From the NCBI GenBank assembly GCA_036001465.1, contig DASYUH010000032.1, positions 1 through 64,000 on the forward strand: DNA of 64,000 nucleotides, in the 5' to 3' direction. Within the stretch, counting starts at the first letter, position 1. Each line of letters starts with the position of its first letter. Source of the stretch: Candidatus Polarisedimenticolia bacterium. GTDB lineage: Bacteria; Acidobacteriota; Polarisedimenticolia; Gp22-AA2. Under the pieces are notes generated by a model, which saw nothing but the letters and a program-made list of their open reading frames with translations, did no database searches and was not told the DNA's origin. Of this stretch, positions 1 through 64,000 are shown piece by piece. The position numbers and the translations under genes are program-made.

Positions 1-1466
1 TCGGGCGGCGTGGTGCCGATCCAGTGCGCGTGCGCCAGGAAATCTCTCACCACCCGCTCGGCGTCCTCCCCTTCGTCCTGGGGGACCGCGGCGAGGACGT
101 GGTGCAGATCGTGGTTCTCCGCGTCCACGACGAAATAGTGGATGATCGAGACAGGAACGCCGGTCTTGTTCTTGCCGACACCGACGAACCGGAAGCCCTG
201 GAAGGGCGAGGGAATGTCTCCGTCGTCCTTCACCACGGTGAGCCCCTGGGCGCCCAGGGCCTGCCTGAATTCCGACCGGAACTCGCCGGGCTCCTCGAGC
301 ATGCCCTGAGGATAGGCGAAGAGCGTCACCCGGTGACCGCTCGCGTGCCACCACTGCGATCGTGCCGTCGCGTCGTCCGCGAAGATTTCCCATTCCGCCG
401 TCTTGCGGCTGCCCCGCCAGGAGGCGTCCGTTCCGCCGAGGTCCAGGTCGCGATCCACCACCGGCCGCGCCGACCCCGCGAGGGGCAGGACGCCGACCAC
501 GAGAAGCGCCGACGCGAGACCGCCGATCGTCGCGAGCCGGCCGTATCCGGATCGCCGCGCCGCCGTTTCGGGCTTGCTGCGGGACACCAGGATCTGGCTC
601 AGGTGCACGCTCTCCAGCTTGGTCAGAAAGAACAGCAGGGCGCCGACCCCCACGACCACGCCGACGCCCCCCGGCTCGGACTGCAGGAGCATCAGGAGGA
701 AGACTCCGTAGAGGAACACCTCCCCCAGGAAATCGGCTGCGGCCAGGAAGGGATGGCCCGCATACAGGAGACCGGCACCCGGGAACGCCAGCGACAGGGC
801 GGTCGCGAGGCGCGAGGACCGGAATTCGGTCCGGCACGCGTCGCAGGATTTCGGACTGGCCGGCACCGCGGCGACGCACTGCGGGCAGTGCCAGAGCGGC
901 ACCTTCTGCGCCCCCGCGGCCCCTTCCTGCTGCAGGCGCGTCTTCAGGCGGGGCAGCAGGAGATCGAGGAGCTTCTTGTCCCCCCGGAGCGGCACTCTCC
1001 AGGCCTGCTTCCTGCCCTCGACGGGCGCGAGCGTCAGCTTGCCGAACCCGAGCTTCAGATCGCGGACGCTGGCCCAGGGATAGGACCGCACGCGAGTCTC
1101 GGCCTTCTTGCCGCGCACGCCGAGGAGCACCTCGATGAGGCGCGATTCGGTGAACACCAGAACCACCTGGTGGTACGTCATGGCCATGTAGCCCAACGCG
1201 AGGCAGGTCAGAACGGGCGGCACCTCCATGGCGTGCGCGACGTAGAGGACGTGCTCGTCCTGACGCAGCAGGCGTCCCGCCAGCGGCATGGCGGCCTTCC
1301 ACTGTTCCAGCCGCCCGCGCTGCAGGCGGGGGCTCAGGAACGCCGACGCCCCGGGGAAGAGGTCGGACGGGCTCCCGGACTTGGCCTTTTCCACCAGCGG
1401 CCTGTCCGCCAGGGGGCCGAGATGCTCGGGTTCAATCTTGTGATCGCGCGCTCCTGCAGGGATCAT
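1..1466 (-). CDS. Multidomain membrane protein with PH-like domain and zinc ribbon (3' end outside window)
   Basis: The minus frame stays open from an ATG at 1466, preceded by a strong GGAGGTGG ribosome site, to the left edge, giving at least 488 residues. The first ~170 residues look like a bacterial PH-type domain with a hydrophobic stretch (LTCLALGYMAMTYHQVVLVF). A zinc ribbon follows (CPQC, then CDAC). Next come hydrophobic segments near LSLAFPGAGLLYAG, LLFFLTKL and IGGLASALLVVGVLPL, and then a soluble C-terminal region. This is probably an inner-membrane protein of unknown function. Long open frames on the opposite strand here are Arg/Gly/Pro-rich shadows. The C-terminus lies beyond the window. 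Confidence 0.7.
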   Translation of the reverse strand, partial: MIPAGARDHKIEPEHLGPLADRPLVEKAKSGSPSDLFPGASAFLSPRLQRGRLEQWKAAMPLAGRLLRQDEHVLYVAHAMEVPPVLTCLALGYMAMTYHQVVLVFTESRLIEVLLGVRGKKAETRVRSYPWASVRDLKLGFGKLTLAPVEGRKQAWRVPLRGDKKLLDLLLPRLKTRLQQEGAAGAQKVPLWHCPQCVAAVPASPKSCDACRTEFRSSRLATALSLAFPGAGLLYAGHPFLAAADFLGEVFLYGVFLLMLLQSEPGGVGVVVGVGALLFFLTKLESVHLSQILVSRSKPETAARRSGYGRLATIGGLASALLVVGVLPLAGSARPVVDRDLDLGGTDASWRGSRKTAEWEIFADDATARSQWWHASGHRVTLFAYPQGMLEEPGEFRSEFRQALGAQGLTVVKDDGDIPSPFQGFRFVGVGKNKTGVPVSIIHYFVVDAENHDLHHVLAAVPQDEGEDAERVVRDFLAHAHWIGTTPP

Positions 1467-1741
1467 CGTGTTCCACCTCCGCGGGTCAGAACATGCGGCC
1501 GCAGGCAGCCCGCGTCAAGGGTTCCAGCGATTTCTGGACTTCTCCATCCGTCCGCCTATGTTGGTATCAGGTGACGTGCGGCTCATCAGACCCGGGGGTC
1601 TGAAGACCTCGGAGCACCGATTGATGCAGGCGCCCTCGACATCCACCTCCTTGGAATCGGCCTCCGGCCCTCGCCTCGGCCCGGCCCGGCGCGTGGTGCG
1701 CGGTCATGGCGGTGGGACGTGCGCCGGGCGCGCGGTGCGCG

Positions 1742-2176
1742 ATGCATAGGAAAACGATCCTGCTCGTCGAGGACAATCTGGATGACGAGGCGCTGACGCT
1801 TCGGGCCCTGAAGCGGCACAACGTCGCCAACGAGGTCGTCGTCGCCCGCGACGGCACGCAGGCGCTGGACTATCTCTTCCGGGCGGCCGAGGGCGGGGAC
1901 GGAGGGACCGCGATCCCCGAGCTCGTCCTTCTGGACATCAAGCTGCCCGGCATCGACGGCCTGGAGGTGCTGCGCCGCCTGCGCCAGGATCCGCGCACCC
2001 GGAGGCTGCCGGTCGTCATGCTGACCTCGTCGGTCGAAGAGAGCGACCGGCTCGCCAGCTACGACCTGGGGGCCAACAGCTATGTGCGCAAGCCGGTCGA
2101 TTTCGTCGAGTTCAGCGAGGCGATCAAGCAGGTGGATCTCTATTGGCTCGTCCTGAACGTGGCGCCACCCCGGTAG
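1742..2176 (+). CDS. Single-domain response regulator (Rcp1-like)
   Basis: This 144-residue protein is a lone receiver (CheY-like) domain. It opens with KTILLVEDNLDDE (the acidic pair), has the phospho-acceptor Asp in ELVLLDIKLPG, the switch Thr/Ser in VVMLTSS and the conserved Lys in YVRKPVDF. The spacing and the LDYLF segment resemble the Rcp family that pairs with phytochrome-type hybrid kinases. There is no output domain, so it probably relays phosphate. It ends 17 bp before the hybrid kinase gene, consistent with one operon and one phosphorelay. The ATG at 1742 is chosen because it begins directly at the domain; longer starts add only low-complexity residues. Confidence 0.88.
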   Translation: MHRKTILLVEDNLDDEALTLRALKRHNVANEVVVARDGTQALDYLFRAAEGGDGGTAIPELVLLDIKLPGIDGLEVLRRLRQDPRTRRLPVVMLTSSVEESDRLASYDLGANSYVRKPVDFVEFSEAIKQVDLYWLVLNVAPPR

Positions 2177-2193
2177 AGCCTGGAGAGGGCACG

Positions 2194-3744
2194 ATGGGCA
2201 AGCCGCTGCGGCTTCTGATCATCGAGGACTCGGAGGACGACGCCGAGTTCGTGCTGCGCGAGCTCCGTCAGGACGGCTTCGATCCCGCCTGGGAGCGGGT
2301 GGACACGGCCGAAGGCATGCAGAGCGCCCTCGCGCGCCAGGACTGGGACATCATCATCTCGGACCACAGCATGCCGGTGTTCAGCGCCCCGGCGGCCCTG
2401 GCGCTCCTGCACAGGACCGGGCGGGACATCCCCTTCATCATCGTCTCCGGCAGCATCGGCGAGGAGCAGGCCGTCCAGGCCATGAAGCTGGGGGCGAAGG
2501 ACTACATCCTCAAGGGGCGCCTGACCAAGCTCCCCGCCGCGGTGACGCGCGAAGTGCGTGAGGCGGAGCTCCGGCGGGAACACTCGCAATCGAAGGAGCT
2601 CCTGAGCCAGACCCAGGGCCGGCTGGACGTCGCGATGGGCCAGCTCATGCAGGCCGAGAAGATGACCGCCCTCGGCGAGCTGGTCGCCGGCGTGGCGCAC
2701 GAGATCAACAATCCTCTGTCGACCATCATGGGGTACACGCAGCTCCTGCTCGCCAGGGGCGTCCCCGCCGAGATCCAGAGACGGCTGGACATCGTGCACT
2801 CCGAAGCCAATCGTCTCGCCAAGATCGTCAGGAATCTGCTCACGTTCGCGCGCAAACACCCTCCCGAAAAGAAGCACCTCGGGCTGAACGGGATCATCGA
2901 GAAGACTCTCGAGCTCAAGGCCTATCACTTCCGGGCCAGCCAGATCATCGTGGAGAAGGACCTGGCCGCCGACCTTCCGGGCACGATGCTGGACTTCCAC
3001 CAGATCCAGCAGGTCGTCCTGAACCTCCTCAACAACGCCGAGCAGGCGATCGTCGAAGTGAAACGCGGCGGGACCATCCGGCTGACGACCCGCCAGGCCG
3101 GCGACCGGATCGAGTGCCGGATCGCGGACGACGGGCCGGGCGTTCCCCGCGAAATCGCCGAGCGCATCTTCGAGCCGTTCTTCACCACCAAGAAGGAAGG
3201 GAAAGGGACCGGCCTCGGCCTGTCGCTCTGCTACGGAATCATCCAGGAGCATGGCGGCAGCATCCGGGTGGAGTGCGGGCCCGGCCAGGGAGCCACGTTC
3301 GTGATCGACCTGCCGCTGCTGGGCAATCCGGAGACCGCGCTGCCCGACACGGCCGACACAGTCCCCGCCACGGTCTCCTCCCTTCGGATTCTCGTGATCG
3401 ACGACGAGTCGAGCATCCAGGATCTCCTGGTGGAGCTTTTGAGGACGCAGGGACATCAGGTCGACACCGCCTCCGACGTCCCCGAGGCTCTGCAGAAGAT
3501 CGCGTCGAACGGCCACGACCTCATCATCTCCGACATGAAGATGCCGCACGGCACCGGAAGGGACATCTACCGGGCGGTCCTGCAGAAGAACGCCCGGATG
3601 GCCCGGCGCATCGTGTTCACGACCGGCGACGGAGCGAGCGCGGAGATCAAGAAGTTCCTGACGGAAGCCGGCAACGAGATTCTCTTCAAGCCGTTCAAGC
3701 TCGAAGACCTCGCGAAGGCGATCGCCCTCGCGACGCGGAACTGA
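2194..3744 (+). CDS. Hybrid sensor histidine kinase (REC-HisKA-HATPase-REC)
   Basis: This is a 516-residue soluble hybrid kinase. Residues ~1-125 form a receiver domain ([10 protein letters not shown], phospho-Asp in [10 protein letters not shown]). A coiled-coil linker follows. The HisKA domain has its H-box at [16 protein letters not shown]. The ATPase domain has an N-box (LLNNAEQAI), G1 (DDGPGVP), F-box (FEPFFTTK) and G2 (GTGLGLSL). A C-terminal receiver ([28 protein letters not shown]) ends the protein. No membrane segment is seen, so the signal probably enters through the N-terminal receiver. ATG 2194 has a GGAGAGG ribosome site and lies 17 bp after the Rcp-like gene. The input signal is unknown. 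Confidence 0.92.
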
Positions 3745-3778
3745 TCCCACCTTCGCCAAAGCCGCGCCCTGGCTTGAT

Positions 3779-3807
3779 TTGCCTCGGACTCCTCCTCGTC
3801 GTATAAG
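3779..3807 (+). promoter_or_regulatory. Predicted sigma-70-type promoter
   Basis: TTGCCT (3779-3784) and TATAAG (3802-3807) are separated by 17 bp. The gene starting at 3849 follows, with a GGAAAGGAGG ribosome site in between. Placement is by consensus only. Confidence 0.45.
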
Positions 3808-3848
3808 TATTGATGTCCCATATGTCCGTTTCGGAAAGGAGGACGACC

Positions 3849-4535
3849 ATGCGACGGATCAGGCTGTTGAGTTTGATGGCGGCGACGCTGTTGTCGGTCG
3901 CCGTCCCGGCCCGCGCCGACGAAGCCGCTCCGGGAAAACCGGCCGTAACCGGCAAGGACAACGCGGTGCAGAGGATCGAGGCCGCGTCGGCCCGGCAGAT
4001 GGAGATTCTCACCGCGCTCCTCTCGAAGGTCCCGGAGCAGGCCCGGCCGGGCATCGAGAAGGCGATCGCGGCGGCGCAGGCCGGACACGACAAGGCCATC
4101 GCCGCGCTCACGGGTCACGGCGGCCCCGACGGCGAGGGCCTCGCCGGAATGGCGCCGGCGAACGAAGCCGGCGTGCAGGAGGATTCGGGCAAGCCCGAGG
4201 TGACCGGTCTCGAGCGCGCCCGGGCCGCGGTGGCGGCCGGGTTCGAGCACGCCACCGCCGCGCTTCAGGGACTGCTCGATCAGGTGCCGTCCCGGGTCGC
4301 GTCCCGGATCGAGGCGGCGCTCAATCGTCTCGACGACACCCGGACCGTCGCCCTGCGGAACCTCGATGGCCTGATCGCCGGCGAGAGACCGGATCATCCG
4401 GGCCTGCAGGAGCGCGCCGAGCGTCCCGAGACTCCAGAACGGCCGGATCGGCCGGAGCGCCCCGAACGGCCTCAGCTGCCGGAACGCCCCGAGCGGCCGC
4501 AGCCACCGGATCATCCTTCGCCGCCGAACGCCTAG
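3849..4535 (+). CDS. Secreted protein with duplicated helical repeat and Pro/Glu/Arg-rich tail
   Basis: This 228-residue protein starts at ATG 3849 behind GGAAAGGAGG. It has a signal peptide (LLSLMAATLLSVAVPARA, cleaved near ADE). The mature part contains two related helical units of ~45 residues, one around LLSKVPEQARPGIEKAI and one around LLDQVPSRVASRIEAAL. The last ~40 residues are a charged, proline-rich run of PERP/PDRP units encoded by near-repeated DNA. It is probably periplasmic, and the tail could bind surfaces or peptidoglycan. I do not recognise a named family with confidence; the helical units faintly recall DUF5667-type domains. Confidence 0.7.
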   Translation: MRRIRLLSLMAATLLSVAVPARADEAAPGKPAVTGKDNAVQRIEAASARQMEILTALLSKVPEQARPGIEKAIAAAQAGHDKAIAALTGHGGPDGEGLAGMAPANEAGVQEDSGKPEVTGLERARAAVAAGFEHATAALQGLLDQVPSRVASRIEAALNRLDDTRTVALRNLDGLIAGERPDHPGLQERAERPETPERPDRPERPERPQLPERPERPQPPDHPSPPNA

Positions 4536-4551
4536 ACACCGCGCGGCGACG

Positions 4552-5364
4552 GTGCGGGTCCGTTTCGCCTGCCCCCGGGGAAGGGCCTTCACGGCCCTTC
4601 CCCTTTTTGCTCTCGTCGCCGCGACGCTCCCGGGCGCCAGCGCCATGGCGGGGGCCCGGACCGACTTCCGATTTCTCCCGGCTTACTTCAGCGGAGATTA
4701 CGGAACCGGGATCGATACGTCCATCGTCTATCTCCCGATGATCCTCGTCGTCTCGTCCGAGAGGCAGGAGTTCCGGGTGACCGTTCCGTACCTGTCGATC
4801 CGGACGCGCGAGCCGGTCCTGTACCTCAACGGCGAAGTGATCGCACCGGCCCCCGGCGGGAGCACGGCGGAATCGGGTCTCGGCGACGTGCTGGTCCAGG
4901 AAGAGGTCTTCGTTCTCCAGGGAACGGCGCGACGTCCCTGGGTTTCCGGCATCCTCCGGATCAAACTCCCAACGGCCGACGACACGAAAGGGCTCGGCAG
5001 CGGTGAGCCCGATTTCGGCGCGGGCGTCGCCGTGACGCAGCCCCTCGGAGGTGCCTGGAACCTGATCGGGACCTGGATGCACACTGCGCGAGGCGATCCG
5101 GCGGGGTTCGACTTCCGCGACACCTCCTGGCTCACCGCCGGCGTCCACCGGCGCCTGTCGGACCGATCGTCCTGGCATGCCTTCTTCGATCGGCGCCAGT
5201 CGGTCATCGAAGGGAACCCCGACCTCGCCGACTTCAGCCTCGGCTACGACCGCGCGCTGGCGCGGGGCGTCACGTTCCGCTCCGCCGTGTTCGTCGGCCT
5301 CTCCGACACGGCCGAGGACTTCGGGGTCAGCGCCGGGTTCTCGGTCGCCTGCGGGGGGCGTTGA
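4552..5364 (+). CDS. Outer-membrane β-barrel protein (MetA-degradation/transporter-like)
   Basis: This is a protein of about 270 residues with a signal peptide (ALPLFALVAATLPGASAMA) and repeated amphipathic strands. It has the EFRVTVPYLSIR and GLGDVLVQEEV pattern of the family annotated as phenol-degradation MetA-pathway or transporter barrels. It ends in a strand, but with an atypical GGR tail. The GTG at 4552 is used because it includes the signal peptide. It lacks a clear ribosome site, and its first codons form an intrinsic terminator hairpin, so the true start and expression are uncertain. A shorter start at ATG 4645 would lose the signal peptide. Confidence 0.65.
   Translation: MRVRFACPRGRAFTALPLFALVAATLPGASAMAGARTDFRFLPAYFSGDYGTGIDTSIVYLPMILVVSSERQEFRVTVPYLSIRTREPVLYLNGEVIAPAPGGSTAESGLGDVLVQEEVFVLQGTARRPWVSGILRIKLPTADDTKGLGSGEPDFGAGVAVTQPLGGAWNLIGTWMHTARGDPAGFDFRDTSWLTAGVHRRLSDRSSWHAFFDRRQSVIEGNPDLADFSLGYDRALARGVTFRSAVFVGLSDTAEDFGVSAGFSVACGGR
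4577..4608 (+). terminator. Strong intrinsic terminator hairpin inside the start of the next ORF
   Basis: A perfect 11-bp stem (4577-4587 with 4593-4603) has a TTCAC loop and is followed by TTTTT (4604-4608). It lies 41 bp after the stop of the gene ending at 4535, so it probably terminates that transcript. It also falls inside the predicted signal-peptide coding region of the next gene. Confidence 0.75.
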
Positions 5365-5393
5365 TCCGCCCGGAGGAAGGCGCCCGCCCCCTT

Positions 5394-8083
5394 TCAGTGG
5401 GAGGCGGGGACCTCCGCCTCGAGGATCGTGTCGCGGAAGAGCGGGCGCCCGGCCACCGCGATCCGGAACGCCCACACGGTCGCTCCCAGAATGACGACCA
5501 GGGCCGGCAGCCCGGCCCCCGCGCGCCAGGACGAGAGATCGAACGTCATCGGAGTCTGCGCCAGGAGGTCTCCGATGGAGATGCAGGTGATGGTCGACAG
5601 CAGACCGAAGCGCAGCAGCAGGATCCAGAACAGGCTCATGGTGCCCGCCATGAACCCGGCGTACATCGCGAGGGATCCAGCGCCGGGATAGAAAATCATG
5701 GCGCCGACCAGCGAGACGAGGAGGATCGCCGGCCAGCTCCTGCGGAACAGCAGCCGGAGCACCAGGAACAGCATGACCGGCATGAAATTGGTGAGCACGC
5801 TGGTCGTGTGCATGGCCAGGGTCGCGGTCACGGCGTGGCGCAGCCCGCGGAGCGCCTCGAGGCTCCACAGATCGGCGAACGGCGGCACCGACGGGAGCCC
5901 GAGCCGTCCGGGCAGCCACTGGAGCATGCGGATGTTCAGGGCGAACACCACGCCGAAGACCGCCCCGACCAGGAGGTCCCGTCCGACGAGCGGATCCCGC
6001 GAGCGGCCTCCGAACAGCCTCACCCAGGACACGAGCATGCGGGGCCAGAGGCGGCGGGCGTACGGCTCGAGCGCGATGTAGAACAGCCAGACGAGGCCGA
6101 CGCGATACATCGCGTAGGCCAGGTGCCCGACGAAGAGGACCACCTCATGCTCCGGCGGCAGGTGGTGCGCCCCGAGAATCCAGAGAAGGCGGATCCCTCC
6201 CAGGTACAGAGCGAACCGCAGAGCGGTCCGCCGGTCGCCCCGGCCGTTCCGGATATTGCGCACCGCAAGGAACACGGCGCCGGTCAGCACGATGAGGAAC
6301 GCCCCCGCCTCGAAGATCGCGGAGGCCCGTCGTTCGGCATGGGGCTCCGACCCATCGGGCACGGAAGCCCGGCTCCAGGGCTCGAAGATCCGGAACCAGA
6401 CCGGCCGGCCCTGAAAGGACGCGGCCTCGACGTGGATCGGCACGTCCGGCGCGTCAGGATAGGTCCCGTCCCAGGCGACCCGGCGATCGGCGTAGACGGG
6501 GGGCGACCAGGACGCGCCGGCCTCCCGCAGCGCCGCCGTTCCCAGTCCCGCCGCCCCGAGAATCGGACCCCAGTCGGGGCCGGCGGGCGCCTCCCCGGGG
6601 TCCTGGCGCTCCGGAGGAACGGCCGTCAGCGCCTGCAGGCGGCCCTCGGGGTCGAGGGCAATCTGCAGCATGTCGGGCAGGTTGTTCGGCGGATCGGCGA
6701 ACCAGTCCCCCGTGCTCGCCGGGGAGTGCCGCACCAGGGGACGGGGGCTTTGCCGGTACCAGAAGAGCAGCCCGGCGGGCCGGCTGCGACGGAGCGGCCC
6801 CCACGGGTCGATCCGCGGTCCCGATTCCTGCAGGTGCCGAAGTAGATCCTCGTTGCGCTCGAAGGCGCCGATGCTGTCGGCCGGCGCGCTGTCGTAGCCC
6901 GCGACGCGCGCGATCTCCCGCGCCCGCTCGATGAGCGCGTCGGGCGGCTTCCTGAGGGGGACGAGATTCACGAGCCCCGTCTGCTCCCCCAGGAAGACGA
7001 CGAGCCCCGTGCCGAGCACCATCGCGGCGAGGCCCGCCCAGGCGAGGGCCGGACTCAACCCTGAGCTCTGCCCTGCCTCGGCCAGAAGCTCCGGGGACGG
7101 GGTCTCGCCGGCCGCGAGGGCGGCCCCGATCGGGTCCCCTCCCGGCAGGGCGGCCGCCACCGCGAGGGCCGACGCGGGGCGGAGAGCCGGATCCGTCTCG
7201 AGACAGCGCAGGATCACCCGCTCGACCGCGGGGTCGAGCCCGTCGACCAGACTGGCCGGGCTCGCCGGCGTCGAATCGCGCCGACGCGACAGCTCCTCCG
7301 GCGTGCGCGCCTCGAACGCGGGCTTGCCCGTGAACAGCTCGTAGAGCACCAGCCCCAGGGCGTAGACGTCGCTCCGGACGGTCACCTCCCGCCCCGCGTG
7401 CTGCTCCGGCGCCATGTAGGCCGGTGTCCCGGCCCGCACCTGCGGCCCCTGAATCTCCGCCGCGAGGCCGGCCAGCCCGAAGTCGGTCACCTTCACCTGC
7501 CCGCGGCCGTCGATCATGACGTTGGCCGGCTTCAGATCGCGGTGCAGGATCCCCTGCTCGTGCGCCGCGGCCAGTCCCCCGCAGAGCTGTCGGGCCACGC
7601 GAATCGCCCGATCGAGCGGGAACCGTCCGATCCGCCGCAGGAGCGAGGCGAGGTTTTCTCCGTCGACGTACTCCATCGACAGGAACTGCTGGCCGTCGGC
7701 CTCGCCGATGTCGTGGACGCGGCAGACGTTCCGGTGGGTCACCCGCAGCGCCAGACGCACTTCGTTCAGGAAACGCCCCTGCCTTCCGGGCTCCGCCTCG
7801 AGCTCCTGAGGCAGGAACTTCAGCGCGACCGGGTCCCCAGCTTCAGATCGTCGGCGCGATACACCTCCCCCATTCCTCCGCGGCCCAGGAGCCCGACGAT
7901 GCGGTAGCGGCCGGCGAGCAGCGTGCCGGGGAGGAACCGCTCGGGCCTCGAGGTCCCCTGCGATCCCGCCTCCTGCATGTGTGTCCGCGTGGGGGTTTCT
8001 GACCGGGATTCGAGCGGCGCGCCGCAGATGAGACAGAAGCGGCTGGTTTCGGGGATGTCGCTCGCGCACGACTGGCAGCGCAT
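5394..8083 (-). CDS. Membrane Ser/Thr protein kinase with zinc ribbon, one-base frameshift
   Basis: ATG 8083 begins a zinc ribbon (CQSC and CLIC). A Pkn-type kinase domain follows: GRGGMGEVYRADD, then VALKF with the catalytic Lys, HRDLKPANV, the DFG triplet and GTPAYMAPEQ. After the kinase come a membrane segment, a periplasmic region and several transmembrane helices. The total is about 896 residues. The reading frame shifts between ADDLKLG and DPVALKF, at a run of four G (minus strand) at 7835-7838; one extra G would restore the frame exactly. Every conserved motif is present on both sides, so this is either a sequencing/assembly error or a very recent mutation. The substrate is unknown. 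Confidence 0.82.
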
Positions 8084-8214
8084 CGATCGGTCCCTCGAGG
8101 GGTGTCGGCGGCGGAAGAGTACCACGCCCGGACCGCGTGGTGGCCCGCTCGCGGCCGCGCCGTGGAAGAGCCCGAGGGAGGGTGCTAGAATCCCTGCCTC
8201 TCGAGGGGAGGTCG

Positions 8215-8571
8215 GTGGACGTGCGGTTTCGATTCGTGGCGGTGGGGATGCTCCTGTCCTGCCTCGCCTCCTTCGTTCCTCCGCTGGCGGCCCGCGGCGG
8301 AACCGCCTGCGCCATGGCCCGCTGCGGCCGGTCGTGCTGCTGCGCCCCCGGGAAGGACGTCGATCGCTGTCGCCTCGGACGTCCATGCGGGGCCGGGGCC
8401 TCCTCCGAGATCCCGATGGCGCCGCTCGGAAGCGGACGGCCCGCCCTCCTCCCCCGCCCCGAGGCCTCGCAACCGCTGATCGCGGAGCGGCCGGTTCACG
8501 TGGAAGACTGGCGCCCCGCCGCGGGACCGAGCCTCGACCCGCCGTTTCATCCCCCGCGCCCGCGTTCCTGA
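8215..8571 (+). CDS. Small secreted Cys-rich protein
   Basis: This protein of ~118 residues starts from GTG 8215 or GTG 8221, behind GGGGAGG. It has a signal peptide (FVAVGMLLSCLASFVPPLAA) and a Cys cluster just after cleavage (CAMARCGRSCCCAPGK). The C-terminal half is Pro/Arg-rich. It lies 54 bp before a β-barrel gene on the same strand, suggesting a two-gene unit. The Cys cluster could bind metal or form disulphides. No family is recognised, and part of the tail could be non-coding-like GC-rich sequence. Confidence 0.5.
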   Translation: MDVRFRFVAVGMLLSCLASFVPPLAARGGTACAMARCGRSCCCAPGKDVDRCRLGRPCGAGASSEIPMAPLGSGRPALLPRPEASQPLIAERPVHVEDWRPAAGPSLDPPFHPPRPRS

Positions 8572-8625
8572 AGCGATTCAGCCGCTTCTGATCCTCAACC
8601 CGCTTCTCGAACGGAGGGAACTGCC

Positions 8626-9624
8626 GTGTCTCTGCGTACTGCCCGTATTCTTGCCGCAGGCGCCTGCCTGATGCTGTTCACCCGCCCGACCACGGTCCAT
8701 GCAACGTGCGGCTCGGCCAACTGCTTCCTCGTCACCGGCACCCAGGAGGGGGTCGGGAACCGGGGCCAGCTCATCGTGGACCTGTCGTTTCGTTACGTCG
8801 TCCAGGACCGCAAGCTCTCCGGGACCCGGAAAGTCGGCGAGGTCCTGACGCCCAGGGTCGACTTCGAGAGCGGCGTCCTCGAGCCGGACCACCACCGGGA
8901 GATCCGGACGCAGAACACCCTGGTCGAGATCGACATGGCCTACGGACTGACCGACCGGCTGGCCCTCGAGTGGCAGCTGCCGGTCATCAACGACCGCGAT
9001 CACGAGCACTTCGGCGACGTCGGCACCGTCGACGAGCACTTCTCGAATGCGGACGGCTCCTCCGGCTTCGGCGACATCCGGGCGGGGATCCGTTATGCCC
9101 TGGCGGTCAAGGCGCGGCAGATCCTGATCGGCGGCCTGGCCGTCAAGTTGCCGACCGGCCAGTACAAACTGCTCGACAGCGAAGGGGAGATCAACGAGCC
9201 GACCATCGAGCCCGGCACCGGCTCGACCGACTTCATCGGATCCCTCGCCTGGTCGCGCCAGATCGTTCCCCAGAAGGGGGAATGGTTTCTCTCGGGCTCC
9301 TACCGGTGGAACGGGGAGAACGGACTGGACTACCGGTTCGGCGACGAGATCCAGACGAGCACCGGGTTCCGCTACCGGACGGAGCATCTGGTCACATGGT
9401 CCCTGCAGGTGAACGGACGGAGGGCCGATCGGGACGAGTTCCTGGGGGACGGCGTCCCGTCGACCGGCTCCACCCTCGTCAACCTGACCCCCGGGATCCG
9501 GCTCGAGATCAAGACCGGCACGTCCATCTACGGGTTCGTCCAGGTCCCCGTGTACCAGAAGGTGAACGAGGTCAACCTCGCGCCGGGGCCCGGGATCATG
9601 CTCGGCGTGTCGCACCCGTTCTGA
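8626..9624 (+). CDS. Outer-membrane β-barrel protein
   Basis: This 332-residue protein has a signal peptide (ARILAAGACLMLFTRPTTVHA) and an early Cys pair (CGSANC). About 12 alternating amphipathic strands follow (for example TLVEIDMAYGLTDRLALEW and GDIRAGIRYAL), and it ends in Phe (GVSHPF), the usual β-barrel assembly signal. It resembles the MetA-degradation/transporter barrel family. GTG 8626 has GGAGGGA upstream. The substrate is unknown. It may act with the Cys-rich protein encoded just upstream. Confidence 0.75.
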   Translation: MSLRTARILAAGACLMLFTRPTTVHATCGSANCFLVTGTQEGVGNRGQLIVDLSFRYVVQDRKLSGTRKVGEVLTPRVDFESGVLEPDHHREIRTQNTLVEIDMAYGLTDRLALEWQLPVINDRDHEHFGDVGTVDEHFSNADGSSGFGDIRAGIRYALAVKARQILIGGLAVKLPTGQYKLLDSEGEINEPTIEPGTGSTDFIGSLAWSRQIVPQKGEWFLSGSYRWNGENGLDYRFGDEIQTSTGFRYRTEHLVTWSLQVNGRRADRDEFLGDGVPSTGSTLVNLTPGIRLEIKTGTSIYGFVQVPVYQKVNEVNLAPGPGIMLGVSHPF

Positions 9625-9685
9625 CCGAGGTCCGGGGGGCCGCACCAGCCCCCCGGGGCTGTCGCGCATAGAACACAAATCGCGA

Positions 9686-12010
9686 TTACGGACAGGGGGA
9701 ATTGTTCGGCAGCGGCGTGACGCCGTCCGCGGCGAAGCCGAGCAGGCCTTCGATGCCGTCCTTGACCCCGGTCACCAGGTAGAAATAACCGTCGCCGGCG
9801 GGAGGACTCGATGGGTCGGAGAAGGAAGGCGACGGCAGCCCTTGAGCAAAGCAGGTGCCGTAGTACGTGCTGCCCTTGAGTGAGAGCGTTCCACGGTAGG
9901 CATTGTAGGTCGTCGCCGTCGGAATGGCGCTCCAGGTGAACGTGTTGCCGCTCGAGGAGGCCGAGAGATCGGGGATGGACTTGATGAGCGCCTGCACCGA
10001 GCCGAGGGCGTCGAGCTTCCCGGCACCCCAATCGTTGTTGGGGAGGGTGGCGCCCGTGAAGGCGTCCTGCAGGGCGCTCCCCTTCGCGAGGGCGCGCAAT
10101 TGGACCGCGTCGAGCCGCGGGTTCAGTCCGAGCATCTGGGCATAGACGCCGGTCACGTGCGGCGCGGCCATGCTCGTCCCCTCGATCACCCAGTGCACGC
10201 CGTCCTGGACCACGCGCGGGCGGAGCGTGCCGCCCAGAATGCTTGCGGCCGCGTCGGAGGCGAGGGCCGAGGCCACGCCCATGCCGGGAGCGGCGATGTC
10301 CGGCTTGATGCGCCCGTCGCGAGTCGGTCCGGGGCTCGAGAAATCCGCCAGCGCGCCGACCACGATGCTCGGGTCCGCATAGATCCGGCCGATTCCGTCC
10401 ACGTCGATCCACTGTTTCTTGGTGACGAAGGCCGCGACGGAGGTGGCGTTGAAGGAGGTCGCGGGCATGCTGATCAGCTCCGTCAAGTCGGGCTGGTTCC
10501 AGTCTGCGAAGGCCTGCGCCGAGCCGAAGCTGGAGAACCAGATCCACGTGTCGAACCGCCCCCCCTGGGTGACGGTGTTGCCGCGCACATCGAGCGACCA
10601 GGTGCCAGGGCACGGAGGACGCCCGCTCTGGTCGTCGATTTCCATGTCGAAGAAGCGCGCTCCGTTCGCGGCCGGGGAGCCGGTATCATCGATGATCATC
10701 GTGCCGCTGTTCGTGGCGATCCCCTGCTGCCCGCCGCCGGTGGTATTGGCGAGCGACAGGACCGCTCCGCCGCACGGCGATGTGGTCGGATCCTTCAGGG
10801 TGACCGTCAGGTTGTCGCCATTCGCATACCACAGCTCCCAGGCCTGGACGTCGTTGAAGATTCCGGGAAGCGCCGTATAGCTCGGGATCGTGAACGTGAG
10901 TGTGACGGTCCCGCCGGCGGACACGACACCGGAGGCGTGAATACCCGCTCCCCGGATGTTTCCGGCCGAAACGCTCACGACCTTGCCGGGCTTCCCGGGG
11001 CCGGTCAGCGCGTCGATGGTGACCTCCGTGGATTCGGAGCCATCGTGTGCGCCCAGGTCCGTGCCGAGGCTCATGTTGATCGAGTACGGCTCCCCCCGCT
11101 CGGCCGCCTTCGCGTCGATGAAATCGAGGGCCGCGGAGAGATCGAAGCAGGTGGCGCAGGAAGCGTCTCCCGGCTCGGGGAAAGTCTTGACGACGATCAG
11201 ATCGGCATGCGACGCCACGCCGACGTAGGTGTCGGGCGGCTGCCCGTTCCCCGTGCTGTGGCCGTTGCCGCCGGCGATTCCGAGAACGTGGCTGCCGTGA
11301 AATCCGGCGTCCGGCGCGGTGATCGATTGGCCGCCGCCGAGCGCCGCGTTGATGTCGGTCTCCGTGTACAGGCAGCCAAAATCGAACGGAACCGGCGGAC
11401 GGGTGCCCACGCAGGCGTCGTCCTGGCTCCAGAGATACTTGATGCGGGTCGTCCCGGGAGTGCCGTCCTCGTTGCGGTTGCGAAAATCGGGATTTCGCCA
11501 GTCGACTCCGGTGTCGACCATACCCACGAGGACTCCGGCCCCGCGCGCGCCCACGCCGGCTGCGACCTGATCGGCCCGGATCGCCGGGATGCTGGCGTCG
11601 AGATTCGGACGGTACTGCCGCCCGATTTCGATCCATTCGATGCCAGGCAGGTCGGCGATCTCCTTGAGCCGGGGAATCGGCACGACGGCGCTGGCGAATC
11701 CACCCAGCGCGCCGTACGTGACCACCCCCAGCTTCTCCACCGCGTGCCGCGCCCCATCGTCGAGCTTCATCCTGATCCGCGCGATCGGTGGCGTCTGTTC
11801 GAGATCGATCGCCAGGACGCGCGCGTACAGTTGCAGCTCGCCGGGATCGAGGCCGGTCCTTCTGCCGGAGGCGTCGATCTTCATCCCATGGATGAGGCGA
11901 TGCAGCATGGGATCGAGCTTCGCGGCGGGGCGGGCAGGCTCCGCCGGGACCGTGGCGAACGCCTGCAGGACGGCGACGGCTAGTAGAATGCGAATGGGCT
12001 GCTTTTGCAC
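9686..12010 (-). CDS. Secreted subtilisin-family (S8) serine protease
   Basis: This ~774-residue exported peptidase carries the full catalytic triad: Asp in VGMVDTGVDW, His in GFHGSHVLGIAGG and Ser in GTSMAAPHVTG. A PA-like insert of ~200 residues sits between His and Ser. A signal peptide (IRILLAVAVLQAFATVPAEP) supports a GTG start at 12010; an upstream ATG at 12043 is possible. The last ~90 residues form an FN3-like domain (FTWSAIPTATTYNAYRG ... GYFYLVTG ... NNSPCP). That domain recurs at the ends of the proteins finishing at 23779 and 49512. The protein is probably extracellular or surface-held and degrades proteins. Confidence 0.9.
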   Translation of the reverse strand: MQKQPIRILLAVAVLQAFATVPAEPARPAAKLDPMLHRLIHGMKIDASGRRTGLDPGELQLYARVLAIDLEQTPPIARIRMKLDDGARHAVEKLGVVTYGALGGFASAVVPIPRLKEIADLPGIEWIEIGRQYRPNLDASIPAIRADQVAAGVGARGAGVLVGMVDTGVDWRNPDFRNRNEDGTPGTTRIKYLWSQDDACVGTRPPVPFDFGCLYTETDINAALGGGQSITAPDAGFHGSHVLGIAGGNGHSTGNGQPPDTYVGVASHADLIVVKTFPEPGDASCATCFDLSAALDFIDAKAAERGEPYSINMSLGTDLGAHDGSESTEVTIDALTGPGKPGKVVSVSAGNIRGAGIHASGVVSAGGTVTLTFTIPSYTALPGIFNDVQAWELWYANGDNLTVTLKDPTTSPCGGAVLSLANTTGGGQQGIATNSGTMIIDDTGSPAANGARFFDMEIDDQSGRPPCPGTWSLDVRGNTVTQGGRFDTWIWFSSFGSAQAFADWNQPDLTELISMPATSFNATSVAAFVTKKQWIDVDGIGRIYADPSIVVGALADFSSPGPTRDGRIKPDIAAPGMGVASALASDAAASILGGTLRPRVVQDGVHWVIEGTSMAAPHVTGVYAQMLGLNPRLDAVQLRALAKGSALQDAFTGATLPNNDWGAGKLDALGSVQALIKSIPDLSASSSGNTFTWSAIPTATTYNAYRGTLSLKGSTYYGTCFAQGLPSPSFSDPSSPPAGDGYFYLVTGVKDGIEGLLGFAADGVTPLPNNSPCP

Positions 12011-12199
12011 GGTGGGCTGACTCCCTGGAACGCGTCCGGGCACCCGCGAAGGTACGACGCCTTCGTGGATTCGTCAATGACCGTGAAGCGGTCCAAGCCT
12101 TTCTCCGTCGCGAGTTCCTCGAGCGCGGGCGTGGCCGGTGCCGAACGACATGGCGCCGGCCGCGCCCGGGACACGGCACGCTCATCCGAACACCAAAGA

Positions 12200-14452
12200 T
12201 TAGAACAGCAAGCGATATGTCATCTGGAGGTTCCGCCCCTGCTGGGGTATGACGTCCTTGATCGGCGAGATGTGGTTGCGATACAGCTTGTCGGACAGGT
12301 TCTCGAGCCGCACGCCGATGCGGTGCAGGATCCCCTTCCCCGCGAGCGTGATCCCTCCGTAGACGTTGTAGATCGTGTACCCGCCCGTTTCCGTCTCGAA
12401 CGGGGCCACCCTGTCCTGGCGCAGCGCGCCCCTCGCCTCCGCCGCCACGAAGAAACTGTCGGTCTCGTAGCGCAGGCCGCCCCCGAAGCGGGTCGGCGTG
12501 ATGCGCGGCAGCGGCTCGTCGATGCCCGTGTTCTGGGCCCGCACCGAATCGGCGAGGATCTCGAGGATGAAATGCTCGCGCAGGTTGAGATCGCCGTGCA
12601 GCTCGAAGCCGGTGAAATCGGCGTCGGCCGCGCCGTACTGGAAAATGGGGAATCCCGATCCGGCGTTGACGAGGCCCGTGGGACTGATGAATATGAAATC
12701 GCTGAAGCGCGTCTTGAAGAACGTGAGCTCGCCACCCAGCCGCTTCGTTCTCATCCTCAAGGACAGGTCGAGGCCGAGGCTCGTCTCCTTGCCGAGCGTC
12801 TCGTCCCCCACCTCGAAGGCAAAGGTCGCGGCGTGCGGGCCGTCCGCGAACAGCTCCTCGGCGCTCGGCGCCTTGGAGCTATGCGTGAGATTCGCCGACA
12901 GGCTGAGCGGGTCGTTGAGCTTCACGATCGTCCCCAGGGCCGCGGAGACCAGATCGAAGCTCTTGTCGATTCCCGTCGCCGCCTGATCGACTTTCACGCT
13001 CTCGAATCGGGCCCCCGCAAGGCACCGAATCTTGTCGAACGCCAGCTCTTCGTACACGAAGCCCGCGTACCCCTTGGTCCTGGCCTTCGGGACCAGCACC
13101 TCGGCCCCGACGGCGGAGAAGTCCTGGTCGAGGTTCCACAGCCCGAACGAGCCGTTCCAGCGCCCGTGCACCTTCTGGGACACGTCCACGCGGAGCTCGG
13201 TGGTGTCGAGGTCGAACTTCGTGCCGGGCGTCCCATCGTCCTCGAACTCCGTGTGCTCGTAGGTGCGGCTCACCGCTTCGAAGCGCGCCGCCTTGAACGG
13301 GCCGAACTCCTTGTCCACCTCGCCGCGCGCCTTGAGGCTGTGCTGCTTCATGCCGATCGTGACGCCCGGGTCGCCCGGAGGGACCGCGGCCCCGGCGTCG
13401 TCGACGGGGATCCCGTAGTCCGCCTCCCACGATCGATAGGCCACGCCGAACATCCCCCCCGGCTTCACGAAGGAGGCCCCCACGTGCGCGGTGTCGGTGT
13501 CGTATTGCGAGTTCCCCGCCGTGCCCCCCTTGAAGTCGAACTCGTCCGCCTCACGGTGCCCGCCCCCGACGCGGAACCCGACCGGCCCGGCCGCCGCCTC
13601 GATGTCCGCCGTGGCGGACATCTCGCCGGCGTTCGAACCTCCGAGCAGGAGGAGGCTGCCGGTGGGCTTCTCGTGCAGGTGCAGCGGCACTTCATTGCCG
13701 AGAATGTTGATCACGCCGCCGATGGCGTTGCTCCCGTACAGGAGGTTCGCCGGCCCGCGCACGATCTCGATCTGCTCCGCTCCCGCCGGATCGGAGGCCA
13801 CGCCATGGTCCGGCGAGATCGACGACACGTCGCCGACGCGCAGCCCGTCCTCGAGAATCAGCACACGGTCGCCGCCGAACCCGCGGATGACCGGCCGTCC
13901 GGCCGCCGGCGTGAGACCGGTCTGCGAGACCCCCGGCTCGTTGCCCAGCGTCTGGCCGAGCGACACGGCGGCGCGCTGCTCCAGCTCCTTGGCTCCCATG
14001 ACGTCCGTCGGCTGGTACACTTGAAGAGGATCCCGCGCCTCCACGCTCGCCGTCACCGTCAGCTTCTCTTCGTGGAACTGCACGTCGAGCACGACCTCGA
14101 CGCTCGCCGGCTTGCCCGCCTCGACCGGGACCTGGCCCGAATACGACCCGTACCCCGTGGCCCGGACCGAGAGCAGATACTTTCCGGGCGGGAGATCTCC
14201 CAGAGTAAAGTGTCCGGACGAGTCGCTCCGCGCGATCCGGTACTGACCGATAACCTCGATCTCCGCCCCCAGAATCGGCTTCTTGCTGTCCTTGGTCGTT
14301 ACCGTGCCGGTAATGCTGCCCTGCGCCGGACGCTCAGGCGTCGCGGGCGTTTCCGCAGATCCGGCTGTCTGCGCCCTCAGGCCTGTCACACCCACCATCG
14401 CAAGGAACGCTGCAACACTAAGGGAACTCAATGACTTTCGTTTTGATCGCAT
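12200..14452 (-). CDS. TonB-dependent receptor, ZnuD-like
   Basis: This 750-residue receptor has a signal peptide, then a carboxypeptidase-regulatory-like β-sandwich (~residues 45-125), a plug (PVIRGFGGDRVLILEDGLR), and a barrel ending in TYRLLF. The plug text with VGDVSSISPDHGVASDP closely resembles ZnuD-type zinc receptors, and a His-rich segment (NEVPLHLHEK) could bind metal. Start ATG 14452 (MRSKRK) is preferred to the upstream in-frame codon because it begins the signal peptide. A small Cys/His-bearing exported protein lies upstream on the same strand. Zinc as substrate is inference from family resemblance. Confidence 0.85.
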   Translation of the reverse strand: MRSKRKSLSSLSVAAFLAMVGVTGLRAQTAGSAETPATPERPAQGSITGTVTTKDSKKPILGAEIEVIGQYRIARSDSSGHFTLGDLPPGKYLLSVRATGYGSYSGQVPVEAGKPASVEVVLDVQFHEEKLTVTASVEARDPLQVYQPTDVMGAKELEQRAAVSLGQTLGNEPGVSQTGLTPAAGRPVIRGFGGDRVLILEDGLRVGDVSSISPDHGVASDPAGAEQIEIVRGPANLLYGSNAIGGVINILGNEVPLHLHEKPTGSLLLLGGSNAGEMSATADIEAAAGPVGFRVGGGHREADEFDFKGGTAGNSQYDTDTAHVGASFVKPGGMFGVAYRSWEADYGIPVDDAGAAVPPGDPGVTIGMKQHSLKARGEVDKEFGPFKAARFEAVSRTYEHTEFEDDGTPGTKFDLDTTELRVDVSQKVHGRWNGSFGLWNLDQDFSAVGAEVLVPKARTKGYAGFVYEELAFDKIRCLAGARFESVKVDQAATGIDKSFDLVSAALGTIVKLNDPLSLSANLTHSSKAPSAEELFADGPHAATFAFEVGDETLGKETSLGLDLSLRMRTKRLGGELTFFKTRFSDFIFISPTGLVNAGSGFPIFQYGAADADFTGFELHGDLNLREHFILEILADSVRAQNTGIDEPLPRITPTRFGGGLRYETDSFFVAAEARGALRQDRVAPFETETGGYTIYNVYGGITLAGKGILHRIGVRLENLSDKLYRNHISPIKDVIPQQGRNLQMTYRLLF

Positions 14453-14596
14453 GGATCCCCCCCTGTATTTCTTCCGCAACGCGGACGGTCAATCATCGAA
14501 GACGGCGCCGTCATCCCCGCGGCGCGTGCGCCGGCGGACGGAATGGTGGCCGTCTCGGGACGGATGTCCCGCTATTCATTCACGACGTATGGGCTG

Positions 14597-14899
14597 TCAG
14601 ACCGCGAGGAGGACTGGGGGACCGCGCAGGGGGTGGAGGACGGAGACACTGCAAAGCGTGCGATCGGCGGTCGGCTCCAGCGGTAGCCGGAACGTGACCG
14701 GCCGGGGAAGCGGCACGCGCACATCGGAGACCGCCAGCGAAGGACGATCCTGCGACGTGCAGACCGGACAGCGGGCATGGTCCGGGTGATGCGGGACGAT
14801 CTGGTGGACCGCCACCAGGACGAACGCGAGCGCGAGGACTGTCGCGCACCACCTGACCCACGGCCGCGTGCCAGGCGGACGGACTGGGTCTCGTGTCAT
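14597..14899 (-). CDS. Small membrane-anchored protein with HHxDHxxCxxC motif
   Basis: This 100-residue protein has one N-terminal membrane segment (WCATVLALAFVLVAVHQIV) followed at once by PHHPDHARCPVC, a likely metal site. It lies 145 bp upstream of the ZnuD-like receptor on the same strand. Small proteins of this layout often accompany metal TonB receptors. It could be a periplasmic metal-binding or sensing partner; the function is not established. Confidence 0.55.
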   Translation of the reverse strand: MTRDPVRPPGTRPWVRWCATVLALAFVLVAVHQIVPHHPDHARCPVCTSQDRPSLAVSDVRVPLPRPVTFRLPLEPTADRTLCSVSVLHPLRGPPVLLAV

Positions 14900-14966
14900 G
14901 GACCTGTCTCCCTGAAGAAGGCCGTCATTCTATGACGAGCCCCTGCTTGAATCAAGGAGACACCTC

Positions 14967-16124
14967 TCAGAATGTGGTGACCACCGAGAGGCGAATCTCG
15001 TCGTTGTCGAGGGCCGTCGGCCGCTCGTGGCGCTCGGTGTAGTCGAGCTGGATCTTGCGGCCGTGCCCGGCGGCGAAATAGGTGAGGCCGGCGGTGCGGT
15101 TGTGGACGGTGGCCGTCACCGCGCCGCGGTCGGTGTCGAGATTCTCGTAGCGTCCGACGACCTGGAGCCGGCCCGGACCGACGTGCCCGGGGAGGAGAAG
15201 CCCGGCCTGGGTGTAGTACCCGCGGATCGACCGGGTGTCGGCGCCCGGGCCGTCATAATCGTCGCGGCGCTCGAGCCAGGCCCCCTCGAACGTCAGCGCC
15301 CACGTCCCGGCGAACGGCTGATCGTAAAAGAGGTCCGCGGCCCAGGCGCGGTAGGCGCGGGACTCGGCGGTGAACGCGGAATCGTCCTTCGAGTCGAGCC
15401 TGTGGTTCTGGGCGTCCGCCTGCACGGCGACCTGCAGGATCCGCTTCTCTCCGATGGTGGTGCCGGTGTAGCCCGCTCCGGTCTCGGGGGTGAACCAGTT
15501 CCAGGAGACGCGCGCCGCCCCGCGCAGGCTGCTCGTGGGGTTGCTGTCTTCCTGGTCCGATCCGTCGAACACGGCGACCCGGTACTGCAGGCCGCCGTGG
15601 TTCCCCCAGATCATCCCTCCCTGGTCCCGGCTCCCTTCGATCGCGGGCCGGAGCGAAGGGAGGAGCGCGCGATCGACCAGGAGCTGATTGAATGCGGACT
15701 GGAGGTTCTGGCGCAGGAACGGGACCTTGAACTGGCCCACCATGAATTGAAGCGCGTCGGCGCGCTTGTAGTTGAGGTACAGATCCTTGACGCGGAACCC
15801 CGCATCGTCCCTCAGGACCTTGCTGCCGACATTGTCCTGCCCGAGCTGGGCGTAGAGGTCCACCTTGGGGGACGCCTGGGCCACGAGAATCACTCTCCCC
15901 CGCCTCAGGAACAGGTCCTGGATGTCCTCGGTCTGCGGCGTCGGGGCGGGGGACCCCGAGGGGAGGTCGTCGGCCCCGCCGGCGACGGCCCAGAACATCA
16001 GCCGGAGCTCGATCTCGATCTTTTTCTTCTCCCCCGCCTCGGGGGCCGTCGCGGCCCCCGTGGGACGGCCCATCGCCAGGGCCAGGATCGACAGGGCTAC
16101 CCATCCGTGAAGTCCGTGCCGCAC
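14967..16124 (-). CDS. Phosphate-selective porin O/P-type outer-membrane porin
   Basis: This protein of about 385 residues has a signal peptide (WVALSILALAMGRPTGAATA). The porin shows the OprO/P pattern: VDLYAQLGQDN, DLYLNYKRADALQFMVGQFKVPF, and a terminal strand IRLSVVTTF ending in Phe. Two starts compete. GTG 16124 has an ideal AGGAGG site 6 bp upstream. ATG 16154 overlaps the modC stop as TGATG but lacks a ribosome site. I prefer GTG. Placement directly behind modC suggests it admits molybdate or another oxyanion across the outer membrane, which is inference. Confidence 0.8.
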   Translation of the reverse strand: MRHGLHGWVALSILALAMGRPTGAATAPEAGEKKKIEIELRLMFWAVAGGADDLPSGSPAPTPQTEDIQDLFLRRGRVILVAQASPKVDLYAQLGQDNVGSKVLRDDAGFRVKDLYLNYKRADALQFMVGQFKVPFLRQNLQSAFNQLLVDRALLPSLRPAIEGSRDQGGMIWGNHGGLQYRVAVFDGSDQEDSNPTSSLRGAARVSWNWFTPETGAGYTGTTIGEKRILQVAVQADAQNHRLDSKDDSAFTAESRAYRAWAADLFYDQPFAGTWALTFEGAWLERRDDYDGPGADTRSIRGYYTQAGLLLPGHVGPGRLQVVGRYENLDTDRGAVTATVHNRTAGLTYFAAGHGRKIQLDYTERHERPTALDNDEIRLSVVTTF

Positions 16125-16153
16125 CTTGCGCCTCCTTGTGGTTGTTGAATCCA

Positions 16154-17266
16154 TCAACGCGTCGCCAGCAGGTGAAGCGAGTTCGCCTTGCACACCAGGT
16201 GCGCCCGCCCGCCGGGAGCGAGGGCGAGCTGCCGGCACGCCTGCGCCGTGATCGTCGCGAGCACCGGCGCGCCCAGCCGGCCCACCGCCACGACCACGAC
16301 GACCTGCCCGGCCCCGCCGTCCTCGGCCGCCGGTTGCCGGATCTCCCGGATCTCTCCCGCCAGGATGTTCTGCGCCGACAGCCCCGTGGGCGGATGCACC
16401 GCCAGAATCAGTTCCTCGGCCCGCGCCGCCACGATCACCTCGCGCCCCGCCTCGAGGCCCGGCGCGGCGACCGACACGCGCACGCCGGGCTCGAGCTCCA
16501 CCGTGGCGACCGCCGCGGAGGCCTCGACGACCCGACCGGCAAGAATGTTTTCGAACCCCCCCTCGCGGGCCATGGGAAAGATCGAACGATCGATGAACAC
16601 GTCCTCCGGGCGGCCGCGCGCCACCTCCTTCCCCGCCGCCAGGACCAGGACTTCGCGGCTCAGGAGCGTGACCTCGGTGGTTTCGTGCGACACGTAGATC
16701 GTCGGGACCGCGAACTCCTTCTGGATCCGCAACAGGCAGGGAAGGATGCGCCGCCTCAGCGGCTGGTCCAGGCTCCCGAGCGGCTCGTCCAGAAGCAGCA
16801 GCGCCGGCCCGGAGCAGAGGGCGCGGCCGAGGGCGACCCGCTGCTTCTCCCCTCCCGACAGGGACGCGACGTCCCGATGCCGCAGATCGCCCAGCTCGAG
16901 GACTTCGATGGCCCGCTCCGGATCGACGCGCGGCGCTCCGGGCCTCCGGGCGCGCCGGGATCCCGAGACCACGTTCCCCAGGACGTCGCGATGGGGAAAC
17001 AGGAGCGCATCCTGGGGGACGTAGCCGACGCCGCGCCGCTCCGGGGGCAGGACGAGCCCGCGGGACGAGTCGAGCCACGTCTCGCCGCCGACCCGGATCG
17101 TTCCCCGCGCTCCCCGCCGAAGCCCGGCGATCGACTCCAGGATCGAGGTCTTGCCGGCCCCCGAGGGGCCGAAGATGCCCAGCGCCGCCTCGGACGTCTC
17201 CCATTCGACCGAGAGCGTGAATCGGTCGAGCGGCATCGTGAGGTCAACGAGCAGGCTCGGCATCAT
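16154..17266 (-). CDS. modC: Molybdate ABC transporter ATP-binding protein
   Basis: This 370-residue protein has Walker A (GPSGAGKTS), the ABC signature ([15 protein letters not shown]), Walker B ([12 protein letters not shown]) and switch His (YVSHETTEV). The last ~130 residues contain two MOP/TOBE-like units ([11 protein letters not shown] and [11 protein letters not shown]), the molybdate-sensing domain typical of ModC. It powers ModB in the inner membrane. The start overlaps the modB stop by 3 bp, and its own stop overlaps a possible start of the porin gene, so modA-modB-modC-porin read as one operon. Confidence 0.95.
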
Positions 17267-17934
17267 GCGGAGCGCGCGCGCTTGCGAAGGAGGATCTCGA
17301 CCGTGAAGACGGCCGCGAACGCGAGGACCACGGTGACTGCGACCAGCGTCATCGCTGCGCGATCGTGGCCGATCTGCATGTCGCTGAAGATGGCCAGGGC
17401 CAGGGTCTGCGTCCGTCCCGGAATGCTCCCGGCCACGATGATGGTCGCCCCGAACTCCCCCAGCGCCCGGCTGAAGCCCAGGACCGCCGCCGCCAGAAGG
17501 CCGCGGCGGGCCAGGGGCAGAGTGATCTCCACGAACGTCCTGACCCGTCCCAGTCCCAGCGTGCGCGCGATCCCCTCGAGGCGGGAGTCGACCTCATCGA
17601 ACGCCACCCTCGAGGTCCGCACGACCAGCGGCAGCGCCATGACGCCGGAAGCCAGGACCGCCCCCTTCCAGGTGAACAGCAGATCGAGATCGAATCCCAG
17701 CGACGATTCACCGAGAGGTCCGTCCCTCCCCAGCATCCTGAGCAGAAGGTACCCGATCGCCGTCGGAGGCAGGACCAGGGGGAGCGAGGCGATCGTCTCG
17801 ATCAGGCTCTTCCCCTTGAAGCCGCCGCGCGCCAGGAGGAGGCCGATCAGGACGCCCGGCGGCAGGACCAGGACGGTGACCCAGCACGCGACCTTGAAGC
17901 TGATGAGCAGGGGGGACACCGCGGAACCGATCAA
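17263..17934 (-). CDS. modB: Molybdate ABC transporter permease
   Basis: This 223-residue inner-membrane permease has about five helices and the EAA loop around [21 protein letters not shown], diagnostic of ModB. The start is taken as TTG 17934, which overlaps the modA stop (TTGA) and implies coupled translation; GTG 17919 is an alternative. It forms the channel of the ModABC importer. Confidence 0.93.
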
Positions 17935-18731
17935 GGCGTCCCGGCCTGCACGATGAACCCGGATCGCTCGAACGCCGCCAGGGCTGCGGGCCCGGCAAGC
18001 CATGCCACGAAGCGCCTGGCCGCCTCGACGTTGGGACGCTTCCCGAGCGCCGCGACCGCATAGGAAATTCGCGGCTCCTCCGCGGCGGGGACTTCGTACA
18101 GCACCCTGACCTTGCTGGAGATCGCCGCGTCGGTGCGGTAGACGATCCCGACGCCGGCGGCCCCCGACTCGACCGCGGCCAGGGCGGCCCGCACGTCCAG
18201 CGCAGGCGTCACACGATCCGCGACGGACTCCCAGACGCCTGCCTTCTCGAGCCACGCCCGCGCGTACTTGCCGGCGGGGACCGCCTCGGGATTGCCCAGA
18301 GCGATCCGCCGGATCGCAGGCGAGCCGAGGTCGGACGCCGAGCCGATGCGCAGGGCCGAATCGGACGCGCCCACGACGACCAGTCGGTTGGAGAGCAGGG
18401 ACCGGCGCGAGCCGGGGTCCACGAGCCCGACCCGGGCGACGTGATCCATCCAAGCCTCGTCCGCGGACAGGAAGGCATCGGCCTTGTTGGCCGCCTCGAT
18501 CTGCCGCGCGAGGTCGTTCGAGGCTCCGAAGTTGAACACCAGACGCGCCTCGATGGCCTTCTCGCAGGCGGGGGCGAGCCGCTGCAGGACGTCGCGCAGG
18601 CTCGAGGCCGCGTACACCACGATCTCGGTCGGGGCGGCTGGCGCCGGGGCCGGCACGCCCGCCCGGGCGACCGCCAGCCCCAGGATTCCGGCCGCCGCGG
18701 CCGGCGACGCGGCGAGACTCCACCATCTCAT
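17931..18731 (-). CDS. modA: Molybdate-binding periplasmic protein
   Basis: This 266-residue protein starts at ATG 18731 behind GAGGTTCGAGG. It has a signal peptide, then the ModA hallmarks [29 protein letters not shown] (anion-binding Ser/Ala), [10 protein letters not shown] and GIVYRTDA. It captures molybdate, or tungstate, in the periplasm for ModBC. It is transcribed divergently from modE, and the palindrome at 18790-18803 lies between them. The sequence alone does not separate molybdate from tungstate preference. Confidence 0.93.
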
Positions 18732-18789
18732 CCTCGAACCTCCCGAGGCTGCGGTAGACTGCTGTCCGTCCGGGTGGACGCCGGCATTA

Positions 18790-18803
18790 TATATCAGGAT
18801 ATA
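18790..18803. promoter_or_regulatory. ModE-type operator palindrome
   Basis: TATATC-AG-GATATA is a perfect inverted repeat with 6-bp arms. It lies 2 bp before the modE start and 59 bp before the modA start. It matches the TATATA core of known ModE boxes but with much shorter spacing. Its position overlaps where a -10 element for modE would fall, so autorepression plus repression of modABC is likely. Confidence 0.6.
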
Positions 18804-18805
18804 CG

Positions 18806-19219
18806 ATGAGCGCGCGAGGCCGCACACGCCCCGAGTCGCGCCGGGCCTGGATCGCCAGGCCGCGCTGGCGCATCAGCCTGGGATCGACGATCGCGATGGG
18901 ACCGGGCAAGGCCGATCTGCTCGAGGCGATCGGGCGCGCCGGCTCCATCTCCGCGGGGGCCCGGTCGATCGGGATGTCCTACCGGCGCGCCTGGCTCCTG
19001 GTCGAGACGATGAACGCCTGTTTCGTCAGGCCGCTGGTCGTCACCTCGAAGTGGCGGGGCGGGGGCGCCCGTCTCACACCCGCCGGAAAAGACGTTCTGC
19101 GGCTGTACCGGGAAGTCGAGGCCAGGAGCCGCGCCGCCTCCCGGGCGCTCGTCGCCGACATCCGGCGCCTCCTCGGGCCGCCATCCGGCCGCAGGCTTCC
19201 ATTCAAAAAGGGCTCTTGA
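18806..19219 (+). CDS. modE: ModE-family molybdate-responsive regulator (HTH only)
   Basis: This 137-residue protein is a winged helix-turn-helix of the ModE N-terminal type: GKADLLEAIGRAGSISAGAR, MSYRRAWLLVETMN and GGGARLTPAG. No TOBE/MOP sensing domain follows, so it must sense molybdate through another protein or respond differently from E. coli ModE. It is divergent from modABC, with a palindrome immediately upstream. There is almost no space for a leader, so the mRNA may be leaderless. Confidence 0.85.
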   Translation: MSARGRTRPESRRAWIARPRWRISLGSTIAMGPGKADLLEAIGRAGSISAGARSIGMSYRRAWLLVETMNACFVRPLVVTSKWRGGGARLTPAGKDVLRLYREVEARSRAASRALVADIRRLLGPPSGRRLPFKKGS

Positions 19220-19291
19220 CAGCCCGCGCGCGCTGTGGAATGGTGCGGTCCATTCACCAACGCTCGGTCTTCCGTGGAAGGGAGGTCTCCC

Positions 19292-22200
19292 ATGCTCCCG
19301 CGACACTCTCGGATTTCAGCGGCCGTTTTCGGCGTTCTCCTGCTTGCTCTCGCGTGGACTCATCCGTACCGGGCGGCGATCGAGGGAATCAACTGGTACC
19401 CGATCGGACCGGCTCCGGGCCACTTCACACCGTTTCCGGGCGGGGTGAGCGGCAGGGCGACGGCCGTGGCGGCCAATCCGTCCAACCCGGATGACATCTG
19501 GGTCGGGACCTCTCAGGGCGGCGTGTGGCACTCCACCGACGGCGGAACGACCTGGGCGCCCAAGTCCGACGACCAGCCGTCGCTGGCGATCGGATCGCTG
19601 GCCCTGGCGGGTTGCGGCGCCAATGGCTGCCTGTCGATTTACGCCGGCACCGGCGAGAACGCCATCCGGCGTGACACGTTCTACGGCAAGGGCCTGCTCG
19701 TGGGGTCCGTCGATGGGCCGGACGTGTTCTGGAGCAACAAGACCGGCACCCCGTACAGCTTCAAGCACGGCTCCATCTACAACGTCGTCCTCGATCCCAC
19801 CACCTCGGGAAGCGGCCAGGTCCTCTACGTCACCCTCTCCAGCGGCGTCACCGCCTCCGCCTCGGAGTCGACCGTCACCGCCCCGGAGCCGTCTCCAGGC
19901 GGCTACGGCATCTACAAATCGACCACCAACGGCAACAGCTGGAGCAAGCTGACCATTCCCGGGGCGGACGGGTTCCGGCCGACCGATCTCGAGATGGATC
20001 CGAACAACAGCATGGTCCTCTATGCCGGATACCTGGGGCGGGGAATCTTCAAGAGCACGGACGGCGGCGTCAACTGGTGCCCGCTGAACAAGGGCGTGCC
20101 GAAGCCCATGGGATGCCCCAGCGTCAACGGCCTGCCCAACGTGAACAACACCACCTTCGATCACGTGGAGATCGCCCTCTTCCGCACCAACCCCGACATC
20201 CTCTACGCCTCGTTCGGGCACTGCCCCGACCGGCTCCTGGACGGCTGCTCGCCCGACGTCTTCAAGTCGATTGACGGCGGGATGAACTGGACGCAGACCT
20301 ACACGGGGACCGAATCCGAGACCGACAACTGCCCGAACGGATACTCGCGCTACACGCACGCCCTGACGGTCCACCCCACGACGTCGACCACCCTTTTCCT
20401 GGGCGCCATCCGCCTCTGCAAGTCCACCACCAGCGGCGCGTCCTGGTCCGTCGCCGACACCAACACGCTGGGCGGCGTCTCGCACTTCGACCACCACTCC
20501 GTGGTCTTCCATCAGAGCGACCTGAGCCGGGTCTACAACGTCAATGACGGCGGCCTCGTCACCTCGGCGGACGGGGGCGGCACCTGGACGCCGAAAAACG
20601 GAAACATCCAGTCCTTCGGCTTCCAGTCGATCGCGTCGTCGCCTTTGACGGCGAGGGTGATCGGCGGGGCCCAGGACAACACCGGACAGATGTGGACCGG
20701 CCTCAGCGGGTGGGACACCCTGCCGTGCTGCGGCGACGGCGGTTTCTCCATCATGGACCTGGACAACGTCATGCGGATGTACGTGACGACCAACGTGCCC
20801 GATCCCTTCAGCGTGGTCCCGAAACGATCGAGCGACGGAGGCGCTTCCTTCGGAGACGTGATCAACGCCGGGCTCAACACCACCGATCCGCGCTCCTTCT
20901 ATTCGCCGTTCGTGCAGGACCCGACGTCCCCCCATCCCCTCTACTTCGGGACCAACAGGCTGTTCAAGAGCACCAACGACGCCGGCAACTGGACCGCCGT
21001 CAGCCCGGTCCTCAGCACGGCGCCGGTGACCGACGACATCGTGTTCGGGCAGGACGTCATTTCGGCGATCGCCGTGGCCCCCGGCGATCCCAACCGCATC
21101 TACCTTGGCTACTACAGCGGCAAGGTGTTCGCCACGAACTCCGCCTGCGCCAGCGCCTGCCCCGGGATCGGCTGTTGCTGGACCGAGAAGGACAGCGGGC
21201 TTCCCGCCGCGCCGATCACCTGGATCGCCGTGGACCCGACCAGCTCGGACACAGCCTATGCGACGCTGTCCGGGTTCTTCTCGGGCATCCATGTCTACAA
21301 GACCACCAACGGCGGGACCACATGGACCGCGACCGCCGCGCACGGCGATCTCAACGGCGTGCCGGCCAACACCATCCTCGTCGAGCCCAGCGCGCCGAGC
21401 CGCCTCTGGCTCGGCACGGACATCGGCATCTACAAGAGTCTCAACGGCGGCGGGAGCTGGTTCCGCTTCAGCACGGGTCTGCCCCGGGTCCCGGTCTTCG
21501 AGATCTCCATGGATGAGTCGCGCGGCAGGGTGTTCGCGGGGACTCACGGCCGCGGCGCGTTCATTCTCACGAGCCCGTTCCTCAGCAACTTCGAGGGCTG
21601 GGTGGACGACGCCATCTGGGACATCCCGGTCTACGGGAGCGGTTTTCTTCCCGGCCAGAACTGCACGCTCAAGATCCTGCGGCAGAACAGCACGGTGTGC
21701 GCCACGGGGACGCAGGACGCCATCGGCGGCACGATCACGACCGACGCAAGCGGCGTGCTGGTCACGAGCAAGGGAGGTTTCTGGAACGGCAAGCCGGTGG
21801 CGTGGGCCTGCCTCAACGGCAATTGTCTGGGAGGCGTGAACATCTCATCCTGCAACCAGCCCGGCAACAAGGCGGCGGCCGTCGTGGCCATCTGCGGCCC
21901 TCAGGTCGGCATCGACCTGATCACGGGCTGCCCCGACGTCACGAGCCCCCCCAGCTCCTGGATCAGCCTGACCGGGCTCGGGGGATTTTCCGCCTCGAAC
22001 AACAAGAATGTCTCCATCGACGCCCTGCCCGCGGGGGCTTTCCAGCTGCTCCCGACGCTGCAGACGGGGGACGGAACCACGGAGACTCTGTGCTCCGTCA
22101 ACGTGCCGATCGCGGCGACCGACACACCAGCCGACGTCCTCAAGAAGGCACGCGACGCGGTCAATGCCGACGCGACCTGCATCGCCAAGGGCGTGAGCGG

Positions 22201-23779
22201 CGAACTCCTGCCCGGCCGCACGATGGATGAGGAGGAGGACCTCTTCCCGGACCTGGACAACCTGAAGCTCCTCGCCCCGGGGTTGATCGGAGGGCAGCTG
22301 GTCCCCTCCCTGCGCGCCGCCCCCGGCCAGGCCACGGGGGTCTGCTTCAGGATGAACAAGCTCGGCACGCCGGTGACCAACCAGCTGCGCATCATGCGGG
22401 CCCGCTTCGAGACCGCCGCAGGTGGCGCCTCCGGCGGATCGCTCGTGTTCCGCGAGCGCAGCGGCCTGGGCAACTGCACCATCAGGGTCCCCCTTCCCCT
22501 CGGGGGCTCGGCCGACGACGTCGCCAAGGCGGTGCAGGACGCCTTCCAGGTCCCGGGCATCCCCGGGCCTCACCCGAACTGCCCGGCCGGCGCGAACCCG
22601 CGTGACATCAACCGGCACGGCAACAGCTATTCCGTGGTCACCGTTCTGCCCACCGAGCTGGAGGTCTGCGTGGAGGATCCTCGGGTCGGGATCTCGCTCG
22701 CTCCCGAGGAGGTGTGCTTCTCCGACCTCGACTGTGACGATTTCAACCCGTGCACCCGCAATACCTGCAACACGCAGACGGGCCAATGCAAGACCTCGGC
22801 CGAGCCGGACGGCCTGCCCTGCCAGGACGGCAATCCGTGCACCGTCGGCTCGACCTGCAGGAGCGGCGTCTGCGGCGATCCGGTCCCGTGCAACGACCAG
22901 AACCCGTGCACCGAGGACCTCTGCGAGCCGACGACGGGGAGGTGCGTCAACCGGCCCGTCACCTGCGACGACGGCAACGCCTGCACGCTCGACTCATGCG
23001 TCGCCACCACGGGGCAATGCCGGTTCGATCCGCTCGCGGGGCAGGCGTGCGACGACGGAAACCTGTGCACCTCGCACGATCTCTGCGTCCAGGTCCCGGG
23101 GGCGACCGCTCCCACGTGCCAGGGAACGCCGGCCTGTGCGGATACCAACCCGTGCACGGTCGACAGCTGCAACCCGGCCACGGGGGCTTGCCTCATCCAG
23201 CCCCTCGACTGCAACGACGGCAATCCCTGTACGGTGGACTCCTGCGCGAACGGACTCTGTCGCTCCGATCCCGTCTTCGGCATCGCCTGCCAGGACGGCA
23301 GCCCGTGCACGGTCGGCGACGCCTGCGGCCGCGACTCCACCGGTGCGCCGGCCTGCATCGGGCAGCCGGTGAACTGCAGCGACGGCGACGCCTGCACCAC
23401 CGACTTCTGTGACGAGGCGACCGGCGCATGCGGGCATTCGCGCCCGCCGCTGTCCCTGGTCACGGGGCACGAGATGCTCAGCAACGAGAAGATGTCCTGG
23501 CTGGCGACGCCGGATGCGACCCACTGGAACACGTACCGCGGGACGATCCCTTCGGGCGGGATGGGAAGCCGCACGCCACGTTACGACCACGCGTGCTTCG
23601 AGAGCGACGACGCCGCCGGCGACGGTCCGCTCCTCTCCGTCGATGCCGCGAATCCGCGGGCCGGCTCGGCGTTTTACTATGTCATCACGGGAGAAGCGGC
23701 ATGCGGGGAGAGCGCGCCGGGAGTGGATTCCGATCTCACTCCAAGGCCGCTGCCGTTCCCCTGCCCGACCCCGCCCTGA
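19292..23779 (+). CDS. Giant secreted BNR/sortilin-like β-propeller protein with Cys-rich repeats
   Basis: This 1,495-residue protein starts at ATG 19292 with GGGAGG upstream; a TTGACA lies at 19216. A signal peptide is followed by ~750 residues of BNR/VPS10-type repeats (for example GVWHSTDGGTTWAPKS, GIFKSTDGGVNW and VYKTTNGGTTWT), probably a β-propeller. A middle region of unknown fold follows. Then come about nine Cys units of the form NPCTxDxC (22740-23410), like the Dicty_CTDC repeats found in slime-mould and myxobacterial surface proteins. An FN3-like C-terminal domain (WNTYRG ... AFYYVITG) is shared with two other proteins in the window. Probably surface adhesion or glycan binding. Confidence 0.85.
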   Translation: MLPRHSRISAAVFGVLLLALAWTHPYRAAIEGINWYPIGPAPGHFTPFPGGVSGRATAVAANPSNPDDIWVGTSQGGVWHSTDGGTTWAPKSDDQPSLAIGSLALAGCGANGCLSIYAGTGENAIRRDTFYGKGLLVGSVDGPDVFWSNKTGTPYSFKHGSIYNVVLDPTTSGSGQVLYVTLSSGVTASASESTVTAPEPSPGGYGIYKSTTNGNSWSKLTIPGADGFRPTDLEMDPNNSMVLYAGYLGRGIFKSTDGGVNWCPLNKGVPKPMGCPSVNGLPNVNNTTFDHVEIALFRTNPDILYASFGHCPDRLLDGCSPDVFKSIDGGMNWTQTYTGTESETDNCPNGYSRYTHALTVHPTTSTTLFLGAIRLCKSTTSGASWSVADTNTLGGVSHFDHHSVVFHQSDLSRVYNVNDGGLVTSADGGGTWTPKNGNIQSFGFQSIASSPLTARVIGGAQDNTGQMWTGLSGWDTLPCCGDGGFSIMDLDNVMRMYVTTNVPDPFSVVPKRSSDGGASFGDVINAGLNTTDPRSFYSPFVQDPTSPHPLYFGTNRLFKSTNDAGNWTAVSPVLSTAPVTDDIVFGQDVISAIAVAPGDPNRIYLGYYSGKVFATNSACASACPGIGCCWTEKDSGLPAAPITWIAVDPTSSDTAYATLSGFFSGIHVYKTTNGGTTWTATAAHGDLNGVPANTILVEPSAPSRLWLGTDIGIYKSLNGGGSWFRFSTGLPRVPVFEISMDESRGRVFAGTHGRGAFILTSPFLSNFEGWVDDAIWDIPVYGSGFLPGQNCTLKILRQNSTVCATGTQDAIGGTITTDASGVLVTSKGGFWNGKPVAWACLNGNCLGGVNISSCNQPGNKAAAVVAICGPQVGIDLITGCPDVTSPPSSWISLTGLGGFSASNNKNVSIDALPAGAFQLLPTLQTGDGTTETLCSVNVPIAATDTPADVLKKARDAVNADATCIAKGVSGELLPGRTMDEEEDLFPDLDNLKLLAPGLIGGQLVPSLRAAPGQATGVCFRMNKLGTPVTNQLRIMRARFETAAGGASGGSLVFRERSGLGNCTIRVPLPLGGSADDVAKAVQDAFQVPGIPGPHPNCPAGANPRDINRHGNSYSVVTVLPTELEVCVEDPRVGISLAPEEVCFSDLDCDDFNPCTRNTCNTQTGQCKTSAEPDGLPCQDGNPCTVGSTCRSGVCGDPVPCNDQNPCTEDLCEPTTGRCVNRPVTCDDGNACTLDSCVATTGQCRFDPLAGQACDDGNLCTSHDLCVQVPGATAPTCQGTPACADTNPCTVDSCNPATGACLIQPLDCNDGNPCTVDSCANGLCRSDPVFGIACQDGSPCTVGDACGRDSTGAPACIGQPVNCSDGDACTTDFCDEATGACGHSRPPLSLVTGHEMLSNEKMSWLATPDATHWNTYRGTIPSGGMGSRTPRYDHACFESDDAAGDGPLLSVDAANPRAGSAFYYVITGEAACGESAPGVDSDLTPRPLPFPCPTPP

Positions 23780-23823
23780 TCGGAGGGCTGATCCGCGGCC
23801 CCGCCGAAGACGCGGACAGGCTC

Positions 23824-24762
23824 CTAGCGCGAGGCCTTGAGATATTTCAGGAACTCCCCGTCGGTGGTCAGGACGAGGAGCGTCTGCTCGTCGAGGGTCT
23901 CGCGGTAGGTCTCCATCGTCTTGAGGAAGCGGTAGAACTCGGGGTCGCGGTTGTAGGCCTGCGCGTAAATGTCGCCGGCCTCGGCGTCCGCCTTCCCCCG
24001 TATCTCCTGGGACCGGCGGAACGCCTCCGAAGTGATCGCCTTCAGCTCCCGCTCCTTCTCGCCGTTGATGCGCGCCGACTCGCCCGCGCCTTCGGAGCGG
24101 TACTGCTCGGCGATCCGCTTGCGCTCGGAGATCATCCTGGCGTAGACCTCCTGCTGCACCTGCTCGACGTAGCTGATCCGCTTGAAGCGGAAATCGAGGA
24201 TCTCGATCCCCAGGTCGGTGGTGCGCGCCGCCGCGGCCTTCAGCACTTCCATGTCGAGCGCGGCGCGGCCGAACTCGATCTTCACCTCCCCCTGCGGGCG
24301 GTCCCCTTCCGAGACCTCGTCGCCGCCGGCGAACGGACGGTTGGTGCTGCGGACGACCTCGATCAGATCGTGCTTGGCGACGGTGTTGCGGGTCTCGCCG
24401 TCCAGGATGTCGTCGAGGCGGGACTGGGCGCCGGTCTCGTCGCGCAGGCGCTGGAAGAACAGCAGCGGGTCGGTGATGCGCCAGCGCGCGAAGCAGTCGA
24501 CGTAGATGAAGCGCTTGTCCCGCGTGGGGACCTGGTTGGGGTCGCCGTCCCATTCCAGGAAGCGCTTGTCGAAGTAGTTCGCCTTCTGGACGAACGGCTT
24601 CTTGACGTGGAGCCCGGGCGTGGTCACGGCATGCCCGACCGGCTGGCCGAACTCGGTGATCACCACCTGCTCGGTCTCGGCGACCTGGTAGACGGTCCCG
24701 GACAGGACGATCACCGCAAAGAGGACCAGAGCTCCCGCCGCGACGGCGCGGACCGCGGTCAT
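23824..24762 (-). CDS. hflC: HflC, SPFH-family membrane protease regulator
   Basis: This 312-residue protein has one N-terminal membrane helix (VAAGALVLFAVIVLSGTVYQV) followed by the SPFH/band-7 domain: VVITEFGQPVG, GLHVKKPFVQ and FIYVDCFARWRITDPL. A coiled coil with KRIAEQYRSEGAGE and DAEAGDIYAQAYN follows. With HflK it forms the periplasmic cage that controls FtsH proteolysis of membrane proteins. Its start overlaps the hflK stop by 4 bp. Confidence 0.93.
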   Translation of the reverse strand: MTAVRAVAAGALVLFAVIVLSGTVYQVAETEQVVITEFGQPVGHAVTTPGLHVKKPFVQKANYFDKRFLEWDGDPNQVPTRDKRFIYVDCFARWRITDPLLFFQRLRDETGAQSRLDDILDGETRNTVAKHDLIEVVRSTNRPFAGGDEVSEGDRPQGEVKIEFGRAALDMEVLKAAAARTTDLGIEILDFRFKRISYVEQVQQEVYARMISERKRIAEQYRSEGAGESARINGEKERELKAITSEAFRRSQEIRGKADAEAGDIYAQAYNRDPEFYRFLKTMETYRETLDEQTLLVLTTDGEFLKYLKASR

Positions 24763-25733
24763 GGTTTCGCCTCGTCCAGGTTGAGCAGCGGCAGGAGCCC
24801 CTTCAGCCGCTCGTCCACGATGATCTTGCGTTTCAGCTTCGGGAAGACCGCGTTCATCGTCTCGAGATGGATCCGCCGCCGCGTGACCTCCGGCGAGCGG
24901 AGGTAGGAGGCGTGCACGGCGCGGAACAGCTCGGCGTCTCCCCGCGCGCGGTTGATCCTCTCGGTGCGGTACCCTTCGGCCTGCTGGATCGCCTGCTCCG
25001 CCTCGCCGCGCGCCTTGGGGATGATCTTGTTGTATTCGGCGCGCGCCTCGTTGATCATCTTCTCGCGCTCCTGCTGCGACTGGTTCACCTCGTTGAACGA
25101 GGCCTTCACCGCGTCCGGCGGGTTGACGTCCTGCAGGACGATCTGCTCCACCTTGACACCCATCTCATATTGATCGCACAGCTCCTGCAGCCGTTTTTCC
25201 GCGGCGGCCGCTATCTCCTGCCTGCCGATCGTCAGGACCTCGTTGACTCCGCGGTCACCGATCACCTCGCGCATGACCGCCTCGTTCAGGTCGCGGAACG
25301 TCTCGCGCACCTCGCGCACCTTGAACAGGTACTTGTACGGATCGCGGACGCGGAACTGCGCCGTCCACTCCACGATGGCGACGTTCAGGTCGCCCGTGAG
25401 CATCAGCGACTCCCTCGTGAAGCCCCCCTCGGAATAGCGCGTGCTGACCGCCGCCTTCTGGGTGCGGAAGCCGAACTCCTCCTTGAGCTGCCTCTGGACG
25501 GGCACCTTCAGGACCGTCTCGATCGGATACGGCCATTTGGTGTTCAGTCCCGGATTCCCCTGGCGCACGTAGCGCCCCAGCCGCAGCACGACCCCCACCT
25601 CTTCGGGGGCGACGGTGTACCACGTCGAGAAGAGAAAGATGATGGCCAGAAGCGCCACGATCCCCCCCAGGGCGCCGCCCCAGGGGAAACGCGGGAGCTT
25701 GAAGGGCAGGGCGATCGGGTCTCGAAGGGTCAT
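24759..25733 (-). CDS. hflK: HflK, SPFH-family membrane protease regulator
   Basis: This 324-residue protein has a membrane helix (ALGGIVALLAIIFLFSTWYTV), then a band-7 domain (EEVGVVLRLGRYV, GLNTKWPYPIE and VEWTAQFRVRDPYKYLF). The helical tail carries QDVNPPDAVKASFNEV, the HflK signature. It partners with HflC, translated from the overlapping next gene. The Gly-rich N-terminal stretch common in proteobacterial HflK is short here. Confidence 0.93.
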   Translation of the reverse strand: MTLRDPIALPFKLPRFPWGGALGGIVALLAIIFLFSTWYTVAPEEVGVVLRLGRYVRQGNPGLNTKWPYPIETVLKVPVQRQLKEEFGFRTQKAAVSTRYSEGGFTRESLMLTGDLNVAIVEWTAQFRVRDPYKYLFKVREVRETFRDLNEAVMREVIGDRGVNEVLTIGRQEIAAAAEKRLQELCDQYEMGVKVEQIVLQDVNPPDAVKASFNEVNQSQQEREKMINEARAEYNKIIPKARGEAEQAIQQAEGYRTERINRARGDAELFRAVHASYLRSPEVTRRRIHLETMNAVFPKLKRKIIVDERLKGLLPLLNLDEAKP

Positions 25734-25771
25734 GGGATTCTCCGTTTCGAGAGCGTATCATTCAAGCCGAT

Positions 25772-25999
25772 ATGAGCGGACAGAATCTTTCCCGGCGCGC
25801 CTTCACACGGGACATGCTGCACTCGCTCGTCATCTTTTCGCTCATCGAGATCTGCTCCACGCACGATGATCCCTCGCGGGGCTTCGCCTGTCGGATGGAT
25901 TTCGTCGATCTGGATCGCGCCGAAGTCCTCAAGGTCGATATCCTGTGCGCCCGGCGGCTCGATGTCGACGAGGCGCTGCGGCTCTGCGGCCAATCCTGA
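25772..25999 (+). CDS. Small ORF with Tat-like N-terminus, possibly a decayed gene
   Basis: This 75-codon ORF starts with NLSRRAFTRDMLHSLVIFSL, a twin-arginine motif followed by a hydrophobic helix. It resembles the N-terminus of a family of Tat-exported hypothetical proteins as I recall it, but the remaining ~45 residues show no continuation of that pattern. No ribosome site is visible. It may be the 5' remnant of a lost gene or a true short protein. Confidence 0.3.
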   Translation: MSGQNLSRRAFTRDMLHSLVIFSLIEICSTHDDPSRGFACRMDFVDLDRAEVLKVDILCARRLDVDEALRLCGQS

Positions 26000-26180
26000 G
26001 TCTCGCGGGCGGATGCAACGTGGCGCGAAGCCTGTTGCTGTCTTCATATATCCATATGACAATAGAGCACTTACATGTCCTGACTCACAACGGCCCGAAA
26101 CTCCCTTCGGGATCCGGCGCGCCGATCAACACGCTTCGCACCACCATGGAAGGATTCCGCTCCGTCGAACGCTCTCACCG

Positions 26181-26789
26181 ATGAGCCGGAAGAGAGGTGC
26201 GGTGCCCGAAGCGACCCGAGCCGACAGGGACCTGGTCAAGCGGATGCTTGGGGGAGAGGAACGCGCCTTCACGGAGTTCTTCGACGGCCACTTCTCCAGG
26301 CTCTACCGCTTCGCCCTTCCGCGCCTGGGACGGAACGAGGACGCGGCGGAGGAGGTGGTCCAGGCCGCCCTGTGCAAGGCGATCTCCGCGATGAAGTCCT
26401 GGCGCGGCGAGGCCGCCCTGTTCACCTGGCTCTGCACGTTCTGCATGCACGAGATCGGCAGCCACTACCGGCAAAACGATCGCCGTCCGCTGCCGGTGGG
26501 CCTGGTCGAAGATGCGCCAGCGATGATCGTCCCGGACGAGGCGCGCCGCAGCGAGGTCGCAATCCTGGTGCACGCGACCCTCGACGGACTGCCGGACGGA
26601 TACGGTGATGTGCTCGAGTGGAAGTACGTCCTCGGCCTCTCGGTTAACGAGATCGCGGAGCGGCTCGGGGTGAGCTCGAAGGCGGCGGAGTCGCTGTTGA
26701 CGCGGGCCAGGCAGGCGTTCCGCGATTCCTATCCAGCGCACGAAGGAGCCGGAACGAAGGGACAAGGAAACACAGGAACCGTGAAATGA
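26181..26789 (+). CDS. ECF-type RNA polymerase sigma factor
   Basis: This 202-residue protein has sigma region 2 (FFDGHFSRLYRFALPRLG, DAAEEVVQAALCKAI) and region 4 (DGLPDGYGDVLEWKYVLG, VNEIAERLGVSSKAAES). It directs RNA polymerase to a target regulon. The adjacent FecR-like gene starts in an ATGA overlap, so the two are co-translated. A β-barrel and a TonB receptor gene follow, which are probable regulon members. ATG 26181 is the start nearest the domain; no strong ribosome site is seen. Confidence 0.9.
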   Translation: MSRKRGAVPEATRADRDLVKRMLGGEERAFTEFFDGHFSRLYRFALPRLGRNEDAAEEVVQAALCKAISAMKSWRGEAALFTWLCTFCMHEIGSHYRQNDRRPLPVGLVEDAPAMIVPDEARRSEVAILVHATLDGLPDGYGDVLEWKYVLGLSVNEIAERLGVSSKAAESLLTRARQAFRDSYPAHEGAGTKGQGNTGTVK

Positions 26790-27811
26790 CGAACAATTCA
26801 GGCCGGCCTCCCGAAGACGATCCGATCGTCCGTATCCTGGAACGCGCCGGTCCGCGCCCGATGGCCCCGAGAGAAGGAGCGGAGCGCGTCCGCTCGGCCG
26901 TGAGGGCTCACTGGCAGAAGGAGACGAGCGGGGCACCACGCAGACGGACTCCGGCATGGATCGCCGCATCCCTGGCCGCAGCCGCGGCCGTCGTGCTCGT
27001 GGTGGCCTGGGGGGTGTGGAGCCGCGGACAGCGACCACCCGGCGCGCCGAAGGCCATCGCGATTCTCCTTCGGTCGGAGGGCTTAATTCGGCTGGTCGAT
27101 GGAGCGCCGCTCGGTGACGGCGGCGGGGCGCTTCGGCCCGGCGACGCCCTGGCTCCGGGGGCCATGATCGAGACGGCCGAGAACGGACGCGCCGCGCTGG
27201 CGCTCGCCGACGGGCCGTCCCTCCGGATCGATTCCGGGACGCGCGTCCGCCTCCTGCCCGGCCCGACACTCGACCTCGAACAGGGGGCGATCTACATCGA
27301 CAGCGGCCCCGGGCAGGCCCGGCGGGCGTTTCTCGAGGTCAGGACGCACATGGGGATCGTGCGCGACATCGGCACGCAGTTCGAGGTCCGCCTGACTGCG
27401 GACGAGCTGTGGCTGAGCGTGCGCGAGGGGCTGGCCACTCTGGCGCGCGCCGGCCGATCGTTTGCCGCCCCCGCCGGCACGAGGCTCGTGGCAGGGGCGA
27501 CGGGTGTGGAGAGCCGCGCGCTCCAGGGTCCGGACTGGAGCTGGGTCCTCTCCATCGCCCCGGCATTCGAGATGGAGGGCAGGACGCTTCACGAATACCT
27601 CGATTGGCTGGCGCGCGAGACGGGATGGCGGGTGGAGTTCGCCGACCCGGCAATCGCCCGCGAGGCCTCGACCGTCGTCCTGCACGGCTCCGTCGCCGAT
27701 CTTCGGCCGGACGAAACACCGGCGGCGGTCCTGCCGACCTGCGGGCTCCGGCACCGACTGTCCGACGGCACGCTGCTCATCGAGCGCCTGGACGGCGCAG
27801 GGAGGCCATGA
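26786..27811 (+). CDS. FecR-family anti-sigma/transmembrane signal protein
   Basis: This 341-residue protein has a cytoplasmic N-terminus (~60 residues) and one membrane helix (IAASLAAAAAVVLVVAWGVW). A periplasmic FecR domain follows (ALRPGDALAPGAMIET, GIVRDIGTQFEVRLT, VREGLATLARAG). The C-terminal unit (LHEYLDWLARETGWRVEFADP) is like the secretin/TonB short N-terminal (STN) fold. It should hold the ECF sigma factor and respond to the TonB receptor encoded two genes downstream, which carries its own STN domain. Confidence 0.87.
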   Translation: MTNNSGRPPEDDPIVRILERAGPRPMAPREGAERVRSAVRAHWQKETSGAPRRRTPAWIAASLAAAAAVVLVVAWGVWSRGQRPPGAPKAIAILLRSEGLIRLVDGAPLGDGGGALRPGDALAPGAMIETAENGRAALALADGPSLRIDSGTRVRLLPGPTLDLEQGAIYIDSGPGQARRAFLEVRTHMGIVRDIGTQFEVRLTADELWLSVREGLATLARAGRSFAAPAGTRLVAGATGVESRALQGPDWSWVLSIAPAFEMEGRTLHEYLDWLARETGWRVEFADPAIAREASTVVLHGSVADLRPDETPAAVLPTCGLRHRLSDGTLLIERLDGAGRP

Positions 27812-27828
27812 TGATCGGAGGACCACGG

Positions 27829-28758
27829 ATGATCCGGTCTCGCAGGCCGCGGCGCCACGCCGGCGCCCGCCAGGCCGGCCGGACGCTCGTCATGACGCTG
27901 GCCCTTCTCCCGGCGCTCCAGGCCGCGCGGGCGGAAGAGCCGCCAGGGCCGGGCACCCCTGCTTCGGGCGCTCCGGCGGCGCGCGCGGCACAGCCCGACT
28001 ATCTGGCCGACCGCGGCCCCGGCATCGCGACCTCGTTGTTCGGGACGTACGTCCGGAAGGGTGAGTGGCTGGTCTACGCCTTCTACGAGTACACCAAGAA
28101 CTCCGACTTCGAGTACGCGCCGGAAGATATCGGGCTCACGGGGAACCAGGAGTTCTTCGGCTCGCTGCGCGAGCACGAGCACCTCCTCTTTCTGTCGTAC
28201 GGCCTGAGCGATCGCCTGGCGGTGGAGCTCGAAGGCTCCCTGTCCACGCGGTCGACGCTGGACCGGCCCGCGGCGGACACGTCGGGCGGGCCTCTCCGCC
28301 TGACCGAATCCGGCCTGGGAGATGTCGAGGCCCAGGCACGCTGGCGATGGCTGGGCGAGACCGCGCGCCGTCCGGAGCTCTTCAGCTTCTTCGAGGTGGT
28401 CTTCCCGCTCCAGAAGGAGAAGGTGCTCATCGGCACCCAGGATTGGGAGTACGCCCTGGGGATCGGGATAATCAAGGGACATCGCTGGGGTACTCTCACG
28501 GGGCGACTCTCCGTCATGTACGATCGCGCCGAGGGCTCGGTCGAATCGGGCGAGTTCGCCGTGGAGTACCTGAAGCGCGTGTCAAGGGTCTGGCGGTTCG
28601 TCGGGGCGCTCGAAGGGGAGAGCGACGAAGTCGAGCTCATCCTGGAGGCCCAGGCGCGTCTTCACCCGCACGTCCTCCTCAAGCTGAATTCCGGGTTCGG
28701 CGTCACGTCGAAAGCCGCCGACATCGCCCCCGAAGTGGGCGTTCTGTTTTCCTGGTGA
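27829..28758 (+). CDS. Outer-membrane β-barrel protein in the ECF/FecR operon
   Basis: About 309 residues from ATG 27829, chosen because GGAGG lies 7 bp upstream; ATG 27808, overlapping the fecR stop, is an alternative. A signal peptide (LVMTLALLPALQAARA) is followed by alternating strands (EWLVYAFYEYTKNSDFEY, EHEHLLFLSYGLSDRLAVEL) and a terminal strand ending FSW. The barrel family resembles transporter/MetA-type outer-membrane proteins. Its place between FecR and the TonB receptor suggests a role in the same uptake or export process. Confidence 0.75.
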   Translation: MIRSRRPRRHAGARQAGRTLVMTLALLPALQAARAEEPPGPGTPASGAPAARAAQPDYLADRGPGIATSLFGTYVRKGEWLVYAFYEYTKNSDFEYAPEDIGLTGNQEFFGSLREHEHLLFLSYGLSDRLAVELEGSLSTRSTLDRPAADTSGGPLRLTESGLGDVEAQARWRWLGETARRPELFSFFEVVFPLQKEKVLIGTQDWEYALGIGIIKGHRWGTLTGRLSVMYDRAEGSVESGEFAVEYLKRVSRVWRFVGALEGESDEVELILEAQARLHPHVLLKLNSGFGVTSKAADIAPEVGVLFSW

Positions 28759-28777
28759 TCGGAGCGGCAATGTCTGC

Positions 28778-28805
28778 TTGACCGGGCCCCGGTTCGTCGT
28801 ACAAT
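28778..28805 (+). promoter_or_regulatory. Predicted promoter of the TonB receptor gene
   Basis: TTGACC (28778-28783) and TACAAT (28800-28805) are separated by 16 bp. They lie 27 bp before the ATG at 28832. This would let the receptor be made independently of the ECF sigma transcript. Confidence 0.5.
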
Positions 28806-28831
28806 TTCAGGAGGACAAAGCGACGAACCCC

Positions 28832-31213
28832 ATGCTGGCGCGCCCTTTTCAGGCCTTGCGGCCGAACCTGCCGCTCCTGTGCGCCTTCCTTCTCTGGGCG
28901 GGTGGAGGCCTTTGCGCCGCCGACACCTCGCCCGACGCGGGCTTGGATCAGACGACGTTTGCCGGGCGCACGCTGGCCGGGGCGCTCCACGATCTGGGCG
29001 ACCGGGGTCTCCGGCTGATTTACAGCAGCGACCTGGTCCGGCCGGACATGATCGTCGCCGTCGAGCCCCGGGTCGCGCCGCCGCGCGACATCCTCGAGCA
29101 GATCCTCGCGCCGTTCGGCCTCGAACCCCGCGACGGCCCGGGAGGGACCGTCCTGATCGTCCGATCGACGGCGACGCTCCGGACGGACGGGGACATCGGC
29201 CGCCGCTTCGACCACCATCCCGTCTTTCGCGAACAGATCGAAGTCACCTCGAACTCGTCCGGATCGATGGCGGACCGGCCCGAATCGCGGACGACGCTCG
29301 GCCCCGACGAGATCGGGCAGGCGCCCCGGATCGGCGACGATCCGAATCGGATCGTCGCCCGGCTCCCCGGCTTCGCGGCGGGCGACCGGTCGGCGGAATT
29401 CGGCATCCGCGGCGGCGAGCCGGACGAGACGTTGTTCATGCTGGACGGCCTGGCGATCGACGATCCCTTTCACCTGCAGGGACTCCTGCGCTTCTCCAGC
29501 ATCATCGATTCGAAGGCGCTCGGCAGCATCGAGGTCCTGAGCGGCGGTTTCCCGGCCGAATACGGCGGCCGGATGAGCGGCGTCGTCGAGCTGGCGTCGC
29601 GGCGCCCCGCCGGCGCTCCGCGCACGAGCGTCAGCGCCAGCAGCGTCAATTCCAGCTACCTGTCGGAGGGGGCCTTCGCCGACGGAGACGCGCGCTGGCT
29701 CGTCTCGGCGCGCGCCTGGCGCCCCGATGCGATCGTCGATCTCGTCACGGCGGGGAACGAAGGGCTCGATCCCGACTACTACGATGTCCTGGGCAAGGTC
29801 GAGACCACGGTGGGTGACGGGACGATCCTCTCGGGCCACGTGCTGGCCGCGCGGGACGGCGTGGACACCGAGACGGCTCCGATGGACGGTCATGTGACGG
29901 CTCGGAGCGGGAGCCATTACGCCTGGCTGAACCTCAAGACCCCCTGGACCGACCGCCTCTACTCCACCACGGTCCTCTCGCTCGGGCGGGGCGCGCGTCG
30001 CCGTCAGGTCGGACTTTCGGACGCCACCGGCCAGGAGGCCGCGGTGAGCGACTGGCGGTCCTTCGGCACGGAGTCTCTCGGCCAGGACTGGCTCTTCGAG
30101 GCGACCGATCGTGTCGCGTTGAAGTGGGGATTCGGGGTGAAGCGGATCGCGGCCTCTTATGATTTCACCAGTCATGCCCTGAGCATCGATCCGCTGTTCA
30201 CGGGCGGGCTCCCTCAGACGACCGATCGCGCCGCGGTGGTGCGGCCCGACGGGACGGAGTACGGCGCCTACCTCAGCCAGCGTCTCCGCCCGCTTCCCTC
30301 GCTCACGATGGAGATCGGCGTCCGCGCGGACCGCCAGACGCTGACGGAGGAAAGCCAGATCAGTCCGCGCGCCAACCTGGCCTTCGCGCTCGGGTCGGGA
30401 AGCGCGCTCCGCCTGGGCTGGGGCCGTTTCGACCAGCCCCAGGGGCCCCAGGACCTCCAGATCGAAGACGGCGTCACCCGGTTCTTCCCGGGACAGCGCG
30501 CCGAGCACATCTCGGTGCATTTCGATCACGCCTGGAAGGGCGGAGCGAGCCTCGGCCTCGCCGCCTACTCCAAGGAGATGACCGGCTTGCGCCCCCGCTA
30601 CGAGAACCTCTTCAACGCCATGACCCTGTTCCCTGAAATCGAGCCGGACCGCGTTCTCATCGCGCCGACCCGCGCCCGCGCGACCGGCATCGAGGCGACC
30701 CTGGCCATGGATCGGGGCCGCGCCTTCGGGTGGTGGGCCGGCTACGCGCTGGCCCGGGCGGAGGACGACATCGACGGGCGGATGGTCCCGCGCAGCCGGG
30801 ACCAGCGGCACACCTTCAACGCCGTCGTGCGCCGCCGTTTCGGAGCGCTCTGGGACGTCGCCCTCGCCGGCCAGTATCACAGCGGCTGGCCGACCACCTC
30901 CGTCATGGCCGAGACGGTGCAGAATCCGGACGGTTCCACCGCGATCCGGGCATTCCTGGGGCCGCGCAATGCGGAACGCCTTCCGCCGTTCCACCGCCTC
31001 GACCTGCAGGTCCGCCGGCGCTTCGCGATCGGCCGGGGCACGCTCAGCGCCTTCCTCGAGATCACCAACCTCTACGGAAGGGAGAACGTCTGCTGCATCG
31101 ACGGGTTCCGCTACCTCCCGCGGCCCGACGGCACCGTGCGCGTGGAACGCCGGGAGAGCTTCTGGCTGAGGCAGGCGCCGGTCTTCGGCGTGACCTGGGA
31201 CCTCGGCCCCTGA
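28832..31213 (+). CDS. TonB-dependent receptor with STN signalling domain
   Basis: This 793-residue receptor starts at ATG 28832 with a GGAGGA site upstream. A signal peptide is followed by an STN domain (~residues 35-110: AGALHDLGDRGLRLIYSSD). Then come a TonB plug (EFGIRGGEPDETLFMLDGL, GGFPAEYGGRMSGVVEL) and a β-barrel. Receptors with STN domains signal through FecR to an ECF sigma factor, and both are encoded just upstream. The ligand is not evident; nothing specific to siderophores, vitamin B12 or glycans is seen. Confidence 0.9.
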   Translation: MLARPFQALRPNLPLLCAFLLWAGGGLCAADTSPDAGLDQTTFAGRTLAGALHDLGDRGLRLIYSSDLVRPDMIVAVEPRVAPPRDILEQILAPFGLEPRDGPGGTVLIVRSTATLRTDGDIGRRFDHHPVFREQIEVTSNSSGSMADRPESRTTLGPDEIGQAPRIGDDPNRIVARLPGFAAGDRSAEFGIRGGEPDETLFMLDGLAIDDPFHLQGLLRFSSIIDSKALGSIEVLSGGFPAEYGGRMSGVVELASRRPAGAPRTSVSASSVNSSYLSEGAFADGDARWLVSARAWRPDAIVDLVTAGNEGLDPDYYDVLGKVETTVGDGTILSGHVLAARDGVDTETAPMDGHVTARSGSHYAWLNLKTPWTDRLYSTTVLSLGRGARRRQVGLSDATGQEAAVSDWRSFGTESLGQDWLFEATDRVALKWGFGVKRIAASYDFTSHALSIDPLFTGGLPQTTDRAAVVRPDGTEYGAYLSQRLRPLPSLTMEIGVRADRQTLTEESQISPRANLAFALGSGSALRLGWGRFDQPQGPQDLQIEDGVTRFFPGQRAEHISVHFDHAWKGGASLGLAAYSKEMTGLRPRYENLFNAMTLFPEIEPDRVLIAPTRARATGIEATLAMDRGRAFGWWAGYALARAEDDIDGRMVPRSRDQRHTFNAVVRRRFGALWDVALAGQYHSGWPTTSVMAETVQNPDGSTAIRAFLGPRNAERLPPFHRLDLQVRRRFAIGRGTLSAFLEITNLYGRENVCCIDGFRYLPRPDGTVRVERRESFWLRQAPVFGVTWDLGP

Positions 31214-31222
31214 GCCCCGGGG

Positions 31223-31256
31223 AAAAAAAGCCCCGATCGCGTCGGCGATCGGGGCT
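31223..31256 (-). terminator. Intrinsic terminator for the minus-strand barrel gene (possibly bidirectional)
   Basis: A perfect 12-bp stem, AGCCCCGATCGC (31229-31240) with 31245-31256, has a 4-base loop. On the minus strand it is followed by a run of seven T (31223-31229), 40 bp after the stop at 31296. On the plus strand it also follows the TonB receptor stop but lacks a T run there. Confidence 0.8.
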
Positions 31257-31295
31257 GTGGGACTGATTCCGGATCGGAAGAGCCGTTGCCGGCTC

Positions 31296-31853
31296 CTACC
31301 GGCCTCCGAGCTTCCAGGTCACGCCCGCGGTGACGGTCGTGATCGTCGAGCTGTCGTCGAAGGTGGTCTCCTTGAGCAGCGACAGGTCGGCGCGGAACGC
31401 GGCCCGCTTGGTCTTGCCGAAGTAGATGCGGGTCCCGCCGCCCACCTGGTAGGCGATGGAGTTGTCGCTGCCGCCGGAGTCGACCTCGACGTCGGCGCGG
31501 CCGAGGCCGGCCATCACGTACGGCACCAGCTCCTTTTTACGGGGATGGAAGTTCATCACCCCGTTCACCATGATCACGCGCATCGTCGTGTCGACGTTCG
31601 TCCCGGAGACGTCGCCGTCCGCGGACGCCGACGAGAACATCCCCTCGACCTGCCACTGGTCGTTGAGATGGTAGCCGCCGCGGACTCCGATGAACTGGGC
31701 CGAGTCCACGCCGGTGCTGTCGGACCCGACGTCCGACTGGCCGATGCCGAAGCCGATCTCGCCCTTGGCGTCATTGTGCGAGGTGTTCGCCGCGAACGCC
31801 GGCGCACCGAGCGCCAGGATCGCGCATACCGCAAAGCACAGGGTCTGCTTCAT
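31296..31853 (-). CDS. Small outer-membrane β-barrel protein (OmpA/OmpX-like fold)
   Basis: This 185-residue protein has a signal peptide (FAVCAILALGAPAFA). The eight-strand pattern includes QFIGVRGGYHLNDQWQVEGMF, VPYVMAGLGRADVEV and VTAGVTWKLGG. It belongs to the general outer-membrane β-barrel (OMP_b-brl) class. The function is unknown, perhaps structural or adhesive. It is monocistronic, with its own terminator downstream. Confidence 0.75.
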   Translation of the reverse strand: MKQTLCFAVCAILALGAPAFAANTSHNDAKGEIGFGIGQSDVGSDSTGVDSAQFIGVRGGYHLNDQWQVEGMFSSASADGDVSGTNVDTTMRVIMVNGVMNFHPRKKELVPYVMAGLGRADVEVDSGGSDNSIAYQVGGGTRIYFGKTKRAAFRADLSLLKETTFDDSSTITTVTAGVTWKLGGR

Positions 31854-32079
31854 GAGAGTCCCTCTCCTTTTCTGGTGTGAACCGCTTGGGTGCCCGGACG
31901 GCTCGATTTTCCGGGGCGTGCTGCCGAGCAGTGCCTCCTTCCGCTTTCCATGGGCTTCAAATTAGGGGCGCCCCGCTGGCCGATCAAGCGAATGACCAAA
32001 TCGTGGCGCCTGACAGGGCCCGTGCCTTTCATCATTGAAACAGGCTCCCTTCCGCCCGGCCGGTGACATAATTTCCCCG

Positions 32080-32277
32080 ATGACGAACCTGAATTCCCGT
32101 GCCGCGACGCTGATCCTCGCGGTGGCGCTGGCCCGCTGCCTGCTGTCCCGGGTGACCGAGGCGCGGGTGGAGGCTTTCGGCCGGGCGCGCTTCGGCCGCC
32201 CGCTGTTCATGCCCGACATGGAGCCGTTCGGCCCCGCGACGGATTTCGCCGGAGACCAGGGTGCGCCTCCCCGGTGA
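32080..32277 (+). CDS. Possible small exported peptide coupled to mobA
   Basis: A 65-codon ORF whose stop overlaps the mobA GTG start as GTGA. The N-terminus has a weak hydrophobic stretch (AATLILAVALARCLL). No family is recognised and the ribosome site is weak. The overlap with mobA is its main support. Confidence 0.3.
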   Translation: MTNLNSRAATLILAVALARCLLSRVTEARVEAFGRARFGRPLFMPDMEPFGPATDFAGDQGAPPR

Positions 32278-32960
32278 GCGACGCGAGCCGCACTCCCCCA
32301 CCCGGCACGCCGTCCATCGATCGCCCCCGCGCGGCCATCCGCTTCGGAGGGATCGTCCTGGCCGGGGGCCGGAGCGCGCGCATGGGCCGGCCCAAGGCCT
32401 GGCTGCCGGTCGGCGATCGCACCATGCTCGAGACGGTGGTCGCCGCGATCGCGGCGGGGCTGGGGTTCCACGCGACGCCGATCGTCGTGGTGGGGGCGCC
32501 GGGGCAGGAGCTGCCGGCCGTCGGGGTGCCGACCCTGCGCATCGACGACGACATCGAGGGGGAGGGGCCGCTGCGCGGCATGGCCGGAGGCCTCGCGGCG
32601 CTGCAGGGGAAGGCCGACGCGGCGTTCGTCTCCTCCTGCGATGTGCCTCTCTTGAAGCCGGCCTTCGTGGCGCGCATGCTGGCGCTGCTCGGCGATCACG
32701 ACATCGCCGTGCCGGTGGCCGACGGCCTGCATCACCCGCTCGCGGCGGTCTACCGAATCGAGGTCCTCGTGACGGTGCGCGAGCTGCTCGCCTCGAGCCG
32801 CCGCCGGCCCTTCTTCCTCTTCGAGCAGCGCAGGACGCGTTTCGTCTCCGCCGCCGATCTGGAAGCGGCCGATCCCGGCCTCGACAGCCTGAAGAACGTC
32901 AACACGCCGGAGGAGTACGAGCGTCTCGTCCGCAGCCTCGGGACCAGCCGGGGTTCGTGA
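32274..32960 (+). CDS. mobA: Molybdenum cofactor guanylyltransferase (MobA-like)
   Basis: This 228-residue nucleotidyltransferase has the GTP-binding signature GGIVLAGGRSARMGRPKAWL, DDDIEGEGPLRGMAGGLAAL (MobA-type GP/LxG) and SSCDVPLLKP. The last ~25 residues (NVNTPEEYERL) are typical of MobA. It transfers GMP to molybdopterin to make the bis-MGD cofactor, the form used by formate and formylmethanofuran dehydrogenases. The start GTG 32274 overlaps an upstream small ORF. It lies 4 kb from the fmd operon, which probably needs its product. Confidence 0.88.
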   Translation: MSDASRTPPPGTPSIDRPRAAIRFGGIVLAGGRSARMGRPKAWLPVGDRTMLETVVAAIAAGLGFHATPIVVVGAPGQELPAVGVPTLRIDDDIEGEGPLRGMAGGLAALQGKADAAFVSSCDVPLLKPAFVARMLALLGDHDIAVPVADGLHHPLAAVYRIEVLVTVRELLASSRRRPFFLFEQRRTRFVSAADLEAADPGLDSLKNVNTPEEYERLVRSLGTSRGS

Positions 32961-33008
32961 AGGGCCGGCTCGCCGCGATGATCGGGGCCTGCGACCGGTA
33001 CCGCGGCC

Positions 33009-35816
33009 TCACCGCGGCAGGGCGCTCCAGTTGAGGATCGCGTTCCAGAGCAGGCGGTGATCCGAGCGGTTCATGTCGCGGTGGATCGGGCTGAAGTTGT
33101 AGGCGACGACGTGGCCGCGCCCCTGCGGCACGTCGAAGATGGCGGGGCGCCCCTTCAGATTGGCTTCGCCGCGCATGCCGCCGCTCACGACCATCGGCCC
33201 GGGTCCTCCCCAGGTCGACACGACGAAGCGCCGGTCGGCGGGGCCTTCCAGGCAGGACGTGCAGTACGCCATGGTCGCCCACCGCATCGGCATGTCGTAG
33301 ACCGGGTTGTTCAGCCGGAAGACCGAGGTGCCGGCGCCGTACCCGTAGGCGATCGGGTGGTCGGGCCGCTCGAAGCTCAGCCGCAGCTCGCTGCCGGGCG
33401 TGAACACCTCGAATCCCGCCGCGCGCCGCATGCCGCGCACGAGCCCCCCCTCGAGGACGAGCGTCGAGCCGTTCCCCAGCGTGAGCAGGACGCCCCCGTC
33501 CTCCACGAAGCGCCGGATCGCCTCGAGCCCCACGAACCCGGGCCCTCCCGTGATGTCCTCCGAGGCGACCGGCTCTCCGTGGCTCGGGAACTCCGGGGTA
33601 CGCGTGTAGGCCATCGGGCCCGCGGTGGGCGCGATGCCGTGAATCTGCCCCTGCAGCTCGAGGCGGGCAAACGGCCCATAGACGATGACGTCCACTTTAT
33701 GTTTCAGCCCGCCGGCGCGCACGTCCTCGTCGCGCAGGTGCGTGAACGGGATCTTCTCCCGGTCGAGGGTGTAGCGGATCCAGCCCATGGAGTCGGTATC
33801 GGCCCAGGGGACCCAGACACCGATGCGGGCCAGGGCCGCTTCGTGGCGGGCCACGTCGGGCGCCTTCGGCGCGGCGCGGAAATCGAGCGCCAGCTCGCGG
33901 CTCACGGCCTCGAGCGCCGGGCGGAGCCCTTCCTGCTTCGGCAGGATCCAGGACCCCGCCGGGTAGTCGACGGCTCCGCTTCGAAACGCCTTCTCCGCGA
34001 TCTCGACCTTGAAGCGCGACAGGCGGACGCGCGCGGCGAGGAGCGCCTCCTGCCCGGTGTCCCTGAGCAGGAAGACCGGGCCGTCCCCCGTGACCTGGCC
34101 CCGGGGCTCCACGTCGGTCTGCACCGGCTCGGCGGGCGCACCCTTGACGCGCTCGTCATCGATGCGCGCGGCGGTCACGCCGAACCCGACCGGGAAGGCC
34201 CACGAGACGTCGTCGTACGGGATGCTCGGCGATTCGCCCGGGAAGCGCTGCGGCTCCAGGACGTCCACCGCGTAGTTTCTGTACGGCTGGTCCAGCTTCA
34301 CGATGAAGCTGCCGCGCGGGAACGTCCCCTCCGCCACCTTGAGATCGGCGGTCAGCCGGCCGACCTCGATTCGTTGATCGCGGAGCCGGTTGATCATCGC
34401 CGCCACACGCAGCGGGTCGTCCTGGCCGTCGGGGATGACGAAGGCGTACGGCTTCTCGGTCACCCCCTTGCGCCAGGAGTTGTAGCCGGTGCGGTAGAAG
34501 TTGCGCAGCATCTCCTGCGCGTGGCGGGCGCTCCAGTCGAGGATCGACAGCGCGGCGGTCTGCTGGTAGTTCACGTTGTCCCGCATCGACCAGCGGAAGG
34601 CCTGCGGCGGCGGCACCGGGCGGAACCACTCGCGCGTCATGTACGCCTCCTGCTCCGTCCCTCCTCCCATGAGCGAGCGGTCGGCCGTCTCCGGCGTCGT
34701 GTTGCCGAACGTCTCGTAGCCGCGCCCGATGCTGTTGTGGTTCATCGCCACCGAGTCGAGGTAGTGCTGGCCGAAGCCTTCGCCGAAGTCCCAGGTCCAG
34801 ACGCCGGGCATCCCCATGGCGGTCAGGGAGGTGACCTCGTGGAAGCTCATCTCCAGGAACTGGCTGGTCACGATCGGATCGAGGTGCGGGTTGTAGGGGC
34901 CGGTGCCGTTCCAGGTCTGCAGAAGCGCGATCGCCTCGTGCAGGTCGTGCACCACCGTCGGGTGCCAGTCGTGGAACATGCCGTGCACGGCCCGCGTCGT
35001 CCCGAACGCCTTCTGATGCGCGTCGCGGTTGATGTCCACGTAGACGTAGCGGTTCCAGTAGGGGGGGGACATGCGCGGCAGCGAGTCGTAATCCGTCTTC
35101 CCCTTGAGGTAGCGGTAGAACCAGTCGGCCACCTTGTCGCGCCCGTCCGGCTCGGAGACCGGGTTGATGAGCACCAGGACCTTCTCGCGGATGGCCCGGA
35201 TCATCGGCTGCTCGGACACCGCCAGCCGGTAGGCCAGCTCCAGGCCCATCTCGGCGCTGCCGGTCTCGTCGGCGTGCAGGCCGCAGTTGAAGTAGTAGAT
35301 CGGCCGCGCCGTCGCGATGATGCGCTCGGCCTCCTGAGGGCTGGTGCGGCGCGGATCCGCCAGGGCGGCCGTCGCTGCCTTGAGCCGCGCCAGGTCGCGG
35401 ATGCCGGCCTCGTCGGCGATCACCACGAGGACGATCTCCCGCCCCTCCTCCGTCTTGCCGATCGTCTCGACGCGCAGGCGCGGAGACGCCGCCGCGATCG
35501 CCCGCATGTAGCCCTGGATCGGCCCGGCGTGGGTCAGCTCCCCCGCCGCGCCGGCGATGTGGCCGAGATGCTTCGTGGGGGACGGAACCGTCGCCGAGCC
35601 CGGCACGTAGGCCACCCAGGGACTCAGGAAGCGCGGCTCGGTCGTGTCGCGTGCGATCGCTTCGACCGATCCCGGCTCCGGCGTGTCGGGGGCGTAGGGG
35701 TTTTCGGCGCCGCGGCTCTCGGTGCAGAGGCCCGTGGCGACGAGCCCTGCGGCGAGCGCCAGGGCGACGGTGACGCGCGATGGACGAGGAGAGGCTCCTG
35801 GGACGGGACCATTCAT
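33009..35816 (-). CDS. Exported M14-family zinc carboxypeptidase
   Basis: This 935-residue secreted protein starts at ATG 35816. It has a signal peptide (VTVALALAAGLVATGLC), then an M14 domain with zinc ligands in FNCGLHADETGSAEMG (HxxE) and the third His in VVHDLHEA. INPVSEPDGRDKV and VDINRDAHQ are typical of bacterial M14 peptidases. The long C-terminal half (~450 residues) includes a glutamine-amidotransferase-like segment (DITGGPGFVGLEAIRRFVED). It probably acts in peptide scavenging. The promoter region is shared with the divergent M24 gene. Confidence 0.87.
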   Translation of the reverse strand: MNGPVPGASPRPSRVTVALALAAGLVATGLCTESRGAENPYAPDTPEPGSVEAIARDTTEPRFLSPWVAYVPGSATVPSPTKHLGHIAGAAGELTHAGPIQGYMRAIAAASPRLRVETIGKTEEGREIVLVVIADEAGIRDLARLKAATAALADPRRTSPQEAERIIATARPIYYFNCGLHADETGSAEMGLELAYRLAVSEQPMIRAIREKVLVLINPVSEPDGRDKVADWFYRYLKGKTDYDSLPRMSPPYWNRYVYVDINRDAHQKAFGTTRAVHGMFHDWHPTVVHDLHEAIALLQTWNGTGPYNPHLDPIVTSQFLEMSFHEVTSLTAMGMPGVWTWDFGEGFGQHYLDSVAMNHNSIGRGYETFGNTTPETADRSLMGGGTEQEAYMTREWFRPVPPPQAFRWSMRDNVNYQQTAALSILDWSARHAQEMLRNFYRTGYNSWRKGVTEKPYAFVIPDGQDDPLRVAAMINRLRDQRIEVGRLTADLKVAEGTFPRGSFIVKLDQPYRNYAVDVLEPQRFPGESPSIPYDDVSWAFPVGFGVTAARIDDERVKGAPAEPVQTDVEPRGQVTGDGPVFLLRDTGQEALLAARVRLSRFKVEIAEKAFRSGAVDYPAGSWILPKQEGLRPALEAVSRELALDFRAAPKAPDVARHEAALARIGVWVPWADTDSMGWIRYTLDREKIPFTHLRDEDVRAGGLKHKVDVIVYGPFARLELQGQIHGIAPTAGPMAYTRTPEFPSHGEPVASEDITGGPGFVGLEAIRRFVEDGGVLLTLGNGSTLVLEGGLVRGMRRAAGFEVFTPGSELRLSFERPDHPIAYGYGAGTSVFRLNNPVYDMPMRWATMAYCTSCLEGPADRRFVVSTWGGPGPMVVSGGMRGEANLKGRPAIFDVPQGRGHVVAYNFSPIHRDMNRSDHRLLWNAILNWSALPR

Positions 35817-35911
35817 GGAAGGGCTCCGATTCGAGGGGTGAAACCCGAGGTATCCGGCACGCGGGCCATTCAATCACAGTTCGGCCGCGCCCGGTCCGAC
35901 GGGCGGAATGC

Positions 35912-35917
35912 TAAGAT
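35912..35917 (+). promoter_or_regulatory. -10 element placed for a leaderless transcript
   Basis: TAAGAT lies exactly 10 bp before the ATG of the M24 peptidase gene, so transcription would start almost at the ATG. No ribosome site is present and no convincing -35 is visible. The same TAAGAT plus 10 bp arrangement occurs at 58998-59014. Confidence 0.4.
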
Positions 35918-35927
35918 CCCGCTCACC

Positions 35928-37097
35928 ATGGATCACCGGGTCGATCTCGCGCGCCTGCGGACCGGGCGCCTGGCGCGGCTTCAGGCGGCGATGCGCGCGC
36001 AGGGCATCGAGACCTGCCTGCTGTTCAACGAGCCGAATGTCCGGTACGCGACCGGCGCCTCGGTGATGCCGATCTGGAGCAACACGACGTTCGTCCGCTG
36101 CGCCCTGGTGCCCGCCGAGGGTCGGGCCATCCACTTCGAGCACCCGAACTCCATGCACCTGTTCCGCGGCATCGAGGCCGACGTGCGGCCGATGCACGCC
36201 TGGGAGTTCTACGACGACACGGAGTCCCACGCGAAGGCCTTCGCGCGCGAGACGGTCGCCGCGATGAGGGAGCTGGGCGTGACCGGGCCCCGTCTCGCCG
36301 TCGATCGGCTGGGAACCCCCGGGTCTCTCGCGCTGCAGCGCGAGGGGATCGCGTTCGTCGACTCGGCCCCGGTCACGACGGCCGCCCGTGAAATCAAGAC
36401 CCCCGAGGAGATCGCCCTGCTCGAGGCGAACGGCCTGATCCTGATGGACATGCTGGCCGACTTCGAGCGCGCCATCGCCCCCGGTGTGCGCGAGCGCGAT
36501 CTGCTGGCGGTCCTCGCCGGCACGCTGTTGCGGAGCGGCGGCGAGCACCTTGCCACCAGCACCGTCTGCTCGGGGCCGAACACCAACCCGTGGCGCGCCC
36601 AGACGACCGACAGGCCTCTCGAGCCCGGCGACCTCGTCTACGTGGACACCGACGCGGTCGGCGTCGAAGGGTACTTCTTCTGCGTGTCGCGGACCTTCCC
36701 GTGCGGCGATCGGGCCCCGACGCCGGCGCAGCGCGAGATCTACAGGACCGCGCACGACTGGCTCCTGGCGCTGCAAGAGATGGTCCGGCCCGGTCTCACC
36801 TGCCGCGACCTGGCGAACAGGGCGCCGCGCCTGCCCGCGAAGTACATGCCCCAGCGGTACGAGGTCATGATCCACGGCATCGGTCTCGAAGAGGAGAGCC
36901 CGAGCGTCGCCTATCCCGGCGATGCGCAACCGAACGGCGACCGCGTCCTCACGGAGAACATGGCCCTGGTCGTGGAGCTTTACTGCGGCGAGGTCGGCGG
37001 CCGCGACGGGGTCAAGCTCGGCGACCAGGTCGTGGTCACCGCCGGGGGCGTGAAGAACCTGGTGCCGTACGCTCACTCCGCCGCGCTTCTCCGTTGA
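35928..37097 (+). CDS. M24-family Xaa-Pro dipeptidase/aminopeptidase
   Basis: This 389-residue protein has a creatinase N-terminal domain (~1-140) and a pita-bread M24 domain. Metal ligands appear in DLVYVDTDAV, IHGIGLEEE, and the terminal Glu regions (ALVVELYCG and GVKLGDQVVV). It probably cleaves Xaa-Pro dipeptides in the cytoplasm, although many bacterial members have other small substrates. It has no ribosome site but a TAAGAT element 10 bp upstream, suggesting leaderless translation. It is divergent from the M14 peptidase and convergent with fmdC. Confidence 0.85.
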   Translation: MDHRVDLARLRTGRLARLQAAMRAQGIETCLLFNEPNVRYATGASVMPIWSNTTFVRCALVPAEGRAIHFEHPNSMHLFRGIEADVRPMHAWEFYDDTESHAKAFARETVAAMRELGVTGPRLAVDRLGTPGSLALQREGIAFVDSAPVTTAAREIKTPEEIALLEANGLILMDMLADFERAIAPGVRERDLLAVLAGTLLRSGGEHLATSTVCSGPNTNPWRAQTTDRPLEPGDLVYVDTDAVGVEGYFFCVSRTFPCGDRAPTPAQREIYRTAHDWLLALQEMVRPGLTCRDLANRAPRLPAKYMPQRYEVMIHGIGLEEESPSVAYPGDAQPNGDRVLTENMALVVELYCGEVGGRDGVKLGDQVVVTAGGVKNLVPYAHSAALLR

Positions 37098-37142
37098 CGC
37101 CGCGGCCCCCGAAGGCGGCGCGCAGAGCCGGGACCTGATGCC

Positions 37143-37964
37143 TCATCCCTGGGAGTCGCGCGGCTTCCAGACGAGAATTTCCCCCTTGCCCGGGACCGCG
37201 GCGTCCCCCGTGTAACGTTGATAGGCCCCGTCCCTCTCCTCGTGGGGCATGCGCACTCCCAGCGTCGACAGGTGCCTCGCGTACAGACGCAGGAACGTGG
37301 GATTGTACGTGCAGGAATACGAGAACGTCGGCAGGAGCGGAATCGGCTGCAACGAAATGATGGTGCCCCGCGAGATCCAGGCGCCGGTCCGCAGCTCGGC
37401 GCCGCTCCCCAGGAGGATGGTTCCGCCCTGCATCTCCAGGCCGGCGAAGTCCCTCACCCGGTCGCCCACGGCGATGATCCCCCGTTTCATCCGCATCCCG
37501 ACTTCGAGTCCTGCCGAGCCCCCGATGAGGATCGTGCCGCCCGTCATCCCGGTGAGGCTTCCGCGGTAGGCCGCACCGACCTGGCCGCCGGCGTTCCCGC
37601 CGACACGGATGGTTCCCCCGGACATCTCGGCGCCGAGCCAGTCCGAGACGTTCCCCGACACCTCGATGGTCCCCCCCTTCATGCCGGCCCCCAGGTGCAT
37701 GCCGGCGTTGCCGACGACGGTGAGGCGCCCGGTCGTCATGCCGCGGCCGATCCACTTGACCTTCCCCGCGTCGCCCCGGATCTCCAGATGGTCGCCGGGC
37801 GACCCCGCGACCTCGAAGAAATCGTCCACGCGGCGCTGCCGCTTCCCCAGGAAAACGGGAAGGACCCGGATGGCGTCGAGCGCGAGCGCACCCACGACGT
37901 CCGGAGAGAGAGACTCCGCCTCGAGCGGGACATTCGGTTGATTCTTGAGGGTCAGGGTCGGCAT
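37143..37964 (-). CDS. fmdC: Formylmethanofuran dehydrogenase subunit C
   Basis: This 273-residue protein is a right-handed β-helix of GxGxG repeats (GNAGMHLGAGMKGGTIEVSG, GGTIRVGGNAGGQVG, GGTILIGGSAGLEVG). The fold is shared by FmdC/FwdC/FhcC and glutamate synthase. In the complex it is structural and helps hold subunits A and B. It is the last gene of the operon, 13 bp after fmdA. The repeats and length match the family. Confidence 0.95.
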   Translation of the reverse strand: MPTLTLKNQPNVPLEAESLSPDVVGALALDAIRVLPVFLGKRQRRVDDFFEVAGSPGDHLEIRGDAGKVKWIGRGMTTGRLTVVGNAGMHLGAGMKGGTIEVSGNVSDWLGAEMSGGTIRVGGNAGGQVGAAYRGSLTGMTGGTILIGGSAGLEVGMRMKRGIIAVGDRVRDFAGLEMQGGTILLGSGAELRTGAWISRGTIISLQPIPLLPTFSYSCTYNPTFLRLYARHLSTLGVRMPHEERDGAYQRYTGDAAVPGKGEILVWKPRDSQG

Positions 37965-37977
37965 GCCCGTTACGGCG

Positions 37978-39603
37978 TCACGTGCAGGCGTGGATGTCCG
38001 GCTGCGCGAGGCGCTCCAGCTCCACGGCGTAGTTGTCGAAGGACATGGTGTAGACCTTTTCGAACAACGGGCGCAGGTACGCCTCGATTTGCGCGTCGAA
38101 GGAGGGCCGGGTTATGAATTCCCGGCCGCTGGTCACCGCGCGGATCTCCCCCTCCTCGACCACGATCTCCCCGGCCTTGATGACGTAGCGCGGATACTCG
38201 AACATGCGGCCGACCGAGGGATTCTCCTCATACACCGCAATGTCCGCGTCGGCCCCCACGCCGAGGTGTCCCTTGCGCGACAGGCCGAGGGCGCGCGCCG
38301 GGCCCGCGGAAGTGATGATCGCGATCTCCGACAGGGAGTACTGCCGGTCCAGGTCCGCGAGCACCATGCGCTCCAGCGCCTTGGGCGGCAGCCTCTTGAA
38401 GCACTCCCGCCGGTAGTCCACATCCCGCAGGAGACGGATGAGCTCCGGGTAGCGCCAGAAGCCCCCGCCGTTGGGATGGTCCGTGGTCAGGAAGATCCGC
38501 CAGGGATCGTCGATGAGCAGCAGCAGCTCCAGTCCCACGGCCCACTGCACCGCGTTGACCAGGCTGCGCTCCTTGTAGGTGTAGGGGACGATCCCGCACC
38601 CGGTCTCGTTCTCCACGTCCACGTTGCTCCATTTGCGTCCGGTCAACCCGTGGAGCACGTACTCCCAGGGGCCGTCGGCGGTGACCGTCATGGCATCGCC
38701 GAACAGGATCGCACCGGCGTCGGCGGTGAGGTTCTTGCGGGCGTTGAAGGCCTCGGCGAGCGCGGGCGCCTCGGAGCGCAGCGTCCCCCAGCCGTCTCCA
38801 CCGTAGGCGTGGAACTGCAGATGCGCCAGGTGCGCCCGGCGTCCCTCCAGGACCTTCATCGTCTCGAGCGTGGTGCTGACGTTCCCCGGGATGCCGAGCT
38901 TGTTGCAGTGGAGATGGAGCGGATGCGGCAGCTTCAGGTCGTCGATGATCCCCGCGAGGCTCGATATGATCCGCCCGGGCGTCATCTGGCGATAGCCTTC
39001 CACCGGCGCGGAAAGCGTGCCGGCGTTCTTGCCCGATTTCCAGGCGACGACTCCTCCCGGGTTGACCGCCTTCACCCCGTAGGCCTTGGCGGCCCAGATG
39101 AGCCAGCCCACGACATGCTTCGCGCGATCGACTTCGCCCGCTTCGAGGAGATCGAGCACAATCTCGTTGTTGGCCATCAGCACCAGGGAGGACTTGTCCA
39201 GGATCGGGATGTCGTGCAGCTCCTCGTGGGTGTGTCTCGCCGACAGGATCGGGACGGCGGCCTCGTTCACGGTCGTCCAGCCCATCCCGGCGTACAGGTA
39301 CCCGGTCGCGAAGGTGGTGGGAGTGATGCCGCCGAGACCGGAGCGTCGGTCCGGCGCGTGGATGAACCGGACCGCACGCCGGTAGTTCTCCGGGGTGATG
39401 CCCCGGGCGAAGTTCATCGCCGCGCCCGCGACGTGGGTGTGGACGTCGACGCCGCCGGGGAAGACGACCATCCCCTTCGCGTCGATCGTGCGTCCGCCGT
39501 CGACCCGGGGGACGATCCGGCCGTCCGCGATGCAGATGTCCTTGACGACGCCGAGGATTCCGTTCGCCGGATCGTGGACCGTCCCGCCCGTTATCCGCAG
39601 CAT
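37978..39603 (-). CDS. fmdA: Formylmethanofuran dehydrogenase subunit A (formyl hydrolase)
   Basis: This 541-residue metal-dependent amidohydrolase interconverts formylmethanofuran with formate plus methanofuran. Visible active-site residues are His55 and His57 (GGVDVHTHVAG), Lys178 (YGVKAVNPGG, the carboxylated lysine, at the same number as in archaeal FwdA), His230/His232 (PLHLHCNKLG) and Asp375 (TTDHPNGG). It starts 22 bp after fmdB behind GGAG. In archaeal complexes formate from the B-subunit Mo/W site reaches this subunit through a tunnel. In methylotrophic Fhc it only hydrolyses. The intact B and D subunits here suggest the redox version. Confidence 0.97.
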   Translation of the reverse strand: MLRITGGTVHDPANGILGVVKDICIADGRIVPRVDGGRTIDAKGMVVFPGGVDVHTHVAGAAMNFARGITPENYRRAVRFIHAPDRRSGLGGITPTTFATGYLYAGMGWTTVNEAAVPILSARHTHEELHDIPILDKSSLVLMANNEIVLDLLEAGEVDRAKHVVGWLIWAAKAYGVKAVNPGGVVAWKSGKNAGTLSAPVEGYRQMTPGRIISSLAGIIDDLKLPHPLHLHCNKLGIPGNVSTTLETMKVLEGRRAHLAHLQFHAYGGDGWGTLRSEAPALAEAFNARKNLTADAGAILFGDAMTVTADGPWEYVLHGLTGRKWSNVDVENETGCGIVPYTYKERSLVNAVQWAVGLELLLLIDDPWRIFLTTDHPNGGGFWRYPELIRLLRDVDYRRECFKRLPPKALERMVLADLDRQYSLSEIAIITSAGPARALGLSRKGHLGVGADADIAVYEENPSVGRMFEYPRYVIKAGEIVVEEGEIRAVTSGREFITRPSFDAQIEAYLRPLFEKVYTMSFDNYAVELERLAQPDIHACT

Positions 39604-39625
39604 GGAGTCTCCGGCCCGGCCGGCT

Positions 39626-40957
39626 CTACGCGTTCGCCATCTTCGCGTTCCGCGCGGGAGTCCAGGCCGGCTTCGTCGCCACGGCCTGGCGGATGCGCTG
39701 GATGACGTCCGCGTCGGTCGGATACGGCGATCGGAGGGCCGGCCTGAGCGGCAGGGGAACCTCGTCCATGCGATAGACGGTCCCGGGCGCGCTGATCCCG
39801 GTGGCCGCCGTGGTGATGTGCACGCGGGCCAGGCGGCTCGTGTGCGTCACCTTCGGATCCAGAACGATGGTCGGGATGCGCGCGAGGTGATCGATCCCCG
39901 GCTGGGGCATCGTCGCCCCCGGATCGGCGCCGAGGATGAGGGCGGCGTCGTTGTCCCCCCGGACCAGCAGGTCGACGGTCGAGAACTCCCCCGGATTGAA
40001 CCGGGGGTAGCCGCGGGCCATGCTGATCCCGAACGGGTACCCCGTGGTCCACCGCAGCACCATGTCCGATCCGGTCACATTGCCGTGCCCGCGCATCGGC
40101 ATGCACACGAACTTGGTGAAGGCGTTCAGCTCCGCGGCCAGCCTCAGGATCGCCGCCGAGTTCATGTGCTTGCCCCGGGTCATCGAGATCCCCATCCCGA
40201 AGAACAGCACGCCGAATCGCGCCCGCTTCATGCGGTCGATCAGATCCTGCATGGCCGCGACCGTCAAGCCGGTCTCCGCGGCGCTCGCTTCGTCCACCTT
40301 CTGATTCTTGAGGAGGGCGCGCAGCGTGGTGAGGACCTCGAAGTCCTTCCCCGGCAGGATCTGCAGGAAGATGTCCGCGGCTCTCCCGCTGGGCGTCTCC
40401 CGGATGTCCACCAGGACCATGGTCCGGCCCTTGCGCCCTTCGGGCACGAACCGGCCCTTCTGGGTCAGCGTGTACTTCGAGAAATGCCGCGGGTGGCATT
40501 CCGCGGGATTCCCCCCCCAGTAGACGATGAAATCCGCCCGGTTCTTGACTTCACCCAAGGTGCAGGTGACCTTGCCACCCAACTGGGCGGCTATCTCGGT
40601 GGGGCCGTGTCAAAGCGAGGTGTGGCTGTCGACCACACCTCCAATCAGCTCGGTGAGGGCCACCGCCTCCCGCTGGGCCTCGCAGGTGATGTTGCTCAGC
40701 CCGTACACCAGGGGCATGTTGGCGTTGTGGAGAAAGTCGGCCGCCGCCTCGACGGCGGCGTCGACCGTGGCGGGCTTTCCGTCGATCAGGGCATCGGGGA
40801 ACAGGCGCTCCGCCGTGTGGTTCTTGAACCACGCATCCCCGAGGCTGCAGGCGTTCCTGGCCTTGACGATCCGGTCCCCCTCGGCGTGCAGCTCGATGTC
40901 GTCGCAGACGCAGCCGCAGAAGGTGCAGGTGGCGTTCTTGACGACCTGGACGCTCAT
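39626..40957 (-). CDS. fmdB: Formylmethanofuran dehydrogenase subunit B with predicted selenocysteine at residue 116
   Basis: Read through an in-frame TGA (40610-40612), this is a 443-residue protein, normal length for FmdB/FwdB. Cys11, Cys14, Cys18 (CTFCGCVC) and Cys37 can bind the [4Fe-4S] cluster. The TGA is codon 116 in SHTSL-U-HGP, at the position of the Mo/W-ligating Cys118 of archaeal FwdB (Sec in FwuB). Sequence after the TGA continues the family without a shift (TLGEVKNRADFIVYWGGNP, RGHGNVTGSDMV). A bacterial-type SECIS hairpin begins 18 bases past the TGA. It catalyses reversible CO2/formate reduction at a Mo/W-pterin site. Start ATG 40957 has GAGGAG upstream. Read as two genes it would look broken; decay is unlikely given the context. 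Confidence 0.9.
40574..40591 (-). promoter_or_regulatory. Predicted bacterial SECIS element in fmdB
   Basis: The minus-strand RNA forms GCCGCCC-AGUU-GGGUGGC, a 7-bp stem with one G-U pair and a four-base loop with G second. The stem starts 18 nt after UGA. Known bacterial SECIS rules want a stem-loop 16-37 nt away with G among the first two loop bases. The surrounding codons ATA, TTG and GGT are rare in this genome's style, suggesting RNA-level selection. Confidence 0.75.
40610..40612 (-). other. In-frame TGA read as selenocysteine codon 116 of fmdB
   Basis: TGA is flanked by CTT and CAC GGC CCC. The following His-Gly-Pro is the motif that follows Sec140 in E. coli FdhF and the catalytic Cys/Sec of FwdB/FwuB. 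Many other genes in the window end at TGA, so this is not general code reassignment. Confidence 0.88.
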
Positions 40958-41013
40958 CGCGTCTCCTCTTCACTCCGTCCCGATCCTCCCGAACCGGGAG
41001 GCACGACGAACGC

Positions 41014-41181
41014 TCAGCCGAGCTCCCGGCCGCGGAAGCTCCCCCGGATGCGGCGGGGCATGTACCGCCCGATCTCCACCATCTCCCAGGGCGGCGAGTC
41101 CTGTGGCCCGGCTTCCGGGAGACTGCGATCGACGGAGAACCCGTCGGCCTGTCCGCGAGTCCTGGACGATGCGGGCCTCAT
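41014..41181 (-). CDS. 55-residue ORF translationally coupled to fmdD
   Basis: The ATG (41179-41181) overlaps the fmdD stop as ATGA, and the ORF fills most of the gap before fmdB. The product is basic, ending in MVEIGRYMPRRIRGSFRGRE. It has no signal, membrane helix or Cys. It could be a small accessory subunit or chaperone of the complex, or chance. I know of no matching family. Confidence 0.45.
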   Translation of the reverse strand: MRPASSRTRGQADGFSVDRSLPEAGPQDSPPWEMVEIGRYMPRRIRGSFRGRELG

Positions 41182-41546
41182 GCAGTCACCGGAGCGGCCG
41201 GCATCTCCGACGGCATCGGCTCGACCTCGACTTCCCAGCCCTTGGAGGTGGGCATTCCGGTGCCGTCGGTCCCCTGCCCCATGAGATGGCAGGTCGGAGG
41301 GCCATAAGGGACGAAGATCATGCCCCGGGGGACCTTCCCTTCCAGGCAACGGAACGTGGCCTCGCCGTTTCCGGACCGGACCCGGACGGTGCCGCCGGTC
41401 TGAATCCCGATCTCCTTCATGTCCTCGGGGTGCATGTTCAAGGTGCTCACGATGGCCTTGTACTCGGCGTGATCCTTGCCGACGTTGATCTGCTGGCCCT
41501 GCTTGGTGGTGCGGCCGGCGTTCATGATGAAGCGTTTTCGTTCCAT
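41178..41546 (-). CDS. fmdD: Formylmethanofuran dehydrogenase subunit D (pterin-binding)
   Basis: This ~122-residue protein is the molybdopterin-dinucleotide binding fold seen as a separate subunit in archaea: MNAGRTTKQGQQINVGKDHA, RGMIFVPYGPPTCHL and GTDGTGMPTSKGWEVEVE. It completes the Mo/W-bis-pterin site of subunit B. Known methylotroph Fhc complexes lack this subunit, so its presence argues for a redox-active enzyme. ATG 41546 has an AGGG site upstream; ATG 41525 is an alternative. Confidence 0.93.
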   Translation of the reverse strand: MERKRFIMNAGRTTKQGQQINVGKDHAEYKAIVSTLNMHPEDMKEIGIQTGGTVRVRSGNGEATFRCLEGKVPRGMIFVPYGPPTCHLMGQGTDGTGMPTSKGWEVEVEPMPSEMPAAPVTA

Positions 41547-41631
41547 GAAACACCCTCCCCGCGCCACGTTCCGGCGAAACGCATCATAGCATGGCGGGCG
41601 CGGGGCCAGGGACGGTCGCCCCGCCGCGGTT

Positions 41632-42564
41632 TCACGTGGCGGCCTCGAGCAGCGCGTGCAGCGGGAAGTGATGCTTTCCGAGCTTGCCGCCGTAGTTCCC
41701 CGCCGAGATCTCGATGACGCCGGGACGGCACGCCGCGTCGATGCCGGCGCGCAGGGCCGCCTCGATCGCGGCCCGGTCGAGGCCGTTCACCACGATCTCG
41801 AGCACCGAGTTCACGCCCTCCGGCAGCGCGCTCGTCACGCCTTTGCGCCCGCGCAGGGTCGGGCAGTACGCGTCGTTCGTCGACGCGATCATGTTCTTGT
41901 AGCGCTTCGCGCCCACCTTGCTGCCGCTGCGCACGATCCCGCCGGGAAAAGGCAGGACGACGCCGCGGACCCTGCGCATGGCGTCGACCGCCGCCTCCGC
42001 CGCCGCGAGGGCCGCCTCCTGGTCGCGGGCCAGGATCAGGAAGTTGCCGCCGCCGATCGCCTTCTGCACGCCGAAGGTCTCCTGCACGAGGAATTCCCCC
42101 TCCATCACCGGGATCCGCCAGTAACGCTTCCCGTCCAGGAGCTTGCTCGACTGGTAGCGGTCGCCAAAATGGCGCAGCACGCCGCCGACGACGACCCGCT
42201 CCCCCGCCTCGGGCAGGCCGTCGAAGCAGGCCGTGGTCGGGCAGGTGAGGACCGTCTGCCCCACCCGTTCGATCAGCCGCTTGCCGAGCCCCTCGGCGTC
42301 GAAGGCGAAGAGCGGCACGCTCGCTCCGGGGCGCCCGTCGGGCGTCTCCTCCGGCGCCAGCTCGGCCTCGATGCCGGCCTCGACCTTGCAGCCGATGACC
42401 GAGGTGGCGAACCCGGTCATGGCTCGAGCGGCCGTCAGCGCCCACGCCTGCGAGCGCGCCGTGATCACGACGCGCGCCGCGCGCATGTCGAACGCCTCGG
42501 CGAAGGTGTCGCCGATCCGCACGCCGCGCCGCTCCATCCCCCGCACCTCCGCCATCCCGGTCAT
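41632..42564 (-). CDS. ftr: Formylmethanofuran:tetrahydromethanopterin formyltransferase
   Basis: This 310-residue protein matches Ftr/FhcD throughout: GVRIGDTFAEAFDMRAARV at the start, LTCPTTACFDGLP, and SGSKVGAKRYKNMIASTNDA followed by CPTLRG. It moves the formyl group between methanofuran and tetrahydromethanopterin in the cytoplasm. It heads the fmd operon; ATG 42564 has GGAGG upstream, and an inverted repeat abuts that site. No other H4MPT-pathway genes (mch, mtd, fae) lie in the window. Confidence 0.96.
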   Translation of the reverse strand: MTGMAEVRGMERRGVRIGDTFAEAFDMRAARVVITARSQAWALTAARAMTGFATSVIGCKVEAGIEAELAPEETPDGRPGASVPLFAFDAEGLGKRLIERVGQTVLTCPTTACFDGLPEAGERVVVGGVLRHFGDRYQSSKLLDGKRYWRIPVMEGEFLVQETFGVQKAIGGGNFLILARDQEAALAAAEAAVDAMRRVRGVVLPFPGGIVRSGSKVGAKRYKNMIASTNDAYCPTLRGRKGVTSALPEGVNSVLEIVVNGLDRAAIEAALRAGIDAACRPGVIEISAGNYGGKLGKHHFPLHALLEAAT

Positions 42565-42573
42565 GCCTCCGCT

Positions 42574-42599
42574 ACTCCCAGCGAGTATCTACTGGGAGT
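42574..42599. promoter_or_regulatory. Inverted repeat directly upstream of the ftr ribosome site
   Basis: ACTCCCAG (42574-42581) and CTGGGAGT (42592-42599) are perfect 8-base arms around a 10-base centre. The repeat ends 3 bp from the GGAGG site of ftr. It could be a repressor operator or an RNA hairpin limiting translation of the operon. Confidence 0.5.
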
Positions 42600-42803
42600 C
42601 CATCGCCCATGAACTGTACAGCACTCCTCGGCCCCTGCAGACGGGAAAAAGACCACGTGCATGCAGGCTCACTCCCACCCCGGGCACCATCAGCCTGGAC
42701 CATTCGCGAACGTCGATTGGGGACTGTCAGTGCTCGTGGTGGTGCTGGAGATCAGGCCGATGCGGGTGCGAATGGGTCAGTGGCTCATGTCCGCCTGCCC
42801 TTC
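42600..42803 (-). other. Gap between chrB and ftr with a His-rich coding remnant
   Basis: No complete gene is seen. On the minus strand one frame (about 42803-42727) reads GGHEPLTHSHPHRPD then a HHHEH tail before a stop. This looks like the His-rich C-terminus of a lost protein, perhaps a metal or anion transporter following chrB. The rest probably holds the fmd operon promoter. Confidence 0.35.
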
Positions 42804-43232
42804 TCAGGACGCGGTGTCACGGCAGTAGGCGTATAGCGCTTCGTAAATCGGGAACTGCAGTCGCAGCTTCTCGTGGTCGTCGGGGGTGGTCTTGGCGAAT
42901 CCCAGAGCGGCGGCCAGCAGGCCGGCCGACTCAGGGCACGTGCCGATCTCGCCCTCGATGTCCGCGCCGTGAACGATGCGGGCGAGGCGGGCGAGCGCCG
43001 GATCGCGGAGACCGAAGTCCTCGATGAGGACCTCGAATGTGCACCGATTCCCGCGGTGGGTGTAATCCGCGCCGGGGGCGTCGAAGGACTTCCCCGAGAA
43101 ACTCGCGGCCGTGGGGAGCACCTGGTCAGCGGCAACGAAGATGAACTCCGCCTCCCTGTCGATGAACCGGGTGATGAGCCAGGGGCAGGCCACGCGGTCC
43201 GTCTTCGCGCCCTCGCGCGTTATCCACTTCAT
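42804..43232 (-). CDS. ChrB-domain protein (chromate-resistance type)
   Basis: This 142-residue protein is a stand-alone ChrB C-terminal domain: DRVACPWLITRFIDREAEFIF at the start and HGADIEG. Full-length ChrB also has an N-terminal regulatory part, absent here. Stand-alone forms occur next to superoxide dismutase (ChrC) and chromate transporter genes. The superoxide dismutase gene ends 28 bp upstream on the same strand, but no ChrA transporter is present, only the His-rich remnant downstream. A role in chromate resistance or sensing is inferred. Confidence 0.8.
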   Translation of the reverse strand: MKWITREGAKTDRVACPWLITRFIDREAEFIFVAADQVLPTAASFSGKSFDAPGADYTHRGNRCTFEVLIEDFGLRDPALARLARIVHGADIEGEIGTCPESAGLLAAALGFAKTTPDDHEKLRLQFPIYEALYAYCRDTAS

Positions 43233-43260
43233 CTTTGATCTCCCGGTCGCGCGGACCCGC

Positions 43261-44004
43261 TCAGGCCGCGAACGCCGCGGCGGCCTTGCGCGCGCGCTCG
43301 AGCCGCCGGTTCACTTCATCCCAGTTGATGTTCTGGAAGAACGCATCGACGTACTTCGCCGCCGCGGCGCCGTAGTCTATGTGGTAGGCGTGCTCGTACA
43401 TGTCCATGATGAGCAGGGGCAACCCCGACGCGAGCGCCTGCGTGTGGTTCCCGGACCAATAGGTGCGCAGGTCTCCGGTATGGAAATTGAAGTCGAGAAC
43501 CGCCCAGCCGCTTCCTCCGGCGAGACTCATTCCGGTGGCCCGGAACACCTCTTCCCACCGTGCGAACGACCCGCAGGCGCTTGCCAGGTCCTTCTGGATC
43601 GGTCCAGCGGCCCTGCCGTCGCCACCCAGGTTGCCGAAGTACAGCTCGTGAAGGATCACGGAATTGGTGAACGTCAGTTCCCGCTCCTTCAGGCCGGAGA
43701 CGATGAAGCCGGGCGTGTCGGCGCCGATCCGCGACAGCTCCTCTTCGACCTTGTTGAGGTTCTTGACCGCGCCTGCATAGTTGTTGTCGTGGTGGGAGAC
43801 AACGAGTCGCTCGGACAGACCCCGGAGTGTCTTCGGGGCGAAGGGAAGGGGCTTCACCGCATGCTGTCCCGGCGGCGTGGACGTCGACAGCGTGGAGCCT
43901 GAAACGGGATCGGTTGGTCTTTGTGGCATGGACAACCCTCCGCGGGCCATGAAGAGGCCGGTGACGCCGGTCACGATTCTGCCGAGCACTTCACGCCTGT
44001 TCAT
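43261..44004 (-). CDS. Fe/Mn superoxide dismutase with Tat-type signal
   Basis: This 247-residue protein starts at ATG 44004 with NRREVLGRIVTGVTGLFMA, a twin-arginine signal, so the enzyme is probably exported folded. The dismutase core shows VSHHDNNYAGAV (metal His), VILHELYFGNLG, GSGWAVLDFNF and DMYEHAYHIDYG, the Asp/His metal-ligand segment. Its neighbour is a ChrB-type gene, matching the chrC (SOD)-chrB pairing of chromate loci. The open frame continues upstream into a decayed RND fragment, but that part is not SOD. Confidence 0.87.
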   Translation of the reverse strand: MNRREVLGRIVTGVTGLFMARGGLSMPQRPTDPVSGSTLSTSTPPGQHAVKPLPFAPKTLRGLSERLVVSHHDNNYAGAVKNLNKVEEELSRIGADTPGFIVSGLKERELTFTNSVILHELYFGNLGGDGRAAGPIQKDLASACGSFARWEEVFRATGMSLAGGSGWAVLDFNFHTGDLRTYWSGNHTQALASGLPLLIMDMYEHAYHIDYGAAAAKYVDAFFQNINWDEVNRRLERARKAAAAFAA

Positions 44005-44058
44005 CGGACCCCCGCTGCGTTCTCGATCATCGTGGATCGGATCGTGTTCCAGGGCAAC

Positions 44059-44379
44059 CTGGATTTCGTTGCCCGGCTTGTCTCCGGCCAGCACGAGGGG
44101 GATGAGCGCGAGTCACGCCATCAGCGCAGTCATGAGGACCGGCGCGAGCCGCTCATGGGATCCGCGAAACACGGCTTCCCTGTTCGGCAGACCCTCATCG
44201 CGCATCAGGTGCCCGTAGTAACTGATGAGCAGGGCGCCGTTCCGCCTGGCGATGCCGAAGACGCTGATGAACGCGACGAGCGAGGCGACTCTCAGGCCCT
44301 GGCCTCCCGGAGCCACGGTCACGAGCCCGCCGAAAAGGGCGAGGAGCAGATTGACCAGGACGATCAGCCTCGAAATGGC
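44059..44379 (-). pseudogene. Decayed CusA/CzcA-type RND efflux pump fragment
   Basis: About 107 codons match the C-terminal membrane region of heavy-metal RND pumps: VASLVAFISVFGIARRNGA, HLMRDEGLPNREAVFRGS, then APVLMTALMA, a TGA stop (44113-44115), and LALIPLVLAGDKPGNEIQ in the same frame. Both ends of the ~1,000-residue protein are missing. The stop replaces a small residue and no SECIS-like context is needed to explain it. A relic of metal-resistance DNA next to the SOD/chrB pair. Confidence 0.8.
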
Positions 44380-44590
44380 GGGCTGACGGAGACGCGACAC
44401 ATAGGGGGCGATCGTGCGGCTCGCGCGGTCTCTCAATCCGCTGGGCGGCCCCGCCCCGGTGACGCGACCCTCCGAATCCCCGGAGGAATCCGGCACGCGC
44501 CAGGGGCGGGACCGCTGCCCTGGAGATCCTGCGGGTGCTGCAGTTACCAGGGCCGACCGATGCGAGGTCCTGCCGTACCGTTCCGCCGGC

Positions 44591-44878
44591 TCAGTGCCGG
44601 TCCGAGTGGTGCGCGGTCGATCTCTCGGCCGCGGGTTCTTCGTACGTATGGACGAACGCCTCTTTGCCTGCCTCGGCCGCCCGTCTGTACGCGGCCTGGA
44701 GGGCGGGCGGCACGCGCGCCGCCCGGTCGGCCAGGTCCTCGGTCACCTGCTTCAGCTTCCTGCGGGTGTCGCGGCCGGACTGCGGAGCGGTCAGAAGTGC
44801 CACAGCGGCTCCGGTCGCGGCGCCTGCCAGGAATGACAACACCATTCCTCCCGTGTTATTGCGAACGATCTCGCTCAT
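44591..44878 (-). CDS. YtxH-domain protein
   Basis: This 95-residue protein has a Gly/Ala-rich membrane helix (GMVLSFLAGAATGAAVALLTAP) followed by the SGRDTRRKLKQVTEDL helix typical of YtxH/general stress proteins, and a His-containing tail. It is probably inner-membrane associated and stress-related. The ATG is preceded by AGGAGG. Confidence 0.8.
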   Translation of the reverse strand: MSEIVRNNTGGMVLSFLAGAATGAAVALLTAPQSGRDTRRKLKQVTEDLADRAARVPPALQAAYRRAAEAGKEAFVHTYEEPAAERSTAHHSDRH

Positions 44879-45047
44879 GGGTCGACGACACCTCCTTTCT
44901 TCACTTCGTCCCGCGCCGGAACGGCGCCCTCATGGGGGCTGATCGGATCGGCCGCGCCAGGCGCGAAATCACCAAACTGTCAGGAAACCAAAGTAGCACG
45001 GACTGGACGGACTGACCACCTCGGGCCGGTGACGCGGCGGCCCCGCG

Positions 45048-45941
45048 TCAGTTCCGCGGTGCTCCGTCGACGGCCCCCTCGGTCGCTTTCTGGAGCCGCT
45101 GGATCACCTCGTCGTAGTAGGGACGATCCTTGAGGCTGGCGTACTCCCCCGGGAAGCAGATCGTGATCAGATCGGCGGACTGGGCGGTGAAGGCGCTCAG
45201 CGTGACGGCGCAGCGGAGTCCGTTCGCGAGGCGCGTGTTGTCGATCATCGGGAAGTCGAAGTAGCCGACATCGAAGACCGCGCGGGTGTCGGTCCGATCC
45301 GCGGAGGTTTCGGGGGACTGGACCTCCAGGCGCAGGCGGAGCTGCTGCTGGCGTCGATCGACGTCGAGCACGCGCAGGCTCACGTCGCAGCGCCGGCCCT
45401 CGACGTCGATCGACTCGCCGTCCAGGGGCACGCCGAAGCGCCCGGTCTTGTCGTACTCCTCGAGCAGGAGCGTCCGACGGAAGCTCTGGCCGTGGCCCTC
45501 CAGGGCGAACAGCTGCTTCGCGGTGATTTCGCCGGCCACCCGGTTGATGCGCTTCAGGTACGTGTCGCGGTCCGGATGGTTCGAGACGGCCAGGCGGCGC
45601 TGCAGGTCGAGGAAGAGCGGCTTGAGGTTGAGTGAGTCGTGGAAGTTGACCGCCAGCAGCTCGAGGTTCAGCACGCGCGAGTCCAGATCGCCCGGCCGCG
45701 GCTGCAGGAACGGCTGGATGATGGACACGAACATGTCCTTGCGCAGGCTGCTCTCCGCCTCTTCGCGCCGGCTCATCAGCTCGGAATACAGGCGGGCGTT
45801 GGTGTCGGCCGTCTGCCGGCGCTCCAGGACCTGCGATCCCATGACGCCGACCGTCGCGACGGCCAGGGCGGTCAGCAGGCCACCGAGCGGCTGCAGGACG
45901 ACGGCCACCTTGTCCCAGAAATCCTTCGGTCCGGTGGGCAT
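45048..45941 (-). CDS. Membrane-anchored protein of unknown function
   Basis: This 297-residue protein has one N-terminal helix (LGGLLTALAVATVGVMGSQVL), a coiled-coil stretch (ARLYSELMSRREEAESSLRK) and a soluble β-rich C-terminal domain. No enzyme motif is recognised. It is followed on its upstream side (17 bp gap) by a small secreted protein gene on the same strand, so the two may be co-transcribed. Confidence 0.65.
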   Translation of the reverse strand: MPTGPKDFWDKVAVVLQPLGGLLTALAVATVGVMGSQVLERRQTADTNARLYSELMSRREEAESSLRKDMFVSIIQPFLQPRPGDLDSRVLNLELLAVNFHDSLNLKPLFLDLQRRLAVSNHPDRDTYLKRINRVAGEITAKQLFALEGHGQSFRRTLLLEEYDKTGRFGVPLDGESIDVEGRRCDVSLRVLDVDRRQQQLRLRLEVQSPETSADRTDTRAVFDVGYFDFPMIDNTRLANGLRCAVTLSAFTAQSADLITICFPGEYASLKDRPYYDEVIQRLQKATEGAVDGAPRN

Positions 45942-45958
45942 GCGGGAGGCTCCGCCGC

Positions 45959-46306
45959 CTACCTGCGCCGGGCGGCGAGCTTGCCGTCCTTCATCTCGAG
46001 AGCGATGTCGTACTGCACCGCATCCTCATTCGAGATCATGTCGAGGGTCGCGGAGGCCCCCTTGTAGGTGACGATGAGCGAGCACGCTCCCAACTCTCCC
46101 ACGATGAAATGGTAGCGACCGGCCTTGTCGGTGGGCTCCGCCGGGTAGGCCCTCTCGCCGCATTTCGCGGCGACCGTGGCGGCGGCGCCGACCGAGGCGC
46201 CTCCCATCGTGACCTTGCCGTACACCTCGCCGGCGAAGGCGGGAGCCGATCCCGCCACGATCAGCGCGCCGACGACGGCCAATCGAAACAGGGGTGATCG
46301 TGTCAC
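45959..46306 (-). CDS. Small secreted protein with carboxypeptidase-regulatory-like fold
   Basis: This 115-residue protein has a signal peptide (LAVVGALIVAGSAPAFA). The β-sandwich reads VYGKVTMGGASVGAAATV, DKAGRYHFIVGELGACSLIV and TLDMISNEDAVQYDIAL, like a single transthyretin/carboxypeptidase-regulatory domain. Two Cys could pair. It is probably periplasmic; the function is unknown. Confidence 0.65.
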   Translation of the reverse strand: MTRSPLFRLAVVGALIVAGSAPAFAGEVYGKVTMGGASVGAAATVAAKCGERAYPAEPTDKAGRYHFIVGELGACSLIVTYKGASATLDMISNEDAVQYDIALEMKDGKLAARRR

Positions 46307-46533
46307 TGTGGCACCTCCCTCGGCGGCCGGCGCATCCAGCGGATGCTGGGGGTGTGCAGGACGACCGACCCTTCCGTGTCGAGGCCAAGGAGGTTACCGC
46401 AAATGTCGATGGATCGCTACATGGCCACCCCCGTGGACGGTGCGGACGGATGAGCCGTTTCGCTTGACACTCCTTCCTCGCCTGCGCGAAGATGGGTACC
46501 TAGCGCCTTCACAATCGACTTCAAGGCAGGCAC

Positions 46534-49512
46534 ATGCTGAGCGCGCCCCCCCGGCATGCGGTAGATTTCCCTCTCGCCGCCATCCCCCTCGTCGTCCTGA
46601 TGCTGCTTCCTTTCTGCGCGGGCGACGCCGCCGCTCAGGAAACGCCCTCGCTCCAGGTCGCCCTCAACGAGATCGCCTGGATGGGCACGACCACGAGCGC
46701 GACGGACGAGTGGATCGAGCTCGTCAACAACACATCGGCCGCCATCAGCCTCGCCGGATGGACCCTGACGGCGGCCGACGGGACGCCCAGCATCGTCCTG
46801 GCCGGCAGCATCCCGGCGGGGGGTCACTTCCTCCTCGAGCGCACGGACGACAACACGGTGCCGGGCATCGCGGCCGACCAGATCTTCACCGGCGCTCTGG
46901 AGAACACCGGTGAGATCCTCTCCTTGAGGGACGCCACCGGTGGGCTTCAGGATTTCGTCAATGCCTGGCATGCCGGGAACAGCACGACGCGCCAGACGAT
47001 GCAGCGTGTCGACCCGCTCCAGCCCGGCGACCTCGCTTCCAACTGGACGAACGGGCCCGTCGACGGCACGCCGATGAACTCCGGCGGCTCGGGGGGCGTC
47101 TGCGACCCTCCGACCCGGAGAGTGGACTGCCGGCCGGGACCGCCGTTCCAGCTTCGCGTCGGCGGACCGGTGGCGATCAACGAGCTCATGATCAACCCCG
47201 CGGCCGTCCTCGATGCGTCGGGCGAATACGTGGAGATCTACAACTCCGGCCCGAGCCCCGTCGACCTGCAGGGATGGACGCTGCGCGATGACGGCTCCGA
47301 CTTCTACACCATCCCATCCGGCGCCGCGGTTCTTGTCCAGCCGGGAGGCTTCCTCGTCATCGCGGCGCAGGCCGACGCGGCGCACAACGGCGGATTCACG
47401 GCGGATCTCGCGTGGAGCGGTTTCAACCTGTCGAACAGCGGCGATGAAGTCGTCCTGGTGGACCGAACCGGAGTCGAGCAGGATCGCATCGGGTACACCG
47501 GGTCCCCCTTCACGGACGGCTCGGGAGGATCGCTCGAGAGAGTCAGTCCCCGGCTCCCCACCTCGGATCCGCTCTCCTGGGAGGTCGCCCGATCGAGCTT
47601 CGGTCTGGGGGATCGGGGCACGCCGGGACGCGTCAATGCGCTCCAGTCGAGGCGATACGTGCTCCGTGGCACGCTGGTGACCATGGACGAGACGCTCCCC
47701 GAGGCGGACCAGGTCTTCCCGGGCACCCTCTACCTCCAGGGGAACCGGATTCTGGATCTCCTCGCCGAGGGAGAGCCGTTGCCGGCGGACGCGGCGGGGG
47801 CCCCGATCATCGCGACGGGGGCGCTCATCTTTCCCGGCCTGATGAACATCCACGACCACATCACGTTCAACACGACCCCCGCCTGGGATGTCCCGTCCCT
47901 GATGCAGGACGTCTCCGACTGGACGTCCCTGGACGGATACCGCCAGAACGTGCGGTATCCGCACGACCTCCTGACGGAGGCGAATTACTACGACCTCCTG
48001 CCCGAGGTCGGGAAGTACGCCGAGGTCAAGGCGCTGGCGGCCGGGACCACGACGGAGCAGGGGAGCTTTCCGCTCTCGGCCGGTTTCAGCGGGCATCTGG
48101 CACGCAACGTCGATGTCGCGAATTTCGGCGTCGATCGCATCCGGCAGCGGTCCCTCTCCATACTGGATTCGACGTTCCAGACCTCGGAGGCGCCCGCTCT
48201 CGTCGCGGACATGGAAGCGGGCGGCGTCGACGTCTGGCTGGTGCATCTCGGCGAAGGCACCGCCGAGGACGCCGTGCTGGAGTTTCCGGTGCTGAAGAAC
48301 GCCTGCCTGCTGCGCTCGGAGACGGTGATCATCCACGGCTCGGCGCTCGCCCCGTCGGAGCTCGACGACCTCGCCGCGGCCGGCGCCAAGCTGGTGATCG
48401 CGCCGACCAGCAACTACCTGTACTACGGCGCCACCGCCGACGTGCCGGGGGCCGTGCAGCGAGGCATCCCGGTCTCTCTCAGCACCGACTGGAGCCCCGC
48501 GGGGGACAAAAACCTCCTGGCCTCGCTGAAAAGCCTCGCGCTGATCAACGAGACCGTGTGGGCCGGTGCCCTGACCGACCGCGACATGGTCGACATGGTC
48601 ACCACGAACCCGGCGCGCGCCCTCAACTGGTGCCGCCAGGTCGGCAGCCTGCGCGCGGGGATGGTCGCGGATATCGCCATCATCGCCGGCGATCCGGCCC
48701 GGGCATTCCGCGCGCCGATCGAGGCCACCGAGGAGGACATCCTGCTGACCGTGGTCGACGGAGATCCCCTCTACGGCCGGCCGGACTGGATGGCGCAGCT
48801 CAAGCCCGGCGACTACGAGACCGTCGGGAGCCTCTGCGGCTTCCAGGCCGCGCTCGACGTGACCGATCCGGGTGTGCCGGGCGGCTCCGAGCTGTTCTCC
48901 GACATCCGGGGCCTGCTCGCGGCGGCGTCGGCCTCCGACTTCCAGCACATGAAGGCGAATTTTCAGGACCCCGCCGTGGCCGGGATGACCGATGCGGAGT
49001 TCCAGGCCTATCTCGACGCCCGCTTCCCGCTGGGGATCATCCCGCGACCGCTCGATCCGCTCTGGATCATCGACGATGCGGACTACTTCGACGGCCTGAG
49101 GAATCCATCGAACGTCAGCGCGCTCGACCCCGCCGCCACACTGGACATCTCGGCCTGGTGGGATGTCGACGGCGATGCGGCGCTCAATGCCTGTGACAAT
49201 TGCCCCGACCTCGCCAACCCGGGCCAGGGGCCGGTGGTGTTCGGAGGGAGCATCCTCGCCACGGACGCGGCCACGTTCTCGTGGAGCGTGCCGACCGACG
49301 TGAAGTTCGTGCGGGGTGATCTGGGCTCGGTCTCGGGCTATCCGGTCGACCGGGTGGGAGAGCTCTCCCACGCGACGTCCCTGACGGACGCGACCTCGCC
49401 CGCTGCCGGCTCCGGCTTCTACTATCTGGTCCGACCCGGGGGGACCTGCCTCGTGGGGAGCTGGCAGACCATCTTGGGGGCCGAGCCCGGCCGGGATGCC
49501 GTTCTGCCGTGA
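46534..49512 (+). CDS. Secreted lamin-tail/amidohydrolase fusion protein
   Basis: This 992-residue protein has a signal peptide, then two lamin-tail (LTD) domains: VALNEIAWMGTTTSATDEW with WIELVNN, and VAINELMINPAAVLDASGEY with VEIYNSG. An amidohydrolase of the deaminase class follows (LIFPGLMNIHDHITFN with metal HxH, a metal-His region at ETVIIHGSAL, and LSTDWSPAGDKNLLASLK). A dockerin-like DGDAALNACDNCPDLAN segment and the FN3-like C-terminal domain seen in two other window proteins end it. An exported deaminase-type amidohydrolase tethered by LTDs is unusual. The substrate is unknown. A TTGACA lies about 70 bp upstream. Confidence 0.82.
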   Translation: MLSAPPRHAVDFPLAAIPLVVLMLLPFCAGDAAAQETPSLQVALNEIAWMGTTTSATDEWIELVNNTSAAISLAGWTLTAADGTPSIVLAGSIPAGGHFLLERTDDNTVPGIAADQIFTGALENTGEILSLRDATGGLQDFVNAWHAGNSTTRQTMQRVDPLQPGDLASNWTNGPVDGTPMNSGGSGGVCDPPTRRVDCRPGPPFQLRVGGPVAINELMINPAAVLDASGEYVEIYNSGPSPVDLQGWTLRDDGSDFYTIPSGAAVLVQPGGFLVIAAQADAAHNGGFTADLAWSGFNLSNSGDEVVLVDRTGVEQDRIGYTGSPFTDGSGGSLERVSPRLPTSDPLSWEVARSSFGLGDRGTPGRVNALQSRRYVLRGTLVTMDETLPEADQVFPGTLYLQGNRILDLLAEGEPLPADAAGAPIIATGALIFPGLMNIHDHITFNTTPAWDVPSLMQDVSDWTSLDGYRQNVRYPHDLLTEANYYDLLPEVGKYAEVKALAAGTTTEQGSFPLSAGFSGHLARNVDVANFGVDRIRQRSLSILDSTFQTSEAPALVADMEAGGVDVWLVHLGEGTAEDAVLEFPVLKNACLLRSETVIIHGSALAPSELDDLAAAGAKLVIAPTSNYLYYGATADVPGAVQRGIPVSLSTDWSPAGDKNLLASLKSLALINETVWAGALTDRDMVDMVTTNPARALNWCRQVGSLRAGMVADIAIIAGDPARAFRAPIEATEEDILLTVVDGDPLYGRPDWMAQLKPGDYETVGSLCGFQAALDVTDPGVPGGSELFSDIRGLLAAASASDFQHMKANFQDPAVAGMTDAEFQAYLDARFPLGIIPRPLDPLWIIDDADYFDGLRNPSNVSALDPAATLDISAWWDVDGDAALNACDNCPDLANPGQGPVVFGGSILATDAATFSWSVPTDVKFVRGDLGSVSGYPVDRVGELSHATSLTDATSPAAGSGFYYLVRPGGTCLVGSWQTILGAEPGRDAVLP

Positions 49513-49518
49513 ATCCTG

Positions 49519-49899
49519 TCAGCGGGACGAATAGATGATCGGCATCTCTCGCGCCGAGCGGGACGACGCGAACTCACCGTCCGCCGGGGCATCCGATTCG
49601 CTGACGGCCTTGCAGGCGAAGATCCTCAGGGTGGTCGGCAGCGGCACGACGGGGCCGAGCTTGCGCAGGATGCTCAGGATGTTGCGGCGGATGTCATCGA
49701 CCTGATCGGTGCCCAGGGCATCGTGGATGACCTTCCCCACGTAGAGGTCCTCGCCGATCCGGCAGAGCCGCAGGAAGGTCGAATCATCGCTGGAGACGTA
49801 TTTCTGGTCGGCAACGCCCAGGGTCTCGAGCAGCCTGCGCATCCCGCTGGAGGCCTTGAATCCGATGAAGATCGGCTCGTCGATCAGAAGTTCCAGCAT
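49519..49899 (-). CDS. Conserved-looking small protein of unknown function
   Basis: This 126-residue soluble protein starts at ATG 49899 (GAAGGGAC upstream): MLELLIDEPIFIGF, a helical middle (DDIRRNILSILRKLGPVVP) and a disordered tail. No family is recognised. It is convergent with the LTD/amidohydrolase gene, only 6 bp from its stop. Confidence 0.5.
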   Translation of the reverse strand: MLELLIDEPIFIGFKASSGMRRLLETLGVADQKYVSSDDSTFLRLCRIGEDLYVGKVIHDALGTDQVDDIRRNILSILRKLGPVVPLPTTLRIFACKAVSESDAPADGEFASSRSAREMPIIYSSR

Positions 49900-50036
49900 G
49901 AGAATGTCCCTTCGGCCGCCCGAACCCCAAGTGCAGCGGCGACTGACACAGGTCGTTCGTTGTATGGGCTGTAATCGTTCCCATTCACGATAGTCTGCCA
50001 GACCGCGACAAGTCAAGCCAATTCGGGAGAGTTCCC

Positions 50037-50336
50037 TTACTTCCCCTTGAGCACGAGGGTCCAGGAGCCGGTCTTCCCGAAGTTGTCGGACACCAGGATC
50101 CCCTCGCCGCCGGCAACATAAACGTACTTTCCATCGGCGCTGCAGGCGACCGCGGCATCGCCGGTCTCGGACGCCCAGCGAAGCTTGTCCTTGAAGTCGG
50201 CCTGCGCCTTCTGGGCGTACAGGCCGCTGCCGAAAAACGCCTGGGCGCTCAGGATGACCGCCGCCGTGACGGCGACGGCGAGGAACCAGCGCCGGATGGA
50301 CCAGCGCGCGATCGGACTGGCTGCATTCTGATGCAT
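50037..50336 (-). CDS. Small exported or membrane-anchored protein
   Basis: This ~99-residue protein starts at ATG 50336 with GGAGGG upstream. A hydrophobic segment (FLAVAVTAAVILSAQAFFG) is followed by ~55 residues with a single propeller-like unit (GKYVYVAGGEGILVSDNFG). It could be a truncated β-propeller blade or a small periplasmic protein. The function is unknown. Confidence 0.55.
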   Translation of the reverse strand: MHQNAASPIARWSIRRWFLAVAVTAAVILSAQAFFGSGLYAQKAQADFKDKLRWASETGDAAVACSADGKYVYVAGGEGILVSDNFGKTGSWTLVLKGK

Positions 50337-50633
50337 CGTACCCTCCATCGTGACTCTCGATTCGACTCGCCACTCGGCGGCCGCACCGTGCGGCCCCCTT
50401 CAAGATAGGTTTTCTGCGGTGGACAGTCCAGACGAGGAGCCCCGGGAATTCACAGCTTCAGTTCAACCCTCCTCGACCAGCCTTAGTCAAGGCCCAAGCT
50501 TCGCGAGCCCACAGTGCTTGCGGACGCTCTCCGACGTGGCCCGTTTCGTGGCTCCCATGAGAGGTGAGCGCAGAGATCCGAGTGCAGGCCGGCTGGGGCG
50601 GTTCACCCGGCAAGACGACGAGGGCGTGTGAGC
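50337..50633. other. Non-coding stretch of about 300 bp
   Basis: No gene is supported on either strand. The AT-richest part is near 50400-50420. It probably holds the promoter of the gene at 50336 and the 3' region of the alcohol dehydrogenase gene. No clear hairpin terminator is seen. Confidence 0.4.
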
Positions 50634-51647
50634 TTAACCTTGCGCCGTTTCCAGGACGGCCCGGAAGCGCACCGTTCCCCTGGTCATCGCGTCGAGGGCG
50701 CGGCCGGCGTCCTTCAGCGGGAATTTTTCGATCATCGGGCGGACGCCGCGCTTCACCGCGAACGCCATGGCGTCGGTCGAGTCGGACGCCGTCCCGGAGG
50801 ACCAGCCCTGGATCCGGGCGTCGCGGGAGAGCAGGTCGATCACGCCGACCTGGATCGGCTCGAACGGCGCCGCGACGATCAGGAGGCACCCTTCGAGGCC
50901 GAGACCGGGCACGAGCGCCGAGATCGATCCGGCGTGCGGCGCGGTGGCGAGGATCACCCTGGCCCCGCCGAGCTTCGCCATCGTGGCGGCGAAGTCCGGC
51001 CGGGTCGAGTCCACGTAGTGATGGGCGCCCAGCTTGCGGGCGAACTCTTCCTTGCCGGTCCCCCGGGAGATGGCCACCACCTCGAAGCCCATGGCGCGGG
51101 CGTACTGCAGGCCCAGATGGCCGAGGCCGCCGAGGCCGTGGACGGCGACGAGGTCGCCCGGTCTCGCGCCTGAATGGCGCAGCGCGTTGAAGGTCGTCAC
51201 GCCGGCGCAGAGGAGCGGGGCGGCCTCGGCGAAGTCCAGCCCCTCGGGGATTCGCGCCAAGGCGACTTCGGGCGCGAGGAGATGGTCCTGATAGCCACCG
51301 TCGAAGGAGATTCCCGTGATCCGCGCGTTCCTGCAGTGGATGAACCGCCCGGTCAGGCAGACGTCGCAGGTTCCGTCGTGCCCTCCGTGCCAGCCCAGCC
51401 CGACCCGGTCACCGACGCGGAACCGCTCGGCGCCCGCGCCCAGGGCGTCCACCACGCCGGCCACCTCGTGGCCCGGGACGCGCGGCAGCTGAAGGCCGGG
51501 CCAGAGACCGTGGGTGACCAGTTGATCGCTGTGGCACACGCCGCAGGCACGGACCCTGATGCGGACCTGACCCCGCCCTGGATCGGGCCGGCCGCGCTCC
51601 TCGAGGAGAAGCGGCGATTGCGGAGTGCGAACGACCATCGCCTGCAT
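50634..51647 (-). CDS. Zinc-dependent alcohol dehydrogenase (MDR family)
   Basis: This 337-residue protein has the catalytic zinc motif CGVCHSDQLVTHG, GHEVAGVVDALG, a structural-zinc lobe with only three Cys (TCDVCLTGRFIHC) and the Rossmann motif GLGGLGHLGLQYA. It oxidises or reduces alcohols/aldehydes with NAD(P). The sequence resembles the AdhA/YahK-type alcohol dehydrogenases. The substrate cannot be told. The gene stands alone on the minus strand. Confidence 0.92.
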   Translation of the reverse strand: MQAMVVRTPQSPLLLEERGRPDPGRGQVRIRVRACGVCHSDQLVTHGLWPGLQLPRVPGHEVAGVVDALGAGAERFRVGDRVGLGWHGGHDGTCDVCLTGRFIHCRNARITGISFDGGYQDHLLAPEVALARIPEGLDFAEAAPLLCAGVTTFNALRHSGARPGDLVAVHGLGGLGHLGLQYARAMGFEVVAISRGTGKEEFARKLGAHHYVDSTRPDFAATMAKLGGARVILATAPHAGSISALVPGLGLEGCLLIVAAPFEPIQVGVIDLLSRDARIQGWSSGTASDSTDAMAFAVKRGVRPMIEKFPLKDAGRALDAMTRGTVRFRAVLETAQG

Positions 51648-51686
51648 GCGAGTGGCGCCGGGAAAGGCTTCTCGGTCTTCCTTTAT

Positions 51687-51890
51687 TTATTCCGGGAAAT
51701 CGTCATCCTGCCGCGGCTGGGGGCCGGGTCGGATGCCGGCAATGTCCGGATCTTCGCCCGGGGCCAGCGGAGTGTCTTCCGGACGCTCCTGCTTCTTCTG
51801 GAGGCGGCGGGCCGCCTTGTCCTGTTGTTTCTGCTGCCGCGCTATTTCCTTCTGACGTTTCTTGAAGGTCGAACGGGTTCGTCTCGCCAA
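51687..51890 (-). CDS. Small basic coiled-coil protein
   Basis: This 67-residue protein is Lys/Arg/Gln-rich (RQKEIARQQKQQDKAARRLQ) with an acidic C-terminus. Small proteins of this kind are common and unstudied. It follows the RNA-binding protein gene by 16 bp, making a cspA-RRM-basic protein cluster, so a role with RNA or ribosomes is possible. Confidence 0.65.
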   Translation of the reverse strand: MARRTRSTFKKRQKEIARQQKQQDKAARRLQKKQERPEDTPLAPGEDPDIAGIRPGPQPRQDDDFPE

Positions 51891-51906
51891 GATTCGATCC
51901 CCTCTT

Positions 51907-52284
51907 TCACAGGCTGCGCTTTCTCGCTCTCAGGCCGCGCCGGCTGCCCCCATCCTTCCGGAAGCGTGGGCCCGCCGGCGGCGCGTTGTCCCCGAAGGAG
52001 CGCGGACCACCGGGAAGCCGGGGGCCCCTGCTCTCGGATCGTTCGCGCGCCTCGTTGACGCTGATCGCGCGGCCCTTGAGGTCCCGGCCGTTGAGCTCGG
52101 CGATCGCGCGCTTGGCCTCTTCGTCCGAGCTCATTTCGACGAAGCCGAAGCCGCGCGACCGGCCCGTGAGGCGGTCCTTGATCACCGAGGCCGTCACACA
52201 GGTGCCGGCGTTCGCGAACGCTTCTTTGAGATCCTCGTCCGATGTCTCGAAGGAGAGATTCCCGACAAAGAGTTTCAGGGCCAT
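51907..52284 (-). CDS. RRM-type RNA-binding protein
   Basis: This 125-residue protein has one RNA recognition motif: RNP2 in LFVGNLSF and RNP1 in SRGFGFVEM, followed by an Arg/Gly/Ser tail (FRKDGGSRRGLRARKRSL). It belongs to the cold-induced Rbp class of bacteria. It starts 7 bp after the cold-shock gene on the same transcript. Confidence 0.92.
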   Translation of the reverse strand: MALKLFVGNLSFETSDEDLKEAFANAGTCVTASVIKDRLTGRSRGFGFVEMSSDEEAKRAIAELNGRDLKGRAISVNEARERSESRGPRLPGGPRSFGDNAPPAGPRFRKDGGSRRGLRARKRSL

Positions 52285-52291
52285 GTCGGAA

Positions 52292-52495
52292 CTAGACGGG
52301 GCGGACGTTGGCCGCGGCCGGACCCTTCTGCCCCTGGGTGATGTCGAACTCCACGGCCTGCCCCTCGGAGAGGCTCTTGAATCCGGGCATCGAGATTGCG
52401 GAATGGTGGACGAAGACGTCCTTGGAGCCGTCGTCCGGAGTGATGAAGCCAAAGCCTTTCGCGTCGTTGAACCACTTCACCTTGCCTCTTGCCAT
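52292..52495 (-). CDS. Cold-shock protein (CspA family)
   Basis: This 67-residue protein is a complete cold-shock domain: [19 protein letters not shown] (RNP1) and DVFVHHSAI (RNP2). It is a single-strand nucleic-acid chaperone. Its upstream region (52496-52742) is long enough for a structured 5' leader and the divergent radical SAM promoter. Confidence 0.95.
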
Positions 52496-52742
52496 GTGCT
52501 TTCTCCTCTACTTTGTGGATGGGAACCAATCGTCTGCGAAGCACCCTGCGGCACGTCGTGACTGGGTTGCGGAAACATGGATTCTGGGCGTGCGGAGCGA
52601 TCCTACTCTCCCCTCCTTCCCGCGTCAATGAGAAAAGATTGGAGGCTCGACCCTGTTGCTTTCGACCACGCCACGCGATACAGTTTCGCTGTTCGCGTGA
52701 TTCCCGGCTTTTCTCCGCACGGCAACCTCGAGGCGGTCACGC

Positions 52743-54479
52743 ATGTCGACGATCGGCAACCTCATCTGCCTCACGCCGCGCGATTCCTACGTCGTCGACG
52801 AGCCGATCAGAAAAAAAGGACTGCTGGGCCGGCTCGAGCGATCGATCGGCCCGTTCGTGCGGAGCCCCGGCATCGGCTTTCCCTACCTGATCGGGTTCCT
52901 GCGCAAGAACGGCTCCCTTCCGCCCTCCACGCGGATCGTGGTGCAGCACGACAAGATTGAAGGTCCGACATCGTTCGAGGAGATCCTGCGGGACAAGGTG
53001 GATCTGAAGCGCGGCGATCACGACGTCCTGTTCGTCACGGCCTACACGAACTCGGCGCGCGAGGCGTACCGGCGGGCGCGCGAGGCGCGGGCCGCCTACG
53101 CCCTCGCAGGCAAGCGCCTCACGGTCGTCTTCGGCGGACCCCACGCCTCGGCGCTGCCCGACGAAGGGACGCGACGCGGGCACGTCGACGTCGCCGTCAC
53201 CGGCGAGGGGGAATGGGCCGCCTCCGTCCTCCTCAAGGACATCCAGGAGGACCGGCCCGTGCAGCCGGTGTACCGCGCAGCCTTCGACCGCATCCGCGAG
53301 CGCGGGACGCTCGCCCTCGACATGGGGATCTGGGACACGCTCAGGAACAGGCCGCACCAGATCGTCGCCTCCACGACCTTCGCCCGGGGATGCAAGCTCG
53401 ATTGCCACTTCTGCGCGGTCTTCCTGACCAACGGCCCGACCGTGAGGAACCGCGACGTGGCCGACGTGGCGGACGAGGTCAGGAGCCAGGGCCCGAGGTA
53501 CACGCGGGAGACGATCGACCGGATCGGCCCCGGCCCGTACAACTCGTTCCTCAAGATGCTGGTCAAGACTCCCGTCTTCGGGCGCCATTTCGGCGATCGG
53601 CTGATTTCCCTGATCGGCCCCGGATACAGCGAGAAGTTCTTCTTCTGGGACGACAATCTCTACAACGCCGCCGGATCGTTCCGGGCGCTGTGCGAGGCGA
53701 TCCGCCCTCTCGGGCGGCCGTGGGCGGCGGAGCTGACGATCGACCTCGCGGAGAAGCCGGAGCTCCTCCAGCTCGCCCGCGAGAGCGGCTGCCACGATCT
53801 CTTCCTGGGGATCGAGTCGGTCAGCCAGACCGCCATCGATGGCCTCGACAAGTGGTCCAACGACACCCGGTCGATGCACGAGATGGTCAAGCGCGTGCAC
53901 GATGCCGGGATCAACGTCATGGGGGCGTTCGTCTTCGGGCTGGACGGGGACGACCCTTCGTGCTTCGATCGGACCCTCGAGTTCATCTACCAGACCGGGA
54001 TCGATTTCCTCGTCGCCAACATCATTCAGCCCTACCCCGGTACCGGGACCTTCAAGGACGCGGTCGCCGGAAACGACTTTCTGCCCTGGGCGCATTGCCC
54101 TCCGAGTTCGGACGTGGCCATGGATTACAACTGGCCGCTGTTCGACGGCGCCCACGTCCTGATACGTCCCAAGGGAATGACGGTCGACCAGCTGCAGGAG
54201 GGGTACTACTACTTCCTCCGCGAGGCCTACTCGCTCAAGGGGATCCTCCGTCGCTACCGCGGGCCGTCGTACGAGCTGGTCCAGGCGTCCTCGCACTTCA
54301 TCCGCAATTACATGGTCAGCCGCTACGGCATGAACAAGACGGCGCACGCCATCAAGCGGAAGGGGACCAAGGCCGTCGGGATGGAAGGTGCCGCCGTGGA
54401 CGACTCTCTCTCCCGCGGCAAGCCCGGTTTCGCCCGGCTGCCGCAGGTGGCCGGCGCCCGCCCCGCCGATCCCCTCTGA
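52743..54479 (+). CDS. B12-binding-type radical SAM protein
   Basis: This 578-residue protein has an N-terminal cobalamin-binding-like Rossmann region (VLFVTAYTNSAREAYRRARE, RLTVVFGGPHASALPDEG) and a radical SAM core. The cluster motif is CKLDCHFC; FFFWDDNLY and DLFLGIESVSQTAIDGL are typical of the class. The C-terminal region is specific. It could act on a lipid or other large substrate; hopanoid and oxygen-independent cyclase relatives share this layout. Specificity is unknown. Confidence 0.85.
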   Translation: MSTIGNLICLTPRDSYVVDEPIRKKGLLGRLERSIGPFVRSPGIGFPYLIGFLRKNGSLPPSTRIVVQHDKIEGPTSFEEILRDKVDLKRGDHDVLFVTAYTNSAREAYRRAREARAAYALAGKRLTVVFGGPHASALPDEGTRRGHVDVAVTGEGEWAASVLLKDIQEDRPVQPVYRAAFDRIRERGTLALDMGIWDTLRNRPHQIVASTTFARGCKLDCHFCAVFLTNGPTVRNRDVADVADEVRSQGPRYTRETIDRIGPGPYNSFLKMLVKTPVFGRHFGDRLISLIGPGYSEKFFFWDDNLYNAAGSFRALCEAIRPLGRPWAAELTIDLAEKPELLQLARESGCHDLFLGIESVSQTAIDGLDKWSNDTRSMHEMVKRVHDAGINVMGAFVFGLDGDDPSCFDRTLEFIYQTGIDFLVANIIQPYPGTGTFKDAVAGNDFLPWAHCPPSSDVAMDYNWPLFDGAHVLIRPKGMTVDQLQEGYYYFLREAYSLKGILRRYRGPSYELVQASSHFIRNYMVSRYGMNKTAHAIKRKGTKAVGMEGAAVDDSLSRGKPGFARLPQVAGARPADPL

Positions 54480-54528
54480 ACGCGGAGACGACCGGCCGCC
54501 GCCGGATGCACCCGGTCCCTCCGCAGGC

Positions 54529-55341
54529 GTGATCCCGGCCGACGATCTGTTCCGATCCTGGTTCGCGGCTCTCGAGTCCCGCCAGCTGTCGCGGCTGACT
54601 TTCGCCGAGGTGCGACGCGGTCTCCAGGCGCTGTCGCTGCTGTACGTGGAGCGGCCGCGGGGCCTCGCCGCCGGGACGGCCCTGGAGGGGGCCGGGAAGC
54701 GGGCCGCCTTCGCGCTGTTCTATGCTCCGCTGCACTTCCTGCTCGTGCGGGAGGTTGCGCGCGCCCTGCGCGCGGCCGACCCGGCGCCCCGGGTCATCTC
54801 CGATCTCGGGTGCGGCACCGGCGCCGCCGGCGCGGCCTGGGCCACGCTCGCGGCCGGCCCATGCCGGGTGACCGGCGTCGAGCGCAGCGGCTGGGCCGTG
54901 GACGAGGCCCGCTGGAACTACGGCGTCCTGGGAGTGCGTGGACGGGCGATCCGCGCCGACCTCGGCAAGGCCGTGCTTCCGGGCCGACGCGGCGGGATCG
55001 TCGCGGCCTTCACGGTCAACGAGCTCGACGAAGAAACGCGCGGGCGGCTCCTGGAGAGGCTGCTCGCAGCCGCCCGGCGCCAGGCGCGTATTCTCGTCGT
55101 CGAGCCGATCGCCCGCCGCCCCTTCCCCTGGTGGGACGCCTGGGTCGACGCCTTCCTCGCCGCCGGCGGCCGCGCCGATCTCTGGCGCTTCCAGGTCGAT
55201 CTCCCCGAACGGCTGCGACTGCTCGACCGCGCCGCCGGAATGGATCATCGCGATCTGACCGGCCGATCGCTCTGGCTGGACGGAGACGCGGCGGGCCCGG
55301 CTCAGGGCGGTTCCTTGACCGGAGGCGCGCCTAAGGCGTAG
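54529..55341 (+). CDS. Class I SAM-dependent methyltransferase
   Basis: About 270 residues from a GTG at 54529 (start uncertain; no clear ribosome site). The SAM motif is SDLGCGTGAAGAAW, and the acidic loop is VTGVERSGWAVDEARWNY. The layout resembles Rsm22-like and other small-subunit rRNA or small-molecule methyltransferases. The frame starts soon after the radical SAM stop at 54479, so both may be one operon with the oxidoreductase that follows 35 bp later. Confidence 0.7.
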   Translation: MIPADDLFRSWFAALESRQLSRLTFAEVRRGLQALSLLYVERPRGLAAGTALEGAGKRAAFALFYAPLHFLLVREVARALRAADPAPRVISDLGCGTGAAGAAWATLAAGPCRVTGVERSGWAVDEARWNYGVLGVRGRAIRADLGKAVLPGRRGGIVAAFTVNELDEETRGRLLERLLAAARRQARILVVEPIARRPFPWWDAWVDAFLAAGGRADLWRFQVDLPERLRLLDRAAGMDHRDLTGRSLWLDGDAAGPAQGGSLTGGAPKA

Positions 55342-55376
55342 CCTCTCCCCTCCCCCGATCACCCTGGTGGAGATCC

Positions 55377-56981
55377 GTGAGCGAGACACACGACGTCATC
55401 GTGGTCGGCGGCGGCCACAACGGGCTCGTCACCGCGGCGTATCTCGCGGCGGGCGGCCTGAAGACGCTGGTCCTCGAGCGCCGGCCCATCGTCGGCGGGG
55501 CGTGCGTCACCGAAGAGATCGTCCCGGGCTATCGATTCTCGACGACGTCGTACGTCCTGTCGCTCCTGCGCCCGGAGATCATCCGCGATCTCCGCCTGAA
55601 TGAGCACGGCCTCGAGGTCTTCCCCTGCCGCACCACGTTCACGCCGTTTCCGGACGGCCGGTCCCTGCTCACGGGGCTCGGCCGGAGGGAGGACGTCGAG
55701 CAGATCGCCCGGTTCTCGAAGAAGGATGCCGCGGCCTACCCGGCATTCGATTCGGCGATCGCCCGCCTGGCCGATTTCATCCGGCCGACCCTCTCGGCGC
55801 CCCCGCCCGATCCCTCCGCTGCGGGGATCTCCGATCTCCTCGGCCTCCTGAAGCTCGGGAACGGGTTCAGGAAGCTGCCGCGTGCGGAGCAGGCGCTCCT
55901 GATCAAGACGATGACGATGAGCTGCGCGGCGCTTCTCGACGAATGGTTCGAGTCGGACGAGCTGAAGGCCAGCATGGCCGCCACCGGGACGATCGGGACC
56001 TACGGGAGCCCGCGCACCCCCGGGACCGCCTTCGTCTTCCTGCACTATTACCTGGGGGAGGTGAACGGGACGGCCGGCGCGTGGGGCTTCGTGCGCGGCG
56101 GGATGGGGGGAGTCGCCGAGGCGCTGGCCGCGAGCGCCCGATCCCGCGGGGCCGTCATCCGGACCGGCGCGGCGGTGTCGCGGATCCTGGTGAAGGACGG
56201 TGCGGCCCGGGGCGTGGTTCTCGAAGGGGGGGAGGAGGTCCGGGGGCGGGCCGTCGTCTCCAATGCCGACCCGAAGCGGACTTTCCTCCGGCTCATGGAG
56301 CGCTCCGACCTCCCCGACGATTTCGCGCGCGGCATCGAGAACCTCCGCTGCAACGGCAACTCGGCCAAGATCAACCTGGCCCTCTCGGAGGCCCCCGATT
56401 TCACGGCGCTGCCGGGAGACGGCCCGCACCTGCGCGGCAGCATCCAGGTGGCCGGCGCGGCGCCCCTGTACCTGGAGGACGCCTTCGAGGACTATCGCAC
56501 CGGGCGCCCCTCGCGGCGGCCGTACCTCGAGGTCACGATTCCGTCGACCGTCGATGACTCGCTCGCGCCGCCCGGCCGGCACGTCATGTCGATTTCGCTG
56601 AAGTTCGTGCCGTACAAGCCGGCGGAGGGAGACTGGCGATCGAGGCGGGAGGAGCTGGGGGAGCTCGCCGTCGACACCCTGGCCCTGTACGCCCCGAACA
56701 TGCGCCGCGCGGTCCTCCACCGGCAGGTCCTGACGCCCCTGGATCTCGAGGAGATCTACGGCCTGACCGGAGGGAACATCTGCCACGGCGACATGGCCCT
56801 CGACCAGCTCTTCTCCATGCGGCCGCTGTGGGGCTGGGCCCGGTACCGGACGCCGGTCCGTAACCTTTATATGTGCGGCTCCGGCACCCATCCCGGGGGG
56901 GGCGTCATGGGGGCGCCCGGGAGAAATGCGGCCCGCGAGATTCTCAAGGACGCACGACGAGGCGGGGTGCGAACGGCCTGA
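55377..56981 (+). CDS. FAD-dependent oxidoreductase (phytoene desaturase/PYROXD2-like)
   Basis: This 534-residue protein has an N-terminal dinucleotide-binding motif (VIVVGGGHNGLVTAAYLA) and the second FAD segment near the C-terminus (GSGTHPGGGVMGAPGRNAA). Family phrases include GGACVTEEIVPGYRFSTTSY and DELKASMAATGTIGTYGSP. Relatives act on carotenoids, retinol or unknown lipids. Clustering with radical SAM and methyltransferase genes suggests a small biosynthetic pathway, perhaps lipid or pigment; this is inference. Confidence 0.85.
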   Translation: MSETHDVIVVGGGHNGLVTAAYLAAGGLKTLVLERRPIVGGACVTEEIVPGYRFSTTSYVLSLLRPEIIRDLRLNEHGLEVFPCRTTFTPFPDGRSLLTGLGRREDVEQIARFSKKDAAAYPAFDSAIARLADFIRPTLSAPPPDPSAAGISDLLGLLKLGNGFRKLPRAEQALLIKTMTMSCAALLDEWFESDELKASMAATGTIGTYGSPRTPGTAFVFLHYYLGEVNGTAGAWGFVRGGMGGVAEALAASARSRGAVIRTGAAVSRILVKDGAARGVVLEGGEEVRGRAVVSNADPKRTFLRLMERSDLPDDFARGIENLRCNGNSAKINLALSEAPDFTALPGDGPHLRGSIQVAGAAPLYLEDAFEDYRTGRPSRRPYLEVTIPSTVDDSLAPPGRHVMSISLKFVPYKPAEGDWRSRREELGELAVDTLALYAPNMRRAVLHRQVLTPLDLEEIYGLTGGNICHGDMALDQLFSMRPLWGWARYRTPVRNLYMCGSGTHPGGGVMGAPGRNAAREILKDARRGGVRTA

Positions 56982-57015
56982 ACGGGCGGGTCGACCCGCG
57001 GGACGAGGAGGTCCT

Positions 57016-57441
57016 ATGACTGCACGCGACCAGGTCTTCGAGGGATCCTGCCTGTGCGGCGGCGTCCGCTACCGCATCGCCGGCCGGCCGGGCGAGATGT
57101 GGCACTGCCATTGCATCGACTGCCGCAAGAGCCACGGCGCGGTCTTCTCGACGTCGGTCCAGGTGGACCGCGGAAACTTCGAAATGATCAGCGGCGACGA
57201 TCTGCTCGTGACCTACGAGGCGAAGACCGGGACGAGACGGAGCTTCTGCGGCCGCTGCGGCTCGAACGTCTCGGGCACGATCACCAGCGAGCCGGACTCG
57301 GTCTACGTGACCGCCGCCACGCTCGACACCCGCCTCGAGCAGGTCGCGGCGACCCACATCTTCGTGCGGAGCAAGGTGCCCTGGTACGAGATCCGGGACG
57401 GCCTGCCGCAGCACGCGACCTATCCGGAGCACGAGGAGTGA
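57016..57441 (+). CDS. GFA/CENP-V-fold zinc protein
   Basis: This 141-residue protein has the GFA zinc motifs: GSCLCGGVRYRI, WHCHCIDCRKSHGAVF and SFCGRCGSNVSG. Some relatives were proposed to help glutathione react with formaldehyde, but most have unknown roles. ATG 57016 has GAGGAGG upstream. Its stop overlaps the next start (GTGA). Confidence 0.9.
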   Translation: MTARDQVFEGSCLCGGVRYRIAGRPGEMWHCHCIDCRKSHGAVFSTSVQVDRGNFEMISGDDLLVTYEAKTGTRRSFCGRCGSNVSGTITSEPDSVYVTAATLDTRLEQVAATHIFVRSKVPWYEIRDGLPQHATYPEHEE

Positions 57442-58928
57442 GCCGCCCGCTCGGAGTTCCGATCGCCGTCCTGGCGTGGATCTTGGCCGGCGCCGCGGCC
57501 GCCGACGCGGGGGAGTCCGCCCGCCTCTTCGATCCCCGGCGGCCGCCCGAGCGCGAGCTTCTGACCGACATCGCGGACGGATTCACCCTGGCCGCGGTCG
57601 GCGACTGCATCATCTCCCGCCCGGTCTCGCCGATGATGGAGAGTGACCGCGGGCTGGCCGCCGTCGTCCGGATCCTGCGCGACGCCTCCGCGACCTTCGG
57701 CAATTTCGAGGGCTCGGCCATCGACATCCGGGGGTTCAAGGGATACCCGTACGGGGCGGTCGACGACTGGGCCCTGGTCTCGACGCCGGAGGTGGCCTCG
57801 GACCTCAAGAAGCTGGGGTTCGATCTCCTGTCGCGCGCCAACAATCACGCGCTCGACTGGGGCATCGAGGGGATGCGGGAGACCACCCGGCACCTCGACG
57901 AGGCCGGCCTGGTGCACGCGGGGACCGGCGAGAGCCGCGCCCTGGCGCGCGCCCCGCGCTACCTCGAGACGGGGCAGGGGCGGATTGGTCTCGTGTCGAT
58001 GGCCTCGAGCTACACGCCGATGAGCGATGCGCTGCCGCCCGGCGGCCAGGCGCCGGGCCGGCCGGGGGTCAACGCGCTCCGGACCACGCGGCTCAACGTC
58101 GTGACGGCCGGGATGATGCAGGCCCTGGCGGCGATCAAGGAGGGGATGGAGTCGCCGCGCCGCGAGTGCGGGCCGCCGCGCGGCGAACGCGCGGCGGGGG
58201 GAGCGGAGGGGGCGGCGAACCCGGCCGCGCCGCCCCGCGAGCTCGATCTCTTCGATGCTCGCTTCGTCGTCGGGGAGCGCCCCGGCGTGCGCCACCAGGT
58301 GGATCCGATCGACCGCGAGGAGAATCTCAAGAGCATCCGGCAGGGGAAGCAGCATTCCGACTTCCTCATCGCAACGATCCACGCCCACGAGGAGGGGGCC
58401 GGGTGCGCCGAGCCCGGCGATTTCCTGCCGGACCTCGCCCACGCCGCCATCGACGCCGGGGCCGATGCCTTCATCGGCCACGGCGTGCACGCGCTCGGAC
58501 CGATCGAGATCTACAAGCGCAGGCCGATCTTCTACGGCCTCGCCAACTTCTTCTGGAGCGACATGCAGGAGCCGATGCCGGCGAACCTCTATGAGCGGAG
58601 CCGCGTTCTCCTGACGACCGCGTTCGGCGATCCGGCCCGGGCGACCGATGCCGACCTCACCGCCCTTCTGAATGCCGCGGGATTCGATGACGAGCTGGTC
58701 TTCCAGACCGTGATCGCCGTCAGCCGCTTCGAGAAGGGGGAGCTGGCCGAAGTGCGGCTCCACCCGGTCGATCTGGGGTACGGCATGCGTCTCACGAAGA
58801 GCGGCGTCCCGCGCCTCGCTTCCCCCGCGGCCGGCCGCGCCATCCTCGAGCGCCTGCAGCGTCTCTCCCGCCCGTACGGCACCACCATCGTCATCGAGCA
58901 CGACGTCGGGATCATCCGCCCGCGCTGA
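57438..58928 (+). CDS. CapA-family (poly-γ-glutamate capsule-type) metallophosphatase-like protein
   Basis: About 496 residues from GTG 57438, overlapping the GFA stop. A signal peptide (GVPIAVLAWILAGAAAADA) is followed by the CapA domain: AAVGDCIISRP, FGNFEGSAID, SRANNHALDWGIEGM, ATIHAHEEG and GHGVHALGPIEIYKRRPIFY. An insert in the middle (residues ~240-285) is low-complexity. It is exported; relatives act in capsule synthesis or as phosphoesterases. The real substrate is unknown. Confidence 0.85.
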   Translation: MSRPLGVPIAVLAWILAGAAAADAGESARLFDPRRPPERELLTDIADGFTLAAVGDCIISRPVSPMMESDRGLAAVVRILRDASATFGNFEGSAIDIRGFKGYPYGAVDDWALVSTPEVASDLKKLGFDLLSRANNHALDWGIEGMRETTRHLDEAGLVHAGTGESRALARAPRYLETGQGRIGLVSMASSYTPMSDALPPGGQAPGRPGVNALRTTRLNVVTAGMMQALAAIKEGMESPRRECGPPRGERAAGGAEGAANPAAPPRELDLFDARFVVGERPGVRHQVDPIDREENLKSIRQGKQHSDFLIATIHAHEEGAGCAEPGDFLPDLAHAAIDAGADAFIGHGVHALGPIEIYKRRPIFYGLANFFWSDMQEPMPANLYERSRVLLTTAFGDPARATDADLTALLNAAGFDDELVFQTVIAVSRFEKGELAEVRLHPVDLGYGMRLTKSGVPRLASPAAGRAILERLQRLSRPYGTTIVIEHDVGIIRPR

Positions 58929-58973
58929 GCGTCGGGCGCCGGGGCCCCCGCGGCCGGCCCGCGGCGCGGCGGA

Positions 58974-59003
58974 TTGACCCTGCGGGGATTGCCCCCCTAA
59001 GAT
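58974..59003 (+). promoter_or_regulatory. Promoter for a probably leaderless transcript
   Basis: TTGACC (58974-58979) and TAAGAT (58998-59003) are separated by 18 bp. The GTG at 59014 lies 10 bp after TAAGAT. The nominal ATG at 59002 falls inside the -10 element and is therefore unlikely to start translation. Confidence 0.6.
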
Positions 59004-59013
59004 GGGCGGCGCC

Positions 59014-60567
59014 GTGGACGCCTCTCCCCAGGCCCCTCAACAGCTTGAAGCCACTCCCGCGCCTTCATACTGGCTGACGCGCTTCGTCCTCCTGCGCCTC
59101 CTGGGGCTCGTCTACTTCTTCGCCTTCCTGTCCCTGGCCACCCAGGTGCTGCCGCTCCTCGGGAGTCACGGGCTCCTCCCGGTCCCGCTCTTTCTCGATC
59201 GCGCCGGGAAGCATTTCGGCTCCCCCATGGAGGGCTTCCTGCAGCTTCCCAGCCTGTTCTGGATCGACGGGTCGGACGCGACCCTGGCGGCCGCGGCGTG
59301 GGCGGGGGTCGTCCTGTCGCTCCTGCTCCTCCTTGGCTTCGCCAACTCGATCCTGCTGCTGGTGCTGTGGGCGATTTACATGTCGTTCGTGCACATCGGG
59401 CAGGACTGGTACGGCTACGGTTGGGAGATCCAGCTCCTCGAGACCGGGTTTTTGGCGGCCTTCCTGGTCCCCCTGGTCGACCCGCGGCCGTTTCCGCGCC
59501 GGCCGACGCCGACGCCGATCATCTGGCTGTTCCGCTGGCTGGCCTTCCGGATCATGCTCGGAGCCGGGCTCATCAAGATCCGCGGCGATGCCTGCTGGCG
59601 TGACCTGACCTGCCTGATCTACCACTACGAGACCCAGCCGATCCCGAACCCGCTGAGCCCCTACCTGCATTTCATGCCGCGGTGGTTCCACAAGGGGGGC
59701 GCCCTCTTCAATCACTTCTGCGAGCTCGTCCTCCCCTGGTTCTCGTTCGCCCCGCGCTCGGCGCGCCACCTCGCGGGGACGCTGATGATCGCCTTCCAGG
59801 TGATCCTGATCCTGAGCGGCAACCTGTCGTTCCTCAACTACCTGACCATCGTGCCGATGATCGCCTGCCTGGACGACTCGCTCCTCGGGCGGGTCCTGCC
59901 GCGCCGCTTGGTCGCCCGCGCCCGGGCCGCCTCCGAGGGGGCCGAGGAGTCCCGGGCGCAGCGAATCGCCGCGTGGGTGATGGTCGCCCTGGTGGCGCTC
60001 CTGAGCTACTACCCCGTCCGCAACCTGATGTCCAGCCGGCAGGCGATGAACACCTCCTTCAACCGCCTCCAGCTGGTGAACACCTACGGCGCCTTCGGCA
60101 GCGTCGGCAAGCAGCGCCACGAGATCGTCTTCGAGGGGACCACCGATTCGGCGCCGGGGGACGGCACCGTGTGGCGGGAGTACGAATTCTGGTGCAAGCC
60201 GGGGGACACATTGCGGCGGCCGTGCGTCATCGCCCCCTACCAGCCGCGCCTCGACTGGCAGATCTGGTTTGCCGCGATGTCCAGCCCGGAGCGCTATCCC
60301 TGGACGCTCCACCTGATCTGGAAGCTCCTGCACAACGACCGGGGAACCCTGAGCCTCCTGGCGAACGATCCTTTCCCCGATGCGCCGCCACGCTATATCC
60401 GCGCCCAGTACTACCGCTACGAGTTCGCGCCCCTCGGCGACCCCGGCGGGGCCTGGTGGAAGCGCACTCTCGTCGGCACCTGGATCCCCCCGCTGTCCGC
60501 CGACGACCCGCGGCTCCTGCGCTTCCTCGCCGCCTACGGCTGGCTCCCAGCGGACCAGCCCCGGTAG
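59014..60567 (+). CDS. Lipase maturation factor family membrane protein
   Basis: This protein of ~517 residues has about eight membrane helices and the LMF1-family phrases WLTRFVLLRLLGLVYFFAFL, GWEIQLLETGFLAAFL, AFRIMLGAGLIKIRGDACW and LTCLIYHYETQPIPNP, plus a C-terminal periplasmic part (NRLQLVNTYGAFGSVG). In animals LMF1 folds secreted lipases; bacterial members are widespread and unstudied. The start is moved to GTG 59014 because of the promoter overlap. Confidence 0.87.
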   Translation: MDASPQAPQQLEATPAPSYWLTRFVLLRLLGLVYFFAFLSLATQVLPLLGSHGLLPVPLFLDRAGKHFGSPMEGFLQLPSLFWIDGSDATLAAAAWAGVVLSLLLLLGFANSILLLVLWAIYMSFVHIGQDWYGYGWEIQLLETGFLAAFLVPLVDPRPFPRRPTPTPIIWLFRWLAFRIMLGAGLIKIRGDACWRDLTCLIYHYETQPIPNPLSPYLHFMPRWFHKGGALFNHFCELVLPWFSFAPRSARHLAGTLMIAFQVILILSGNLSFLNYLTIVPMIACLDDSLLGRVLPRRLVARARAASEGAEESRAQRIAAWVMVALVALLSYYPVRNLMSSRQAMNTSFNRLQLVNTYGAFGSVGKQRHEIVFEGTTDSAPGDGTVWREYEFWCKPGDTLRRPCVIAPYQPRLDWQIWFAAMSSPERYPWTLHLIWKLLHNDRGTLSLLANDPFPDAPPRYIRAQYYRYEFAPLGDPGGAWWKRTLVGTWIPPLSADDPRLLRFLAAYGWLPADQPR

Positions 60568-60731
60568 AAGCTCCGCCCCGCGGCCACGCTCCGTCGCTCG
60601 ATCGACACGGATCGTGCCCGGACGGACACGCCCAGCCTTCCGGTCCTCCGCGGCAACCGGAGTCTTCCGGGCATTTCCCCGCTGGCACCGGGATTGCCTT
60701 CCTTCCGGTGTCCACCGAGGAGGAGACGCGC

Positions 60732-62702
60732 ATGCTCAAGACGCTTCTGAAGACCCTGATTCTCCTGGCGCTCATCTGGAACGTGCTGGTCCCGGCGCTG
60801 GCGCAGGAGACCGACCGCCCCGGGACCGGCGAGTTGCTCTGGAAGAGCCCAGGCGGGCTCGTCAGCCTGCCGGTGCTCGACATCGCCGTCGATCTGGAGG
60901 TGACCGGCATCCTGGTCCACGGGACCGTGACGCAGTCGTTCAGGAACCCCACCTCGGAAGTCATCGAGTGCCTGTACGTCTTCCCGCTCCCGGAGCGGGC
61001 GGCGGTGAGCCACATGGAGATGCGCATCGGGCCGCGGCGCATCGTGTCGGTCATCAAGGAGCGGGAGGAGGCCAGGAAGACCTACGACAAGGCTCGCCAG
61101 GAAGGGCGGAAGGCGGCCCTGCTCGACCAGGAGCGGCCGAACCTGTTCACCACGTCGGCAGCAGGCATCAACCCGGGAGAGACGGTCGAGGTCAGGCTCG
61201 AATACCTGGAGGAGGCTTCCTACGACGATGGGACATTCGGCCTGTCGTTCCCGCTGACGTTCACGCCCCGGTTCTCGACCGGGGGGGCGGCGGACGGCGC
61301 CCGCGTGACCTCCCCGTGCGTCCGCCGGGGCTCTGCGAGCCTTCCGCGGGCCCGGATCGTCGTCCGCCTGGACGCCGGCGTCCAGCTCCGGAAGGTCGAA
61401 AGCGAATCGCACGCTCTCGAGACCTGGTGGGACGGCGGCGTCCTGGTGGCGAAGCCGTCGGGAGAGACGGTCGCGGCCGACCGTGACTTTCTCCTGAGCT
61501 GGAGGCCGTTTCTCGGCCCGGCGCCGCTCGCGGCCCTGTTCACGGAGGACCGGGAGGACGGGAAATACATGCTGATGATGCTCCTGCCTCCCGTCGAGGG
61601 CATGGGCGCCGGGCGCGGGCTGCCGACCGAGACCCTGTTCGTGCTCGACGTGTCCGGGTCGATGGACGGCCCCTCCATCCAGCAGGCGCGGACCGCCCTC
61701 CTGGCGGCGCTCGATCGACTGCGTCCCGGCGACACGTTCGACATCCTGACGTTCAACCAGGACGTGCGCGAGTTCCGTCCGGCGTTCGTGCCCGCGGGCG
61801 GGCCCGATCTCGAGGAGGCGCGGCGCTTCGTGCGGGACCTGAGGGCGGACGGCGGCACCCGGATCGACGTCGCCCTGGATCGTGCCCTGGCGAAGCTCGG
61901 GACGCCCCTCGACGACCGGGTGCAACGTCTGATCTTCCTGACCGACGGCGCGGTGGACAACGAGGACGCCATCCTGCGCGACGTGCGCGCCCGCCTCGGC
62001 CAGGCCCGCCTGCACGCGCTCGGGATCGGCTCGGCCCCGAACCGCTACCTGATGCGCAAGATGGCGGCCGAGGGGCGCGGGACGTGCGAGTTCATCTCCA
62101 GCTCCGCCTCCGCGGAAAACCGGGTCGAGGCGTTCCTGGCGCGCCTCGACCGGCCGGTGATGACCGGCCTCACGCTCGAGTGGGACGGGGTCGAGTCTCC
62201 CGACGCCTACCCCTCCCCCCTGCCCGACCTGCATGCCGGCGAGCCGCTCTATGTCTCGGCCCGGATCGGCGGCGGTGGGTCGGTGCGCCGGGTGACCCTC
62301 CACGGGCGGACTCTCGAGGGTCCCGTGTCCTTCGATCTGCGGGCGGAAGATGCCGGCACGGGGGATGGCGTGGCCACCCGCTGGGCCCGCGCCCGGGTCG
62401 AGTCGCTCATGGACACTCTCCACGAGAACGCCGATCCGGAGTCGGTGCGCCGGGCAGTCATCGGCGTGTCAATTCCGTTCGGCATCGTGACGCGCTACAC
62501 CAGCCTGGTGGCGGTGGAGGAGTTTCCCACCGTGACCGGAGACACGGTTCCGGTCCGGGTCGCGTCGGCCCTCCCTTTCGGCTCGACCCCCGCGGGTGAG
62601 CTGCCGCAGGGAGGGACGGATGAACCGTTCCTGCTTATGGCCGGCCTGCTGCTGGTCCTTTTCGGAAGTCTCTTTTTCATCGGCGCCCGGAGGCCGGCGT
62701 GA
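60732..62702 (+). CDS. VIT/VWA surface protein with LPQGGT sorting signal (sortase substrate)
   Basis: This 656-residue protein has a signal peptide (LKTLILLALIWNVLVPALA), a VIT domain (~30-165: VHGTVTQSFRNPTSEVIECL) and a VWA domain with the MIDAS motif DVSGSMDGPS. The C-terminus is a sorting signal: LPQGGT, a membrane helix (LLMAGLLLVLFGSLFFIG) and ARR. It matches the VIT/VWA proteins that serve as the dedicated substrate of the class GN sortase system known from marine proteobacteria. The sortase gene follows 33 bp later. The protein is probably fixed to the cell envelope and may bind metal-dependent ligands through the VWA domain. Confidence 0.9.
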   Translation: MLKTLLKTLILLALIWNVLVPALAQETDRPGTGELLWKSPGGLVSLPVLDIAVDLEVTGILVHGTVTQSFRNPTSEVIECLYVFPLPERAAVSHMEMRIGPRRIVSVIKEREEARKTYDKARQEGRKAALLDQERPNLFTTSAAGINPGETVEVRLEYLEEASYDDGTFGLSFPLTFTPRFSTGGAADGARVTSPCVRRGSASLPRARIVVRLDAGVQLRKVESESHALETWWDGGVLVAKPSGETVAADRDFLLSWRPFLGPAPLAALFTEDREDGKYMLMMLLPPVEGMGAGRGLPTETLFVLDVSGSMDGPSIQQARTALLAALDRLRPGDTFDILTFNQDVREFRPAFVPAGGPDLEEARRFVRDLRADGGTRIDVALDRALAKLGTPLDDRVQRLIFLTDGAVDNEDAILRDVRARLGQARLHALGIGSAPNRYLMRKMAAEGRGTCEFISSSASAENRVEAFLARLDRPVMTGLTLEWDGVESPDAYPSPLPDLHAGEPLYVSARIGGGGSVRRVTLHGRTLEGPVSFDLRAEDAGTGDGVATRWARARVESLMDTLHENADPESVRRAVIGVSIPFGIVTRYTSLVAVEEFPTVTGDTVPVRVASALPFGSTPAGELPQGGTDEPFLLMAGLLLVLFGSLFFIGARRPA

Positions 62703-62735
62703 TCGCGCCGGACGGGCGTCCGGACGGGCGGTGAC

Positions 62736-63359
62736 ATGACGCGCCGCGCGGGGCTCGTTCTGACGGCGCTGCTGCTTCTCGTTCCCGGGGGGCTGCTTCT
62801 CGGACGGCGCGGCTATCTCGAAGCCAAGGCGGCCATCGCCTCGTGCCTGATCGATCGGGCCCTCGAGGCTCATCTCCGGGACGGCCGGCCGCACCGGCCG
62901 TGGCCCTGGGCCGACATGCACCCGATCGCCGTAATGGAGGTGGAGCGTCTGGGCGTGCGGCGCGCCGTTCTCCGGGGAGCGACCGGGGAATCCCTGGCGT
63001 TCGGGGCCGGCCACGTGGACGGCACGGCATCACCGAACGCCCACGGTCATTCGGTCCTCGCAGGCCATCGCGATCGGGGGTTTGCTTTTCTCAGGGACCT
63101 GCGGCCGGGGGACGGGCTCCGCCTGCGCACGTCGGACGGTGTCCGGGACTACCTCGTCGACGGCATCCGGGTCGTCACCGCGACCGACGTCACGGTGATG
63201 GCGGAAACGCCCGAGGACCGGCTGACGCTTGTGACCTGCTACCCGTTCGGGGGCCTCCTGCGGTCACGCCTGCGCTACGTCGTGACCGCCGCGGCCGCTC
63301 ACGGTCCGACGGCGATGGTCGTGAACGCGTCCGGCACCGGCTCTGCGCTGTCCAGGTAG
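62736..63359 (+). CDS. Class GN sortase
   Basis: This 207-residue protein has an N-terminal membrane anchor (GLVLTALLLLVPGGLLLG) and the sortase β-barrel with catalytic His (LAGHRDRGFAFL), Cys (TLVTCYPF) and Arg (RSRLRYVV). It cleaves the LPxTG-like signal of the VIT/VWA protein encoded just upstream. Its 3' end overlaps the convergent BsuPI-protein gene by 61 bp. The PdsR/PdsS regulators found beside proteobacterial versions are absent here. Confidence 0.92.
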   Translation: MTRRAGLVLTALLLLVPGGLLLGRRGYLEAKAAIASCLIDRALEAHLRDGRPHRPWPWADMHPIAVMEVERLGVRRAVLRGATGESLAFGAGHVDGTASPNAHGHSVLAGHRDRGFAFLRDLRPGDGLRLRTSDGVRDYLVDGIRVVTATDVTVMAETPEDRLTLVTCYPFGGLLRSRLRYVVTAAAAHGPTAMVVNASGTGSALSR

Positions 63360-64000
63360 CCCCGGATGCGATAGGTGGCCGGAGCCGGGACCTGCTGGCC
63401 GGAATTGCTGGTCTGGTGCCACTCGAAACTGTAGGTCACCGTCTCCGCCGGCCGCACGGTTCTCTGGGTCAGGACGAAGAAGCAGATGGCATGCTGGAGG
63501 TCGTCGTATACCACGGCACCCGACGCGTCCATCACGGCGAAGAACGCCTCGCAGCTCGACGGAAAGTTCAGGGTCACGGGACTGGCACTCTGGTTCGTGA
63601 GCCGGAGCGTGATCAACACTCGTTCCCCGGGAACGTAGTCCGGCTTGTTCGTTTGAGCCACGGTGACCAGCGCGGGAGCCTGCTGGGTGAGCGAGATCGT
63701 CGTGAAGGCGTCCGGCACCGGCTCCTGGCTGACCAGGAAACCCCGGATCAGGTAGTTCGCCGGGGCCGGGACCGCCGCCCCTGAATCGTCGACCTGGTTC
63801 CAGCCGAAACGATAGATGACTGTCTCGTTCGGCTGGATGGTTCTCTGGGTGATGATGCCCGGGCATCCGACGTGCTGTCGGAAGTCGTAGACGATGGCCC
63901 CGGCGTCGTCTGCCACGGTGAAGAAGGCTTCGCATCCCGACGAAAAGTGAAGGGTCAACGGGTCGGCTCCCCGGTTCGTCAGGGAGAGGACGATCTGGAC
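63299..64000 (-). CDS. Tandem BsuPI-domain protein (5' end outside window)
   Basis: At least 234 residues, open to the right edge. There are two similar ~110-residue β-sandwich units: the first ends PANYLIRGFLVSQEPVPDAF and the second PATYRIRGYLDSAEPVPDAF. Each contains a CEAFF segment after LNFPSS/LHFSSG, the BsuPI (proteinase-inhibitor-like) pattern. More units may lie beyond the window. The near-identical DNA ends (around 63320 and 63703) show recent duplication. It is probably a secreted binding or inhibitor protein. Confidence 0.7.
   Translation of the reverse strand, partial: VQIVLSLTNRGADPLTLHFSSGCEAFFTVADDAGAIVYDFRQHVGCPGIITQRTIQPNETVIYRFGWNQVDDSGAAVPAPANYLIRGFLVSQEPVPDAFTTISLTQQAPALVTVAQTNKPDYVPGERVLITLRLTNQSASPVTLNFPSSCEAFFAVMDASGAVVYDDLQHAICFFVLTQRTVRPAETVTYSFEWHQTSNSGQQVPAPATYRIRGYLDSAEPVPDAFTTIAVGP

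Follow-up and report, generated by a model that had tools for sequence, protein, structure and literature searches.

The analysed window, a 64,000-nt stretch of acidobacterial DNA, carries on its minus strand a formylmethanofuran dehydrogenase operon arranged as ftr-fwdD-(small gene)-fwdB-fwdA-fwdC, with the following features:

41632–42564 (minus): ftr/fhcD, formylmethanofuran:H4MPT formyltransferase (TIGR03119, 435.7 bits)
41178–41567 (minus): fwdD, molybdopterin-dinucleotide-binding subunit (PF01568, 52 bits; NF042908, E-value 5e-23, below the cut-off of that model)
40954–41181 (minus): small gene, candidate new selenoprotein family, 75 aa when read through
41014–41016 (minus): in-frame TGA of the small gene, putative Sec56, in the motif GRxLG-U-[TA]-F-x-x-P; TGA in 84 of 84 loci
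40985–41001 (minus): bacterial SECIS-type hairpin of the small gene, 6-bp stem CCUCCC/GGGAGG, loop GGUUC
39626–40957 (minus): fwdB, putative Sec-containing formylmethanofuran dehydrogenase subunit B, 443 aa when read through
40610–40612 (minus): in-frame TGA of fwdB, putative Sec116, in the Cys118 column of 5t5i_B
40574–40591 (minus): bacterial SECIS-type hairpin of fwdB, 7-bp stem, loop AGUU, loop starting 25 nt after the TGA
37978–39603 (minus): fwdA, dinuclear-metal amidohydrolase subunit (TIGR03121, 672.9 bits)
37143–37964 (minus): fwdC (TIGR03122, 238.8 bits)

Translation of the fwdB frame (40957 to 39626, minus strand) revealed one TGA within the frame, at codon 116, which is followed by His-Gly-Pro and an open frame to a normal end at 443 aa. 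The product was assigned to the FwdB family by TIGR03129 (489.8 bits against a cut-off of 327.8; residues 8–425 on profile positions 1–420), and its top matches among solved structures were the archaeal FwdB chains 9sfi_Q, 8rja_B and 5t5i_B (E-values of 1e-104 to 1e-111). In phmmer alignments, residue 116 was shown to coincide with Cys118 of 5t5i_B, a Cys of 8rja_B and an X (an unresolved letter) in 9sfi_Q, and the N-terminal Fe-S cysteines C11, C14, C18 and C37 all aligned with those of 5t5i_B. Judged against 5t5i_B and 8rja_B, FwdB retains both the Mo/W-ligand position (Cys or Sec) and the four Fe-S cysteines. The original prediction had placed the TGA at codon 116 in the Cys118 column of archaeal FwdB, with His-Gly-Pro behind it, a normal-length frame and intact Fe-S cysteines; its coordinates and column were correct, and the remainder was borne out by translation and alignment. 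Sec116 would be the protein ligand of a Mo/W-bisPGD cofactor, a role that, like selenium insertion and the metal itself, we infer from sequence.

As had also been anticipated, automatic ORF calling delivers fwdB as two fragments (40610–40957 and 39626–40582), which is what would be expected if the TGA were a true stop or an error in a split gene or pseudogene. This explanation is extremely improbable, as codon 116 is TGA in 83 of 83 fwdB sequences with at least 70% identity, derived from separate assemblies of Acidobacteriota and Planctomycetota, with the protein conserved on either side and the genome encoding a Sec machinery; a split gene or an assembly error was rejected on the strength of this conservation. 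The 83 sequences include that of the window itself, and their kinship means that counts of loci overstate independence. Relatives were obtained from a genome-contig scan (80 loci) and, for the remainder, from a further genome search, using peptide patterns that lie outside the codon 116 site. Additional Sec-fwdB sequences from later draws likewise carry TGA at this codon. Bacterial relatives at 52–60% identity possess TGC or TGT instead, and more distant ones exhibit Gly, Ser or a gap in this column, so that the homologue comparison proposed with the prediction distinguishes a uniform TGA group from Cys-encoding relatives.

The genome is a 4.58 Mb metagenome-assembled genome (MAG), listed as 100% complete, in which a tRNA-Sec (73.9 bits, anticodon UCA), SelA (541 bits), SelB (347 bits) and SelD (364 bits) were all identified computationally, so the proposed search for selA, selB, selC and selD was answered in full. 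SelA exceeded its cut-off in 22 of the 23 Sec-fwdB genomes tested; as it was also found in tested genomes without Sec-fwdB, SelA is required but does not discriminate between the two. A chimeric MAG is conceivable, against which argue the 260-kb contig and the recurrence of this operon in another species of the genus (G001). SelD of this genome (L129; G000:C13:57411-58343) has its own in-frame TGA, within GGUAAKL, and a hairpin downstream of it whose loop is GGU; in FdhA (L180; G000:C74), a TGA precedes HAP and a stem whose loop is GGUCU. Both proteins appear to be selenoproteins as well.

The region downstream of the fwdB TGA folds into GCCGCCC-AGUU-GGGUGGC, with G at loop position 2. This hairpin satisfies the rules published for bacterial SECIS elements, namely a stem of 4–16 bp, a loop of 3–9 nt with G in the first two loop positions, a spacing of 16–37 nt and an MFE of at most -7.5 (PMC13188914). 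Across 79 distinct sequences, 98.6% of cells are paired, compared with no more than 57% after sliding the partners, and a single double change was observed; covariation is scarce because the stem codons hardly vary. Given that covariation alone is weak evidence here, synonymous constraint and a random-TGA control were employed. Among 210 conserved degenerate codon columns of fwdB, the least synonymous variation was found at positions +9, +10 and +8 after the TGA, and Leu+10 is encoded by TTG in 81 of 81 sequences, whereas codon usage is mixed at the 17 remaining conserved Leu columns. A SECIS-like hairpin follows 81 of the 83 fwdB TGAs, compared with 15.6% of 3320 TGAs drawn at random from these loci, and the motif is lacking in the Cys homologues of fwdB. 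The single-sequence fold z-score of the hairpin is just -1.1, and an Rfam scan of the 64,000-nt window, a weak test as bacterial SECIS elements are diverse, returned no match. With a Sec-UGA, a SECIS, tRNA-Sec, SelA, SelB and SelD, fwdB exhibits all the elements expected of a bacterial selenoprotein gene.

The small gene is wedged between fwdD and fwdB, its ATG overlapping the fwdD stop and its final TGA overlapping the fwdB ATG (ATGA). An initial reading, in which this ORF ended at its first TGA, was overturned: the apparent stop was TGA in all 80 distinct sequences, and this uniformity led to examination of the sequence downstream. The internal TGA is present in 84 of 84 loci, and the frame continues beyond it in every one of them. 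The read-through protein has a conserved core, W-E-x4-G-R-[YF]-M-P-R-R-x-R-G-S-x2-G-R-x-L-G-U-[TA]-F-x-x-P, and the gene displays a conserved in-frame UGA, conserved coding on both sides and a SECIS, as a selenoprotein gene should.

Alternatively, the TGA of the small gene might be a real stop, with the hairpin downstream acting as a regulatory or processing element ahead of fwdB rather than as a SECIS; the segment beyond the TGA is short (11–54 codons) and lacks conservation at its far end, both of which would suit such a view. We nevertheless regard it as quite unlikely. Stops in the vicinity are far less uniform than the 84 of 84 TGAs, with TGA accounting for 41–48% of neighbouring stops (TGA 40, TAA 29 and TAG 15 at the end of the extended small frame; TGA 34, TAG 28 and TAA 20 at the end of fwdB in the same loci). 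The sequence beyond the TGA also behaves as coding sequence, with Phe at +2 in 84 of 84 loci and Pro at +5 in 79 of 84, a codon-position variability of 0.375/0.261/0.544, and a recurrent length difference close to the hairpin of exactly three bases. Furthermore, the loop and spacing of the hairpin obey bacterial SECIS rules and resemble the SelD and FdhA elements of the same genome.

Reading of this TGA as Sec is consistent with the hairpin, which is present in 82 of 84 loci and is of the type CCGYCC-GGUYC-GGRCGG; in the window, its loop GGUUC begins 18 nt after the TGA. Covariation is pronounced in this case, with 72 double-changed cells compared with 29.6 ± 9.0 in shuffled data (0 of 500 shuffles). 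Pair 22-32 is U-A in 42 sequences and C-G in 34, a change that Pro/Ser and Gly/Asp differences in the peptide largely track (PPGPGG versus PSGPDG). Computational analysis therefore shows recoding-type constraint on the small-gene TGA as well as on that of fwdB. The deepest Sec member, L135 (G284), encodes the small protein (GGVLGUAFKTTP) with a weak hairpin, and has an A-A mismatch in its fwdB hairpin.

The small gene was found in 78 of the 80 loci from the genome-contig scan and in 14 of the 15 Sec-fwdB loci from a later draw. In the three misses (L085, L109 and L154), under 200 nt of sequence is available upstream of fwdB, so that the gene lies beside Sec-fwdB in every evaluable locus, and it was absent from all Cys or degenerate fwdB loci examined. 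Among 396 Acidobacteriota genomes, strong matches to the small ORF occurred in exactly the five with Sec-fwdB; two weak matches (E-value 6e-4) look like chance hits. The Planctomycetota genomes were drawn using FwdB only as the query. In loci L066 and L072, approximately 1.4 kb separate the small gene from fwdB, without an FwdB paralogue. This strict computational co-occurrence, with none in Cys-FwdB operons, ties the small gene to the selenium chemistry of the enzyme and offers a direct handle on the question of why FwdB uses selenium.

No match to the read-through small protein was found in NCBIfam, Pfam, PHROGs or the PDB, and no plasmid record was found to encode it. It does not fit any of 119 listed prokaryotic selenoprotein families, and no match to its motif is present in Table 1 of PMC13188914. 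According to the same source, Cys homologues exist for nearly all selenoproteins, whereas none was found for the small protein among the loci examined; a family without them is unusual, though Cys forms are no strict requirement. AlphaFold returned low confidence for both forms of the protein (ending at the TGA and read through), predicting that on its own it is largely unstructured except for a short β-hairpin, and this predicted disorder would suit a peptide that acquires its fold upon contact with a partner. Given that methylofuran has up to 24 glutamates (PMC8141765), we considered whether the Arg-rich core might bind polyglutamate, and set the idea aside as unsupported. The 75-aa gene very likely founds a selenoprotein family that has so far gone undescribed and for which no Cys homologues are known; its product would act as an obligate partner (a subunit, cofactor-maturation factor or protectant) of the bacterial Sec formylmethanofuran dehydrogenase in Acidobacteriota and Planctomycetota. 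If so, such a family would be expected to escape searches that rely on Cys/Sec pairs; both fwdB and the small gene would be truncated or missed by automatic annotation.

A very short selenoprotein with a gene of its own next to that of a redox metalloenzyme has a counterpart in VhuU, the tiny Sec-bearing subunit of the methanogen [NiFeSe] hydrogenase, which carries the motif UxxC. The likeness is an analogy that makes no claim of sequence similarity, as the small protein has LGU[TA]F in place of UxxC. VhuU is among the families of the PMC13188914 inventory.

Sec-form fwdB genes were found in 5 of 396 sampled Acidobacteriota genomes and in 10 of 392 Planctomycetota genomes. In a quick phylogenetic tree, all bacterial Sec forms constituted a single group (support 100), with the bacterial Cys group adjacent and the archaeal FwdB sequences tested forming a separate group (support 100). 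Rhodopirellula sequences belong to the same clade as FwdB of the window. Acidobacterial Sec sequences are scattered over more than one position among those of planctomycetes, a pattern suggestive of horizontal transfer. In three loci, the Sec copy is accompanied by a tandem FwdB paralogue, with Thr (L117:4619-5872 and L127:4547-5842) or Cys (L099:3487-4764) at this position; these paralogues branch within the Sec group on long branches.

The original prediction that a metal-site-bearing bacterial FwdB contains Sec is supported by the Sec machinery, the conserved TGA and the bacterial SECIS, while its further claim that such an enzyme is undescribed in bacteria does not hold (PMC4807772, Fig. 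7b; PMC10100899). The former source reported in 2016 a Sec-containing fmdB in a D-B-A-C operon of Rhodopirellula P2 and two unclassified bacteria, and the latter, from 2023, counts 149 bacterial FwdB representatives, whereas a 2020 study stated that bacterial representatives are absent (PMC7331816). The window resembles Rhodopirellula P2, as depicted in that figure and main text, in the Sec of its FmdB/FwdB, the fmdD-B-A-C operon and the Sec machinery of the genome. It differs in that the host is an acidobacterium and in that clade-wide evidence is added here, and the main-text selenoprotein section of PMC4807772, its supplement aside, mentions neither a SECIS nor a small selenoprotein at the locus. 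Leaving aside the selenoprotein candidates in that supplement, no description of the small gene at a Sec-fwdB locus was found among the papers searched. As judged from the main text of the 2016 report, Sec-FwdB in bacteria was therefore already known and the second selenoprotein-like gene in the operon, immediately upstream of fwdB and overlooked in the original prediction, is what looks new; the present data carry a finding made in one planctomycete over to a clade that spans two phyla and add evidence on the recoding signal.

Compared with archaeal Sec-FwdB proteins, for example that of the selenium-dependent enzyme of Methanopyrus kandleri, FwdB of the window shares a Sec at the Mo/W-ligand position, full length and the Fe-S cysteines, but its operon has no FwdF/FwdG nearby and the signal for recoding is of the bacterial SECIS kind, located within the ORF. 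The operon otherwise meets expectations for an archaeal-type complex, with FwdA, FwdB, FwdC and FwdD present and the FwdA metal-site motifs HxH, HLHCN, VNPGG and TTDxPN retained in alignment with 5t5i_A and 8rja_A. No FwdF/FwdG electron module was found as a conserved neighbour, and, of 83 loci, one has a ferredoxin motif close to the cluster. With the Fhc complex of Methylorubrum extorquens (6s6y), the locus has in common the A, B, C and formyltransferase subunits and an H4MPT/methylofuran pathway. However, FhcB is described as lacking Mo/W-bisPGD (PMC10100899), whereas FwdB retains the Sec and Fe-S cysteines, and 6s6y_B matches FwdB at an E-value of only 2.8e-14, compared with 1e-92 to 1e-111 for archaeal FwdB.

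Genes for Mch, Fae, β-RFAP synthase and methanofuran-type biosynthesis were identified computationally elsewhere in the genome, and an ORF adjoining fae probably encodes MtdB, a resemblance noted by eye rather than confirmed by a model. We consider it highly probable, from sequence, that the operon ftr-fwdD-(small selenoprotein)-fwdB-fwdA-fwdC specifies a formylmethanofuran dehydrogenase that is redox-active and depends on selenium, with both UGAs read as Sec. UGA116 in fwdB and UGA56 in the small gene would be decoded by SelB and tRNA-Sec, each directed by its own bacterial SECIS hairpin within the coding region just downstream. FwdA would convert formyl-methylofuran to formate, which FwdB/FwdD would oxidize to CO2 within the complex at a Sec116-liganded Mo/W-bisPGD; the two-site tunnel mechanism known for archaeal Fwd (PMC11656701) may, by analogy, apply here. 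We infer the direction of the reaction and the electron acceptor likewise. The oxidative route, in which formyl-H4MPT yields formyl-methylofuran, formate and then CO2 in one complex, is most likely because the FwdA/C/D, Ftr, Mch and Fae set is present and the genome has no second FwdB-like gene besides FDH-type matches. The complex would represent the last step of H4MPT-dependent formaldehyde oxidation (with Fae, Mch, Ftr and probably MtdB), and the small protein would most likely be an obligate subunit or maturation partner of the Sec enzyme.

It might be argued that the complex is Fhc-like and merely hydrolyses formyl-methylofuran, with a vestigial Sec site and a separate formate dehydrogenase oxidizing the formate, given that no ferredoxin subunits lie near the cluster, that the genome has a separate FdhA and that Ftr and Fae indicate an oxidative methylotrophic pathway. 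The clade nevertheless keeps Sec, the Fe-S cysteines and FwdD, and true loss of the site elsewhere takes the form of Gly, Ser or a gap, rendering this option improbable. Reductive operation, from CO2 to formyl-methylofuran for a carbon-fixation or formyl-transfer route, is the direction of archaeal Fwd in hydrogenotrophic methanogens (PMC11656701), and the pathway is able to go either way; it is a rather unlikely possibility here, where Fae and the accompanying genes are typical of formaldehyde oxidation and no low-potential electron module was found nearby. The preferred oxidative Sec-Fwd would replace the metal-free Fhc-like type seen in other members of the genus, of which G003 and G004 encode a degenerate FwdB subunit, thereby providing a natural contrast inside one genus.

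Upstream of ftr, at 42804–44094 (minus), a ChrB C-terminal domain gene and an Fe/Mn superoxide dismutase gene are located, neither of which is among the conserved neighbours in other loci. Molybdate ABC transporter genes (ModC and ModA matched) are present at 16154–18827 (minus), approximately 20 kb from the fwd operon.
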